Below are positions 1 to 64,000 of a stretch of DNA of 64,000 bases, in pieces. The position numbers and the translations under genes were made by a program. Where the stretch lies: NCBI RefSeq assembly GCF_018143015.1, contig NC_054741.1, forward strand, positions 63,834,697 to 63,898,696. The letters run 5' to 3'. The notes beneath the pieces are model-generated. The model was not told the DNA's origin and made no database searches. It was given only the letters and a program-made list of their open reading frames with translations. Numbering within the stretch: the stretch's first letter is position 1; the number at the start of each line of letters is the position of its first letter. Origin of the DNA: Lytechinus variegatus (taxonomy: Eukaryota; Echinodermata; Echinoidea; Temnopleuroida; Toxopneustidae).

Positions 1-664
1 CTCCCTCGTCATCCTCTATACTAATTATCTTGTACTTCGAACTTGCTATCGATGCTGCTGTAGAAAAAACACTCGGAAACAAAAGTCTGATTAGAAGATG
101 AATGATATCGATGTCTTTTATTTTACAGACGGTTTTTTAAATTTTATTGTATATAATATTATGGGAGATATTCTATCTTGTTGATGGAATTAGCTGTGCA
201 CCAATGTCTAATTTGTTATCTATGGAATCAAACATCAGGTGGCCGGTTTGAATGACACTGTATCAAGCAATACCACCACTCTTTATAAAGTTTATTTGTT
301 GCAATTACAAATTTGTGTATGTAAGCGTCAGGGTGGTTTGTGTACAGTGAGTCGCGTTTTGGGGTGTGTGTGTGGGGGAGGGGGGGGGGGTAGGGCGTGT
401 CTTTGAGAGGGTCTAGACAGCCCTAAAAAAAAAAAAAAAAATCATCGAAACAATCGAGAAATACCCGACTCTGGAACAAATTTTGCCAAAAAAAAAATCA
501 TATCAGATAATTTTGTAATCTGACATTATTAGAATTTGTGTTTTGAAATCCAATTTATTTTGACACTGACTGAATACTTCATTCCACATATCAATTCCCT
601 GCATATATTATGAGATTAATTCTCTCATCTGTTTTTCCCATTGGAATTGAAGTTAAATCTAGCT
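1..664. other. No gene seen; low-complexity tract
   Basis: Non-coding AT-rich DNA. It holds a GT/G-rich run near 360-395 and A-runs near 424-440. No ORF with recognisable protein similarity and no clear repeat ends were seen. Confidence 0.5.
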
Positions 665-669
665 GTGTA

Positions 670-816
670 CAAGGGCCGCGGAAGCGGGGGCTGGGGGCTT
701 CAGCCCCCACTTTTTTCCAAAACCGTGTACAAAAACGTAAAAATGACCATATGATTGTGATTTTTTTCCATGGTCAGCCCCCCCCCCCCACTTTGAAAGC
801 CGTTCCGCGGCCCCTG
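670..816. mobile_element. Short TIR element (hAT-like MITE), 147 bp
   Basis: The ends are inverted: CAAGGGCCGCGGAA on the left and TTCCGCGGCCCCTG on the right. The 5-bp sequence GTGTA sits directly outside both ends (665-669 and 817-821), as a target duplication would. The inside is non-coding with C- and G-runs. The hAT assignment rests only on the CA...TG ends and is tentative. Confidence 0.6.
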
Positions 817-821
817 GTGTA

Positions 822-1586
822 TGATGATAAATCGGTTCCTTTGGAAAAAACACCATGTGTTTTTTTTTTTAATATTTCGTTGTACAATAATTTGTTTTAA
901 CCAACCCCATATTGTTTGAAATATGAACCAAGCAATTGCTGGTTAAAAAATCAAAACATATTACACCATATCGGTGGGTTTTGAGTTGGTTTCGTTACCT
1001 ATGATGAAAATATCATGAGGTGGTACATGAATGAGACGATTTGTTAACACTATTACCACATGATTTGAAATCTCGTCCTGATTAAAAAATATTGCCAAGA
1101 ATAATTCAAAATCTTCATATTGATTAAGCAATGTATTTTCGTCATCGATTGTAATATTTCAAATGAAGCTGACCTCACATTATAAGCTATGCTTTTATAG
1201 TGAATCCTCCTAATTCCCACATCAATATGAACATTTGATCCGACAATATATAAATAATTTTGGTCTATAAGATACAAAATAATCTGTTTGTACACTTTCT
1301 TTATTTGTTAATTCACGGTTATTCTATCGAATGTAAATTACGTAAAATGATCCTGTGTTATTGTTTTTTCTTCTGTGGAAATGAATAAATATGAATTTGA
1401 ATATGAAAGTCAAATGTATTTTTTTGCATTCTATCGAAATGTTTAGACTAGTCATTGTTTTAATAATTTTTACGATGTTGCTTAAACTCATAGTGCAGTA
1501 ACACAGTGTGAAGTATGTCTAATAATGTATATTTAATCGAATGGACTAAATAATTTTGTTGGATGATAAAGACAAGAAATAACACA
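822..1586. other. No gene or repeat recognised
   Basis: AT-rich spacer between two mobile elements. Only short random ORFs are present, with no coding signal. Confidence 0.5.
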
Positions 1587-1595
1587 CGCTAATGC

Positions 1596-4510
1596 CGCAT
1601 ACATTCGTAATTCCGAAGCTTCGTAATTCCGAAGGTTCGGTTATTCCGAAGGTTCGTATTTCCGAAGGTTCGTAATTCCGAAGGTTCGTCAATCCGAAAA
1701 CGAAATAAGGTTCGTAATTCCGAAGGTTCGTTAATCCGAAAACGAAATAAGGTTCGTAATTCCGAAGGTTCGTTAATCCGAAAACAAAATAAGGTTCGTA
1801 ATTCCGAAGGTTCGTTAATCCGAAAACGAAATAAGGTTCGTTAATCCGAAAATTAAATAAGGTTCGTATTTTCGAAAATGAAAATAATTCATTTTGGTAA
1901 CAAAAACGATGTTGTCATTACAAGATTACACGATATTATGCAATGATAGTAATAACGATCGATTATACATGCGTGTGTTGGGGCCAAAGCATGTATTTCA
2001 TTAAGAATATAGGCGCCCTGATCAAGTATAGGCTAATTTCGATTTTATCTGAGCAATTGCTGCCTATAAGCAAATGGTTTAATTAAAGATGCAGGGGATC
2101 AAGTGTGTTGGAAGCGTGCGAGCAACCTCTAGATAATAGGATTTGTATTGGAGGGGATGTCATTTTTAATAACAGCTTCTGCTGGTGATAAAAATAAAAA
2201 TAATACTAATAATGTTCCTTGTGAGATGTTGAAAGCGAATCACAAGCTCAAACTAGTAGACATTTCATGTAACAAGACGTGAAGTGAGCATTCGGAGCAT
2301 TTTTTGTAATCGTGAGAAAGATGTGTATCTTTCTAAAGGGCGAGGGCGAGCTGTAATTTGTTTATATACTGACCTGGGGCCCGTTGCATGAAACTTTTTA
2401 CCTGAGAAAACTCAGGTTGTTTTTACAGTTTTTGCCCTGTGCTAAAGTCAGTGGCGGAAATCAGACTAACCTTAGTTTTCATTTTTTACCAGAGTTTTCT
2501 CAGGTAAAAAGTTTTATGCAACAGGCTTCAGAAAGTGTCTTTTTAAGACTGCATTTAGTGACTCATGAATAGAATATAATATCTTACGAACTAAATAATG
2601 AGAGCGCGAACCGCAAGCTTAAAATTTGTGATATTCCAACCTGAAAACTGGACATTTCATACTTCTTTTTTGTAACCAGGAATAGAATGAGTTCCTCAAT
2701 AAACAATACTTGATGCGAGCGAGAAACGTGAGCCAAATTTTTCCGATTTTCCAACCTGAAAACTGGACATTTTTATAAGCATTCTTGTAAAAAAAATAAT
2801 AATAGCTGGGAGAATAGTTTTCAGAACTGAAGTGGCTTCCCTGGGTAAATAATATCTATATCAATATTATCATTCTAGGCCCACATGAAATTTCCAAAAG
2901 TTTGAGCACGTGATCCGCTCGCAACATCTCACAAGAGTTAGGATGCCCTTTTAACAGTAATTGACCAAAAAGGTGAATTTTACATCTTCAGATTTGACTT
3001 TTTCCCCCAAACCGCTTGCTCTCTACGCTCGCAGAAATGAAACGTAAATATATAACTTTAGTGATCACTTAAAAAATTGTGCTCAATTTAGTTACTACAA
3101 AACACACAACCTCTTTACACAGATGATAATCTAATGGTGAAAATATCCGTTTGCACCAAATTGCCCCTATTGGCCCCTTTTTTTGCTTTGCCCCCCCCCC
3201 AAAAAAAAAAAATACGTTCCGCCGCCATTGGTTAAAACACGCATCGTCTTCATGGCTAACTGCAAAAAGTTCTTAAAATGTCCCCTTTAGATCAGGTCGG
3301 GAGGGAGGCAGGGGGCATCAAAAATGAAATAAAAAACATGGGAATTAATATTTTCCAAAATGGGAAAGTTCCTTTTTCAAAAATAAATATGCCGTTTTTC
3401 ATGTTTTTTCGAAATAAAATACTCTTTTTAAAGTATACAAGTTAAGTTAAGTTTTCAGGCTGGAATATTGAAAATTTTCTGCTTGCGCTTCGCACTCTCA
3501 TTCGATTGGTGAAATATGCATCCTAAAAAAATCACTAAATGCTTTCTTTAACAGGTTCCTTTTCTGGTCAGTATGTTTAAGCTCGCGTTTTGCGCTCGTG
3601 TTAATTCTTTAGTTAGATGCACATCTTTTTAATGACAGCAGAAATCTGTTCGGATTTTTAAAAACTAATTTTCATTTTTTATTGAAATAACCTAAAGTTT
3701 TAGCTTGTGATTCACGCTCGCAACACCTCGCAATAATACCATTTTAAGAATAATTGACCACAAAAAACGTTATACAACTTCACCTTTGAATTTGTTTTAC
3801 CAAACCTAAATATACATTTTGCCATAATAAGAAGTCACTTCAAAAAAGTTTTTCTCTACTTAATCACTATCAAACACACAATGACTTCAAGCAGATGATA
3901 ATCTTAAGGTGAAAATATCACCAAAGTGCCCATTTTGACGTATGAGTTTCATTTTTTGGCTTTACCCCCAACGAAAATTCGTTCGGCCGCCCTTGCCTTC
4001 CCATCCTCATAATAATTGAAGGGCAAAAGTGTCCCCCTCCCCTTGCCTCTGCCTCTGCTTTCCCGGTTTTCATTTTTCGGATTAACGAACCTTATTTTGT
4101 TTTCGGATTAACGAGCCTTATTTTGTTTTCGGATTAACGAACCTTATTTCGTTTTCGGATTAACGAACCTTCGGAAAAACGAACCTTATTTCGTTTTCGG
4201 ATCAACGAACCTTCGGAACAACGAACCTTTTTTCGTTTTCGGATTAACGAACCTTCGGAACAACGAACCTTATTTCGTTTTCGGATTAACGAACCTTCGG
4301 AACAACGAACCTTATTTCGTTTTCGGATTATCGAACCTTCGGAATAACGAATCGTCGGAATTACGCCACAAATGTTCGGATTAACGAACCCCTTTTCGTT
4401 TTCGGATTAACGAACATCGAGGTATTGGCAATTTACGTGTTTCGGAATTACAAACCTTCGGAATAAAGAACCTTCGGAATTACGAAGCTTCGGAATTACG
4501 AAGTGTAACC
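1596..4510. mobile_element. Fold-back element with tandem-repeat arms (TU-like)
   Basis: About 2.9 kb. The left arm (about 1603-1870) is built of repeated modules such as AATTCCGAAGGTTCG and TTAATCCGAAAACGAAATAA. The right arm (about 4075-4505) is the same module set in inverted orientation. The 9-bp CGCTAATGC lies outside both ends (1587-1595 and 4511-4519), which supports insertion as one unit. The inside is also roughly symmetric: degraded copies of a CG-rich module (GCGAGCG.../...CGCTCGC) point outward from the middle. No transposase ORF is visible. Modular fold-back TU elements are known from sea urchins; belonging to that group is inference from structure. Confidence 0.7.
2374..2530. 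mobile_element. Hairpin MITE with GGGGCCCGTTGCA end
   Basis: The left end CTGGGGCCCGTTGCATGAAA and the right end TTTTATGCAACAGGCTTCAG are inverted. They continue as a stem (TTTTTACCTGAGAAAACTC and its complement). It lies inside the fold-back element at 1596-4510, so it probably inserted later. No target duplication was clear. Confidence 0.6.
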
Positions 4511-4521
4511 CGCTAATGCTA

Positions 4522-4680
4522 TGTGAAGTAAAGCTCGGCTGCTGTGAACAAAAAAAAAAATCACAGGCAGACCGGTCGGGATTCGAACCCACGACCTCTA
4601 TACTAGATTACTAGACCAGTGTCATATCACTGGTAGCATGTGTTACCCCTGTGGTATCGCTGGAGAGAAAAATGAGTAAT
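4522..4680 (-). mobile_element. tRNA-derived SINE copy
   Basis: On the minus strand a B-box-like GGGTTCGAATCCC (4580-4592) follows a tRNA-like stretch containing GGTCTAGTAATC. It is followed by GCCTGTGA, a T-run and a tail GTTCACAGCAGCCGAGCTTT. A related tail occurs on the plus strand at 4858-4900, so this is a repeat and not a working tRNA gene. No cloverleaf with a proper acceptor stem was found. Confidence 0.5.
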
Positions 4681-4774
4681 CTTGTTCCTTGTCTTTAGCA
4701 CGCAACAAAATATTAATTATTTCATTCGATTTGATGTCTATGTAATTTGAAATGTAGTTTGAACCCAGATCACC

Positions 4775-4925
4775 AAAGGCGCCCCTGTGGTCTAGTTGTT
4801 ATGGCATAGATCTCGTGATCCAGAGGTCGAGAGGTGCGAATACCACCCCCCCTCCCCCGCCAGTGATTTTTTTTTCACAGCTGCCGAACTCTTTCTTCAC
4901 GCAGAAGTAGCGCGTCTTACTCCTG
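4775..4925 (+). mobile_element. tRNA-derived SINE copy, degraded B box
   Basis: It has a tRNA-like head (GTGGTCTAGTTGTTATGG as A-box region, GGTGCGAATACC as a worn B box). A T-run and CACAGCTGCCGAACTC follow, matching the tail of the copy at 4522-4680. The two copies lie about 100 bp apart in opposite directions. Confidence 0.5.
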
Positions 4926-4929
4926 TTGT

Positions 4930-6214
4930 ATCGTTTAAGACAATGAATATCGTAATGTATATTTAGTTCTCAACATGTCTTTTAATACATTCCCGAATGA
5001 ACCCATGTTTAAGAATATTGTCAATTCAGCAAATAATTATTCTGAACTACCCTATAACTCATAATTTGTTTCCAAACTTTTAACTCTCTTTTCGACCAGT
5101 TTTTTATTCAACCAAGGTAGCGGTACTACCAATAAAACACATATAATAACATAATTCATAACATCAATGACTAAATGACATTAAACTCCGTCTAATTCAG
5201 GGATTTAGGTATCTAGGCATGTCAATCTGACTATGCAGTGTTGGCACATCAAAATATCTGTTATACACACAGTCATGTTATAACCACATCTTATGTGTTT
5301 GATGTGAGTTCAAACGTTTTTTGTTTTGTTCTTTAATTTATTTCAGTGGCATATTTTTTCTTCGAACTCTTAATGAGGAAAACTCCTAGATCCACACCCA
5401 TCTCTTACTCCTCCGTTTTTTTTTCTTTCCCTTTGCTCTCACGCCCCACCCCCCTCTTAATTTCCTTTCCTCTTTCTTCAGCGAGCTGTGCACATCAACC
5501 CAAAAGACTATTCTCGCGCCTAAAGAAACACAATCGCTGAGATATATGGTAAATATGCAATTGTACATTTAATGAAATGAAAGTATTCACAATTAAATTG
5601 TGATATGAACTTGCTAAAGATGAGCAAACTTTTAAACAAGGATATGAAAATCGCTATCAAATTAAATTTAAACCTCTCATAATTTGTGTAAGCCCCACCA
5701 ATATAACATTGGTATATAGCTATTTCAGTTCAGCTTTACATTATAATGAGTAAGTCCCAAAATTATAAAGACGTGGATGATGAACATGTGTTCATTCTGC
5801 AAAGATTTTTTCTGAAAATTCATATTGATGGTAATCTTCAACAAAATAAAACCAATAGCGTATCTGTCTTTTTGTTGGTATAAAACACTTTTGTCATGAT
5901 ATTGCCGAAAAGTTCAGGATATCATCTGTATCATCATGTTTATTGTAGCTTTCTGATATTGCAATCACTTAATTTGTAATAATGATGACTATTATCGACT
6001 ATTCAAAAATAAATAAATAATAATAATCACAAGTAAAGAGAATTGATATTAACATATCTTGTAAAAAGCTGATGAAAAACAAATGGTCGCAACTTTTTGA
6101 AATGTGATATGACGCTACTCTTTTTCCCGTCTTTTTCACATTATTGAATGTTTAGCTGTGTAAAAACCTTTCAGATAGGCTTTTAACTTCAGTTGGAACA
6201 TATCAAGGACCTAT
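4930..6214. other. No gene recognised
   Basis: AT-rich DNA with a pyrimidine-rich run near 5400-5480. Small ORFs here lack any recognisable protein motif. Confidence 0.5.
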
Positions 6215-9200
6215 TAGTCGATTTGACAGTCTCATAGGCTCAATACACCAACCTAGAAATGTTCTTTCCGATGAAGTTTTTTTCTTGATTCGTGTTCCTA
6301 AGGGGTCCTAGAACAAATTCAGCTTGGTTGCCAAAAGTTGCCGTTTGGGCAATTTTGCTAATTTGCATAAATCCAAAATGGCCGCCAGATGCCATCTTGA
6401 AAACCTAACTTTTGAACCCCTGTCCACAAAATGATGAGTAATGACTCGTTTTAGGGGTTCAGAGATGTGTAGAACTGATTTCTGTAATCACTTTTGCAAT
6501 ATAAGGTCATCTTCAGTTCAAATCCAAGATGGCCGCCATATGCAATCTTGAAAAATTGACTTTTGTTCCCCTTGCCCAAGAATGACGAGTAATACCTCTA
6601 CTTAGGGGTTTTGGGGTGTGCAGAATCCATTTCTGCTTTCTATTTTGCAATATAATGTCATCTTCAGGTCAAATCCAAGATGGCCGCCATATGACGCCAT
6701 CTTGAAATATCAATTTTTGAACCCTTTGCCCCAGAATCATGCATAATAACTCTATTCATGAGTCATTAGGTATGTTGATTCAATTCATGTAGTTATTTTG
6801 CACAAAGGATAATCTTCAGATCAAATCCAAGATGGCCGCCAACCACCATCTTGAAAAATTACTGTCTGAGGCTTACACGTATTAGAACTAATGTAAAGGG
6901 ATTTCAGTAAGATACTCATTTCTTTTATTAATTCTCAAGTTTTTGTCCCAGAATCATGAATAATATCCCTCTTTTCGTGAGTTATTTGGTATGTTTATTC
7001 AATTTCTCTTCATAATTTTGCAATGTAGGATCATCTCCAGGTCAAAATAATCCAACATGACCACTAAACGCCATATTAAGAAAGAAAAACTACTTCCGAG
7101 ACTATTGAACCTTGAAGAAGTGCTGTCCCTAATAAGGTTGTTGTTATGTATTGGAGCTCATGTAAGGGGATTTCAGTGAGAATGATTCATTTCTTTTAAT
7201 CACTCCATTTTTAGTTTGAGGTCAAGTCATGTCTAAGATGGTCAGATGGTTGATAGATTTCGTCATTAACCGCTCACTTTAGAATTAAACCATTCAAGGT
7301 CTGGGCTATGATTTCGGGTGTTTTGATCCCTTTTTTTTCTGTGCAACCATACTTTTCCAGTGAAATGACTTTAAAGTATTATTTGAATTAAAAAGTGATT
7401 TCTCCGTATTTTTTGTTCAAAAAATTGATTTGATTATTAACTTCCTTTATAATTATTATTGGACTTTTCCTCCTTACAAGAGCCATTGACTTGGTCAGCA
7501 GGAGTGCACTCTTTAGCCTCCTGCAGAAGATAGGCTCCCCAAGACTGTTCCACGGTCAGGATTGTTCTCATTCGTGAAATGTTTTACGGAAACGATGTCG
7601 CCCCTGCCTCTCAAGAAGTGGGAGTACAAGACCTAGTCATACATAACAGCTGCCTGTCTTGTGCATGTAAGGGGTATGGACCATCCATCAGACTTTGAGA
7701 CAGTCAGAAATCCTGATAGACTCAAGACACCGACTGTCCTCCAGATATGTATATCAACAGCACACACTCGTCTGGTTATGGTGGACTCCTCACCTACCTT
7801 GGACCGACTATATGTCTCTTGTCCCCTTTCACAGGACAAGCATATTCAGGATTGTAAAATCTGTCACAGTCATGGCCAAGCTCCTGCACGGAAGTAAGTC
7901 CTGGAAAACCTACGCCGACCAAGAAAAGTGGCTAAACACCTTCCATGTCAGCTGCCTCAGACGTATCATGCACGTTAAATGGCAGGACAAAGTGAAAAAA
8001 ATACAGAGGCCCTTCAGCGTACTTGCTGACATCAAAAGCTTATTCTCGCTCCTTAGTCAAAGGCACCTCAGGTGGTTGGGGCATGTTTGCCCCATGAAAC
8101 CTTGGCGAATCCCTTCTTGGATTCGCCAAGGTAAGGTAAGCTGTGTGATTGGTCTCACCCCATCGATAGATCACACCTCCGTTTTAAAGACACATGCAAA
8201 TATGACATAAAACTTGCCGGCATATAGACACTAACACTTATGAAGGTGTAGATGATAGTCGCCATCCATTCTATGGAGAGCTACTAAGTACAGGGGTCAA
8301 GACGTCAGAAAATAATCGGAATGCTAAATTGGCAGACCAAAGGCCTAGGAGGAAGGCTAGGGCAGCATCTCTATATAAACGTGTCTCAGCGCCATCCTCC
8401 TTCATCTGTAAAAATTTGCTCTCGAGAGTGCCACTCTAGAGTGGTGCTCTATAGTCACTCTCGAAAATGTTAAGGTCTAGCGCTACACCATCGTCTTTTA
8501 AGGCGAACTGATGCCTACCAATCATTGGACACATTGATTTAGAAAAATTATATTGATAAAACACTTTCAATTGAAATAAGACCCTAAAAGCCTCTTCAGT
8601 ACAAAGTTATGAATGGACCTTAAAAAATACACTCGAAATGGATAGCCCAAACCTAAAGAGGATTCATTCTAAGTTGAGCAATTAATGTTGAAATGAACTT
8701 GAGAATTAATAAAAGAAATGAGTATTCTTACTGAAATCCCTTTACATTCGTTCTAACACGTATAAGCCTCAGACAGTAATTTTTCAAGATGGCGGTTGGC
8801 GGCCATCTTGGATTTGATCTGAAGATTATCCTTTGTGCAAAATAACTACATGAATTGAATCAACATACCTAATGACTCATGAATAGAGTTATTATTCATG
8901 ATTCTGGGGCAAAGGGTTCAACAATTGATATTTCAAGATGGCGTCATATGGCGGCCATCTTGGATTTGACCTGAAGATGACATTATATTGCAAAATAAAA
9001 AGCAGAAATGGATTCTGCACACCCCAAAACCCCTAAGTAGAGGTATTACTCGTCATTCTGGGGCAAGGGGAACACAGGTCAATTTTTCAAGATTGCATAT
9101 GGCGGCCATCTTGGATTTGACCTAAAGATGACCTTATATTGCAAAAATGATTACAGAAATCAGTTCTACACATCTCTAAACCCCTAAAACGAGTCATTAC

Positions 9201-9409
9201 TCATCATTTTGTGGACAGGGGTTCAAAAGTTAGGTTTTCAAGATGGCATCTGGCGGCCATTTTGGATTTATGCAAATTAGCAAAATTGCCCAAACGGCAA
9301 CTTTTGGCAACCAAGCTGAATTTGTTCTAGGACCCCATAGGAACACGAATCAAGAAAAAAACTTCATCGGAAAGAACATTTCTAGGTTCGGAAAATGTCA
9401 AATCGACTA
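6215..9409. mobile_element. Large inverted-repeat element with ~700-bp arms
   Basis: The left arm (6215 to about 6940) matches the inverted right arm (about 8699-9409) almost along its full length. The tips are TAGTCGATTTGACA and TGTCAAATCGACTA. Each arm is built of ~160-bp modules carrying ATCCAAGATGGCCGCCA next to CATCTTGAAAA, and further worn modules continue to about 7190. The centre holds a LINE fragment and unassigned DNA. No transposase was seen, so the element appears non-autonomous. Confidence 0.65.
7480..8260 (+). mobile_element. LINE (non-LTR) reverse transcriptase 3' fragment
   Basis: Pieces in more than one frame read like the end of a LINE reverse transcriptase. An early piece is LVSRSALFSLLQKIGSPR (near 7490-7545). 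Later pieces are WLNTFHVSCLRRIMHVKWQD (7930-7989) and LSQRHLRWLGHVCPM, then RFKDTCKYDIKLAGI ending at a stop near 8226. These match the familiar ...LNTFHxRCLRRIL...RLRWLGHVxRM... tail of animal LINEs. The frame shifts and missing domains make it a dead fragment. It lies between the arms of the inverted-repeat element. Superfamily not assigned. Confidence 0.7.
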
Positions 9410-9415
9410 TATCAA

Positions 9416-9486
9416 CGGAGGATTCGTCTATTGTTACTGGGGTGCAGAGCATTGTCACAGCACCCTCAGTAACAATATAATCCTCC
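9416..9486. repeat. Short hairpin repeat
   Basis: GGAGGATT...TTGTTACTG...GGTGC pairs with GCACC...CAGTAACAATA...AATCCTCC around a short loop. It lies 6 bp outside the right tip of the 6215-9409 element. It could be a small MITE or part of that element's target region. Confidence 0.4.
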
Positions 9487-9524
9487 ATGGCCAGGTCCAT
9501 GAACATAATTGACTTGCGAAAGTG

Positions 9525-9885
9525 AGTATACGTTTCGGCCAGTCAACATGCCCGAAACGTCGAATCTACTCACCTGTCCCTGTTTCTAGACTCGACGTTT
9601 CGGTCAGTCAACCTGCCCGAAACGTCGAGTCTACTCACCTGCTTCTGCTTCTACTCCATTGGGTCCATTCGCCGACTCAAGCCAGCTTTATCTCACCTCC
9701 TCAAGCCTTCTACTCAAGCCTGTCTACTTCTCAGCTTTCCACTCCTTCTGGTGTACAGTCCTTTTAATGACTACACTCATATCGAAAAGAATGCTCTTCT
9801 TTCTCGCCTTTTCATTTCATCTCCATTTCTATCCACGTTTTCTATCTCAGTCCCTCCTGGACTTTACATGGTGTACCGTACATCA
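9525..9885 (+). repeat. Dispersed repeat with GAAACGTCGAGTC head, copy 1
   Basis: The head carries inverted copies of GACTCGACGTTTCGG and CCCGAAACGTCGAGTC (about 9525-9633). A CT-rich body follows, then CATGGTGTACCGTA (about 9868-9881). The same order of blocks, including CCGACTCAAGCCAGC, CTTCTGGT.TACAGTCCTTTT and CATGGTGTACCGTA, recurs inverted at 33596-33862. So this is one dispersed family. A link to Penelope-like retroelements is possible from the GAAACGTCG head but not shown. Confidence 0.55.
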
Positions 9886-10582
9886 CTTTCGCGATTGTTC
9901 ATACCACCAGGCAAACCTTCAAAAGTCATATATTCAACTTTATTTCTCTTTTCCTTTCCATTTGTGGTTGAATGTTTAAGCACTGTTTACATTGCTGAGA
10001 ATGGATCCCTTTTCCTCAGTTGGTAATTTGAAAACTTGATGTAATCTTTAAAGATTCGATATACATGATGAGTAATTATTGATTTTGTTTGGAGTTTTTA
10101 TATCTAGTTCATACTTTGTAGTCATCGCTTATTATCTCCTCTTTAATGAATATCAAAAGCATCAAAAGCCTAAATGATACAGTTTACTTAAACTGAAATA
10201 TGATTAAATTATTAAATACAAAAGAAACAGAAAATTTGAATTAGTTTGAAATAGCATTAAACCATATGAAATAAAAGGTTTTCAAGAAAGTATGTTTTCA
10301 AATTAATTTTTGTTACAACCATCCTGGTTTCTACTATATGAACAAAAATGAGTTTACAATTTCTTTTGTCAAATTTCCCTATAAGTGTATTCTCGTGAAA
10401 ATAATAATTTCAGTCTGCCAACAGAGAAATAGAATATAAAGAGTGACAACCGGTCAATGTCTTATGTTAGGAAATGGGTTAGTCAAGTTAGGGGATTCTT
10501 TTCACTGGAGAGAAGGGGGCCTTGCTATGAAGCACCGAGGAATTAATATCATAAATAGCTATTATCATAATTATCATGATTA
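9886..10582. other. 3' flank of UGT-A; no other feature
   Basis: AT-rich DNA just downstream of the UGT-A stop codon, probably holding its 3' UTR. A minus-strand ATTAAA at 10142-10147 is a possible but distant polyadenylation signal. Confidence 0.35.
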
Positions 10583-13500
10583 TTACTCTATTTTTGTTTT
10601 CCTGTGTGTGAAGCAACAATTAATACATCGTTTACAGCATGAAATGAGAAGGAGGACGATAACGAGTACCATCCCGACGATGAAAGCGAGGACGTCGATC
10701 GAATGAAGCTGGATGAAGTTTAGCTCCAGAGCTCTCGATCTCAGATGTGATCCTCCGAATTTCAGGATGTGTTCAACCCAGAAAACAACTACATCATCCG
10801 GTTTGGTAAGAGAGTCCTTGTAGATTCCTGAATACCGTTGGACATTCTCCAGGTAGCTGAAGAATGGATAGAAGGGAAGATATATTGACAAATATAGAAA
10901 GGAAGAAAGGAAACAATATAATGTTTAATGATGGTTATGTATAGCGTGAAAAATTAATACCATGCGAATTGTGTGTTATGACCTAAGGGGTTACTAATGA
11001 CCATAGTAGAAAATGATACTGATTGTATAATTTTCAATAATTTTCATCTTTCGAATAGCCATCTCGTCCAAGATATGGGTAACGTAGCTTTAGATAGTTT
11101 TAACACGGAATTGAATCAAATAGCAGTATTCTCCATAATGTAACAGAACTGGCAAATCGAATCAAGATGGATGGATTCTCTGAGCAATAGGAAGCTTTCA
11201 AAACCATCATGGTCGATATATCGAAAGAAACAAAAAATCCTTCAGTTATTGCTTATTTCATTAACAAAATAATTTTGTGTTCGTATTATTGCTATTAGAC
11301 ATTAAATAGAAAATACATTGTGAAGAGATATTCTTAAAAAGTATTTATATTTGATAATTGCTAATGAAATAAGATAATCATTTCAAGGTACAACATAGCT
11401 GTCAGCAAGTATTATAGTGCTAATAAAACATTCATTATTTTACCTGGGATTTGCAAGTACGTCAGTCACAGCTTCCCTGACGACATCGTAAGTGATGGCG
11501 TCTTTCTCAATCACCCTTCCCATTGATTTAGCCTCGACCCTGACAGCATTAGAAGGTTGATCAGCAAAGATCGGCATGATAACCATGGGGACACCGTGCC
11601 TGATGGCTTCATAGATGCCTGCCAACCCGCCGTGGTAGATGAGTAGCCGGGCATTGGGGTGACCTGGATATATCATTTCAGGAAACAAATGATCGGGGAT
11701 TTTTCACTTAAAGGTCAAGTCCACCCCGGGATAATGTTGATTTTGATCAATAGAGAAAAATAAAACTAGCATAACGCTGAAAGCTTCATCAAAATCGGAT
11801 GTAAAGTAAGAAAGTTATGACATTTTAAAGTTTCGCTTATTTTTCACAAAAGAGTGAGATGCACAACTCGGTGACGGACTCAGTGACATGCAAATGAGAC
11901 AGTCGATGATGTCTATAACTCGTAATTTCCTTTTTTTTAATTGATTGAATTATACAATATTTCATTTTCTTTACAAATTTTACAATAAGTACAAACTTGA
12001 CGGAACTATGTAGTATTAAACAATTCCAATTCCACATGTTTAGAGAGGAATTCATCGTTATTTCACTTGACAGTGAGGAGAAATTCTCAGATAATTAGAA
12101 TATTTCATATTCCATACAATAAAATACAAAAGAAATAGTGAATGAATGAAGTCCTCAGTCTCATTTGCATACCGATCCGGATGTGCATATAATTGGTTTG
12201 TGAAAATAAGCGAAACTTTAAATTTCATAACTTTCTTATTTTACATCCGATTTTGATGAAATTTTCAGTGTTTTGCTTATTGGATTTTCTCTCCTTTTTT
12301 TCAAATCAACCCTTTGTTGGGGGTGGACTTGTCCTTTAATAATTGGCTCAACATGTATGTTCACTTTGTTTCACTTGACAAGAAGGAGAAAATTTGAATA
12401 TTTCATGTTATAAAAACAAAAGAAATAGTGAGTGGGTGATGTCATCAGTCTGCCAAATTGCATACCGACCAGGATGTGCATACAACTGTTTTATGAAATT
12501 AAGCGAAACTTTAAAATGTCATAACTTTCTTATCTTACATCCGATTTTGATGAAATTTTCATCAAATTTGCTTGTCAGTTGGATGTTTCTCTTTTTTATT
12601 CAAATCAAATTTTTGTTGGGGTGGACTTGTCCTTTAATATTTTTAAAAGCTATTTCAGATGTTGGCTGAGAGCAAATTACTGAGTGAAAACACTGATGAA
12701 ACTATTCATGAAATGCTCTCCTGTTGGAAGTTGATACAAATTGTTACATACGATACTCGATACTTGCGTCAGAAACTCGAGTACATTTATTCGTGTCCAC
12801 CCATCATCCATCATACAATACATCTTAAGAAGACACCATTTTATTTTCTCTATCGCAAACAATACTTCCAGAAAAAGTGAAAGTGAAGAAGTTGATTTTT
12901 TAAATCTTGTACTGGATAACTAAATAAAATGTTACGTACCCAATAAATCATTTTGTGGCATCCATTTGACCAGCATAGTGTTGTTACCAAGGTTTCGAGG
13001 GCGTGGTCCGGTATATCGCCAGATTACTCTCTGTGGAAGCTCGCTGAAGACTCTCGCAAAAGCCTCTGTCATCTCCGGCTTTGGAAGTTCACTAAAATGT
13101 GTACCCTGGTAAGAGGAAAACCATCATTCAGTCATTACATCAACTGCTGTAATGACATATGCATATATTTGGGTATCCACGGATATCTCTTGAAATTGAG
13201 GTATATCGGTATTACATGACTTTCTGCTTTTAAGACGAACATGTGGAAAATCATACATTCTTTTTTTCTATAAGAAAACCAACCAATTTATTTCTGTAAC
13301 AAGTTTAAAACATCTCACAGTTCTTGCTGTTTTTTGGAACAAAAATGCTTCAACGCATTGTGTAAACATTTTTTACCGCTTGATTTTGATTTCATGTCGT
13401 TTATTAATTTGTAATCATTAAGGGCATCTTTATCATATTTATTGTAATGTTAGCACTTAAAGTTCCAGTGCTTTAAATTTCATTTTTTAGTAAACATCTT

Positions 13501-14924
13501 GATATATAATTTTACTTACCAGTGAAAATATGATGAAACCGTGATCGCCAGATCCATCAACAAAATCTACGTACTCCTTTGAGAAGAAAAGAGCCGCGTG
13601 AGGGGAAAAATAAACATAAAGGAAGTGAAAAAGAAGATCAAATGACAGTTTCACAGTTATGGGTCAACAGGGGTAAGATATTGATTTTGATAGACCATTA
13701 TTATGATGTCAATATCACCATAATAACTTTCATTAATGGCGAAACATTGTATGCACTATACGACATCACATAACCCTTTTTCATAACATTGGTAAGCGCT
13801 ATCATACAGGATTTTACCCTTTATGATTTGAAACAGAGTTCGTGGTATGTCATAGATGTGAATCTTAATGAAAAGGCTACTGTCGATCTTTCAGGGCAAA
13901 TAAACGTTCTAGGATTTATATGCACTTGCGTTTCGCAACTCCACATCTTCATAATGCCAAACCACATAAACTGAACATTTCCATACTCGCAGCATGGTAT
14001 TTGATTGTTTCAACTGTATTTGGGGAGATCTGGCGGAACTTATCTCGTTGTATAACTTACCTTTGGCAAGGATTTCAAGGGGGAATCCGTAAGGCCTTTC
14101 AATTCGATCCAGTTCGGCGTGGTAGGTCTAGGAAAATCAAATGCAAAACTCGTCATGCACATCCACAACTCTGCTCCACCTAGGATATCTTGAATGCTTT
14201 GACCGGGTGCGATACCATGTTTCTCCTTCACCTCGTTCAAAGCGCCAAAGTGGGACCATCCCAGTAAGCTTGCTATCACGTGATGCTCAAAGAAGCTGCC
14301 AACCCGCTCCAGAAAGGACATCTTGTCAGAGAAAGGGAAGAAACCGAATGGCACATACGACGACGGCGTTGGCACACCGTAGGTGTGTTCGTTGAACAGT
14401 GGATATCTTGTCCCGGTGGTCACAGCTATGAAGGGTATACCGAGGTAACTACTTAGCATCGCATCACACCCGTCGAAGGAATCGCCTATGAGGATGTCAA
14501 ATGAAGATTCCTTAAGGACGGAGAGCGTCGCAGAGTCATCAAATAGGCTCTGACACCCGATCCGCATGACGGAGAAAATCATCCCCATGATATTGAGTTT
14601 CTTCTTCAGGTCAGACTCGAAAGCAAGACCGATGAATTCTCGTTCAAGGTTCTCCAGGTCTGGCAATTCGGGTGGTAACTTGAATTGGTACTGGACGGCC
14701 TTGTCGTATGTATCCTCATGGAAACCCTTGGTCCCAACTGTGGAGCTTGTGAGGATTGTCACATTATGGCTACCTTTGGTTAGTGCTCCTCCTATGGCTG
14801 ACATCCCTTTCGCATGACTGCTCTCTCCTGGAACAAGCAGTGATATGAGGATCTTGGCCCCAGTGGCCAAAGAAATGACATCGATAAAGACGATGAAGAG
14901 GGTGAGGAAACAACAGATCTCCAT
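10583..14924 (-). CDS. UDP-glycosyltransferase UGT-A (5 exons, 526 aa)
   Basis: Membrane-bound ER enzyme that moves a sugar from a UDP-sugar to lipophilic acceptors. Coding exons in transcript order are 14061-14924, 13520-13576, 12940-13105, 11444-11663 and 10583-10856. All introns are GT-AG with phases 0, 0, 1 and 2, and the spliced frame is open for 526 codons. Exon 1 gives a signal peptide (residues 1 to about 23), the likely catalytic His37 in SSHAKGM and its Asp148 partner in LIGDSF. Exon 2 is a 57-bp microexon (FVDGSGDHGF). Exon 4 carries the signature YHGGLAGIYEAI...PIFADQ. Exon 5 has FWVEHILKFGG, one transmembrane helix and the tail KTKIE, a KxKxx ER-retrieval motif. The ATG at 14922-14924 is the first in frame before the signal peptide. 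Sugar and acceptor cannot be told from sequence. Two TTAA MITEs sit in intron 3. Confidence 0.93.
11708..12339. mobile_element. TTAA MITE family 1, full copy (UGT-A intron 3)
   Basis: It starts TTAAAGGTCAAGTCCACCCC and ends GGGGTGGACTTGTCCTTTAA, so its ends are inverted and bounded by TTAA. The inside is a loose palindrome containing TTTCATCAAAATCGGATG and its complement. Further copies occur at 12340-12637, 16346-16925, 27495-27949, 31653-32259 and 60515-61307. A TTAA target is typical of piggyBac-type transposition. No transposase is present. Confidence 0.75.
12340..12637. mobile_element. TTAA MITE family 1, right half
   Basis: This repeats the right half of the neighbouring copy and ends GGGGTGGACTTGTCCTTTAA. 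It directly abuts that copy, so it is probably a partial tandem duplication of it or a second insertion beside it. Confidence 0.65.
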
Positions 14925-14965
14925 CACACCAACGATTTCTCCGCAACCTACGGTATCTATTATTT

Positions 14966-15354
14966 GATCGGATTCATCCAGGGGTGTGTCAGCAGTGCAA
15001 CTGCTCTAGATTTACATTGAAATTACCTGTAAAAGTAGAGGTTTGAACTTTGAATGTCGACTGTTCAGTGGATGCGACGAGTTTATAAAGGATGTTAGAA
15101 AACTAACACGTACGCTTGTAATACAGAATAGGCATAGGCTAACATTGATCACTATGACTGTTTAAAAGATCTGAGCCGCAAGGTCCAACTTATTTTCACA
15201 TTGTCCACTAGCGTATCCAGAAATAACAATGACAAGGAAATGCATGGGCCCATGCACAAGCATAATAGAGTCACAATCGTCCCCAGACAATATGGGCCCA
15301 CGAAATGCTTTGTCGGATCTGATGCTGGATCGGATTCATCCAGGGGTGTGTCAG
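14966..15354. repeat. 27-bp exact direct repeat upstream of UGT-A
   Basis: A 27-bp stretch beginning GATCGGATTCATCC and ending GTGTGTCAG occurs at 14966-14992 and again, unchanged, at 15328-15354. The first copy ends 41 bp before the UGT-A start codon. It may mark a small duplication in the 5' region or the ends of an excised element; its role is unknown. Confidence 0.6.
15082..15089 (-). promoter_or_regulatory. Possible TATA box of UGT-A
   Basis: The minus strand reads CTTTATAAAC here, about 160 bp upstream of the UGT-A ATG. That spacing suits a short 5' UTR. This is motif match only; no initiator or transcript evidence is available. Confidence 0.3.
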
Positions 15355-16345
15355 TGTCTGTGATTATGAGACAAAAACGAAGCCCAGGATAAAAAAAACG
15401 CGTTCGAAAATCATTAATAAGTGCTTCAAAACAAATGTAATATAAAGTGACAAGAAACACCATCTAAATCCTATCACATAATATGTGTCCTATCATGGAC
15501 ATACTACTTTGGCAGAGTAGACAGGTAGAAGGTCCATGGTTCTATTAATATAACGACTCGAAATATGAAATTGTGGTTTGGGTTGTCTTCCTCTTTTTTT
15601 TAAAGTTCTGATACGTGTGCTGATACACATGTTTCATCTTGGTCTGATATTTTTTTCGAAAAGGTAGTGTATGCCATGGCCTGGGTAGCAGGGGTTCTGA
15701 ATCTAATCCAGAGTGGTGGGGGATGTCGCGCCCCACACCCCTTTAGCGACGGCCCTGCATGCAACCCGTACCACAATTCATAGTCAATAATAATTTCCCC
15801 TGCCATCCGTTCAACGCTTACACAATAAACGATAGGCCTATTGGATTCCAAGCGTCGCTCCGATCAGACTGTGACTTGTATATTCATACCCAATTGAAAA
15901 GCACAGGTCGAATTTTGCATTGACCATGAGGCAAATGTTAAGAAATGCAGTTACTATGAATGAAAAAATAAGAAGATTGGTTATATACTTACTCTACACA
16001 CCACCTTTCAAAAGCACGTGCAATACAAGAACTTCGATCAGAGTTGACTAACAGGTCCAGTACATAGGTTATATTTATCCATCGTTTGTTATTTACCCGA
16101 TAATCTATACCCGTGTGCTCTTTCGTCTGGACTCCCTTTCTGAACTATTGTACCGAGCAGGATCACAATAACATTTGAGCCCACTTTATTCATCAATTGA
16201 TCAATATGAGACAGAGAGAGAGAGCGAGCGATCGCCCGATAGGCAGACGAACTTTGTCACTATTCATACCGGAAGGGGGCGTGGTCAGGATATATAATGT
16301 GCCAGTGGAGTTACCTCCACGGTAGTATATGAGCATTTGTAGATC
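15355..16345. other. UGT-A/UGT-B spacer, mostly unassigned
   Basis: No coding signal. A stretch near 15680-15765 with CGACGGCCCTGCATG resembles the end of the CAGGGCCGTC element at 25709-25989 and may be a worn relative. A short GA-run lies near 16207-16222. Confidence 0.4.
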
Positions 16346-16925
16346 AAAGGACAAGCCCACCCCAACAAAAAGTTGATTTGGATAAAAAGAGAAATATCCA
16401 ACAAGCATAACACTGAAATTTTTATCAAAATCGGATGTAAAATAAAAAAGTTATATTGTAAAGTTTCGTTTTAATTTCACATACCAGTTATGTGCACATC
16501 CTGGGTGGTATGCAAATACGAGACTGATTACGTCATCCACTCACTATTTCTTTTGTATTTTATGATATGAAATATTCCAATATTCTAAGTAAAACAACAA
16601 TCGATTCCTCCCTGAACGTGTGGAATTAGCATTGTTTAATACTACAGTGTATATGGTTCAGTCAAATTGGTCCATCTGTAAAAAATGAAATATTGTATAA
16701 TTCAAACAATAAAGAAACAAAAGAAATAGTGAGTGATGGACATCATCGACTGACTCATTTGCATGACACGGAATTGTGCATATCGCTGTTTTGTAAAAAA
16801 AAAAATTAGCGAAATTTGAAACGACATAACTTTCTTATTACATCCGATTTCGATGAAATTGTCAGCGTTATGTGAGTTTAATTTTTCTCAAATCGACATT
16901 TTTCTGGGATGGACTTGACCTTTAA
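16346..16925. mobile_element. TTAA MITE family 1 (UGT-A/UGT-B spacer)
   Basis: Ends AAAGGACAAGCCCACCCC and GGATGGACTTGACCTTTAA. The left TTAA is not preserved. The internal TTTATCAAAATCGGATG module and its complement are present. Confidence 0.7.
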
Positions 16926-17235
16926 AAGGGTAGCTACATCCTCCTTTTTGTGGGGGAGGAAGGGGTTGTTGCTTGAAAATTTGCATAGGTGCCACCGAAT
17001 ATGATTAATATCATGCACCTCCCCCCCCCATTTAAACCCCTGAATTGCCCCCCCCCCGTAAGAAAATGGATTTTAAAAAGTGAATGAAAATGAAGTAGAA
17101 CGATTAAACCGGTTTCAACTGTTTCTGGACGGTTTTATGTCGGTTTAAACCGATTTAAAGTGGTCTAGGAAGGTTTTAACTGGTTTTGGTCAGTCTTATA
17201 GCGCCGATCAACAGGTGGTGTATCCCGTATACATG

Positions 17236-17457
17236 GGCGGGAATTCCAAGGGGACAGGTCCCCCTACCCAAAAATAGTAGGGGGCACAATATCAAATGTC
17301 CCCCTATACCATTTTTGGTCTTTTATGATGGAGAAAAATACACCCTTCACAATCGAAATAATTCATGTATTTTATTATTTTATTTTTTTCCTTGTCAACT
17401 TTTTTGGAGGTTAAAATGACCTTAATTTTCTAGCCCCTTGGGGTCAGATTTCCGCCC
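17236..17457. mobile_element. Short TIR element, hAT-like (weak)
   Basis: GGGCGGGAATTCC on the left faces GATTTCCGCCC on the right, with G/C-runs just inside, as in other small hAT-like elements of this window. Flanking target duplication is poor (similar but not equal bases), so the call is tentative. Confidence 0.35.
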
Positions 17458-17784
17458 AAGCCTATATATCATTCTTCTCAAAACTTTAACAGAAAGTATT
17501 TCTTGTGACAAAAATTTGATTTAATTTAATATAATTTATGACCAAAATGTCATCAAGTACAAATTTCTTTCACAATCGTATATACAAAACACATGGTAAT
17601 TGGAGCTTTATCAGAATGGTAATCGAGGTGAACCTACAAGTAAATACAATATGCCAATATCATGGTTCAAACAATCTAAAATACATTGCATTATTCATAA
17701 ATCAATTCTGTGTTCTCGTGGCTAATTCAGATAATTCACGTCATCTTTAAAAATATCACAGCCCCGTCTTACAAAGAATTGTGA

Positions 17785-17790
17785 TTTATT
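17785..17790 (-). terminator. Possible polyadenylation signal of UGT-B
   Basis: The minus strand reads AATAAA about 180 bp past the UGT-B stop codon. Motif match only. Confidence 0.35.
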
Positions 17791-17966
17791 TAACCATCAA
17801 TGCCATCTTCAAACAGGAAATGAAAAGACGTCATTTTGGAAACAAAAAGGTACAACATGTTTTGCCATGACACTGATGCATGCATGAGACTACATCATAA
17901 TTAGCGAATATCCAGAGTTTATATTGTATTCAGACGTCTTGGGAACATTTCAAGCATATTAACGAT

Positions 17967-20900
17967 CTATTCTAATTTAGTCTTCTTGCTTTTCACACAA
18001 CAACTGATACATCGTTTACAACATAAAATGAGAAGGAAGACGATAACGAGTGCGATCCCGACGATAAAAGCGAGGACGTCGAAGGAATGAAGCTGAATGA
18101 AGTTTAGCTCCAAGGCTCTGGTTCTCAAGTGCGACCCTCCAAATTTGAGGATGTGTTCAACCCAGAAGACCACAGTCTCTCCTGGCTGATTTTGCCGATC
18201 TTTGTAGATATCCGAGTACCGTCGTATATTCTTCAAGTAGCTGAAGAGGTAAATGAAAGAGAGCCACCGTTCTGGTAAAACTGTTAATGAATTTGATCAA
18301 GCTTAAGAAAACGACAATTGTGATACACCTTTGAACAATTATTATATCAGTGAACAATGTTGACAATAAAAACATGATTGAATGTTACAACAATACAAAC
18401 AATAATACATAGAGATTCGCAAGGGATATTAACTCCATTACTTTGGATTGCACCTTAAAACTGTCAACTTTTTTCAAATGTGTGTAGCCTATGCAGGTAA
18501 TTGCATGCGAAAAGTACCATTTCAAGCGATGAGCCCAAACTCCTTAAATATCAATGTGATTTGGCAGAGGTTCCACAATCATATTAGTCATTTACCTTGG
18601 GTTCTCGAGAACTTCGACTATCGCCTCTTTGACAGTCACGTACGATATGGAATCCTTTCTTAGCAGTCTCCCCATTCCTTTAGCAGTGACTCTGGCGGCG
18701 TTTGCGGGTTGTTCGGCGAAGATTGGCATGACGATCATGGGCACTTTGTGACGAATGGCTTCATAAATACCCGCTAGACCGCCATGGTACATCAGCAGCC
18801 GAACTTTTGGGTGACCTAATAGAAAGTGAATATTCCGGATTTATATTATGAGACTTTTTGTTTTCATTGTCAGTATGCATTTTCTATTTGATAAAAAATC
18901 TGACGATGGTATTTACACGATTATTAGTGTCGGAAAGAGAAAGCGAAAGAGAATATTTGAAACTAAATCTGTACTGTGGTACAATTGATCTGAAAACTTC
19001 TACAATTTCAACTCGAAATGAAAAAATGATAAACCTCATGAATTTGTCATTATGAGTTTTTCAAATAAGAATGAAATATGTTAAATTGTGTGCTCATCAT
19101 ATTTTGAAAAAAATATTGGTCTCTATGATGTCGACAACCAAGACACACGCAAACCCCACATCTGTCACCAGACAGAAAGCAGAAAAACTTGACAGAATAT
19201 TAGTTATTTTCCAATCATAACTTTTTTAATTTTAACTTTCTTCATAAAAGCGAAGTTTCATAATATCGTTTTAATATAATAAAAAAAGGTTAATTCATAA
19301 CGCGCACCTATACTGTATATTCTACTGCAGTTAATACTTGGTATTACCCCAGCATTCAATGAATAAATCCCACCGGGTACCATTTACCAGCTGCATCGAA
19401 CGCAGCAAATGTGTGGGTGTGGGTGTGTTTTTTGGGGGGGAGGTTGTGTTTTTTTTTCTAAAGGAAAATAATGCCTGAAATAGAATTCGAAACCATGACC
19501 CTCTCATTGAAAGGCTAGAGTCATAACCACTACACCATGACACTTCGAGACATGAAAATGTGATGATTTCGTCAATTTGTTATTTTCTAATGGTACATTG
19601 AATCCAATTATATACCTAGTAGGTCGTTCTGTGGCATCCATTTTACAATCATGGTGTTGTTACCAAGGTTACGCGGACGTTGTCCGGTATAACGCCAGAT
19701 GACTCTCTGTGGAAGATCACTGAAAACTCTCGCAAAAACTTCTGCCGTTTCTTGCCTTGGGAACTCACTGAAATGCGTACCCTGCACGTGTTTTAAAAAG
19801 AAATCCGTAAAATATCGCAGCCTCTTGGCTTTATTGGCATTTGCAATGACTTTGGTATTTTGCTAGTTACATATCTGATTAAAGCCTTGTTCTTCGTGTG
19901 CCATTGTCGCAGCAATATTTCAAATTCGATATTAAAATGCATGGGACCAATTGTGAAGGAAATTGAAAAAAAAGTCTCTGTATCATCTTTGTTAGGCCCT
20001 TTTTTCCCAAGCGAGTAAGATGGGGATTCTCGCAGTGGTTGTATATCAACAGAAATGACGAATGCCTGCGAGCGTGACGAATTTTGGATTTAACTGTGGG
20101 TCTAACAATTTGTAAAATGTTCATTTGGGGAAAATTTCATAATTCCGTTCTCGCAAGCAGTTGTTTTGCAAATTCGTCGCAAATAAATCTTTGACAATCT
20201 CTTTCTCCGCAAATGGTTGCTAACGTTTGCAGTCCCTAAGCATTTTGAACACGGGCAACCACGCGACTATGCGCCCCTAAAATCCATCCATTGTCACAAT
20301 GTTCAAAAGTGTTTGTAACATTCGTCAGATTGGGTGGACGAAGCCAAACATCACTGCAGTTTTCAGGATTCGTTCCTCTGGGCGATGCTCGATGGCGATA
20401 TGGTTAGTACAAGATCGACGAGTCATTATGAATAGGCGTATACGTATGCCCTGATTTCAAACATTAGCTTTGATAATATTTGAGACATTTTTAATCAGTT
20501 ATCTGAAAGCTTAGCTATACTACTCACCAATGAGAAGAGGATGAAGCCATGCTCCCCCGACCCTTCTACAAAGTCTGCATATTGCTATGATTAGAGATAA
20601 AAGGTATAAGGGTAGTAGGAAAAAACAAAGGGGAGAGAGAAAAGATATTTAGAAATTCAGAGAATGCACTGAATCGTTTAGTTATTATATACCTTTATAT
20701 TTAAAGAAATTTGATTCCTCAGGTTACATTAGCGAAAGTAAGGAGTTTTCACACTGGTACGCAGAATGCTTTTAAGAACATAGAAAATGTATCGTCAATT
20801 GCCCCTCACGCTTCCGATGAGAAATATTTGCAATTTTTCGTGAGCTCCAACACTAAGGATAAAACTAAAGTTCCGGTTCGCAAAGGACCCAAGCTGTTCA

Positions 20901-23900
20901 TTGTTATTTGACGGGAATTTTCAATAAATTTTCTATATTCTTGGAAGCGTTCTAAGTGGCATTGCGAAAACATAATTCCACCGCGATCCCTTTCTAGGGG
21001 TACGATGAGAACATTTTTAACCTATACGTGCATGCGTGTTAAGTGCTTAGAGTTAGGAGTTGTTATATAGGGAACCTAATTCACCTGGTGCAAGGTGTTT
21101 TTTTTGTTTGTTTGTTTTTACTTTGATATGTTTTGAATTATCATACTTCATATACAATGTGTATTTTTCATAATGATTTTAAGCTGTGAAAATTGTATTC
21201 GTTTTGCTATTTTTGAGGAAATGAATGAAAAGAAAAATGTATTGAACGTGTGATCAATATACTGGATATCCTTTTTAGATGCAAAAGAACTAATTTGGTT
21301 CATTAAGGAGACGATCTCATTACTTTTGAGTGATATTTGCATCTTTTCAGAGTGGATTTTTACATCTTTTTTGAGTGAAAGTGTCAACAAGATGCACATC
21401 CAATCAGATGGAGCTGTATACATACACTCGACAGGCTCTATAGCGTAGGCGGATCCAAAGAGGGGGGGAGCGAGGGGCCCGCCCCCCGCCCCCCCCCCCT
21501 CTATTGGCAGAGCAAAAAAAGGCAAAAGGGGAAAAGAAAGAAGAATAAAGAAAGGAGGAAAAAGAGAAGAGGAAAGTTAAGAGGAAGACGAGTGAATAAA
21601 ATAAGGTCGGGGTAAACTTGGAAAACAATTTTTACAAATATTTCATGTCAGTATAATTATTTTAAAATTTTCGCTCGCGCTTCGCGCTCGCATTGTCTAT
21701 TCAATGAGATACATATCTGGCTCAAAAGGCTTATATAAATATCTTTAGATATAACGTTTTGAAGTAAATATACAGAAAATATTTCAATTTTGTTTGATTC
21801 ACCAATTTATTTTTGTAAGTGCTCTGTCTATTTTAAGGTGTGAATATATATCAACATTTTGCAGCTTGCGCTGTGCGCTCGCATCATTTTATAGGCCTAC
21901 CTATCGCTTTGTTTATTCCATAAGATTTTCAAAATATCCCTTTTCAGGTGTGCGCTCGTATTTAGATTGGTGAGTTATGTATACCTATATATCAATTGTA
22001 TAACTCATTGATTAAAATCCCGCTTTTATTACAGTTTATTAAAACATTTTGGCTCGCGATTTGCGCTCGCATTATTTGTCAAAAATATATCAACCCATGA
22101 ATCCTATTCATGAATACAAAGCGCTTAAAATATCCAGTTTTCAGGCCTCAATGTCAATAAATTTCACGCACTCGTTAGGCTTATTATTATTATAACATTT
22201 TTTAGGAATTCCTAGTAACTGACTTGTCCCCTTTTCAGAAAGGGATATCGACAAGTTTCATATCGCGCTTAGGGAGCGGAATAGTAAGATAAGTCTTCAT
22301 TTTCATATGATGGCAAAATATCCTTAGGCCTAGAATGTCCCGATCAAAGGTCAAAATGATAATAAAATATCAGCTCGCGCTTCGCACTCGCATCATTTAT
22401 TGATTGCTATCCACATCTTTCTCAAAAATTTTCCTACACAGTGCTTTAAATATTGCTTAAATTGACCCTTTTCATATTGCATATCAAATATTATCTGCTC
22501 GCGCTACGCGCTCGCCTTATTAGCTTTCATGATAAAAAATGAAATGTATTCAGAATCTGTCTAACACGCGCACGCATATTTATTGAAATACGCAGCTTGA
22601 TCTTTTATCATAATGTGCTAGAATTATCCAGTTTCAGATCAGAATATCTAAAATTTTCTGCTCGCGCTTTGCGCTCGCATTATTAATGTAGGAAGATACC
22701 AAATTATGCCCATCCTTTTTCAGGATTTATAAAACATAAATAAAGTGTGCCGTTTTTAGGTTTGAAATCTAATTTTTTTCCTCTCGCGCTTCGCGCTCGC
22801 ATAAATTGTTTGGTTATATACCCATACCGTTCATGATTACAAAAAGTTCATAGAACGTAATTTTTAGGTCGGAATGTCAAAATTTTCAGCTCGCGCTTCG
22901 CGCTCGCATTATTTATTCGTTGAAATATGTATCATCTTAATGGCTAAATGCAAAAAGTCCCTAACAGGTCCTTTTGCGACAAGGCAGGAATGCATATTTC
23001 TGCTCGCGCTTCGATCGCGCTCGCAGTAATTTTCTACTTATATACGCATCTTCTTCAGGTGTAACATTGCCCAGAATGTTCCATTGTCAGGACAAATTAC
23101 TACATGAAATAAAAATTAAAAAAATTGTGCTTGCACTCCGCGCTCACACTGTTTAAACAGGGCTAATGAGATTATTATACATATGTTGTTTATAAGAATG
23201 AAGCTAAAGAATGACTGTTAGGATCCGCCCTTGCTATAGGGATGTTCAGTTCACCCCAGTGGGATTGGTCCCTAGTATCACCCGAAATGAAAGTGATTAG
23301 GAACTATATATAGGCTTTTGCATTCAGAAAGTATGTTTACCTCTGGTAGGGGCTTTAGGGGTACGTCAATAAGACCTCCTAGTCCAACGAGGTTCGGTAC
23401 AGTTGGTCGGGGAAAATCAAGGGCGTAGCTCGACATGCCGAACCACAACTCTGCCGAAGCCTGTAGCTCTTGAATGCTTTTCCCCGGTGCGATCCCATGT
23501 TTTTCTTTAACCTCGTTCAAAGCGCGAAAGTGTGGCCATTCAAACATGTGCCTGACAAGATTGTGCTCGAAAAAATTTGCAACACGCTCTAAAAAAGACA
23601 TCTTGTCAGTGAATGGGAAGACAGCGTTGAAGGGGACGTAGGATGATGGGCTGGGGATGCCCAGGGTATGCTCATTAAACAGGGGATATCTTGTCCCGGT
23701 TGTTACCGCGATGTGGGGAATCCCCAGGTAACTACTGAGCATAGCTTCACACCCATCAAAGGCATCACCGATGAGGATATCAAATTTAGCCTTCGTGAGC
23801 TTTGCAAGTGCCGCAGAGTCCTCGAAGAGACTCTCACAACCGGATCGCATCAAATAGAAAACAATTCCAAAGGCCTTGAAGGCTCCCCGAAAATCTGGCT

Positions 23901-24201
23901 CGAACGCGAGGTTGTTGAAATCCTTCTCAAGTTGTTCTCTTGGTGGTAAATCAGGTGGTAACTCGAAGTGATATTGGACGGAGGTGCGAAAGTCATCCTT
24001 CTTGAATCCTTTGGTTCCGGCGTAAGAGCTGGTTAAGATGGTGATCTCGTGGCCGCGCTGTTGAAGGTGTCTCCCAATGGCGGCCAAACCCAGGGCATGA
24101 CTGCTGGCCATCGGCATGGTTATAGTTATGATTATCTTGGCACCCATAACCAGAGGAGCCGTACTGATGATGAGTAGAAGTGATACCAAGCTTAACTTCA
24201 T
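17967..24201 (-). CDS. UDP-glycosyltransferase UGT-B (5 exons, 525 aa)
   Basis: Second UGT of the tandem trio, in the same direction and with the same exon plan as UGT-A. Coding exons are 23341-24201, 20528-20584, 19616-19781, 18596-18815 and 17967-18240. Splice sites are GT-AG, the phases are 0, 0, 1 and 2, and the frame stays open. The signal peptide covers about residues 1-20. Likely catalytic residues are His35 (SSHALGL) and Asp146 (LIGDAF). The microexon reads FVEGSGEHGF. The donor signature is YHGGLAGIYEAI...PIFAEQ, with Glu where UGT-A has Asp. The C-terminal helix is followed by CCKRCISCC and the tail KTKLE (KxKxx). It is longer than UGT-A only because intron 1 (20585-23340) holds a repeat array of about 1.8 kb; a SINE lies in intron 3. 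It looks intact; substrate unknown. Confidence 0.93.
19335..19550 (-). mobile_element. tRNA-derived SINE (UGT-B intron 3)
   Basis: The minus strand has a tRNA-like head with TGGTGTAGTGGTTATGACTC (A-box region) and GGTTTCGAATTC (B-box-like), near 19488-19548. A less conserved body follows, ending near 19335. It is not a functional tRNA: the acceptor stem does not close. Confidence 0.5.
21444..23233. mobile_element. Non-autonomous hAT-like element with CG-motif array (UGT-B intron 1)
   Basis: Ends CGTAGGCGGATCC and GGATCCGCCCTTG are near inverted, and CTATAG flanks both sides (21438-21443 and 23234-23239). After a G/C-run and an A/G-rich stretch come about ten modules of 110-200 bp. Each is AT-rich apart from a CTCGCGCTTCGCGCTCG-type core, for example near 21669, 22783 and 22887. 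No transposase was seen. A related 5' part occurs at 49510-49915. The hAT label rests on end sequence and is tentative. Confidence 0.6.
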
Positions 24202-24808
24202 TGTGTTACTGCATCACTTTCTTCAGGTTCGATATTGTGGGGTTATATCTTTCTCTTATCTTCTGATTCCTCTCCTGAAGAAAGTACATGGTAATAAAAA
24301 AAAGCATTCATAATCTCTAAATAGTTGTAACAGCTGGATTAAAACGCTCTTTGCTTGAGGATACAAAGTGCTGCTCTTATTACACTGGATAAAGCTTCTC
24401 TACTGAACCCGGTCAATATAAGCTCCTCCCTATTCTTAAATCGTCACCATTTTTTATCAATTCAAACAACATTTTGAAGACCTATAATCTCTCATGTACA
24501 CTAGACTTATATCGAGAAAGTATCTGCCGGTTAATTCATATAGGCCTATATTCAATGGGACGGCATCTCAGAGCCGCTTTGTATCTTAAAAAAAAGGTGC
24601 AATAGAAATATATTATCATTACTATGGAATGACCCTTCGACCCTGAGCCAATCGCTTGATCCATGCTTCTACAGGACCTTCCTTCCATATCAGAGCCGAA
24701 TCTAGAGAAGGTTAGAACCAGGTAACCCCGGGCAGGTAACCTTCAAACCTACACCTCAAGGGCTGCAAACCAAGAGTGCATGATGGTATGGTGATTTTTG
24801 CTTTGTCA
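24202..24808. other. 5' flank of UGT-B
   Basis: Upstream region of UGT-B. The minus strand carries a weak TATA-like CTTATATTG near 24414-24422, about 215 bp before the ATG. A fragment near 24356-24385 (GAGGATACAAAGTGCTGCT) also occurs near 54993-55011 and is a dispersed-repeat piece. Confidence 0.35.
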
Positions 24809-24816
24809 CATTGGGG

Positions 24817-25593
24817 CAGGGGCGTCGATCCATTTTTCAGATGGGGGGGGGGGAATCATCAACTTTCCAAAGGCAAAGGCAATATATATATATATATATA
24901 TGACTCATGAGATAGAGACACATATCTCAGCAACAAATCAATGCGAGCGCGAAGCGCGAGCTGAATTTTTTTTAATATACTGACCTGATAACAGAAAAAA
25001 GGTGTTTAGGACTGTTTGTAGTAATTCATGAGAATACACTACACAGATAATGCGAGTGCCAAGACCGAGCTGAGACTCAAGCATTTTTGATACCAATTAT
25101 TAAGATGGTTATTTAAAAAACAAACAATGGATGCGAGCGCGAAGCGCGAGCTGAAAATTTTGATATTTCGATCTGAAAATATTGAGTTTTTAATAAAGAA
25201 CAAGATAAATAAAATAAGATCCAACAAAAGATTATTGCAAATCGAAGCGGGAATTCTTTTGGGGTTTAAAACTGAAAACGGGTCATTTTGTTTATCTATT
25301 TAATCATGAAAAATAAGGATTTTGCTATAGAAATAGTGCGAGCGCGAAGCGCGAGCTGAAAATTTATATATTCCAATCTGAAAATCAAACATTTTAAGCA
25401 CGATTTTAAATAAAGAATGAGTTGTGTATCTCAGTCTCGCTTGCTGATTTCTGTGTAACATCACAATCTTATTTTATTTTTTGCACATGCGGAATTATTG
25501 GGGAGGGGGGGGGCAAAACGATATGTTTGCCCCCCCGAATATTTACATTGGTGGGGAGATGCCCCCCCCCTGCCCCCATGATCGACGCCTCTG
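24817..25593. mobile_element. hAT-like element with CAGGGGCGTCGATC ends
   Basis: Ends CAGGGGCGTCGATCC and GATCGACGCCTCTG are inverted. The 8-bp CATTGGGG flanks both (24809-24816 and 25594-25601), the duplication size expected of hAT elements. Inside are AT-rich modules with GAGCGCGAAGCGCGAGC cores, inverted relative to the array at 21444-23233. A sister copy lies inverted at 49916-50714. No transposase was seen. Confidence 0.72.
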
Positions 25594-25708
25594 CATTGGG
25601 GAAGGGATTATCGGCACATTTGACATCCTATATTCGAATAGCCCCATGTTTTGGTCAACGAGAACAAAGTTTTTGACAAATCGAACCTCTCTCGAACTGT
25701 CAAAGTTA

Positions 25709-25989
25709 CAGGGCCGTCGCCAGGGGGGGGGGGTGCGGAGGGTGCGAACGCACCCCCCTTCAGAACCAAAAAAAAAATAAATAAATAAAAAAAAAAATAA
25801 TTAAAAAATAAATAAATAAAAAAAAAAACCGGAGGGGGGGGGTAGGGATACTTGAGGGCTCTTTTGAAATAGATCTGGCCGGCGGGCTATATAACTGCCT
25901 GAAATTGAGTTAATACGTTGTTTTTTGTGTTTTTGTGGGTTTTTTTCATAAAAAGCACCCCCCCTAGAAAAAAGCTGGTGACGGCCCTG
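25709..25989. mobile_element. Short TIR element with CAGGGCCGTC ends
   Basis: Left end CAGGGCCGTCGCCAG, right end CTGGTGACGGCCCTG. AGTTA lies outside both (25704-25708 and 25990-25994). The inside has A- and G-runs and no ORF. Its right half was later copied in the tandem duplication at 25829-26438. Confidence 0.6.
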
Positions 25990-26438
25990 AGTTACAACCG
26001 TAAAACTGTTGCAATCTTTTCAATCTACACCGACACATAATCTATATGGCGCCCGTTGGGCCTTTCCAATTAACCCACATCTACTATATTACGCCTTAAT
26101 CTGTAGCACATTTCAAACTTTAAAAAAAAAAAACCGGAGGGGGGGGGTAGGGATACTTGAGGGCTCTTTTGAAATAGATCTGGCCGGCGGGCTATAACTG
26201 CCTGAAATTGAGTTAATACGTTGTTTTTTGTGTTTTTGTGTTTTTTTTTCATAAAAAGCACCCTCCCTAGAAAAAAGCTGGTGACGGCCCTGAGTTACAA
26301 CCGTAAAACTGTTGCAATCTTTTCAATCTACACCGACACATAATCTATATGGCGCCCGTTGGGCCTTTCCAATTAACCCACATCTACTATATTACGCCTT
26401 AATCTGTAGCACATTTCAAACTTTAAAAAAGGCAAAAT
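25829..26438. repeat. Direct tandem duplication, period ~305 bp
   Basis: The block starting CCGGAGGGG at 25829 is repeated almost unchanged from 26134. Each copy contains the right half of the CAGGGCCGTC element plus about 140 bp of its flank (ending near CAAACTTTAAAAAA). Few differences and A-runs at the junction suggest a recent slippage or unequal exchange event. Confidence 0.75.
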
Positions 26439-27494
26439 GTATGCATGTTTGTGAGCAATCTTATTAGAAACGACTCATGTCATGATTATGAAATGGGGTG
26501 AATATGCGTAAGATTTAACCCTATAGTGTCCACAATCATTTCATGTCCATAAAAAACTTTCACACAGATCGTGTGTCTGAACTAGAGAGATTTTTAAAAT
26601 ATTTCATGTAATGTTATATGACTTATTGAAGTTTGCAGGCCCGATGTTCAGTGCCATTGAAGTTGAACAAGTTCTACCTTTCAAAATATCTATTACCACA
26701 AACAAAGCCTATATGTGAGTCACTGTAGCCCATTTCATTTTGTAATATTAAAGTTCAAGTCTCTAAATAATAATTGTTTTGTGTATCGTATTGATATAGT
26801 TGAGTAAGCTTACTTACCAATCCTGAAATTGCTGATCTACATGGAGATCTAAGTTATTAACTGCACGTTGAAGCTGAAAAATGAAGTTCATGGACGCTAA
26901 CGTGCATAAAGGCACTAAGAAATTGACTGTAGCTTGTACGTGAGCACACACTGAACTGCTGACCCACTGAGCATGCTGAGTAACACCGAATGCCACGGAT
27001 ATGCATTTTTTACATTCATGTATGACGTATCCGGGTATGTAATACTACCCAGTTTCCGATAGTTGTTCGGGAGGGGGTGGGGGGGAGGGTTCCAAGAAGG
27101 GGTAGCTAATCGGGCGGAATGGGGTATGAGCCGAGTCGGCAAATGATTTGTAAGAAAATTTGAAATTCTAAATTTCTTTTTAAGACATGGAGGTGGCAGA
27201 ACAGGCCCGACACAACTCAACACGGCAGAACATAATAGGGCACTCTTGACATAGGAATGAGTAATATTTATCATTCTTTCGATCGACTGAAACAAACACA
27301 ACAAAGTCCAAAATTATCATGATCAAATACCCTCAAGCTTCTATTTTTTACGATAACATTTCACTTTTCAAACAATGGAACGTTTTAGAAATGATGTGTA
27401 TTTCACCGAGAGAGAGAGAGATGAGAGGGGGAAAGAGACAGCTAGAAGGGGGAGAAAGAGAGTAGATACATTCTGCATGTTCTGGTTACCCATT
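26439..27494. other. No gene recognised
   Basis: Spacer between UGT-B and UGT-C. It has a GA-run near 27408-27420 and a G-run near 27068-27088. The open frames here carry no recognisable motif. Confidence 0.45.
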
Positions 27495-27949
27495 GAAGGT
27501 CAAACCCACCCCCAAAATATTGAAGTTTCTCTTATTTTTCACAAAATCTGTGATATGTACAACTCAGTGACATGCAAATTAGACAGTCGATGATATCCCT
27601 CACTATTTTTTTTTAATTTTAATTATATAATAATTATTTTTTTTACAGATTTGACAGTAAGAATCAACTTGACTGAACCATATAGTATTAAACAAATGCT
27701 AATTGCAAATGTTTAGGGAGGGATTAATTTTTGTTTTACTTGAACGGAAAAAATATAATATTTCAAATACAAGAGAAATCGCAAGTAGATGACATCATCA
27801 GTCTCCTCATTTGGATACCGACCAGGATGTGCATATATCTGTTTTGTGAAACTGAGCGAAATTTAAAAATGCCAAAACTTCCTTATATTACATCCGATTT
27901 TGGTGAAATTTTCAGTGTTATGTTTTTGTTTGGTGGACTTGTCCGTTAA
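27495..27949. mobile_element. TTAA MITE family 1, shortened copy
   Basis: Ends GAAGGTCAAACCCACCCCC and GGTGGACTTGTCCGTTAA, more diverged than other copies and lacking part of the left half. The internal ATCCGATTTTGGTGAAATTT module is present. Confidence 0.65.
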
Positions 27950-29038
27950 GAACCTGAGTAGAGAGTGGAATATGTCTTCGTCATAATAAAGGACACGTGT
28001 ATGGGATTGAAAAACGCATTCAAAGTCTGGGGACTCATCAACCGATCCACAACGCCTCTCTTCATAAAAAATATAAACATTATACCAAAAGTAATACTGT
28101 TCACTAAAACAAATGGCCCAACTTTTTAACGAAACGAGTTTGAGTAAAACTACTTACATCTATTAGAAGTACATCTTTTGACTAACGAGTACTACTTGAA
28201 TTTATCCGTCAAGTCATATAGGAATGAACAGACATGATATGAAATTGCCAGTTGTAAATGTTCACTTGTACCATACTGAAAACAGGGGAAGAAAAGCGAA
28301 GAAAAGGGGAAGAAAGTAGAAGGTATAATTGAGGGAGGTCTTAGTCGTATAACTGTAATATCCTTAATATATACAATTAAGAAAAAAATTACGTCATATT
28401 GTGCTTGTCTTACCCCACCCTCATCACCCGCTTCGCTGGTACCACTCTTGCATACAATAATTTAAGGTGGTTCTTGATAATCTGGAAGCTTGTCAGAGGC
28501 AAACTAGGGATAGCAACAAACATTGTATGCATGCAAACCGGGTTCTAGATAAAAGAAATCAAAGAATACTTAACAGTGGCCGTGGACATGGTGAAAGGGA
28601 TTTGAGAGTAAGGGGTGGTTGAACATACAAATATGCACATTTAGATGGTAATAATCACGTTTTTATACGCGGTTTCTGGAAAAAAAAATGGGGCTGAAGC
28701 CCGCGCAGTCCCCCCCCCCCCCCGGGTAAGCAGCCACTGACTAAACTGCTCCCAGAGGCCCACGTACGTGAACCATCAGGTGAAATGTAAATGTATATAT
28801 AATGGATGTCTTATTTTGCAAAACGATCCAAACCCTCAAAAATAGTAAAATTATAGTGAAAAACTCGATTACATTGTCTATTTTTTTATTATGATTTCAT
28901 GCAGTTTTAATATCAAATAATTCAAATCTTGTAAGATTTGTTTGATCACGTAATAAAACTTAATGCTTACCCCTTAAGAAATATAATAAAAAATATATAC
29001 AAAGTTGTTAACAATACAATCATATTTAACTGCATTTC
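27950..29038. other. No gene recognised
   Basis: AT-rich spacer with a C-run near 28711-28723. No repeat ends or coding frames were recognised. Confidence 0.45.
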
Positions 29039-29619
29039 TTAAAGGGATTGTCATGATTGTGCGGGCTGAAATTATGTACAGTTTATTAAAAAGAGTAGAA
29101 TTCACTGAGCAAAACGCCGAAAATTTCATCAAAATCGGATAACAAATAACAAGGTTATTGAACTTTTAAATTTAGCAATATTTTGTGAAAACAGTCGTCA
29201 TGAATAGGTGGCCTGATGATGTCACATCTCCACTTGTTCTTTTGTATTTTATTATATGAAATTAGGTTTATTCAATTTTTTTCCTCCAACAACTAGAAAA
29301 ATTGGACTGACAACTGATAGTGCATTAGATATGCATTGCTGCAACTTATTTAATTATAAGGGAGACCTATTATTCACACAAGTATGAAAAAATATGATTT
29401 TATGTAATAGCATAAGAAAACGGAAAGTGGAGATGTGACATAATCAGCCCACCTAATGAATATTCATGACGACTGTTTTCACAAAATATTGCCAAACTTA
29501 AAACTTCAATAACTTTATTATTTGTTATCCGATTTTAATGAAATTTTCGGCATTTTGCTCGGTGAATTCTACTCTATGTATTAAGGTAATAATATTTTCA
29601 GCCCGGACCATCCCTTTAA
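29039..29619. mobile_element. TTAA MITE family 2, full copy
   Basis: Bounded by TTAA at both ends (29039-29042 and 29616-29619), with AAAGGGATTG at the left and CCATCCCTTTAA at the right. The inside is a loose palindrome around TTTCATCAAAATCGGATAAC and its complement. A partial copy lies at 47229-47609. Confidence 0.7.
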
Positions 29620-30348
29620 GACAATCTAAAGTCAAATTTTGATAAGATACGCTAACATAATTATTACAAGCTTTTGTAAAGATAATTATAGAATTCATAT
29701 CACCGAAAACATTTCACTCGAGTTCTGAAGAGAACATAGTCTGGTTTCTTTTTTAAGGTATAGAAACATAATTTCTCGAATACAGCTTATCAAATCTCTT
29801 ATCTTTCAAAGTTGACTAGATTATTTTGTTTTGGGCGTGCGAGAAAGCTTAAAATAATGGCTATACATTTTGATCATCCGGAAGAAGGTTTGTATTCACC
29901 CTGAGTTGTATTAGTGCACATATTGTGACAAATTATAGGAAAAAATGCATAGTGGAAAAATGATTAGAACGGCGCTCATTGTCCAGGCGGTAGTAACTTT
30001 TCCATCCAATGGTAACTTCCATCGCATTCTTGAATTTGATTGGCTGTTGATCAATTGTGGTAATACCATTGGATGTCCAAGTTATGCAACGGGGTCCTTG
30101 TGTAACGTATCTTTCGATGCGTGGCGCTATGCCAAATAGACGCTTTAGTTTCAACTAAACAGTACCAGATAGACAACCTCACCTGAGTCGTGTATGGCAA
30201 AATGTAGATCAATACCTTGACAAAGGACATGCGCTGCCTACAGTGCCGTAATAGGATTTGACCCCGAACTTTGTGGAGTAAGGGTCCTGCGAAATATCTA
30301 CTGGAGCACAGCACCTCTGCAACGCCAAAATGTCAATTCTTGAAGTTA
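29620..30348. other. 3' flank of UGT-C; unassigned
   Basis: Contains the probable 3' UTR of UGT-C. Short ORFs on both strands near 29930-30310 overlap each other and show no known motif. Confidence 0.35.
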
Positions 30349-33300
30349 TTATTCAACTTTTATTTTCTCTCTGTTAAAGCAACAAGCGATATATCGTTTA
30401 AAACATGAAACGAGAAGGAAGGCGATAACGAGTGCGATCCCGACGATAAAAGCGAGGACGTCGATGGAATGAAGCTGGATAAAGTTAAGCTCCAAGGCTC
30501 TGGTTCTCAGGTGTGACCCTCCAAATTTGAGGATGTGTTCAACCCAGTAGACCACAACATCATCTGGATTGGACTGGGTATCTCTGTAGATTCTAGAGAT
30601 TCGTTGGACGTTTTCTTTGTAGCTGGAAAATAAAAAGAAATTACAGTATGCCGTAAATATGATCTTCTCCCTCTATTATGATTATATGCGAAGTAAACTA
30701 AATCGACTAAAAAGAAATTGGCCACTGAGGAAAACGTATGAACATGAGAATATTGGCCTTCTACCCCTCCCCCTTATCGTATGATCTCACATGTTAATTG
30801 GCAGCAAAATGAAAATATATGAAAAATTGGCCATTCTGTGTCTCTTCCAACGTTTTATAACTTAGAAATTCAAAGAATATGGCAAAATACATCTATTATC
30901 GGTTGATCTGAACTACAAGACTTTACCGAAAAAACCCTCTCTTTCCATTATCGAAATACATAACTGATAGAGCTATGTCATTGAGCAAAGCATCCGAGTT
31001 TCTACCATTCTCCGAAGAACATTTTCTCTTCTGTTCACCCGAGAGCCGTACGCGACTGAGCGTCCGTCCAAACATAGGTCAATGGTCCAAAGAGCTGGAA
31101 GCTTGAAGCTTTTCTTTTCACGCATCTAGTTCTACAACACGTGGTTAGACTATGTTTACGAGTGAGACAGAATGTCCTCGGGTTGAGGTCAGCTATAGGT
31201 CGCACGCGACAGAGATCTGTCACTTCAGGTCGCACGCGACTGGGTGTCTGGCCCAAAGGTCTGGCCTTACCATTATGTAATAGAAGGAAAATCTCTGTCT
31301 ACGATCGGATTAAGTCTGACTTCAGCTGAATGCAAGGAGGACACGCAGGTAATCAGGATGAAAACAAGATCGTGAACTACGCCAAGAGCTGTGCGATTTC
31401 AATTTTCTGACACACCTGAGACGGCTTAGCTTTGCTCGCCATTTAGGCCTACACTGAATATCCAGGTAGGAAAGTACAAAGAAATAAAATCTTAATTCGT
31501 GAAGATATGATAGTGTCCAATCCCAAATGAAAAATGTATATCAAAATGAAGCAAAACATTGTTATTTTTTTTTTCGATCGGACACTAAAGCTGTTAGGAG
31601 GCATAACGTCGCAGCTCATCGTTATTCGGTCAAACCAACTTGTCAGCCCTCTTTAAAGGTCAAGTCCACCTCAGAAAAATGTTGATTTGAATCAATAGAG
31701 AAAAATCAGACAAGCACAATGCTGAAAATTTCATCAAAATCGGATGTAAAATAAGAAAGTTATGACATTTCAAAGTTTCGCTTATTTTCAACAAAATAGT
31801 TATATGAACGAGCCAGTTACATCCAAATGAGAGAGTCGATGATGTCACTCACCCACTATTTCTTTTGTTTTTTATTGTTTGAATTATACAATATTTCAAT
31901 TTTTAAGAATTTGATGATTAGGACCTCCTTGCCTGAAGCACAAAATGTTAAAATAATGAAATTCCACGTGTTCAGGGAGGAATGAAACTTCATTTCACAT
32001 GACAATGACGAGATAATCAAAACATTTCATATTTCATATAATAAAATACAAAAGAAATAGTGAGTGATGGCATCAGTTCCCTCATTTGCATACCGACCGA
32101 GATGTGCATATCACTGTTTTGTGAAATGAAGCGAAACTTTAAAATGTCATAACTTTCTTATTTTACATCCGATTTTGATGAAATTTTCAGTGTTATGCTT
32201 GTTGAATTTTTCTCTTTTTATTCAAATCAAGTTTTTGTTGGGGTGGACTTGTCCTTTAAGAAGCTAGATCCGCCACCGTAACCCTTTCGTGATTGTACCA
32301 TATCCCCTGCGCCATCGGATGCATTGTTATCATTGGTGAGCTCTGAGGATTCTAGTTGTGCTCGGTATCTCTTCCCGATAAATTATCATTCTATAGGAGT
32401 CGAAATAGAGTTCATAGCATAACATAATATAAGGCAGGTGTTTCATAAAGCTGTTGGTAAAGTTACGCACGACTTCACAAAAGACTGTGGAACATGTTCT
32501 ATGTTTAGGTGCTATAAGTCAGATATATAGGGATATATCATTCAGCACAAGAAGGGGTCATGCGTAAAGTCACCCTAACTTGCGAACAGGTTTGAAGTTC
32601 ATGGAACACACACCTGAACCTGGTACGCATTGGTGAAGCGACATTTGCTCCGGCGGCAATTGCTCCGGGCTTTATTTCGTCTGAGGTATAGGGTTAGGGT
32701 TGCAACCCAGCGGAGCAATGTCATGGAGAATATCTAATATTGACTGAAGTATTACAGAAGTTCAATGAGGTTCAGCGGGATTAGAAATCCGGACCTACCA
32801 AGAACCTACCTTGGATTTGAAAGTACCTCCGTCACCACAACGTTGACTGTCTCGTAAGAGATCGCATCCTTCTGAAGCCGTTTCCCTATTCCTCTGACGA
32901 CTACCTTGACAGCATTAGATTCTTGTTCAGCAAATATTGGCATGATTACCATGGGAACAGCGTGATAAATGGCCTCCAAGATTCCTTTAGCGCCACCATG
33001 GTATACCAACAGTCTGGCTTTTGGGTGACCTAGAGTTCATGATATCACAAGATATCTGTTTTATATTTGATCTTTGATTATGATCGGGCTATTGGTGACC
33101 TAGAATTCGTGATCTTGCAAGATTCTGACTGCTTGATCTTTGATTTGATATGATATTTGAATATCTATAATATTATATTTATCCTCAATGCTCAATGCAA
33201 TTTCTTATTTGATTTTGATATTTGATATCTTATTCAGCATCTATTGTTCTTATAATGATTTTTAGTAATGAGCTGGGTAAATACTTAAACGCATGTCAAC

Positions 33301-36300
33301 CAACTTGCACGAGTTGGATAAACGGGAATATGAGATGATGGAAAACCAATTATTACCAACAAGGTCATTTTGCGGTATCCAGTCGACCAACATTGTGTTG
33401 TTACCAAGGTTACGAGGGCGTGGTCCGGTATAACGCCAGATGACTCTCTGTGGAAGCTCGCTGAAGACTCTCGCAAAGGCTTCGGTCATTTCTGGGTTAG
33501 GAAGCTCAGTAAAATGAGTACCCTAAAGGAATCAAGATTGACAGAACAAAACAGAGTATGATGTTTGAAGGTTTGCATGGTGGCATGTACAATTGCTGAT
33601 GTGGTTTACGGTACACCATGTGGAGTGTTATAGAAACAGTGGATAGAAGAAGGGGATAGGCGAGAGAGTGGAGATTTGAGAGTAGAGTATTCTTTCTTGA
33701 AAATAGTCCTGAAAAGGACTGTAAACCAGAAGGAATGTTGAGTGAGAACAGCTTGAGTAGTAGAGCTGGTGAGGAGATGCTGGCTTGAGTCGGCGAGTAG
33801 AGATGATGAGTAGTAGAGAGACTCGACGTTTCGGACAGGTTGACTGTCCGTCTTCAGAGTATGAATTCAATCTTAATTTCTAAAGTTTTGAAGGATCTTG
33901 TCATCATGTACATTGGCATACATATAATATGTGAATGAGTGTATAACTTAATAAAAAGTTTTCAACAATAAAATTAATAATAATAGTATACTGAAGATGA
34001 TAATAATAATAATGGTAATGATGATGATGATAATAATGATACATTGTGACTTATATAAACCCACTATGTAGAGTGCTCAAGGCACATGAAGAAATTAAGA
34101 AGTAAAAAGAAAAGTTTTATGAACATTTTTAAAGACTCAACAGATTTTCAAAAAATCTTTTCCCCAAAATTTTTTTGAAACTTTAGAACCACAAGCAAAT
34201 AAGATGCTGAAGAGCGTAGAGATCAGATCTAGTTGATATGTAATGATTGAAAAAAGGAAAGATTTAACACTACTCACTAAAGAGAACACAATAAATCCAT
34301 GTTCGCCGGATCCCTGGACGAAGCTTTCGAAATCCTTCAGAAAATGACAGAAAAGAGGATTAATCATCAAAATAATAATAAAATTATCTCCAAAAATGTC
34401 TTGTTCGTGGAGGAATAGATCATTTTTAATTACATTAAAATATTTATTTCATTAACCATATAACCGTTTCAAAACCACATAAAAGCCAGCAAGCTTATTA
34501 TCCTTTTTTAATCCAGTATTTATGACTTACCACAATCACAATGGCTACCCTCTCTTAATAGTAAATACTAGCTGTTTTGACTTTTATAAAACTGCCGTAT
34601 TTCCATTTTGCCCACATGGTCAACTTATAACTTTTATCATTAAGTGGGTCTTCACATAAGCCTTGCTCAAATAAAATTATCGGCCCGACAAGACGTAAAT
34701 ATTTTTCATTTATTGGTTTCCGCAACACTTTTTCATAAGAACATTAACAAACAAAATACAATAATAATATACATATAACTGAACAGCAAAACATAGAAAA
34801 AAAGTGCATTTTTTATTGAAACATCGATTATTAGAAGGTTGCAGGGGTTGGCACTATAAGCAAAGCTTGACTGCGTGGCAACCCCAGAAAACGATAATTA
34901 TTATTCTTACTACATATCTAACGTAAGGGTGCAGGTGCATAATGGCGGGGGAGGGGGGGGGGAAGGCTTGGTCCTCATAATGTATGCTTCATTTCGATTC
35001 TTATAGTTGTTTTTTTTTCTGTTTTTGAAATCATGTGTTTCATGAGATATAGCATATTAACTTTGTGAATATTTATTCAATAATAGTGATTTAATACCTT
35101 TTTTGAAAGGAGAAGTGAATCTTAACTGTTTCATTGAACTTGGCAATGTATTCCATATGTCAGGCCCATGATGTCTCAGTGTTTTATGTGCTAATAGTGT
35201 TCTAGGATTTCTAAGTGAATATTCTGACAAGTCCGTGTTGGATATGAATGTAAGTTGTTATTGTATGAAAAGAAATCGGTAAATACAGAAGGAAGCAATT
35301 TGTAATGATATTCATACATAAATATTGATTTATTGAACTGCTGTTTCCATTTCTGAATGAGGGATCTCCTGAACAATGGTACACAAGTTATTGGCGGGTA
35401 ATTTTGGCTGCATATTTAGACCACTTCCATAGAGTGAAAAGTTTGCAAAGCAAGCTGTTATGATCAACCCAGAATAGCTGATTTGTAGTATCAGGGATGT
35501 TGTTGCGTATCCCTGGTAGTATCACGTAAGAATATAATGATCAAGGCCATTTGCCATATGTAGAACTTTTCCCGACAGATTTTTCTCTGGTATTTTCTTC
35601 TTTTTTCCACGAGATAGGGTACCAGGTCATGAAATTTGCCAATCTCTGACACGGACAGTCAGAGTGTTCCATGACATTTGCTCCGGCGACAGTTAGTCAG
35701 AGACCAATGCTTCCCAGACAATCAAGCTTTCACTTATACCATAAATCCTAGGATCTATGGTAGGATCCATGCCTATACTTTTAGAATTGGCATTTAATCA
35801 GTGGTGACAACTTTCATGAAACAACCTCAGTTTTAATATTTTCAAAAAAACAGATAAGTCGGGCATCAATTACCTTTTCGAGTGGCTCTGCGGGGGTATC
35901 CCCAGTATTTCCGACGGCCACCCAATTAGGGGCGGTGGGATGGGGGAAATCGAAAGCAAAGTTCGTCATGCACAGCCATAACTCTGCCCGACCTAGAAGA
36001 TCAGGAATGTTTTTCCCTGGAGCGATATTGTGCTTTATTTTGACCGTGTCCAAAGCTCTGAAATGGGTCCACCCGATGATGTTGATAAAAATGTGATGTT
36101 CAATAAAACTTAAAATGCGTTCTCCGAAAGACATCCTATTTGGCAGAGGGAAATTACCAAATGGTACGTACGACGGTGGCATGGGGATACCATACACGCG
36201 TTCGTTGAATAATGGATATCTCTCAGCAGTTGTAACCGCAATGTAGGGCAATCCAAGGTAACTACTAAGCAGCACGTCACAACTGTCAAAGGCATCACCG

Positions 36301-36737
36301 ATGAGGATGTCAAAGTTTGATTCCTTGAGCTGAGCAAGTGTTCGTGAGTCGTCAAAGAGACACTTACAACCATGTCGTATCACGGTAAAAACCCACCTTA
36401 ACACCTTAATTTGCTTTGTCCCACTCGACTCGAAAGCAAGATCAAGGAACTCCTTTTCAAGTTCCTCCTTCGGTGGCAGTTCTTGAGGATACTCGAATTT
36501 GTATTGGATGGACCGGCTGTAGGTGTCATCCGAAAAACCATTTGTTCCTTCGGAAGAACTTGTGATGATGGTGACATTGTGGCCGCGTCTGGTTAGAGCT
36601 CCTGCTATGTCTGATAAACCTCTGGCATGGCTACTCGGTACAGGTACAAGTAAGGATACGGCAATATTAGCACCCTTCACTATGTATACGACATAGATGA
36701 TGAATATTGTGACCGTTAAACTGATCCAGATCTTCAT
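30349..36737 (-). CDS. UDP-glycosyltransferase UGT-C (5 exons, 526 aa)
   Basis: Third UGT of the trio and the most diverged. Coding exons are 35874-36737, 34278-34334, 33357-33522, 32810-33029 and 30349-30622, with GT-AG introns in phases 0, 0, 1 and 2 and an open spliced frame. The signal peptide covers about residues 1-22. Likely catalytic residues are His37 (SSHARGL) and Asp148 (LIGDAF). The microexon reads FVQGSGEHGF. The donor signature is altered: YHGGAKGILEAIYHAVP and PIFAEQ. The last exon gives YWVEHILKFGG, one transmembrane helix and the tail KIKVE (KxKxx). Introns 1, 2 and 4 hold a LINE fragment, a dispersed repeat and a TTAA MITE. A young LTR element lies about 760 bp upstream of the ATG and could affect expression. 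Looks intact; substrate unknown. Confidence 0.92.
31653..32259. mobile_element. TTAA MITE family 1, full copy (UGT-C intron 4)
   Basis: Ends TTAAAGGTCAAGTCCACC and GGGGTGGACTTGTCCTTTAA with TTAA on both sides. It carries the internal TCAAAATCGGATG module twice in opposite directions. Confidence 0.75.
32433..32616. mobile_element. Worn hairpin MITE, GTTTCATAAAGCTG type
   Basis: Left GGCAGGTGTTTCATAAAGCTG and right CACACACCTG ends with GCGAACAGG... between, a degraded relative of the hairpin at 60673-60850. It lies in UGT-C intron 4. Confidence 0.45.
33596..33862 (-). repeat. Dispersed repeat with GAAACGTCGAGTC head, copy 2 (UGT-C intron 2)
   Basis: On the minus strand it starts CTGAAGACGGACAG...CTGTCCGAAACGTC (33844-33857 and about 33825-33838), with a 7-bp stem between CTGAAGA and GAAAC. 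It then follows the same block order as the copy at 9525-9885 and ends CATGGTGTACCGTA. Penelope-like or other retroelement origin is possible but unproven. Confidence 0.55.
35050..35480 (-). mobile_element. LINE fragment, C-terminal RT tail (UGT-C intron 1)
   Basis: The minus strand reads FRRSLIQKWKQQFNKSIF, then LLPSVFTDFFSYNNNLHSYP followed by TR. After a frame change come RHHGPDIWNTLPSSMKQLRF and TSPFKKGIK. This matches the usual end of CR1/L2-type LINE proteins (LPxxFxxFF...HxYxTR...GPxxWNxLP). It is truncated at the 5' side and frameshifted, so dead. Confidence 0.75.
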
Positions 36738-37491
36738 CGTGACTTCCTCGGCGTTACGGCCAGTTGAAGTAATCCAACTTCTCGATCAAGACAGTGCAGG
36801 TCTATTCAATGCTGGATAAGTAGTAGCATTCATTGAATATTTATTAGCATGATTAGGGGAAGTTTTTCATATGAGGGTCCATAATTATGCACAACTCATT
36901 AACACGTGACATTTCACCGAAGGCTAACCGTGAACTTCCTTTATTCGAAATGCACATCCTCGAAGGAGTCTTTATACCATGCCCACAACATGATATTACA
37001 GCCACATTAGCTCATTCACCATCCTGATGGATTTTACTGATTATGACAACCACAGAATTATACACCATCGAAATTATGGCGTTATAGGGCAGAAACAGCT
37101 GAAACATTAACACGTACCGTCATTCCCTCGATCTATCGGTGTTCCAAGTCTATATATAGAGGACCCTTTCCACTTGGGATTGACTGACATCACACCCGGG
37201 ACATCACATTTCAGACGAGATACTATACGGATCAGATCTTCTGGAACTTGTACTAGAATCGTAGGTACTCAAAGTGAATATAAAAAGCAGGAACTGACAG
37301 TATATGATATGCAAGTAACGCCAAACCCCCCTCTCCCCAACCATATCTTCGTCATTTATACATGTGTGTCAATGGTTCTGCATACCATGACCTCTCCTTT
37401 TTATAATGTTTATTGAGGCTGAACAGACATGTAAATAGTACAATGAGATACAATACGCCGCATGCGTATACAGCTAGTCTACAACTGTAGA
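36738..37491. other. 5' flank of UGT-C
   Basis: Probable promoter and 5' UTR region of UGT-C, ending at the LTR element. No ORF with recognisable similarity. Confidence 0.4.
37151..37158 (-). promoter_or_regulatory. Possible TATA box of UGT-C
   Basis: TATATATA (symmetric, so strand is assigned by context) about 415 bp upstream of the UGT-C ATG, inside CCTCTATATATAGACTTGG on the minus strand. Motif match only; the 5' UTR would be long or spliced. Confidence 0.22.
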
Positions 37492-37496
37492 CCCAC

Positions 37497-38676
37497 TGTG
37501 ACGTATAACTACGAGTGACTAGACAGTTGACAGTACTCAAAACAAAAAGACTCGGTGACGCAGAATTTCCAGTTATCATACGATGCATCAAGTACACCAT
37601 CAAGCATGCGACCTAGCATACCATCGAGCATACCATCGAGCATACCATCGAGCATGTTCAATCTGTAGCATAAAAATATAAACAAACAATAATAAGCATC
37701 TGTATATATGCAATTACATTTTACAATTATGTACTTGCATGAGATAAATAAATAGTCTAAGTATTGCACAAATTAATTGTGACGTTTGAATCTTGCATAA
37801 ATAAATATTCTGGTTTTCTGTAACAAATTTACCTTTTATGTTTTGTCAATGTGTTCAAAGAACCTTGAATAAACTTTGCTACATGTGATTAAACAAAACC
37901 TTGACTTTGTCTCATTTGTTCTTTATATAAACGATGATACTTAAATCAATATAACCTTGCCTCTAAACGACTTTCATACTCTGAGGCATTAATAACTAGC
38001 AATAACTTTATTCAATCCAATAACCACGCTTTCATTTCACCTATGTGTTATTTGCAATTATCAGGGCTTTCAAATGCACCAAAACTGGCTTTAATGCCTT
38101 ATTTCCAAACTTATAAATGTACTTTATCTATTTCAACAACTTAGAACCAAACGCAGCTAACAAAGAACACTTGTTTGACATTCCGTTTCGTTTACAGCTC
38201 TAAACATGAATAGCCTACTATGCACTGTGTGCGAGATTACCACACAGTACCGTACCGATATGCTATTACGCAACACTCTTCATGTGCATGTCCAATTACC
38301 TATCAATGTACAATGTCAATATACGTTTATCACACGTGTATTCTATACGTGAACTCCAAACACTTTCACCAAAGTTATGAGCTAGATTAACAACAAATTA
38401 ATTATCGTCGAGAGTTAATTTTGGTCTCATATATTCTGTTATGCATTACATTAAGAAAATATTAAGGTCTTTTTACTTACAACATTGGACTTGTACCGAT
38501 TATCTTGAATTCTACTGTAAAGTCACGACGGGCTGAACTTTAAATCTTTGTCGATCTTGGCAAGGCAAATTTCCAGCGCCCTCTATCGACCCAGATATAT
38601 AATGCTAGAACTCAATTAGCGTCTCTGACGTCATGCTAAATATTTCAAAGAAAAAATACACTTTTTAAATCTTACA
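37497..38676 (-). repeat. LTR (3' LTR in element orientation)
   Basis: 1180 bp, starting TGTGACGTATAAC and ending CTTACA on the plus strand. It carries a 12-bp minisatellite (ATACCATCGAGC type, about 4 units, near 37600-37655). A purine-rich stretch just inside (AAGGGGCCGG on the minus strand) may be the polypurine tract. Confidence 0.88.
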
Positions 38677-40333
38677 CACCGGCCCCTTAAATGCGTAGAC
38701 ACAACGGAGCATTTATCAACTTTTCTTTTACAATTGAATTTTACACTATCTTGCTTCCCTTTAAATCACTTGAACTGACTGGTAAAAAACAAGAACTCAC
38801 TGAACTTCAAATACCTTTAAATTGTATGTACCTGAATATAAATAATAGCATGCACTATTTGCTTACGTACACGTAGTTGTCTTCGACAACAATTGAAATC
38901 GATAACTCCTTTTAAAATATGGCAGTCTAGAAAATAATTCAATTCAAACTTTAACTGCCTGTGACCTAGAGACATTCAGTTATGCTCAAGAAGATAATGC
39001 ATTGCTTTCTCCCTGCAATCAACTATAAAACATTGTCACCTTAAAACATAAATTAAATTAGTGTGTCCTATCATTTTTCAAACATTGTGTTACCTATTAC
39101 ACAATATCATATCCTTTTCTGGGTCTTCACAGACTGAAATTAAATTCTAGCTGAGCATACAGTATATACACAAAATATAAATCGAACGTAATGCATCTTC
39201 AATGCTTACAACTCATTGAACATCTCCAAGTATTGTCTTTTCCTGCAAAACACTTGAATTGAGTTGGAGTTGTAAAACTTAAAACTGAACCTGTTTTTTG
39301 TCCTCTCTTAATCAGCAATAACAATATCAAACTCTCTGTATCAAATCTGACACCTTTGTAAGAATACAGTCTTGTTTGAATAACATACTTTATCAACTGT
39401 GATCATCAAATATGCCTTTTAGATCACAAAATGCACAAAAAATACCTCCTGAGGATGAGATATATATACTAGTTTAACTAGTCTCTATCAAGTTGAAATG
39501 TCCCTTTTACATGTATATAGTCTTTCTTCAATCTGCAATTTAATAAACATTTTAATGAATTTCAGAACTTATTATGTCCATCATCTTGAAATTCAAAGTC
39601 CTTCAAATTCAAAGTCCTTCATGTTGACGTCAACTTTCAAACTTTCATGTTGTAACTCATGATTCATGATAGTCTTGTTTCAAGTCTTGAATGTTTCTAA
39701 ACTTTCCATTCTTTAAGAATTTCCTGCTGCTTTGCTGAATGTCGTGGTGATAAACTGGTTGAAAATGTCCTCCTCGCTAACAGTCATTTATCGCGAAACA
39801 ATGAGAATGATTGGTTTCAAATTCTTAAACATTCCTTTGTGCATTTCAAAACAATTCTTGATTACTGATGCAAATTCCATTTCCTTGATTAGCAATTCCT
39901 ACTTTTGCTTTGGCATCAAATTATCAAATTATAAATTTTACACTGGTACAACACTAATCATCTTGCTTTGTTCAATAAGAGCAAAATCAATATAAAGAAA
40001 TTTTTAAACTGATTTGACAAATAAACCTCAAATATGAATTTACTTCTTATCCATATACTAAATCCATATTCCGCATAAATTGCTTGTTAAATGCACTTTG
40101 ACCAGAGAAATTGGAGTTTAGACACTGCCATTTTAACTCGCTCACTGATTTTGAACTTTCTGCTATTTCCAAAATACAATTTCTATACTCGTCCTTTTGG
40201 ATCTCACTGCTACCTTTTACAATTTCATCACAATGAGAAATATATCTTTGTAGTGCCTTAAATTTAAATCTTTTCTATAACAAAATACATGTGCATCATA
40301 TAATTTAAATGACCAAACATGTACAGTACAGAT

Positions 40334-43000
40334 TCAACCGTATCCCTTTTCTGAATTTTGATATACAATGTGCGGTGTGAAACTATCAACTCCAAAATAC
40401 ATGTAGCCAAAGAAAGTTTTACCAGTTGACACTCTAGGCAGATTGGCCAGGTCCGGCACCTGTGGAACCTTGTCAGGTAATACTTCTTTACTATGCTTGG
40501 CAAGGTCCGGCCCCCGTGGAACCTTGTCATGTAATGCTTCTTCATTACGCTTTGCCACACAATCACTAATAACTTGTGGACTTATGACTAAATAGTGAGG
40601 TAAGTACAATGAGGGTGTATCTTCTACTTGTTCTGTCTTATTAACTTTCATTACAGAGTCATTACTTAGCATATGTTTTATGTCCACTTGGTATTTCTTC
40701 TGAAGTGTATCATCTTTCGGTACTCTCTTGGGTGACGATTGCAAATGCTGCTCTGTGGTCAAAATGTCGTCTGGTAGATTTGGCGTTTTCTTCTCTAATG
40801 ACGTTGGCGATAGGTTGTGAACTCCATCTTTTTCACCACTACTCTCCCGGAAAGCTGACGCATTACTAACATTGACAGACGAAACTTTGTCCTTCTGAAG
40901 AACTTCTGAGCCTTCATTTTTCCTGAAACTCTGAAGTCTGTCATCCTCCAGGTTGATGTCGCTACCAACAAAGCTTGTAGTAGCTGTGTGTATGTCTTCT
41001 GGCATCTTGGGTTGAACAGGACCACTTACTGCCCATCCTAATTTGGTTCTTACAGCATATGGTCCATCCTTGGATGCTCTAACTTCTATGGGTATCAATG
41101 CTTCAGGCACATCTTGCCCGATCAAAAGTCCAACTTCATGTTGTCTGACGATAGGAATGTTGATTCCTTCTAGGTGGTTCCATCCTCTGGTGTCTTCCAT
41201 CTTGGCGATATGAGATTCTTTGACGTTGATTGACTCTCTTGTATATACACGTGGTAACTTCACTATTTCTGTATCTTTACCTGTGTCTACTATAAGGCTT
41301 ACAACTGATGTATCTGCTGTGCTGTTAGATCTTCCAAGTGTTGATAGATTTAGACTTTGCTTCCTTTCCACTGCGTTAAGTTGTCCGGATAGGGCTGCTG
41401 TACAAAACGTGCTGGTAGAACCAGTGTCTAGGAGTGCGTAAGTTTCAACAGACTTGCTCTCGTCGTGTGCCCTTACCCTAACTGGAACGATGGGAAGTAC
41501 ACACCTACCGACCCCTGTGACCAATTTATCAATGAAGCTATTCTGAGCCGTTTGGATTTCATCAAATGGTGTTTGAGTGGAAGATGATCTCAAATGTTTA
41601 TTTGGTTGAGGCTGATTCTCTATCTCTTGATGCGGAGTACCTCTTACAGGTGATGAGCTTTCTTGAGTTACGTGGAGGAACTTTGTATGTTTTCTCTGAC
41701 ATCCTGGAACTGAGCAAGTTCTGTTCAACTTACAATTTCTGCTGGTGTGACCTTGTTGCAAGCAATTGAAACATAGTCTGCTTTCTTGTGCAAATTTAAA
41801 TCTCTCATCAGGTGTCAGGGACTTAAAGTTGTCACAGCCAAACAAGGTATGGTCTTGATGACACTTGAAGCACTTCTTGGGCTTAGGAAAGCTTGAATTA
41901 TCAGAGACTGCTGTAGAGTAGCTGCTCTTGGAATGTTGCTTGTTGAAGCTTGGTTTAGATGCTGATCTTGGAGAAGTAGCAGTCAGCTCACCAAAGACTG
42001 GATCGTTAACTTCTTCGGCGGCATCAGATACAAACTTCACCATGTCAGTGATATCTGGAGAGCGACCTCTTTGTCTAATGTCTCTCACTACTTTCAACCA
42101 TCTAGCCTTGAGATGAAATGGGAGTCTTTCTGCCAGTTTGACCAGCTCTCTGTTACTGCTGATCTCCTTTGTTAGATTCAATGCCTTAAGAGTCTCAAGA
42201 CATACCTGCAATTCATCAGCGAACTTGCGTAGTCCAGTTCTATCATTTGCATGAAGTGCTGAACCATTAGTTAGCTTTTCGATCCACGCTTCTCCTATCT
42301 TAAATCTACTGCCAAAGCGTTCTCTCAGTAATTCTCTGGCTCGTTGATATCCAAGCACTGGATCCATTACCATACAACACTGTATGATGTTCTTGACATC
42401 ACCTTCACAGCACTGATACAACTTCATGAGCTTTGTCCCTCTGTCTAGTGTAGACGAGCCTATCAAATTATCAAAACATGCCATGAACTCATGATAGTGT
42501 AAAGGGTTACCGTTAAACTTCATGATTTCCACATTTGACAGGCTTATTGCTTCCAACAAACGATGCTGTGTTTGCTGATACTGATACAAATCTTGGTTGT
42601 GCTGCGGGTATGGCATTGTGTCTTCCAAATTCTCCTGCTGTACATTGTTGTTACGCTCGCTAACCTGAATCTGTGGCTGAACGGGCTGCTGCTGTTGACC
42701 AAGTTGTTCACTTGTGGGTTCTATCTTAATGTCGAGTTGACTGGGATGCTGATCATATTGTTCATATACAGCCTCTTCTGCTGCTGCAACTTTGAGCTTA
42801 GTTTCTAACATAAACTGTGCCTTCCTTTGCTGTAGTTGAAATTCTTGAAGCTCTAACTCTTGCTGTCCCTTTAAGGATGCTAGCTCCGCTGCCAGGGCTG
42901 CCTTCCTGGCCTTCGTATTTATCCTTGATGACGCTGTTGAACTCTTACCACCTTGACTGGCTGAGTCCTCGGGCTTGATACTTTCAGATGATACACTCAT
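40334..43000 (-). CDS. gag-protease ORF of BEL/Pao-type element (888 codons open)
   Basis: Fossil-element gene. In order: an Ala/Glu/Gln-rich coiled coil (about residues 28-80); a gag-like region (FNGNPLHYHEFMACFDNLIG, about 160-330) of the type common in Pao elements; Cys/His zinc knuckles (CFKCHQDHTLFGC and CFNCLQQGHTSRNC, C-x2-C-x4-H-x4-C); and an aspartic protease motif ALLDTGSTSTF near residue 530. The protein would package element RNA and process itself. It is not a host gene: it lies between matching LTRs. Confidence 0.85.
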   Translation of the reverse strand: MSVSSESIKPEDSASQGGKSSTASSRINTKARKAALAAELASLKGQQELELQEFQLQQRKAQFMLETKLKVAAAEEAVYEQYDQHPSQLDIKIEPTSEQLGQQQQPVQPQIQVSERNNNVQQENLEDTMPYPQHNQDLYQYQQTQHRLLEAISLSNVEIMKFNGNPLHYHEFMACFDNLIGSSTLDRGTKLMKLYQCCEGDVKNIIQCCMVMDPVLGYQRARELLRERFGSRFKIGEAWIEKLTNGSALHANDRTGLRKFADELQVCLETLKALNLTKEISSNRELVKLAERLPFHLKARWLKVVRDIRQRGRSPDITDMVKFVSDAAEEVNDPVFGELTATSPRSASKPSFNKQHSKSSYSTAVSDNSSFPKPKKCFKCHQDHTLFGCDNFKSLTPDERFKFAQESRLCFNCLQQGHTSRNCKLNRTCSVPGCQRKHTKFLHVTQESSSPVRGTPHQEIENQPQPNKHLRSSSTQTPFDEIQTAQNSFIDKLVTGVGRCVLPIVPVRVRAHDESKSVETYALLDTGSTSTFCTAALSGQLNAVERKQSLNLSTLGRSNSTADTSVVSLIVDTGKDTEIVKLPRVYTRESINVKESHIAKMEDTRGWNHLEGINIPIVRQHEVGLLIGQDVPEALIPIEVRASKDGPYAVRTKLGWAVSGPVQPKMPEDIHTATTSFVGSDINLEDDRLQSFRKNEGSEVLQKDKVSSVNVSNASAFRESSGEKDGVHNLSPTSLEKKTPNLPDDILTTEQHLQSSPKRVPKDDTLQKKYQVDIKHMLSNDSVMKVNKTEQVEDTPSLYLPHYLVISPQVISDCVAKRNEEALHDKVPRGPDLAKHSKEVLPDKVPQVPDLANLPRVSTGKTFFGYMYFGVDSFTPHIVYQNSEKGYG

Positions 43001-43074
43001 GACTGACTAATGGTGACGACTATTCTTGACGGTGACGACTGTTCTTACGGTGACGACAATGTTATTGAACTTTT

Positions 43075-44261
43075 TGTTACGTATAACTACGAGTGACTAG
43101 ACAGTTGACAGTACTCAAAACAAAAAGACTCGGTGACGCAGAATTTCCAGTTATCATACGATGCATCAAGTACACCATCAAGCATGCGACCTAGCATACC
43201 ATTGAGCATACCATCGAGCATACCATCGAGCATGTTCAATCTGTAGCATAAAAATATAAACAAACAATAATAAGCATCTGTATATATGCAATTACATTTT
43301 ACAATTATGTACTTGCATGAGATAAATAAATAGTCTAAGTATTGCACAAATTAATTGTGACGTTTGAATCTTGAATAAATAAATATTCTGGTTTTCTGTA
43401 ACAAATTTACCTTTTATGTTTTGTCAATGTGTTCAAAGAACCTTGAATAAACTTTGCTACATGTGATTAAACAAAACCTTGACTTTGTCTCATTTGTTCT
43501 TTATATAAACGATGATACTTAAATCAATATAACCTTGCCTCTAAACGACTTTCATACTCTGAGGCATTAATAACTAGCAATAACTTTATTCAAACCAATA
43601 ACCACGCTTTCATTTCACCTATGTGTTATTTGCAATTATCAGGGCTTTCAAATGCACCAAAACTGGCTTTAATGCCTTATTTCCAAACTTATAAATGTAC
43701 TTTATCTATTTCAACAACTTACATGTAGAACCAAACGCAGCTAACAAAGAACACTTGTTTGACATTCCATTTCGTTTTACAACTCTAAACATGAATAGCC
43801 TACTACGCACTGTGTGCGAGATTACCACACAGTACCGTACCGATATGCTATTACGCAACACTCTTCATGTGCATGTCCAATTACCTATCAATGTACAATG
43901 TCAATATACGTTTATCACACGTGTATTCTATACGTGAACTCCAAACACTTTCACCAAAGTTATGAGCTAAATTAACAACAAATTAATTATCGTCGAGAGT
44001 TAATTTTGGTCTCATATATTCAGTTATGCATTACATTAAGAAAATATTAAGGTCTTTTTACTTACAACATTGGACTTGTACCGATTATCTTGAATTCTAC
44101 TGTAAAGTCACGACGGGCTGAACTTTAAATCTTTGTCGATCTTGGCAAGGCAAATTTCCAGCGCCCTCTATCGACCCAGATATATAATGCTAGAACTCAA
44201 TTAGCGTCTCTGACGTCATGTTAAATATTTCAAAGAAAAAATACACTTTTTAAATCTTACA
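43075..44261 (-). repeat. LTR (5' LTR in element orientation)
   Basis: 1187 bp, starting TGTTACGTATAAC and ending CTTACA on the plus strand. It is nearly identical to the other LTR, including the 12-bp minisatellite. Just inside it, three short copies of GGTGACGAC lie at about 43013-43056. Confidence 0.88.
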
Positions 44262-44568
44262 CCCACCATCTGCAGTGTGTGTATCACAGCTGATTCAAGG
44301 AGTCTGCACAGCAGACTAGGTCTACTGGCTCGCTTCCCTCGCCCTTTCAGGCTGGTTTGCTTTGCAAACTCAGCCTGTTTGCTTTGCAAACCAGCTGCAG
44401 ATCCTACTTCACGAGCCATTCAGAGTCTGCATAGCAGACTAGTATACAGCGGGCAAGATGACCTACAAATAGATCTAGGACACACACCACTAACTATTTA
44501 CCCATAGACTGAGATTTGAAAAAAAATCGCCAAAAATAAGTCTTAGTAATGACATCATCCACACCTAT
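44262..44568. other. Flank with repeated CTGC...GCAG blocks
   Basis: AGTCTGCACAGCAGACTAG at about 44300-44318 recurs as AGTCTGCATAGCAGACTAG at about 44425-44443, and TTTGCTTTGCAAA occurs twice between them. No gene seen. Confidence 0.4.
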
Positions 44569-44667
44569 ATCATTTGGTAGTTCATCCAATATCCTTCAAA
44601 CGCTAAATATATGAAAATTTTTCATATATTTAGCGTTTGAAGGATATTGGATGAACAACCAAATGAT
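44569..44667. repeat. Near-perfect 99-bp palindrome
   Basis: Two 49-bp arms meet at one central base (44618): TTCATCCAATATCCTTCAAA in the left arm pairs with its complement in the right arm, with a single mismatch seen. It is probably a small fold-back MITE. Confidence 0.75.
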
Positions 44668-45393
44668 GTTTTTCATCATTTTTCGCGCTACAGGTGCTCA
44701 AACCAAGACTACGCGCAAACTTGGTTGCAGTCACAGTGCTCACAGGGTTTCTTGGGCAACTAAGACCAGATCCCTGATAAAACCCAGCATTGACAAATTA
44801 CTGCTCTCCCCTGGAACTGAACAGATCCAGTAGTAATCCCTCTTTATGCCCATATGAAAAAAAAATGTTCAGATATGCCCGTTGATTTGAATATTTGTCC
44901 AACCATTACGTTGTTTTAGGTACGGGTCGAGAGGGGATTCTCGAAATTGCCGGATCCTATTAGTGGTGTGCGTCCTCTACTGTTGTTGACTATTATAGTC
45001 TGCAAGCACATACTCAAATTTGTCAGCATGGTCAGTTAACACATTAAACCCTCTAGAGCAAAGACTATTTAGGCTCCAAACTCAGCCACAAAATATGAGT
45101 GAATCTCGTCTCACTAACTAAGACTCTGTTTTGTCCACTTTGCGAAACTGTCTGCAGACTAGTTGTTTACGATACTTGTGAATAACTGTAGAGAATTTCC
45201 AATCAAATCAAAGTATTGAGTAGAAATACAAAAAAATGAATCCTTATATCCCGATGGTAAGTACATGAAATAAGCCATTTTAAAAATTCATCACCAATGT
45301 TTAGAAGATCACAACAAAGTCAACAAGCAGCAGTACATTACCAAATTAATACAAATAACATAATTTAGTTACAGTCCGAATAAGCTCTGACAT
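44668..45393. other. No gene recognised
   Basis: Spacer DNA without repeat ends or coding motif. Confidence 0.4.
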
Positions 45394-45401
45394 GTCTGAC
45401 C

Positions 45402-45727
45402 CACTAGCGTACCTAAGGGGGGGGGCAGACTGCCTCCCTGACGAGTCACAACTGATCCAGGGGACGTGCCCCTGCCCCCTGACGAGTCACAACTGATACA
45501 GGAGACGTACCCCCCCCCTTGAGAAGAAAAATCAATAATTTGTAATGTAAAAATGCAATGAAAACAGACTGTGCCCCCTCTTTTGAACTTGACGCCTTTT
45601 TTTTTTGCTTGTCAATTTTTTTCGCGGTACGAATTTTTTTTCTGGTACGAAATCCTTTATTTTTGGTTAAAGACCCTTTTTTGCTTGTTAAATTTTCCGC
45701 GGACGAAATATCCTGGGTACGCCGCTG
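45402..45727. mobile_element. hAT-like MITE with 8-bp target duplication
   Basis: Ends CACTAGCGTACC and GGTACGCCGCTG are inverted, and the 8-bp GTCTGACC flanks both (45394-45401 and 45728-45735). The inside contains G- and C-runs and two copies of CTGACGAGTCACAACTGAT. Target size fits hAT transposition. Confidence 0.7.
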
Positions 45728-46303
45728 GTCTGACCCACTACTTTCTTTTTGCCTTTTCGGGAGCCTGTACTGTGGCTTTTGTTCCCGGAGAGAATCCTTA
45801 CTTTGTATATGTTTTTTTAGTTTGATTTTTTAATCCCTATTTTTTCTAAATTACGCGGTTTATTGTTACTTTTTCTACCTTTCTTCTTTTATTCATTCGA
45901 ATTATGTAAATTATGTTGATTTCCTTTAATTGAATATATACCACAGCAACCAATGTAAGGAAATGCGGAAGTTGCGATTCCGATTCAGATCGAAGTTCGA
46001 GGCTCGTGCCCTTTGCCAATGCACGTCCGGGAGCTGATGACAATATTTTTAACGTACCCAGGAATTCGTTACCAGGTAGGGGGCATGAGTGGATTAAAAT
46101 AGTCAGAGGTGATGTTACAGGGGGAAGAGGCAAGCGCCTTTCCATTGATTTTCAAGAAGTGAAACGAACATCGGCCTAAATTAGGCGAGCGAAGACAGAA
46201 GAGTATTTATAATGACCGTGATTAAATTTGCGTCATCTGTATGACGCCCCCCCCCCGTATGTATCTTAAGACTCTGGCACCGCCTCTAAAAATTGTCAAG
46301 ATC

Positions 46304-46467
46304 ATGATACGAGAAAGAATAACCGAGGACCAGGCCAGATACCATGAATATAACTTTGTCACCAAATTAATGGTTGATAACATGGTTACAGACAAGGATT
46401 TCATGGAAGTTATCATTGGATGGAAAAATTACCATTATATCAGCTTTTATCAAACGAGTCCCAGGTA
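46304..46467 (+). CDS. Possible orphan exon or gene fragment, unidentified
   Basis: An open frame starting MIRERITEDQARYHEYNF and containing KDFMEVIIGWKNYHY has protein-like composition, unlike nearby frames, and ends at CCCAG|GTAATT, a fair donor site. I do not recognise the family and no partner exons were found nearby. It may be a real exon, a relic, or chance. Confidence 0.22.
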
Positions 46468-46799
46468 ATTTTTCATAAAGGGGTAGACAAAAAAAAGGCG
46501 CCCAAATAAGGATGATTTTCACCAAGTTTATAACAGGGGTCGTGGATTATCCAGAAAATAACATAATCAAAATAATGCGTGAGCGAAAAATATGCTTAGC
46601 GCAGTAATTACAATATTTTTAAAACAAGAAACCGACTATAACAGACATCTTCTTTTATTCTTTTATTCCTTTCTCAATTCGTCTTCTCAACCATTAAATA
46701 GAAAACAAGTCACCTTATTGCAGAATTACTCTTTCCCTTCAATATTGCCATCTATGTCTCCTCTTTAATACAATACAAAACTGCCACAAATGTAAAGAG

Positions 46800-46985
46800 T
46801 AATTATAGTAGTACTAATAGTAATAATAGTAATGATAATAATGATAATAATAATAATAATAACTGCAACTATAATGATTACAATAATAGTATCGACATCA
46901 TGGTCAATGTAGAGTTGTGGATTTTTTATATGTGAATTATGCTTCAAGTAATAAATAAATAAATAAAATAAAATGACCCGATACT
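46800..46985. repeat. AT-rich simple repeats
   Basis: ATAATAATGATAATAA-type run near 46820-46862 and an AATAAATAAATAAA run near 46950-46970. Microsatellite only. Confidence 0.6.
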
Positions 46986-47228
46986 TTTACTTATTTAACA
47001 GTTTTAGAATGATGGTAATGATAATTACACCGAATATGCCTTCTTGTTGTTCGTATTTCAGCAATGATCTCGTTATACTCTTTTAATCGTCTTATGTATA
47101 AGAACGAATGTATTACGTGCATGCCAGTATTTTGTATCAATTTTGTCTCTCCTTGATTATGTATATTTGTAATTTGTATGTTTGCATGTAAACAAAATGA
47201 ATTTCCATTAAGTTGGACAATAAAACAT

Positions 47229-47609
47229 TAATTAAAAAAAAAAATTTCTACCAAGAACTATAACAATTCGACTGACAACTGATTAGTGCATTATTATAGT
47301 TGTTCATTGCCGCAACTTATTTCATCTGAATGGAGGCACATCATTTACACATGTAATAAAAAATGAAACAATTATGATTTCATGTAATAACATAAGAAAG
47401 GGAAAGTGGGGATATGACATAATCAGCCTACCTAATGAATATTCACGACGATGTGCATATAACTGTTTTCATAAAATATTTATATACTTTAAAATTCAAT
47501 AACTTTGTTAGTTGTTATCCGATTTCAATGAAATATTCAGCATTTTGCTCTGTGAATTTTACTTTATTTATTTAGATATGAATAACTTCAGCCCAGACCA
47601 TCCCTTTAA
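47229..47609. mobile_element. TTAA MITE family 2, right part
   Basis: Matches the right two thirds of the copy at 29039-29619 and ends CCATCCCTTTAA (TTAA at 47606-47609). The left end is missing. Confidence 0.6.
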
Positions 47610-47702
47610 CTTACGAACAGCTTTATGAAACACCCACCAGTTTTAGAGGTGAATTATTGTATGGTCTAATACCACTTGGTCTACTTATTAGTTCGTCCAA
47701 CT

Positions 47703-48264
47703 CCCGGGGGGGGCACTTACATTGACGAGTGGATACCATGCGCGACCCCCCCCCCCAAAAAAAACACGTAAAAAGGATGTCTTTTTCACGACAGGGCACG
47801 TTACGTACGTAACGTGATAAGGGTGTCAAAAACACAAAAATAATGAAAAAAAGGGTATCTATTTCGCGAGGAAGATTACGTGTTTAGGGTCGAATTTGCG
47901 GGGATGATAAAACAAAATTAAAATGTTTGATAAAGGATGTCCTTTTTGCCCCAACACTTCGTGTTTAGAGTCCGATTTGCGCGAGGTGTAGAATGTGGGG
48001 CCGTACTAAACCAAATAAGGTAAAGCCGACGACCGAAGGACCCGTAACAATAAAACATTCCTGACTTGTTTAGGGGTTCATTTTAGGGAATATTTGCCAA
48101 GAGTATCGTTTTGTTTCCAATACTTGTTAAGGGTAGGGTTTCACACGCCAATACTTGTTAAGGGGTGCATTTTCAGAATATGGAAATTACGTGTTTAGGG
48201 TGCTTTTCGAGACCCCATGGTCGCGCATGGTATCCACTCGTGAATGGAAGTGGCCTCCCCGGGG
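47703..48264. mobile_element. TIR element with CCCGGGG ends, nested
   Basis: ACGAGTGGATACCATGCGCG on the left has its complement on the right, next to CCCGGGG tips. TCCAACT flanks both sides (47696-47702 and 48265-48271), so it inserted into the left arm of the TTGGTCTAAT fold-back. Non-coding inside. Confidence 0.7.
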
Positions 48265-49348
48265 TCCAACTTCACATAGTCTAAACTCATTTCGTCTACA
48301 ACCAGTACGTCTAATATCCAATTCGTCCAATTCCCAATTGGTCTAATATCCAATTTGTCTAATTAGCAGTTGGGCTAAAACCATTTAGTCTAATGTCCAG
48401 TTGGTCTTTATGAGAAAATAAATTGAAATTGAATTGAAATTGAAATTGTCTAACACAGCTTTGTCTAATTTCAACTTTGGCTAATTTCCACTTGATCTAA
48501 TTTTCATTTGGTCTAATTGTCACACGGTCTAATAACCGTTTGGTCTAAATTTCCACTAAGTCGAATTTCCACTTGGTCTAATAGCCAAATCGTCTAATGA
48601 CCACTTGGTCTAATCGCCAATTGGTCTAATACCCAGTTGGGCTAATCGTCACTTGGTCTAATTTTCATTTGGTCTAATTCACACTTGGTCTAATGTCCAT
48701 TTATTCTAACATAACATTATTAATTATTATTTATTTGATCTAGAATAATTTGATAATTTTTTAAATCAGCTTTTCACAAAGTTAAACGATCCCTTTAACA
48801 AATATGGTACGTAGTGGATAAATACCAAGCATCAGTTGCCAGGATCCGGAGGGGTAGAGCCTGGATCGGGTGGGCGCATAACCTTCACCGTGAAGGACTA
48901 TCGATGACGAGATCAAATGAATTATTCTAATCAAATATAATTCTTGTAATTAGGCCTACATATCGATTATATAGATGATAATTATATCATACTGATAATC
49001 ATTTCATCACTACATGCACATTTACAGAATAATAAACTGGCCCGGGACCTTGGACCATGGTCGAATGGTCGAATCGCGGGGTTTCATCAGAATAACATTA
49101 TTACTGAAGAAAGGAACGAAAATATAATCATAGAGCTATTTGTGGATACGCATCTGGTAAACAAGTTTATGCCTCTTTTAAATCATTGGTATGCATCATT
49201 ACGGACGATACTTGAACTTGATGGAAAATAAGCAATAGTTATGCAGTTTGGGGGATTCCAAAAGTTAAAAAGCCACTAGATCATGTAATTTTGTTATGAA
49301 TATTTTGTTTAGTCATTCCAATAGTTAGTTTGGAGGCAAATAACAGAC

Positions 49349-49499
49349 CTGGGGCCCGTTGCAGAAAGAGTTGCAATCAATCGTAACTCTAAAAATCACG
49401 CGCAACTTGATTTTCAACCAATCAACAGCGCGCATTTGGAACTTGCGATTGATTTTTTGACTTGCGTTTAAACGCAACTCTTTCTGCAACGGACCCCAG
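49349..49499. mobile_element. Hairpin MITE with GGGGCCCGTTGCA end
   Basis: CTGGGGCCCGTTGCAGAAAG faces CTTTCTGCAACGGACCCCAG, continuing as a stem with AGTTGC/GCAACT. It has the same tip as 2374-2530 but an unrelated stem. Confidence 0.65.
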
Positions 49500-49509
49500 T
49501 TATAGTTTC

Positions 49510-49915
49510 ATAGGTGGATTCAGTGGGGGCCCGAGGGGCCCGGCTTCTCCCCTCCCCCTTTTGGCGGAGCAAAAAAAAAGAAAAAAAAGGGGGAAAAAGA
49601 AAAAAGAAAAAGAAGGGAAAAGAAAGGAGGAAAAAAGAAGAGGAAAATAAGAGGAGGAAGACGAGTGAACAAAGTAAGGTCAGTGGAAAACTTAGAAAAT
49701 GATTTAGAAATATATATTACATATCTTGCTCAATAGGCTGATATGCAGCTTAAAATATCAAGTTTTGAAGTCAATACAAAAACATATTTCAGCTCAGACA
49801 TCGAGCTTTTATTATTCTGTTTGATTTACAAATTTCTTTTTTAAAGCGCTCTGTAAAATGTCCGTTTTACGGTTGAATATCATTTACAGCTTATTGCGCT
49901 GTGCGCCAAGTAGGC
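49510..49915. mobile_element. Left part of hAT-like array element
   Basis: TAGGTGGATTCA, a G/C-run and an A/G-rich stretch, then AGACGAGTGAACAAAGTAAGG, match 21444-21650. The copy is cut by the insertion at 49916-50714. Confidence 0.55.
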
Positions 49916-50714
49916 AGAGGCGTCGATCCGGGGGGGGGGGTGATCGCCCCACCAATGAAAATATTTGGGGCAAACATATCGTTTTGCCCACCCCCCCCAA
50001 TATTTCTGCATGTGCAAAAATAAAATAAAGATTGTATTGTTACACAGAAATCAACAGCGAGATTGAAATACACAACTCAATCTTTATTTAAAATCGCTTT
50101 AAAAATGTCCGCTTTTTCAGATTGGAATATAAAAATTGTCAGCTCGCGCTTCGCGCTCGCATCATTTCTGTGGTAAAAACCCATACTTTTCATGATTAAA
50201 TTGTGAATAGAAGTCCCATTTTCAATTCTAATCCTCAAAAGAACTCCAGCTTCGATTTGCAATATACCTTGTTCTTTATCAAAAACGTCCATTAAACTGT
50301 CATTTTTTTTCAGATCGTAATATCAAAATTTTCAGCTCGCGCTTTGAGCTCGCATCTATTGTTTTAGATACCCATCTTAATCATTGGTATCAAAAGTGCT
50401 TAGAGTATCAAGCTTTCGGGTCAGAATATAAAGAAACTTCAGCTGGCTCTCGGCACTCGCATTATCTGTGTAGTACTACAAACAGTCCTAAACAGGTACC
50501 TTTTCCGGTTTTCAGGTCAGTATACAAAAAAAAAATCAGATCGCGCTTCGTGCTCGCATTAATTTGTTGGTGAGATATGTGGCTCTTGCTCATGAGTTTT
50601 ATATATTAGGCCTATGTGTGTGTGTGTTTTGTGTGATCGAGCGCCTTTGGAACGAAAACGGTGATTCATGATTTTGCCCCCCCCCCCCATCTGAAAAATG
50701 GAACGACGTCCCTG
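49916..50714. mobile_element. hAT-like element with AGAGGCGTCGATCC end
   Basis: Sister of 24817-25593 in the opposite direction, with CGCGCTTCGCGCTCGC-type cores. CAAGTAGGC flanks both sides (49907-49915 and 50715-50723), an 8-9 bp target duplication. It inserted into an older hAT-like copy. No transposase. Confidence 0.7.
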
Positions 50715-50723
50715 CAAGTAGGC

Positions 50724-51242
50724 CTACATATTGCCTGTGTTTATAGATTCTTTATAAACTCCTCAAAAAAGGTCTGAAATTCTGATTTTGATCGATAATT
50801 CCTCCTCGGTTTTAGTAAATATCAATGATTAATTAATAGCAATAAATAGAACATTTAATTTTCTTTAAAAATGATACCCTACATGATATGATTATGGTTC
50901 ACATGGAAGTGCAGTGCCTTGAAATGTGGGGGCAATGTCAAAATTCAAAAGTTGCAAAATGGCACAATATTGAAAGTTATTGTACTTTTTCCCGTTTCTT
51001 TTAATTTGTTTTCATGCACCTTGACATCAACATTAACATGGAATAAAATACACCTCTGCACAAGCAAACACATAACAAACAAACATTGCATGGGTATTTC
51101 AAACCACGACTCAAACCATGTTATCTCACAGAACCATCGCTACATAACCTTAATTTGTGATGGCATATGATCATAACAAGCATAGTATCATTTTAAAGAA
51201 AATTAACTGATATTTTTAATAATATCAAATATGGATTGTGTG
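50724..51242. other. Interior of composite fold-back, unassigned
   Basis: AT-rich DNA with one 83-codon open frame of no recognisable family (50919-51170). Confidence 0.35.
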
Positions 51243-51560
51243 AAATATTAGACAAACTGGTATGAGACGAAGTGCAATTAGACCAAGTGACAATAAAATA
51301 CAGTAGACCAAATTAAAATTAGACCAAGTGACGATTAGCCCAACTGGGCATTAGACCAAGTGGCTATTGGACCAAGTGGTCATTAGACCAATTGGCTATT
51401 AAACCAAGTGGTCATTTGACCAAAAGAGAATTGGACTATGATGGTTTAGCCCGAATGTTGTTAGCCCATCTGATGATTAGACCAAGTGATATTTTAGACC
51501 ATCCGTCAGTAAACCGCTAAATGTGGGACCTTCTACTTCAGTATATACCATAGTGATGTA

Positions 51561-52465
51561 AGCTTAAAAGTGCCACCGAAATGTTGAGATAATTATCTCG
51601 GGAAGTCGACATCTTGATAGCAAAATATAAGATGACGAGATCCTGGATCTCATCATGTTGACATCTTTTAGAAGAGATGATGAGATGACGAGATCCTGGA
51701 TCTCATCATGTCAACATCTTTTAGAAGAGATGTTGAGATGACGAGATCCTGGATCTCATCATGTCAACATCTTTTAGAAGAGATGTTGAGATGACGAGAT
51801 CCTGGATCTCATCATGTCGACATCTTTTAGAAGAGATGATGAGATGACAAGATCCTGGATCTCATCATGTCAACATCTTTTAGAACAGATGATGAGATGA
51901 CAAGATCCCGGATCTCATCATGTCAACATCTTTTAGAAGAGATGTTGAGATGACAAGATCCCGGATCTCATCATGTTGACATCTTGTAGAAAAGATGATG
52001 AGATGATGAGATGATCTTGTCATCTCAACATCTCTTCTTAAGATGTTGACATGATGAGATCCAGGATCTTGTCATCTCATCATCTCTTCTACAAGATGTC
52101 AACATGATGAGATCCAGGATCTTGTCATCTCATCATCTCTTCTACAAGATGTCAACATGATGAGATCCGGGATCTTGTCATCTCATCATCTCTTCCAAAA
52201 GATGTCAACATGATGAGATCCAGGATCTTGTCATCTCATCATCTCTTCTAAAAGATGTCAACATGATGAGATCCGGGATCTTGTCATCTCAACATCTCTT
52301 CTAAAAGATGTTGACATGATGAGATCTGGGATCTTGTCATCTCATCATCTCTTCTAAAAGATGTCGACATGATGAGATCCAGGATCTCGTCATCTTATCT
52401 TTTGCTATCAAGATGTCGACTTCCCGAGATAATTATCTCAACATCTCGGTGGCACTTTTAAGCTT
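51561..52465. mobile_element. 905-bp fold-back of 53-bp units upstream of MND1
   Basis: Near-perfect palindrome centred near 52013. The outer tips AGCTTAAAAGTGCCACCGA and its complement are followed by GATAATTATCTCGGGAAGTC. Then come seven 53-bp units per arm, each holding the small palindrome GAGATCC(T/C)GGATCTC and ATCATGT.AACATCTT. A 16-bp direct repeat with one mismatch (ATACCATAGTGATGTA, 51545-51560; ATACCATAGAGATGTA, 52468-52483) flanks it. No ORF; structure recalls sea urchin TU/fold-back elements. Confidence 0.8.
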
Positions 52466-52471
52466 CCATAC

Positions 52472-52513
52472 CATAGAGATGTATACTAATTATATTTAGT
52501 ATATATCTCTATG
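52472..52513. repeat. 42-bp palindrome in MND1 5' region
   Basis: CATAGAGATGTATACTAA pairs with TTAGTATATATCTCTATG (one mismatch) around a short AT loop, about 105 bp before the MND1 start codon. Confidence 0.6.
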
Positions 52514-52618
52514 AATTATGTACCATTGGCGTTCCATACTACTAGGATCGCGCGAGACTTGAAAAAGGATACCGAAAAAGACAGCCAAGGGCAAGGCAAC
52601 CAAAGCCTTTTTACAAAA

Positions 52619-55600
52619 ATGGTGAGTATTTCACGTTTTATTAAAAGCACAGCAAATAACCAAAATACGGGATTATATTATTTAAGGCTTGAACATTACA
52701 GAATTGGCCTCAAATGTATTAATGAACGCTGCGAGAATTCGGTTGCTTTGTGAGTTTGTCTCCTCCAGATCGATCCTTGTTCATTGAATGAGTGCCAGCG
52801 CAGTCACCATCCATGACCACCATGCATGTCTATGGACTTGGGTTACCTCAGGCGAATTCATGCAGGTTCTCCACTCCAATTCACTACCGCTACACTACAC
52901 TCCACCTAGTGTAGCGGTAGTGAAGTGGAGTGGAGCCTTCACGAACTTCGCCTGAGGTAGGACTTGGTCAGTACCACTCATTCAATGAACCGGGGCCGAT
53001 TGCACGAAAGGGTCTTTGCAAGAACAGTCTTTTGTGTCGCCCATTTGCATTTATTATGATGCGCCATGTGAAACGCAATTTTAATAAATTATTTGCAAAC
53101 ATTTATCCATTAAAGAAGACAAAATTGTTTATGAAATGATGTGATATATCATGAAATTGCATACAGATTGGTTTAAATGCTAGAGCTTTGTTTATCATAC
53201 ATTTCAGAAATATCCCGCATACAGCGCATCATAAAAGATGGGCGACACGAAAGACGGTCCTAGGAAAGAACCTTTCGTGCAGTCGGCCCAAGGTGAAGGT
53301 CATGATATAACCTTGTTCTCAGTTACATCTCCATGTGTGGCAAAATAAGGGTGGCAATTTTGGCTTATTTTCTCTTTTTCTATGGGACAAATGCTTTATT
53401 TTCTTACACTGTCAGTTTTCAATACAGCTATTCAGTATACAACTTGGCTCTTATGTAAATGTGATTCTTTAAATTATTTTTTGTAGATGAAAATAGAGAT
53501 TGAAATATGAAAATTTTCTTGCCATATTACTTTCCACTAATGGAGGGCGTTCAAAAAAATATGCCCAAAATTCAAGTTTTTGAGTGCTCTGGTGAATACA
53601 AAAATTATTCCCAAGTTATTAATGAAAATTAAATTGCAACTGTATGGAAATTAGATAATGTCGGTCACAAAAGTGATAGTTTAATGATTTTTTAAAGTGT
53701 GTGCTATGTACAGCATTGGCATACCATAGTCCTACCTGGGCTGTAGAACCCCACAGGAAGGATGGTTGCAGTGAACAAGTGGTCAGTACTATTAACCCAG
53801 GGGCCTGTGGTATGAAATGGTCTTTGGTAGTACCGCTCTAGATAAGGCCTATAGCTTATGAACCCATTATATTCACAGTCCTTACAAATGAAGATTATGT
53901 CATTGTACCTATGAAAGATAAGATTATGGAAAGTCCGTTATCGATCGGCAAATAGTCTTGACTCCTCAACTTTAAAATGTTGAACATATGATTTCCACTT
54001 GGTTTTTTTGCTTCCATCTGGTAGAGCTTCATGAGGTTCACCAAACTTCAACACAGAATTTTGACCAGAACAATTTTTATGCTAATTTATCTATAAAAGT
54101 TATGTCAACATGATATACATGTACAGTGGTACTCATAAGTTTAGTGAGCCTCACCAGAACAATGAACATATTTAAAGTGTTTAAGTTCTGCCATGTTTCA
54201 TATAATGATATCAGATGATATTAAATTTTTCATTAAAGTTTGTTTCTCTGGATTCGCCACAAACATTATAATGTTGTTGTCTACATTCAAAACTTGGCAT
54301 GAATGGGTGCATTTTGTAGTAGATTTCACAAACTTTTGAGAGCAACTGTACCTAGTTAATTTTTTGTTATTTATTCATGTTAACTTTGGAAGCCTGTTAT
54401 ATCATGTTCCTTTATAGTGTTTTAGATAATTAGATGACTGCTGTAAAGTAATATATGCTTTTTGTCTCAATTTTCACTATGTAGTCTAAGAAACGTGGAC
54501 TCAGTTTGGAGGAAAAGAGGCTGAGGATGCAAGAGATATTTTTTGAAAAGGTATGTGAATGCAATTTTAGAGCTAATTTGGTATCAATTGGTAAGTTTAC
54601 TGTGGAAATTCAGAAGTAATGATTCCATTTTCACATTTATTGGGATTTTCAACATGTATCATTTATCTGTTTAATGTAAACTGTTGACCAAATTTTTACA
54701 TTATCACCATCATCAGATCAAACTTGAGAATACTCTTTGCCTTTAACACAAACACATCACTGGATGCAATAGCTCAGAGTTTCAACACTTGCAGACCTGC
54801 CAACCAGTACGTTTTTGGCGTATTTAGTACGCTTTTTTTTTTACATTGTCTCTATTTCATACAACTTACACAAATATGGTTATTAGATCAATGTAATTTC
54901 AGGTAACTTTTTTTTTTAATTTTGTTAAAACCAGGGTGAGATATAATAATAATAATAATAATAGCGGTATTTATAAAGCGCCTTTTGCCTGAGGATACAA
55001 AGCGCTGCTATTATTACCCAGGCTTTAGCTCGAGCTGCCATCACCGGCGCTCAGTGCATGCAAGGAATTGATCCTGCCGGGTACCCATTCACCTCACCTG
55101 GGTCGAGTGCAGCACATTGCGGATAAATATACACATATGTCAATGTTTTTTTTTTCATCTGCAATCTAGTGTGCATTTTACCTTGCATACAGCTTGAGCG
55201 CCGTGATGAGCGAGTGCGCCATGCATTTTATCATGAAATATACACTTTTTTGGGGAAAACTACCATTTTTTTTAATCACAGAATACAATTTTTCATTCCC
55301 AGAGGTTGGCAGGTCTGCACTTGATAAAAGAATACATTGTAATCAGTGTTTAGAAGAAGGGGTAGGGGTACATCCTTTGCAAATTAGCCCACGAGTTCAC
55401 ATTTGAAAATCAATTAAAAGCACTTTTATAATCCTTTGTTTTGGGGGGGGGGGGTTGAAGAGGGTTCACATATCAGCAATACAGTGTAGGTTGGCTGTTA
55501 CAGTCATGTAAATAAAACCAAGAATGTTTGTTACAATGTATGTAGTCATTATTTATTAGGATTATTTTATCATCAACATCGATAGTTGAGAATTAGCTGA

Positions 55601-58600
55601 CCACGACTAGAAAACAGTGATTAAGAGAAAAGTCTATTCACAACTCACAAAATACATGTAAGTGCCTCATTGACCTTATATTGATAACTTTTCTCAAAAT
55701 CAACATTTTAAGGCCTTCTTTTTGTCAATGCCCAATATGCATATTCAACCCTTGAGTCTTACCCCTTTAATATATCTTTCTTGCAGAAAGGTGTATTCCA
55801 GCTGAAAGAAATTGAGAAAATAGCACCTAAGGAAAAGGGTATAAGTAAGTATTACATGTGTATAACTATTTGTATGCTTCAAATACTTATATTCAGTGCA
55901 TCCTAGGCTGTGTAAAGGAGAGTCAACTTATGCATATTAAAATCAGTACACTTTTCATCAAAGAGTAGGAAGTTCACCCAGTATATTGCAAATGTCAGAC
56001 CTGGCAAACTTCAATAGTACTATAATACACCTGTTGATCAGCAGAATCAAGTGTTTTGAACCCCTTTTTAAATGTCTCTACATCTTTAATATACTTCTGT
56101 CCAATCGAGATTTAGCGATGATTTATCTTGACTTAATTCCAAATAACCAGAACTTTATTATTTTTTGACCATTTTCTGTAATTGAGGTATCAAATTAAAG
56201 AGCAGATAGCGAACTTTTTAAAAATGTGGTTTACTTTCTGAAACCCAGATACAGCCTGCCAAGTGACTTTTTGGTATCCCCTGTTCATATTGTTTTTGCT
56301 CACTCATGCGTGAATGAGAAATAATCTAAGTAATTTGAGATGAAAGAGGAGATTCTAAGCTTTACAATGGTGGGTCATTTGTCTATTGTATTTGTGATTA
56401 ATTTATGATAAATCATAAATAAATCTTGGTTTTGTTTTTTGTGGGACTTTGGGTGTATTCTCAGATAAATTAACTGGACATGTATATTTCATTTAGGAAA
56501 TGTTTTAATTCCCTTTTTGAGTACTGTGATAGACATGCTACCAAATAAGTTGTTACAACTTGCAATTGTGTCTCTTTCGAACAACGAGAATGAAGGGTTA
56601 AAGAAAAGAAAAGGGTCATCTAAATTATACATTGTCCAAATACTATGATAAATCTCAGACCCTCACCTATATTCAATAGGCAAGCAATCCCTTGAGCTGC
56701 CAATGTACATCACATGTCGATCCTTGGTATTAGCTTTGATTATTAGAAGATTTTATCTTGTTAATTTGTATTCTATCGTATTTGCTATAACCAGCGAGTC
56801 ACAGGTGGATTACAATATTGTCTTGTCCAATATTTTGCTTGCAGCCCCTATGGCAGTTAAAGATGTACTCCAAAGCCTTGTAGATGATGGATTGGTGGAC
56901 TCTGATAGGATAGGAACGTCAAATTACTTCTGGGCCTTCCCGAGTAAGGCTAGCCAAGTGGTAAGTGGTTCTCCGGCCTACATGAACACACACACATGCT
57001 CTCAACTTTGAACTCTATTTCATAGTCACTTTTAGGATCTTCAGATGTTCAGGAAATCTGATGGACAAATGTAGTAATGCCACACAGTATGGGTTCCACA
57101 AGTTATGGCTTAAAGGGGAATGAAACCTTTGGAAGAAGTATGCTTGTGTTGAAACAGAAAAGAAATTTTGAGAAAAATCGGACAAATAATGAGAAAGTTA
57201 TGAGCATTTGAATATTGCAATCACTAATGCTATAGAGATCCTCCCATTGGCAATGCGACAAGGATGTGGGATGTCACATGTTAACAACTTTCCCTTTGAT
57301 GGACTATAAAATACCCTCAAAGTGTCTCTTTTTGCTTTTTCTTATGGTGATACAATCTCTTTATCCATGATTTATTCTTTAAAAATCTGTATTACATGCC
57401 CTCCTATAGAAAGAACACATTATCTACTGACAGAATATCTTAAAAGGGGCAATTTAAGAGAAATATATACTTAAGTAATGGGGAGAGTTGTTCACAAGTG
57501 ACATCACACATCTTTGTCGCATTGCCAATTTTAGGATATCCATAGCATTAGTGATCGCAATATTCAAATGCTCATAACTTTTTTATTACTTGTCTGATTT
57601 TTCTCAAACTTTTGTTGATCTGTTTGTTTGATTTTTCTGCTTTCACACAAACTATTTTGTTCCAAAGGTTTCATTCTCCTTTAAGTGTTGAAGGGATTAA
57701 AGTCCCAACAAAGACCCTACCCCCCCCCCCCATCCCCTGCCATTATGGTGTTAGTGTTCAATATGTGATTATACTGTACATTGAGGTACAAGAATAGACC
57801 AGAAAAGATGCAAAATTCTCCCTCCCTTTGCTTTTTTTTTTACTTTATCTTGTCACAAAAACTTAATCAAACCACACATAAAACTAGTCATGTGTTGGGT
57901 TTATTTTTTCAATTACTGAAAGAAGGGGAGGGGTAGGGGGAAAGAAAGAGAAGAAAAAAGAATGAAGAGTCTCAAAATGTGAGGTCTGGATCATGTTAAG
58001 CCTCTATTCTACCTCTGGTATATATTCCAGTGAAAACAAAAAGATGTAGACTTTGCCTTTACGTTGTCTTTTCCTCTCCCCCTTTCAAAATACTCTTGCT
58101 CCACCATTGAAACTAGTAGTTTCTATGTTCATTTCTGTTTCCATCATTCTATCATTTGCATTATTTTATTTGCAGAGAAAGAGGAAAATTCAAGATCTTA
58201 CTAAAGCCCTGGATGAAAGTGAAAAGAAGCGGATATCCCTGGAGAAAACTGCAGCCAAGTCAACAGTGGGCAAAGAGGAATCTGTAAGTATTTTGAACTC
58301 TTTACACATGTTAAGCCCCATGGACCAATCCCCATCAAATTTAGTTTGTGGATATTTTTCTTCATGCTCCAACGAAATATATTAAAAAAACACTCACATG
58401 CAAACAAAATAATAGTGTAGTCATCGCTTTAGCATTCATTACACAATTTTGTGTAATGTGACCCCTTTCGTTTTGCTGATACTCTGAAATGGAAGTAAAG
58501 AGTAAATTCACAAATGGACATCTAGAAAAAAAATGGGAAGTTTTTACTGACCAATGTGTACAGATTTTTTATTATCAAGTCAAGATCTGTTCAAAGTTGT

Positions 58601-61600
58601 GAGATATTATGTGACTGGTTAGTTTTTTAGCTCATCCTGCCCGAAGGACAAGATAGCTTATGCCGTGGCGTCCGTCGTCTGTCGTCCGTCCACAATTTCA
58701 AAATGCTACTACTTCGCCATTTCAAGTCCGATTTCAATTCTATTTGCTTTATATGATAGCACTAGGTGGGGGATTCAAAACTTCTACACAGAATTTTGAA
58801 ATTCATTAAATATGCTAATTTATGCACATTTTTCAAAATTCACAAAAAATGCTTCTTTATTTGTTGACCGATTTTGATTTTTTTGCTTCCATCTGGTAGA
58901 GCTTCATGAGGTTCACCAATCTTCTACACAGAATTTTGAAATTTTGATTAGAACAATTTTTATGCTAATTTATGCGAAATTAATTTATGCATATTTTTAA
59001 AAATTCACATAAAATGCTTTTTCTTCTTTAATTGTTGACCGATTTTTACTTTTTTCTTCTTCCATTTTGTAGAACTTTATGAGGTTCACCAAACTTCTAC
59101 ACAGAATTACAAAGAAATGTTTTTTTCTTCATTTGTTGATCAATTTCAATTTTGTTTGCTTTATATAATAGCTCGAGGTGGTGATACAAAATTTCAACAT
59201 AGAATTTTGAAACTCATTAAATATGCTAATTTATTCATATATTTTCAAAACTCAAAAAAATTACTTATTTATTTGTTGATTGACTTTGGTTATTTTTGTT
59301 CCATCTGAGAGCTACATTAGGTTCATCAAGGTTCTACACAGAGTTAAGAAACTTTGACTAGATAATTATTAATACTTAATTCATATGAAATTTATTCATA
59401 GATCACAAAAAAATGCTTCTATGTCATTTCTTCATCAATTTCAATTCTATATCCTCAATTTATGTCACCAATATAATTCACTACAGTGTCAACTGGGCTG
59501 AAATTAAAATTGTGTTAAATTTTGTTGCGAGATGCCGGATGAGCTCCACATCATTGATGTGCTAGTTTAAATGTGAATTAGTTAGCTTAAACTAATTCTG
59601 TGGGGGGGGAGGGGTCATACATTTCAAAAATGCAGTTCTTCACTTTTAAATATGATGTTTTATTGTAATCTGAAAATCTGCTTGAATTAATGAAGAAGTT
59701 TTTGTGGAACAGACATATCCAAAGATAGGATGGTATTTTGATAAAGAAATCCTCTTCCCTATATACTATTTTTTTCTCTTTCTTTCCTAATTAGGATGAA
59801 AGGGCAGAACTTCTTAAGGTCTTGTCAGAAAAGGAGACAGAAAATAACAGGTTAGATGCTGAGCTAGAGCGCTTTAGAGAATGTGACCCAGAAGTAATTG
59901 AGGAGGTCAAGGCAGAAACATTGGTTGCCAAGGAAGCAACAAACAGATGGACAGGTGAGGCATTTAGTTTTTATTTTAAGTCTCGTCAAACTCATACCTT
60001 TGATAGTATGAAACTTCAATTTGTTAGAGAAAAAGCACACCCTTAAGAGAACTGCATGTTTATAAAAATCAGATCAATTATATTTTTTGTAAGGTTTGGT
60101 GAAAATCCATCAAAGAATAATATTAGTAAAATTTGTCAAGTTTTAATTTTGTAACTTCACTTGCGAGCAGCCCATATGTCATTTAAAGGAATTTCCCAAA
60201 GTGGAAAATTGACCACAAATCGCCTACTCGTGCAGACATTAATAATTAGACACATTATTTCATACATGCTTCTGAAGTTCTGTTTATTTGACAAAAAAGA
60301 GATAATGAACCATCAAAACTGCAATGCATGGGATTTATACCACATGACATACAGGTGATCTGCTTCCACATGAGACCACCAAACTGATGAATTCCAAACT
60401 CATTACTCCCTAATTCTTTGATAATTTTTCAACCACCTTTTTTATTAGGTTTGTCTCATTTTCCTGCTTTTGTTGAGAACCTGCTTGATGACGGGATGTA
60501 CTTCCTCATTTGACTTAAAGGTCAAGTCCACCCCAACAAAAAGTTGATTTGAGTGAAAAGAGACAAATTAAACAAGCATAACACGGAAAATTTCATGAAA
60601 ATTTGATGTAAAATTAGAGAGTTAAGACATTTTGAAGTTTCGCTTAATTCACACAGCAGTTATATGCACATCCTGGCGGGTGTTTCATAAAGCTGTTCGT
60701 AAGATAAGAGCGACTTTAAGAACGACTGGTGATCCTTTCTTGTGGTAAATGATGTATTAAATTGGCGATGGTTTACCGCGTAAAAAAGGATCACCAGTCA
60801 TTCTTAAAGTCGCTCTTAACTTACGAACAGCTTTGTGAAACGGCCCCCAGGTCAGTATGCAAATGAGGTAACTGATGATGTGACCCACTGATTATTTTTT
60901 TTGTATTTTATTACATAAAATATGAAATATTTTAATTTTCTCTTTATTATCCTGAGAAACAAAGAATGTTCCTCCCGGAACATGTAGAATTACCATTGAT
61001 CAACATTTTAGGGTTCAGTCAAGTAGGTCATTATTGTCACATTGCTAGACATTGACATATAGTGTAATTAAAACATTATTATTACGAAACAAAAGAAATA
61101 GTGAGTGAAGGACATCATCGCCTCTCTCATTTGCATTTCACCGAGTTGTGCATATTGCAACTGTTTTATGAATAATAAGCTAAACTTTAAAATGTCATAA
61201 CTTTATAATTTTACATCCGATTTTGATGACATCTTCAGTGTTGTGCTAGTTCAATTTTTCTCTATTTATTCAAATCCACATTTTTCTGGGGTTCACTTGA
61301 CCTTTAATGTACTTTTTGTGTATTAACAAAAAAACAAACAAATGCAATGGGCAGACTACAGGTTATATTTATTATAAATTGCTAGGTAGAGTGTATTAGA
61401 CAATTCAGACAATAAATATACTCATTATGGATGAATTTCAATTAATTGAAACTGCTTTAGTAAAAGAGGTAAAGGCAACCCTTTCAACAATCAGTGTGCA
61501 TTCACCAGTTTTCTGTTTTTCCTTGTTTTTGTGATTTTCAAAATATTACATCCACAGATATTCATTGCTTGGCTTTAAAGATTTTGAATGGACCCATTTC

Positions 61601-61859
61601 TGACAAAATGATAAAATGTGATTATTGAAAAATCTGGTCAATGAACCCAAACACCCACCTAAGCATTTGGTTTGATCATTATAAACAATGAATGTTTCAT
61701 GCATTGTGATACTTTCCTCATTTCCTTTGATTTGATATCATGCTTATTGCAGACAATGTATTCTCCATCAAGTCATGGTGTAAGAAGAAGTTCTGCTTGG
61801 AGGAGAAATTGCTGGACAAACAGTTTGGAATTCCTGAAGACTTTGACTACATTGACTGA
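52619..61859 (+). CDS. MND1: Meiotic nuclear division protein 1 (MND1), 7 exons, 205 aa
   Basis: Partner of HOP2/PSMC3IP; the pair helps RAD51 and DMC1 carry out strand exchange in meiotic nuclei. Coding exons are 52619-52621 (ATG only), 54485-54550, 55787-55844, 56845-56960, 58176-58283, 59795-59954 and 61753-61859. All introns are GT-AG and the joined frame is open. Recognised by the winged-helix N-terminus ([55 protein letters not shown]), then a Lys/Glu-rich coiled coil (about residues 82-165) with CDPEVIEEV and AKEATNRWT, and the C-terminal [10 protein letters not shown]. Length equals the usual 205 residues of animal MND1. The 5' UTR and its start are not defined; introns hold at least eight repeats. 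Start chosen because S-K-K at exon 2 needs the ATG that ends exon 1. Confidence 0.95.
52779..52990. mobile_element. Hairpin MITE (MND1 intron 1)
   Basis: Ends GTTCATTGAATGAGTG and CACTCATTCAATGAAC are exact complements. The stem continues with ACCTCAGGCGAA and CACTACCGCTACAC and their partners. It abuts the next hairpin at 52991. Confidence 0.7.
52991..53292. mobile_element. Hairpin MITE with GGGGCCGATTGCA end (MND1 intron 1)
   Basis: CGGGGCCGATTGCACGAAAG faces CTTTCGTGCAGTCGGCCCAA; inner stem GTGTCGCCCAT/ATGGGCGACAC. Third example of the GGGGCC..TT.CA tip in this window. Confidence 0.65.
53998..54107. repeat. Fragment of the 58622-59568 repeat
   Basis: Shares TTTTTTTGCTTCCATCTGGT, AGAGCTTCATGAGGTTCACC and ACAATTTTTATGCTAATTTA with the longer copy in intron 5. 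Confidence 0.6.
54792..55317. mobile_element. TIR element with CAGACCTGCCAACC ends (MND1 intron 2)
   Basis: CAGACCTGCCAACC and GGTTGGCAGGTCTG are exact inverted ends, and CACTTG flanks both (54786-54791 and 55318-55323). Inside it carries an ATA run and a dispersed repeat block (about 54960-55135, GCGGTATTTATAAAGCGCC...) also seen in part near 24356. hAT-like by its CAG start; tentative. Confidence 0.65.
57110..57684. mobile_element. TTAA MITE family 3 (MND1 intron 4)
   Basis: TTAAAGGGGAATGAAACC faces GGTTTCATTCTCCTTTAA, with TTAA at each end. The inside is a loose palindrome around GAAAAATCGGACAAATAATG and TATGAGCATTTGAATATTGC. Confidence 0.7.
58622..59568. repeat. Dispersed TTAGCTCATCC repeat (MND1 intron 5)
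   Basis: Starts TTTTAGCTCATCCTGCCCGA, then TATGCCGTGGCGTCCGTCGT, and ends GCCGGATGAGCTCC. Inside are 3-4 worn units of ~170 bp carrying TTCTACACAGAATTTTGAAA and TATGCTAATTTATGC. Similar repeats are widespread in marine invertebrates; class unknown. Confidence 0.6.
60515..61307. mobile_element. TTAA MITE family 1, with nested hairpin (MND1 intron 6)
   Basis: TTAAAGGTCAAGTCCACCCC at the left and TTGACCTTTAA at the right, TTAA both sides. It is longer than its sisters because another element sits at 60673-60850. Confidence 0.75.
60673..60850. mobile_element. Hairpin MITE nested in TTAA MITE
   Basis: GTGTTTCATAAAGCTGTTCG faces CGAACAGCTTTGTGAAAC; the stem runs through TTAAGAACGACTGGTGATCC and its near complement. 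It interrupts sequence that is continuous in the other family 1 copies, so it is the younger insertion. Confidence 0.75.
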
Positions 61860-62529
61860 GTGTGATCATAATCAGCAGATGGCAATGAAGAAAACAATAC
61901 CAAAATCATTTCAGAATCTCTGAGAGGTGTGAATGTCAGCAGGTCAGTGGAGTATTCATGCCAAGTGTGCCGGAATGACGAACGTTAGTTTGGACCCAGA
62001 TTTGGTATTATGTTTACCAGGTGAATATGCACTACCAAAACATGTTAGAATATAGAGATATTCAGGAATATGTACGGACTACATGTATCATTGCTGTGTT
62101 GCCAGTTGATCTCGTCTGTTCTTAAATACATGCAACAGACATTTGTTTTGAATCTGTTTGATATGATATGTACATGTACCATGTAACAAATTTCAATCGA
62201 AGCAATTTATACCAGCCCTTGCCTTTTCAAGGAAATTTTTTGAAATATCGGAGTGATAGCACTGATAGTAATTTCAAAGGAAGGAAGGCAGCGGAGGTGG
62301 GCCTCATCACCATTGGCTTATCCAAGCAACGGTTTAAAATCTCAAGGAACTGTGGACCAAGTGTCATCATATATCTAGTTGATTATGCCACTTTCTATCT
62401 ACTTGATTATTTCAGGGATGATCAAAGGTCTGAACATCATCGAGAATTCAACATTCCATACATAATCAATAATGTTTCCTATTACGAGTAAGTTTTGAAA
62501 AGTGGCGTCCGTTACTTTCTCCATACATG
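61860..62529 (+). other. MND1 3' UTR region
   Basis: Sequence after the MND1 stop, probably its 3' UTR. No close AATAAA was seen; the nearest lie inside the next repeat and at 63696-63701. A 107-codon open frame (62168-62491) has no recognisable family. Confidence 0.4.
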
Positions 62530-63386
62530 TAGGGGAAGGCGGGGTAAGTTGAGCATAGGGGCACGTTGAGCCACCAGCCCCAGGCCAATAATGAATGAGT
62601 CAGACATCGTGGTGGTGTCATGTATTGATGACCCATAGCATAACCCCTAACCCCACCACATTGTTTTCCATTTTGAAACAAAAAGTAGTTTTTTGGAGGG
62701 AAAAGTATGAATTTCAGCCAAAAAAGAGTGTGAAATAGATAAGTGCTTTATACACACACACGTCTTTAATTATAGTAAAGACATGATAACAACATTGTTA
62801 GTCCAGGGATGGGATCTTCATTCTTGTCATAGTCTTTTATATGATGGATGCATAATAAATGTGTGGATACAAAATTATCGCACTAAGTTCGGACTGGGGT
62901 AAGTTGAGCCAAACAGCATGGGGCAAGTTGAACCATGGTAATTCTTATGGTAATGTATCTTAAGAAACAAACAAACCATAAAAATCGATTGAAATGCAGG
63001 CTGAAAGGAGCAAATTTACATGACTGCTCTTTTCCTTTTAAAGGATGTTAGTATTTATAGAGAATAAGCAAGTGAAAAGATTTTCAACAAAAAATTGACA
63101 TGCTGGTTCTCCCCCATACATTTTGTACATAGTTTTTGTGGCTCAACTTACCCCAGACGGTGGCACGACTTACCCCATATATGGGGCAAGTTGAGCCATT
63201 TGACATCGTTTTTTTTCAACGGTCACGATGACTTTCAGTGTGGGGGTAGAAAGTTATATGCAGGTGAAAAACATTTCCCAAGAATCAAATTTAAAGGCAG
63301 GGTACTTATTTCTACAATAGTACTAGTCATATCAATTCTAACATGCAAAATGCAAAAAGTGTCACAACTTACCCCGCCTTCCCCTA
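62530..63386. mobile_element. TIR repeat with GGGGAAGGCGGGGTAAGTTG ends
   Basis: GGGGAAGGCGGGGTAAGTTG faces CAACTTACCCCGCCTTCCCC, with TA outside each end. The inside repeats GGGGCAAGTTGAGCC-type blocks in both directions. The TA flank would suit a Tc1/mariner-type MITE, but no transposase is present. Confidence 0.65.
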
Positions 63387-64000
63387 AGAATACCTTATTT
63401 TTAATTTAATTTTGTTTTACCTAGATATGGTACTGTATGGTGTTTAGCAGATGACAAATATTTGCCAAAGGCTGAAACAAATTAAAATGACACAAGTGTA
63501 TGAGGGCAAATTAATTTTGTATGTCCATTCTTAATATCTTAGGCCTTCCTGAATGATTCGTCTTTGTTTTGTATGTGTAATCAAATGGTTTGTTAAACCC
63601 AGGGTTGAAGTTGGTAATCCGATTATTGTGTGGAATTTAGAGTACAGCAATTGTTACCAGAGCAAATTTCACGAAACCCTCAATACAGGCAATTCAATAA
63701 ATGCATGTCATCAACAACAAAAATAATAAATAATACAGCTTTCACTCGAAAGACACAGTAAAATTTTACCCAATGATGGGTAGAAAGGGAACATGCATGT
63801 TTGCTGGATATTTTTTTACTCAATATTGGGCTATTTCAACAGAACATTGCATAATTTCTTTTTACAAAATATTGGGTATCTTTTTAACCAACCAACATGC
63901 ATTTTCCCATTTTACCCAATATTGGTAAACCTTTTTTTTTTAAGTTGTAAGAAACAAATTAAAAAATGAGTAATTAAATTTTGATGAACAGACAATAAAT
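63387..64000. other. No gene recognised
   Basis: AT-rich end of the window. Near 63770-63930 the phrase ACCCAATATTGG and its variants recur four times, perhaps a worn repeat. Confidence 0.4.

Follow-up and report, generated by a model that had tools for sequence, protein, structure and literature searches.

The TU foldback elements of sea urchins are built of modular short tandem repeats arranged within long inverted repeats and generate 8-bp target duplications. Judged by this general description, the family reported here resembles TU elements in its repeat architecture and is unlike them in duplicating 6 rather than 8 bp. In the excerpted literature, foldbacks are assigned mostly to Mutator, with exceptions, and those of sea urchins are mentioned by way of a 1983 citation (PMC4079207). 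Tetris, a foldback of Drosophila virilis described in the same excerpts, combines, as the present family does, a flank domain with internal tandem repeats and supplies building blocks of satellites (compare the array on contig C7 described below), but it is assigned to Mutator and produces duplications of 8–10 bp (PMC4079207). In the 2-TIR elements of Galileo, also from Drosophila, almost the whole element consists of long terminal inverted repeats (TIRs) of variable length, as it does here. The available parts of the Galileo study attribute the variation in TIR length within one subfamily to internal tandem repeats and report the longest TIRs in non-autonomous copies; they place Galileo in the P superfamily, with 7-bp duplications implied, in contrast to the 6-bp duplications and TATGG ends found here (PMC3573991).

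According to the excerpted reports, TA..TA termini and duplications usually 6 bp long characterize complete IS3EU families (PMC10045372), and one fungal IS3EU set has TAYGG..CCRTA ends and 6-bp duplications (PMC12730594). The present family shares with IS3EU, as described there, the 6-bp duplications, the TA..TA termini, the TAYGG..CCRTA ends and TIRs longer than 30 bp, but it is unlike IS3EU in showing no transposase or accessory gene in the copies examined, in its long arms of 53-bp units and in its estimated ~950 elements (PMC10045372; PMC12730594). IS481EU also combines short and long target duplications within one family; in the excerpts available, these are ~4, 15 or 25 bp long and the ends read TNT..AYA or TGT..ACA, whereas the duplications here are 6 bp and, rarely, 12–16 bp (PMC10045372).

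In Lytechinus variegatus, the palindrome beside MND1 is a copy belonging to a family of non-coding foldback (2-TIR) DNA transposons that is present in many copies and was mobile recently. Very probably, this copy is non-autonomous, was most likely moved by an IS3EU-type transposase and came to lie before MND1 by ordinary insertion.

Structure, dispersal and insertion sites of the family

The window, i.e., the whole 64-kb stretch of DNA analysed, holds one copy of the foldback family, a non-coding 2-TIR element at 51560–52470 (no strand assigned) whose limits were set from the 40 loci of the 906-bp class. The first-pass annotation had delimited 905 bp, which captured the element and required correction at the edges: other copies show that the element ends on the right with the CCATA at 52470 and that it has lost the TATGG with which most copies begin on the left. 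The arms (51556–51985 and 52040–52469) are 430 nt each, 93% complementary and separated by 54 nt in the outer register; the inverted repeat is thus as described, but at ~93% it falls short of “near-perfect.” From left to right, the copy comprises an outer flank domain of the TIR (AAGCTTAAAAGTGCCACCG..., 51560–51628, + strand, without the outer 5 bp and with an approximate inner limit), a left arm in which about seven 53-bp units carry GAGATCC.GGATCTC-type cores (51629–52012, + strand), a self-folding 54-nt centre that is not palindromic in the outer register (51986–52039, no strand), a right arm of about seven inverted 53-bp units (52013–52395, − strand), the limits of both arms being approximate, and a right outer flank domain ending in GGTGGCACTTTTAAGCTTCCATA (52396–52470, − strand), which was compared with other copies. 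Tandem Repeats Finder reports 14.5 copies of a 53-bp unit at 91% match over 51632–52395, in keeping with the seven units facing seven that had been proposed, and the small palindrome ascribed to each unit is seen in the units as GAGATCC.GGATCTC or a near match to it. Folded as a single strand, the palindrome is predicted to form one hairpin with a 3-nt loop and a centre that is also paired. Its predicted energy is −764.8 kcal/mol, whereas 20 dinucleotide shuffles averaged −277.7 kcal/mol and none of them was as low. This predicted stability is far beyond chance. The arms and the fold bear out the existence of the palindrome beside MND1, and its sequence would allow either a hairpin or a cruciform, as had been suggested.

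A search of the 869.6-Mb assembly (33 contigs) with the 905-bp core returned 88 rows, which include at least 41 full-length or nearly full-length places at 99–100% identity; these lie on 17 contigs and count the window copy among them. The remaining rows are mostly opposite-strand matches to the same places. The figure of 41 is a lower bound, as 40 of the 978 first-look candidates were scored. The 23-bp end TATGGAAGCTTAAAAGTGCCACC, allowing up to 3 mismatches, gave 946 forward and 955 reverse matches (1,901 together), against 2 + 2 (4) for the reversed control pattern. If these ends are paired, they therefore correspond to ~950 elements, and we infer a family of roughly a thousand members sharing the end sequence TATGGAAGCTTAAAAGTG. 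Long inverted repeats built of tandem units extend to both ends of the element, and many dispersed copies are flanked by target duplications, the two features by which a foldback (2-TIR) transposon is recognized.

The 906-bp class consists of arms only. Across its 40 aligned copies, divergence from the consensus averages 0.28% (median 0.22%) and pairwise differences average 0.55%; L009, L010, L011 and L027 carry no substitution relative to the consensus, and the window copy differs from it at 2 sites. This low divergence points to a recent spread of the class, window copy included, to which one source copy probably gave rise. Element length ranges from 449 to 3,435 bp across the 23 members sampled.

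Insertion sites were read at 65 loci, namely 40 of the 906-bp class (L001 and L009–L047, L002–L008 having been dropped as repeats of L009–L015) and 25 further loci (L048–L072), all on C1, that formed TIR pairs among the first 100 TIR places, a choice that favours intact elements. They yielded 70 insertion units. Both outer pentamers (TATGG...CCATA), situated 5 bp outside the AAGCTT border, are intact in 63 units, and an outer end is defective in the other 7 (the window copy, L012, L013, L018, L033, L036 and L037). A perfect 6-bp target duplication lies exactly outside the TATGG/CCATA position in 56/70 units; among the single-unit loci, counting the composite L022, the figure is 48/61. At loci with multiple ends, pairs with matching duplications were taken first and the shortest remaining pairs thereafter, which favours matches in L022, L034, L071 and L072; in L034, two matching pairs have one end in common and both were counted. 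These duplications and the dispersed copies uphold the earlier suggestion that the palindrome is an insertion.

In 14 of the 70 units, no perfect 6-bp duplication is present. Duplications of 12–16 bp were found in three of them (the window copy, L013 and L036) and 7-bp duplications in L050 and L065, while L018, L020 and L029 show shifted or longer matches, and L010, one pairing of L034, L043, L051, L064 and L067 show no clear match. In the window copy, which has lost the left TATGG, the duplication is 12 bp long with one mismatch, reading CCATAGTGATGT on the left (51548–51559) and CCATAGAGATGT on the right (52471–52482), neither with a strand assigned, and it reaches up to 16 bp when the ends are taken as shorter (left copy at most ATACCATAGTGATGTA, 51545–51560). 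The 16-bp flanking direct repeat annotated at 51545–51560 and 52468–52483 is accordingly present, with one mismatch, but it is atypical of a family whose norm is 6 bp. L036 exhibits the same two oddities (no left TATGG, 14–15 bp duplicated), and L013 lacks terminal bases and has 12–14 bp duplicated. A simple 6-bp cut gives no explanation for these long duplications, and since 3/70 units are too few, no second discrete duplication mode, such as IS481EU has, is called here. A 42-bp palindrome (52472–52513, 21-bp arms, 90% complementary) is also found right at the insertion point of the window copy; because it abuts this point, the target site was possibly palindromic beforehand.

When both strands of the 56 target sites are pooled, C is found two bases before the duplication (and G two bases after it) at a frequency of 0.54, and the middle two bases of the duplication are A or T at 0.83 each. 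Family members also serve as targets: L071 and L072 contain nested self-insertions with inner duplications TCTCTT and TCTTGT, and in L034 and L089 the insertion has hit the TIR of another member, both times at TAAAAG, which suggests that this site is a self-target hot spot. On C13 (8597203–8601107, L022), two members 26 bp apart are enclosed by a single 6-bp duplication (CCCCAC), as if both had moved jointly as a composite. On C1, a 477-bp element occurs with the same near flanks at ~58.2 and 63.7 Mb (L064 and L067), 5.5 Mb apart; the two seem to be one duplicated insertion and point to segmental or assembly duplication.

Proposed superfamily assignment and the search for a transposase

The ends TATGG..CCATA conform exactly to TAYGG..CCRTA in 63/70 units and the target duplication is a perfect 6 bp in 56/70, in agreement with the definition of IS3EU given in the excerpted sources (PMC10045372; PMC12730594). 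By these sequence features, IS3EU-type is the best filing for the family, as distinct from a proven membership; it draws on the ends and the duplication length, since the searches described below recovered no transposase-coding relative.

No transposase gene is evident in the two longer copies examined for coding content. L068 (3,435 bp) includes a 2.2-kb non-arm middle and shows no transposase gene, the longest open reading frame (ORF) touching the element being 98 aa long and lying partly outside it. L089 measures 4,929 bp end to end and has a non-coding middle: its longest ORF is 119 aa, and the 10 ORFs searched of the 18 listed (≥55 aa) gave no Pfam match at E 0.1. The middle of L068 was also considered as captured host DNA, but capture by this single copy is ruled out, as it matches at least 39 further places at 92–97% (40 of 2,366 candidates scored) and forms, in L089, the inner part of a longer member.

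The TIR is followed by non-family sequence at 11 places, and no autonomous partner occurs among those read. Seven of these departures fall within one array on C7, another, on C6, represents a 4-bp variant of the family's start, and the remaining three (L081–L083) are diverged relatives, two with a paired end and one with an unpaired end. The C7 array (29742500–29745500, L084) consists of about two dozen tandem units, mostly 59, 62–63 or 70 bp long, that bear the family end motif, either as CACTTTTAAGCTTCCATA or in closely similar form; by analogy with Tetris, it is apparently a satellite built from transposon ends. One-base variants of the flank domain occur at 24 places, 15 of them within 5 kb of matches to the L068 middle, and L070 and L089 were read among them. 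The flank domain is followed by other sequence at 2 places, both in known copies (L050 and L059), and led to no new element.

On the protein side, Pfam rva_4 (PF24764), which we take to be a possible IS3EU transposase, gave 35 match rows in the assembly. Around the rva_4 loci L076–L080 and L085–L087, no pair of TAYGG..CCRTA ends flanked by a 6-bp duplication was found; L087 has 3 weak end pairs without duplication, against 1.3 on average in shuffles. The rve_3 domain (PF13683; 150 of 604 candidates scored) does not discriminate, because many of its matches, a large number of them in open frames of 900–1,600 aa, look like retroelement polyproteins. A search of the assembly for alpha-kinase, described in the excerpted report as a partner gene in fungal IS3EU (PMC12730594), returned 3 rows at one locus. 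Among the TIR and flank-domain departures, the rva_4 loci, L068 and L089, no transposase-coding relative with the family ends was found.

In the mechanism that we propose, a transposase encoded elsewhere, most likely of the IS3EU type, would recognize the two identical ends TATGGAAGCTTAAAAGTGCCACC, excise the element and insert it at a staggered 6-bp cut, in a putative cut-and-paste reaction with a preference for symmetrical target sites, C-N-[6 bp with central A/T]-N-G. Growth and shrinkage of the arms by 53-bp tandem units would then give rise to elements of 449 to 3,435 bp, in addition to the 4.9-kb form with a non-coding middle.

Among the competing explanations, the one that survives best keeps the same foldback transposon and assigns its movement to a transposase of another superfamily with 6-bp duplications (hAT6, Polinton, GingerRoot or an undescribed one), which we regard as improbable while still deserving weight. 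Duplications of 6 bp are indeed also produced by hAT6, according to a title cited in PMC12730594, and, in the excerpts of PMC10045372, by Polinton and by GingerRoot, the latter with mostly TA..TA ends; moreover, our searches of this assembly did not identify an IS3EU transposase. However, the TATGG..CCATA ends match the excerpted TAYGG..CCRTA exactly (PMC12730594), and GingerRoot would amount to much the same answer, since IS3EU/GingerRoot is written as one superfamily in the portion available (PMC10045372). The preferred reading, an IS3EU-type transposase, would extend to IS3EU-type ends a foldback architecture that is mostly Mutator according to the excerpted Tetris paper (PMC4079207). A literature search for IS3EU together with foldback, with most subscription journals and Repbase outside its scope, matched oyster satellites as its sole subject. 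Membership in IS481EU was considered separately and ruled out by the criteria in the excerpts of PMC10045372: the family ends in TATGG..CCATA, its duplications are predominantly 6 bp, and long ones are limited to 3/70 units.

Possible exchange between the arms

The 40 copies of the 906-bp class carry 82 distinct changes in their arms, 14 of which turn a base that is mismatched between the arms into the base of the mirror arm. Random placement at sites with the same starting base predicts 3.1 such changes, and none of 20,000 trials reached 14. Changes common to at least two copies are more frequent among the mirror changes (6/14) than among those at arm-matched sites (3/64; Fisher p 0.0007). 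The four-gamete test identified 7 incompatible pairs, each including a mirror-change site, with incompatibility in 4/15 pairs of two mirror-change sites, 3/18 mixed pairs and 0/3 others. These patterns hint that repeated arm-to-arm conversion may account for the switching of mirror bases and that the arms may interact in vivo. Part of the signal could stem from exchange among copies or among units or from old variants of the source copy, and likewise from an older source copy whose bases were symmetrical. In the outer 200 bp of the 23 elements of different size, identity is 0.955 between the arms of one element and 0.941 between elements, and the best match of the left arm is its own right arm in 1/23 elements. 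Because the excess of own-arm likeness is small and an older symmetrical source is possible, arm conversion is kept here as a hint. The more ambitious reading, according to which a foldback family would here for the first time be linked to an IS3EU-type transposase, might still be polymorphic in living animals and would have arms that meet physically and undergo conversion via a hairpin or cruciform, is a tentative possibility that we doubt more than we favour.

The copy before MND1

The MND1 gene called in the first-pass annotation is present on the + strand, with a Pfam Mnd1 match (PF03962, 55.8 bits) in the translation of a 31-residue exon at 56847–56942. An 18-residue exon at 55787–55849 (+) also matches PF03962 in translation, at 22.5 bits, which alone is below the cut-off, and exon 2 (22 residues) lies at 54485–54550 (+). 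The start codon is placed, by the fit to exon 2, at the ATG of 52619–52621 (+), directly before a GTGAGT splice donor. Compared by eye with the human protein, more stretches among the downstream ORFs presumably belong to MND1 as well. From the element end at 52470 to this inferred ATG there are 148 bp, in accordance with the ~150 bp initially given.

As a feature of MND1 itself, the palindrome finds no support: it is a dispersed mobile element, near-identical at 40 further places, and none of the observations connects it with MND1 expression. Its position is best read as an ordinary insertion, one that probably leaves MND1 unaffected. A regulatory or recombination palindrome with a selected function in front of MND1 could find encouragement in the 148 bp that separate it from the inferred start codon and in its very stable predicted hairpin; at least 40 further near-identical copies, flanks that differ in the loci read and a window copy only 2/906 bases from the class consensus make this explanation very unlikely. 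Indeed, being so close to the consensus, the sequence of the window copy is explained by recent copying without selection at MND1. Long palindromes are known to be troublesome for assembly, but an inverted duplication created from fold-back reads can practically be dismissed, since near-identical copies sit at 40 other places, and the copies at the 39 further loci read match in length, or almost so, have their own different flanks and mostly their own short target duplication. Equally negligible is a local satellite expansion folded back on itself without transposition, which would suit the tandem 53-bp arrays of the arms and the array of end-motif units on C7 but is contradicted by the fixed ends, the 6-bp duplications and the genome-wide dispersal. 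The interest resides in the family rather than in MND1: some thousand long palindromes of common kinship, with known positions, constitute, given that 41 or more are almost identical and that a target duplication marks the majority of the copies read, a natural experiment on the effects of a 0.9-kb palindrome on nearby genes, replication and recombination, of which the MND1 copy is one instance.

A second Mnd1 match was found on C2 (66322150–66327479, L088), ~2.4 Mb away on the other strand, with introns 81–89% alike to those of MND1 in the window. It was considered as an empty site for the palindrome and set aside: alignment runs only from intron 1 onward, nothing upstream of it in the 8 kb read being alignable to the window, so that L088 provides no filled/empty comparison. 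Either a genuine duplication or a residual second haplotype in the assembly would account for it.

Within the inferred intron 1 of MND1, inverted repeats occur at 52869–52935 (29 nt, 97%) and 52993–53289 (52 nt, 87%). Further away in the window, a foldback-like element at 6250–9388 has arms of 663 nt (6250–6912 and 8726–9388) that are 98% complementary and contain 151-bp tandem units, with 1.8 kb between them, and another foldback-like structure (1604–4502) has inverted arrays of 16/26/42-bp TTCGTAATTCCGAAGG-type units at 1604–1883 and 4074–4502 around a 2.2-kb middle. Lastly, inverted arrays of degenerate 16-bp units (CTTGGTCTAATTTCCA / ATTAGACCAAGTGG) at 48301–51490 enclose ~2.6 kb, the right array ending ~70 bp before the palindrome on the MND1 side. 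Together with the palindrome, these three structures bring to at least four the long inverted repeats with tandem arms in the window.
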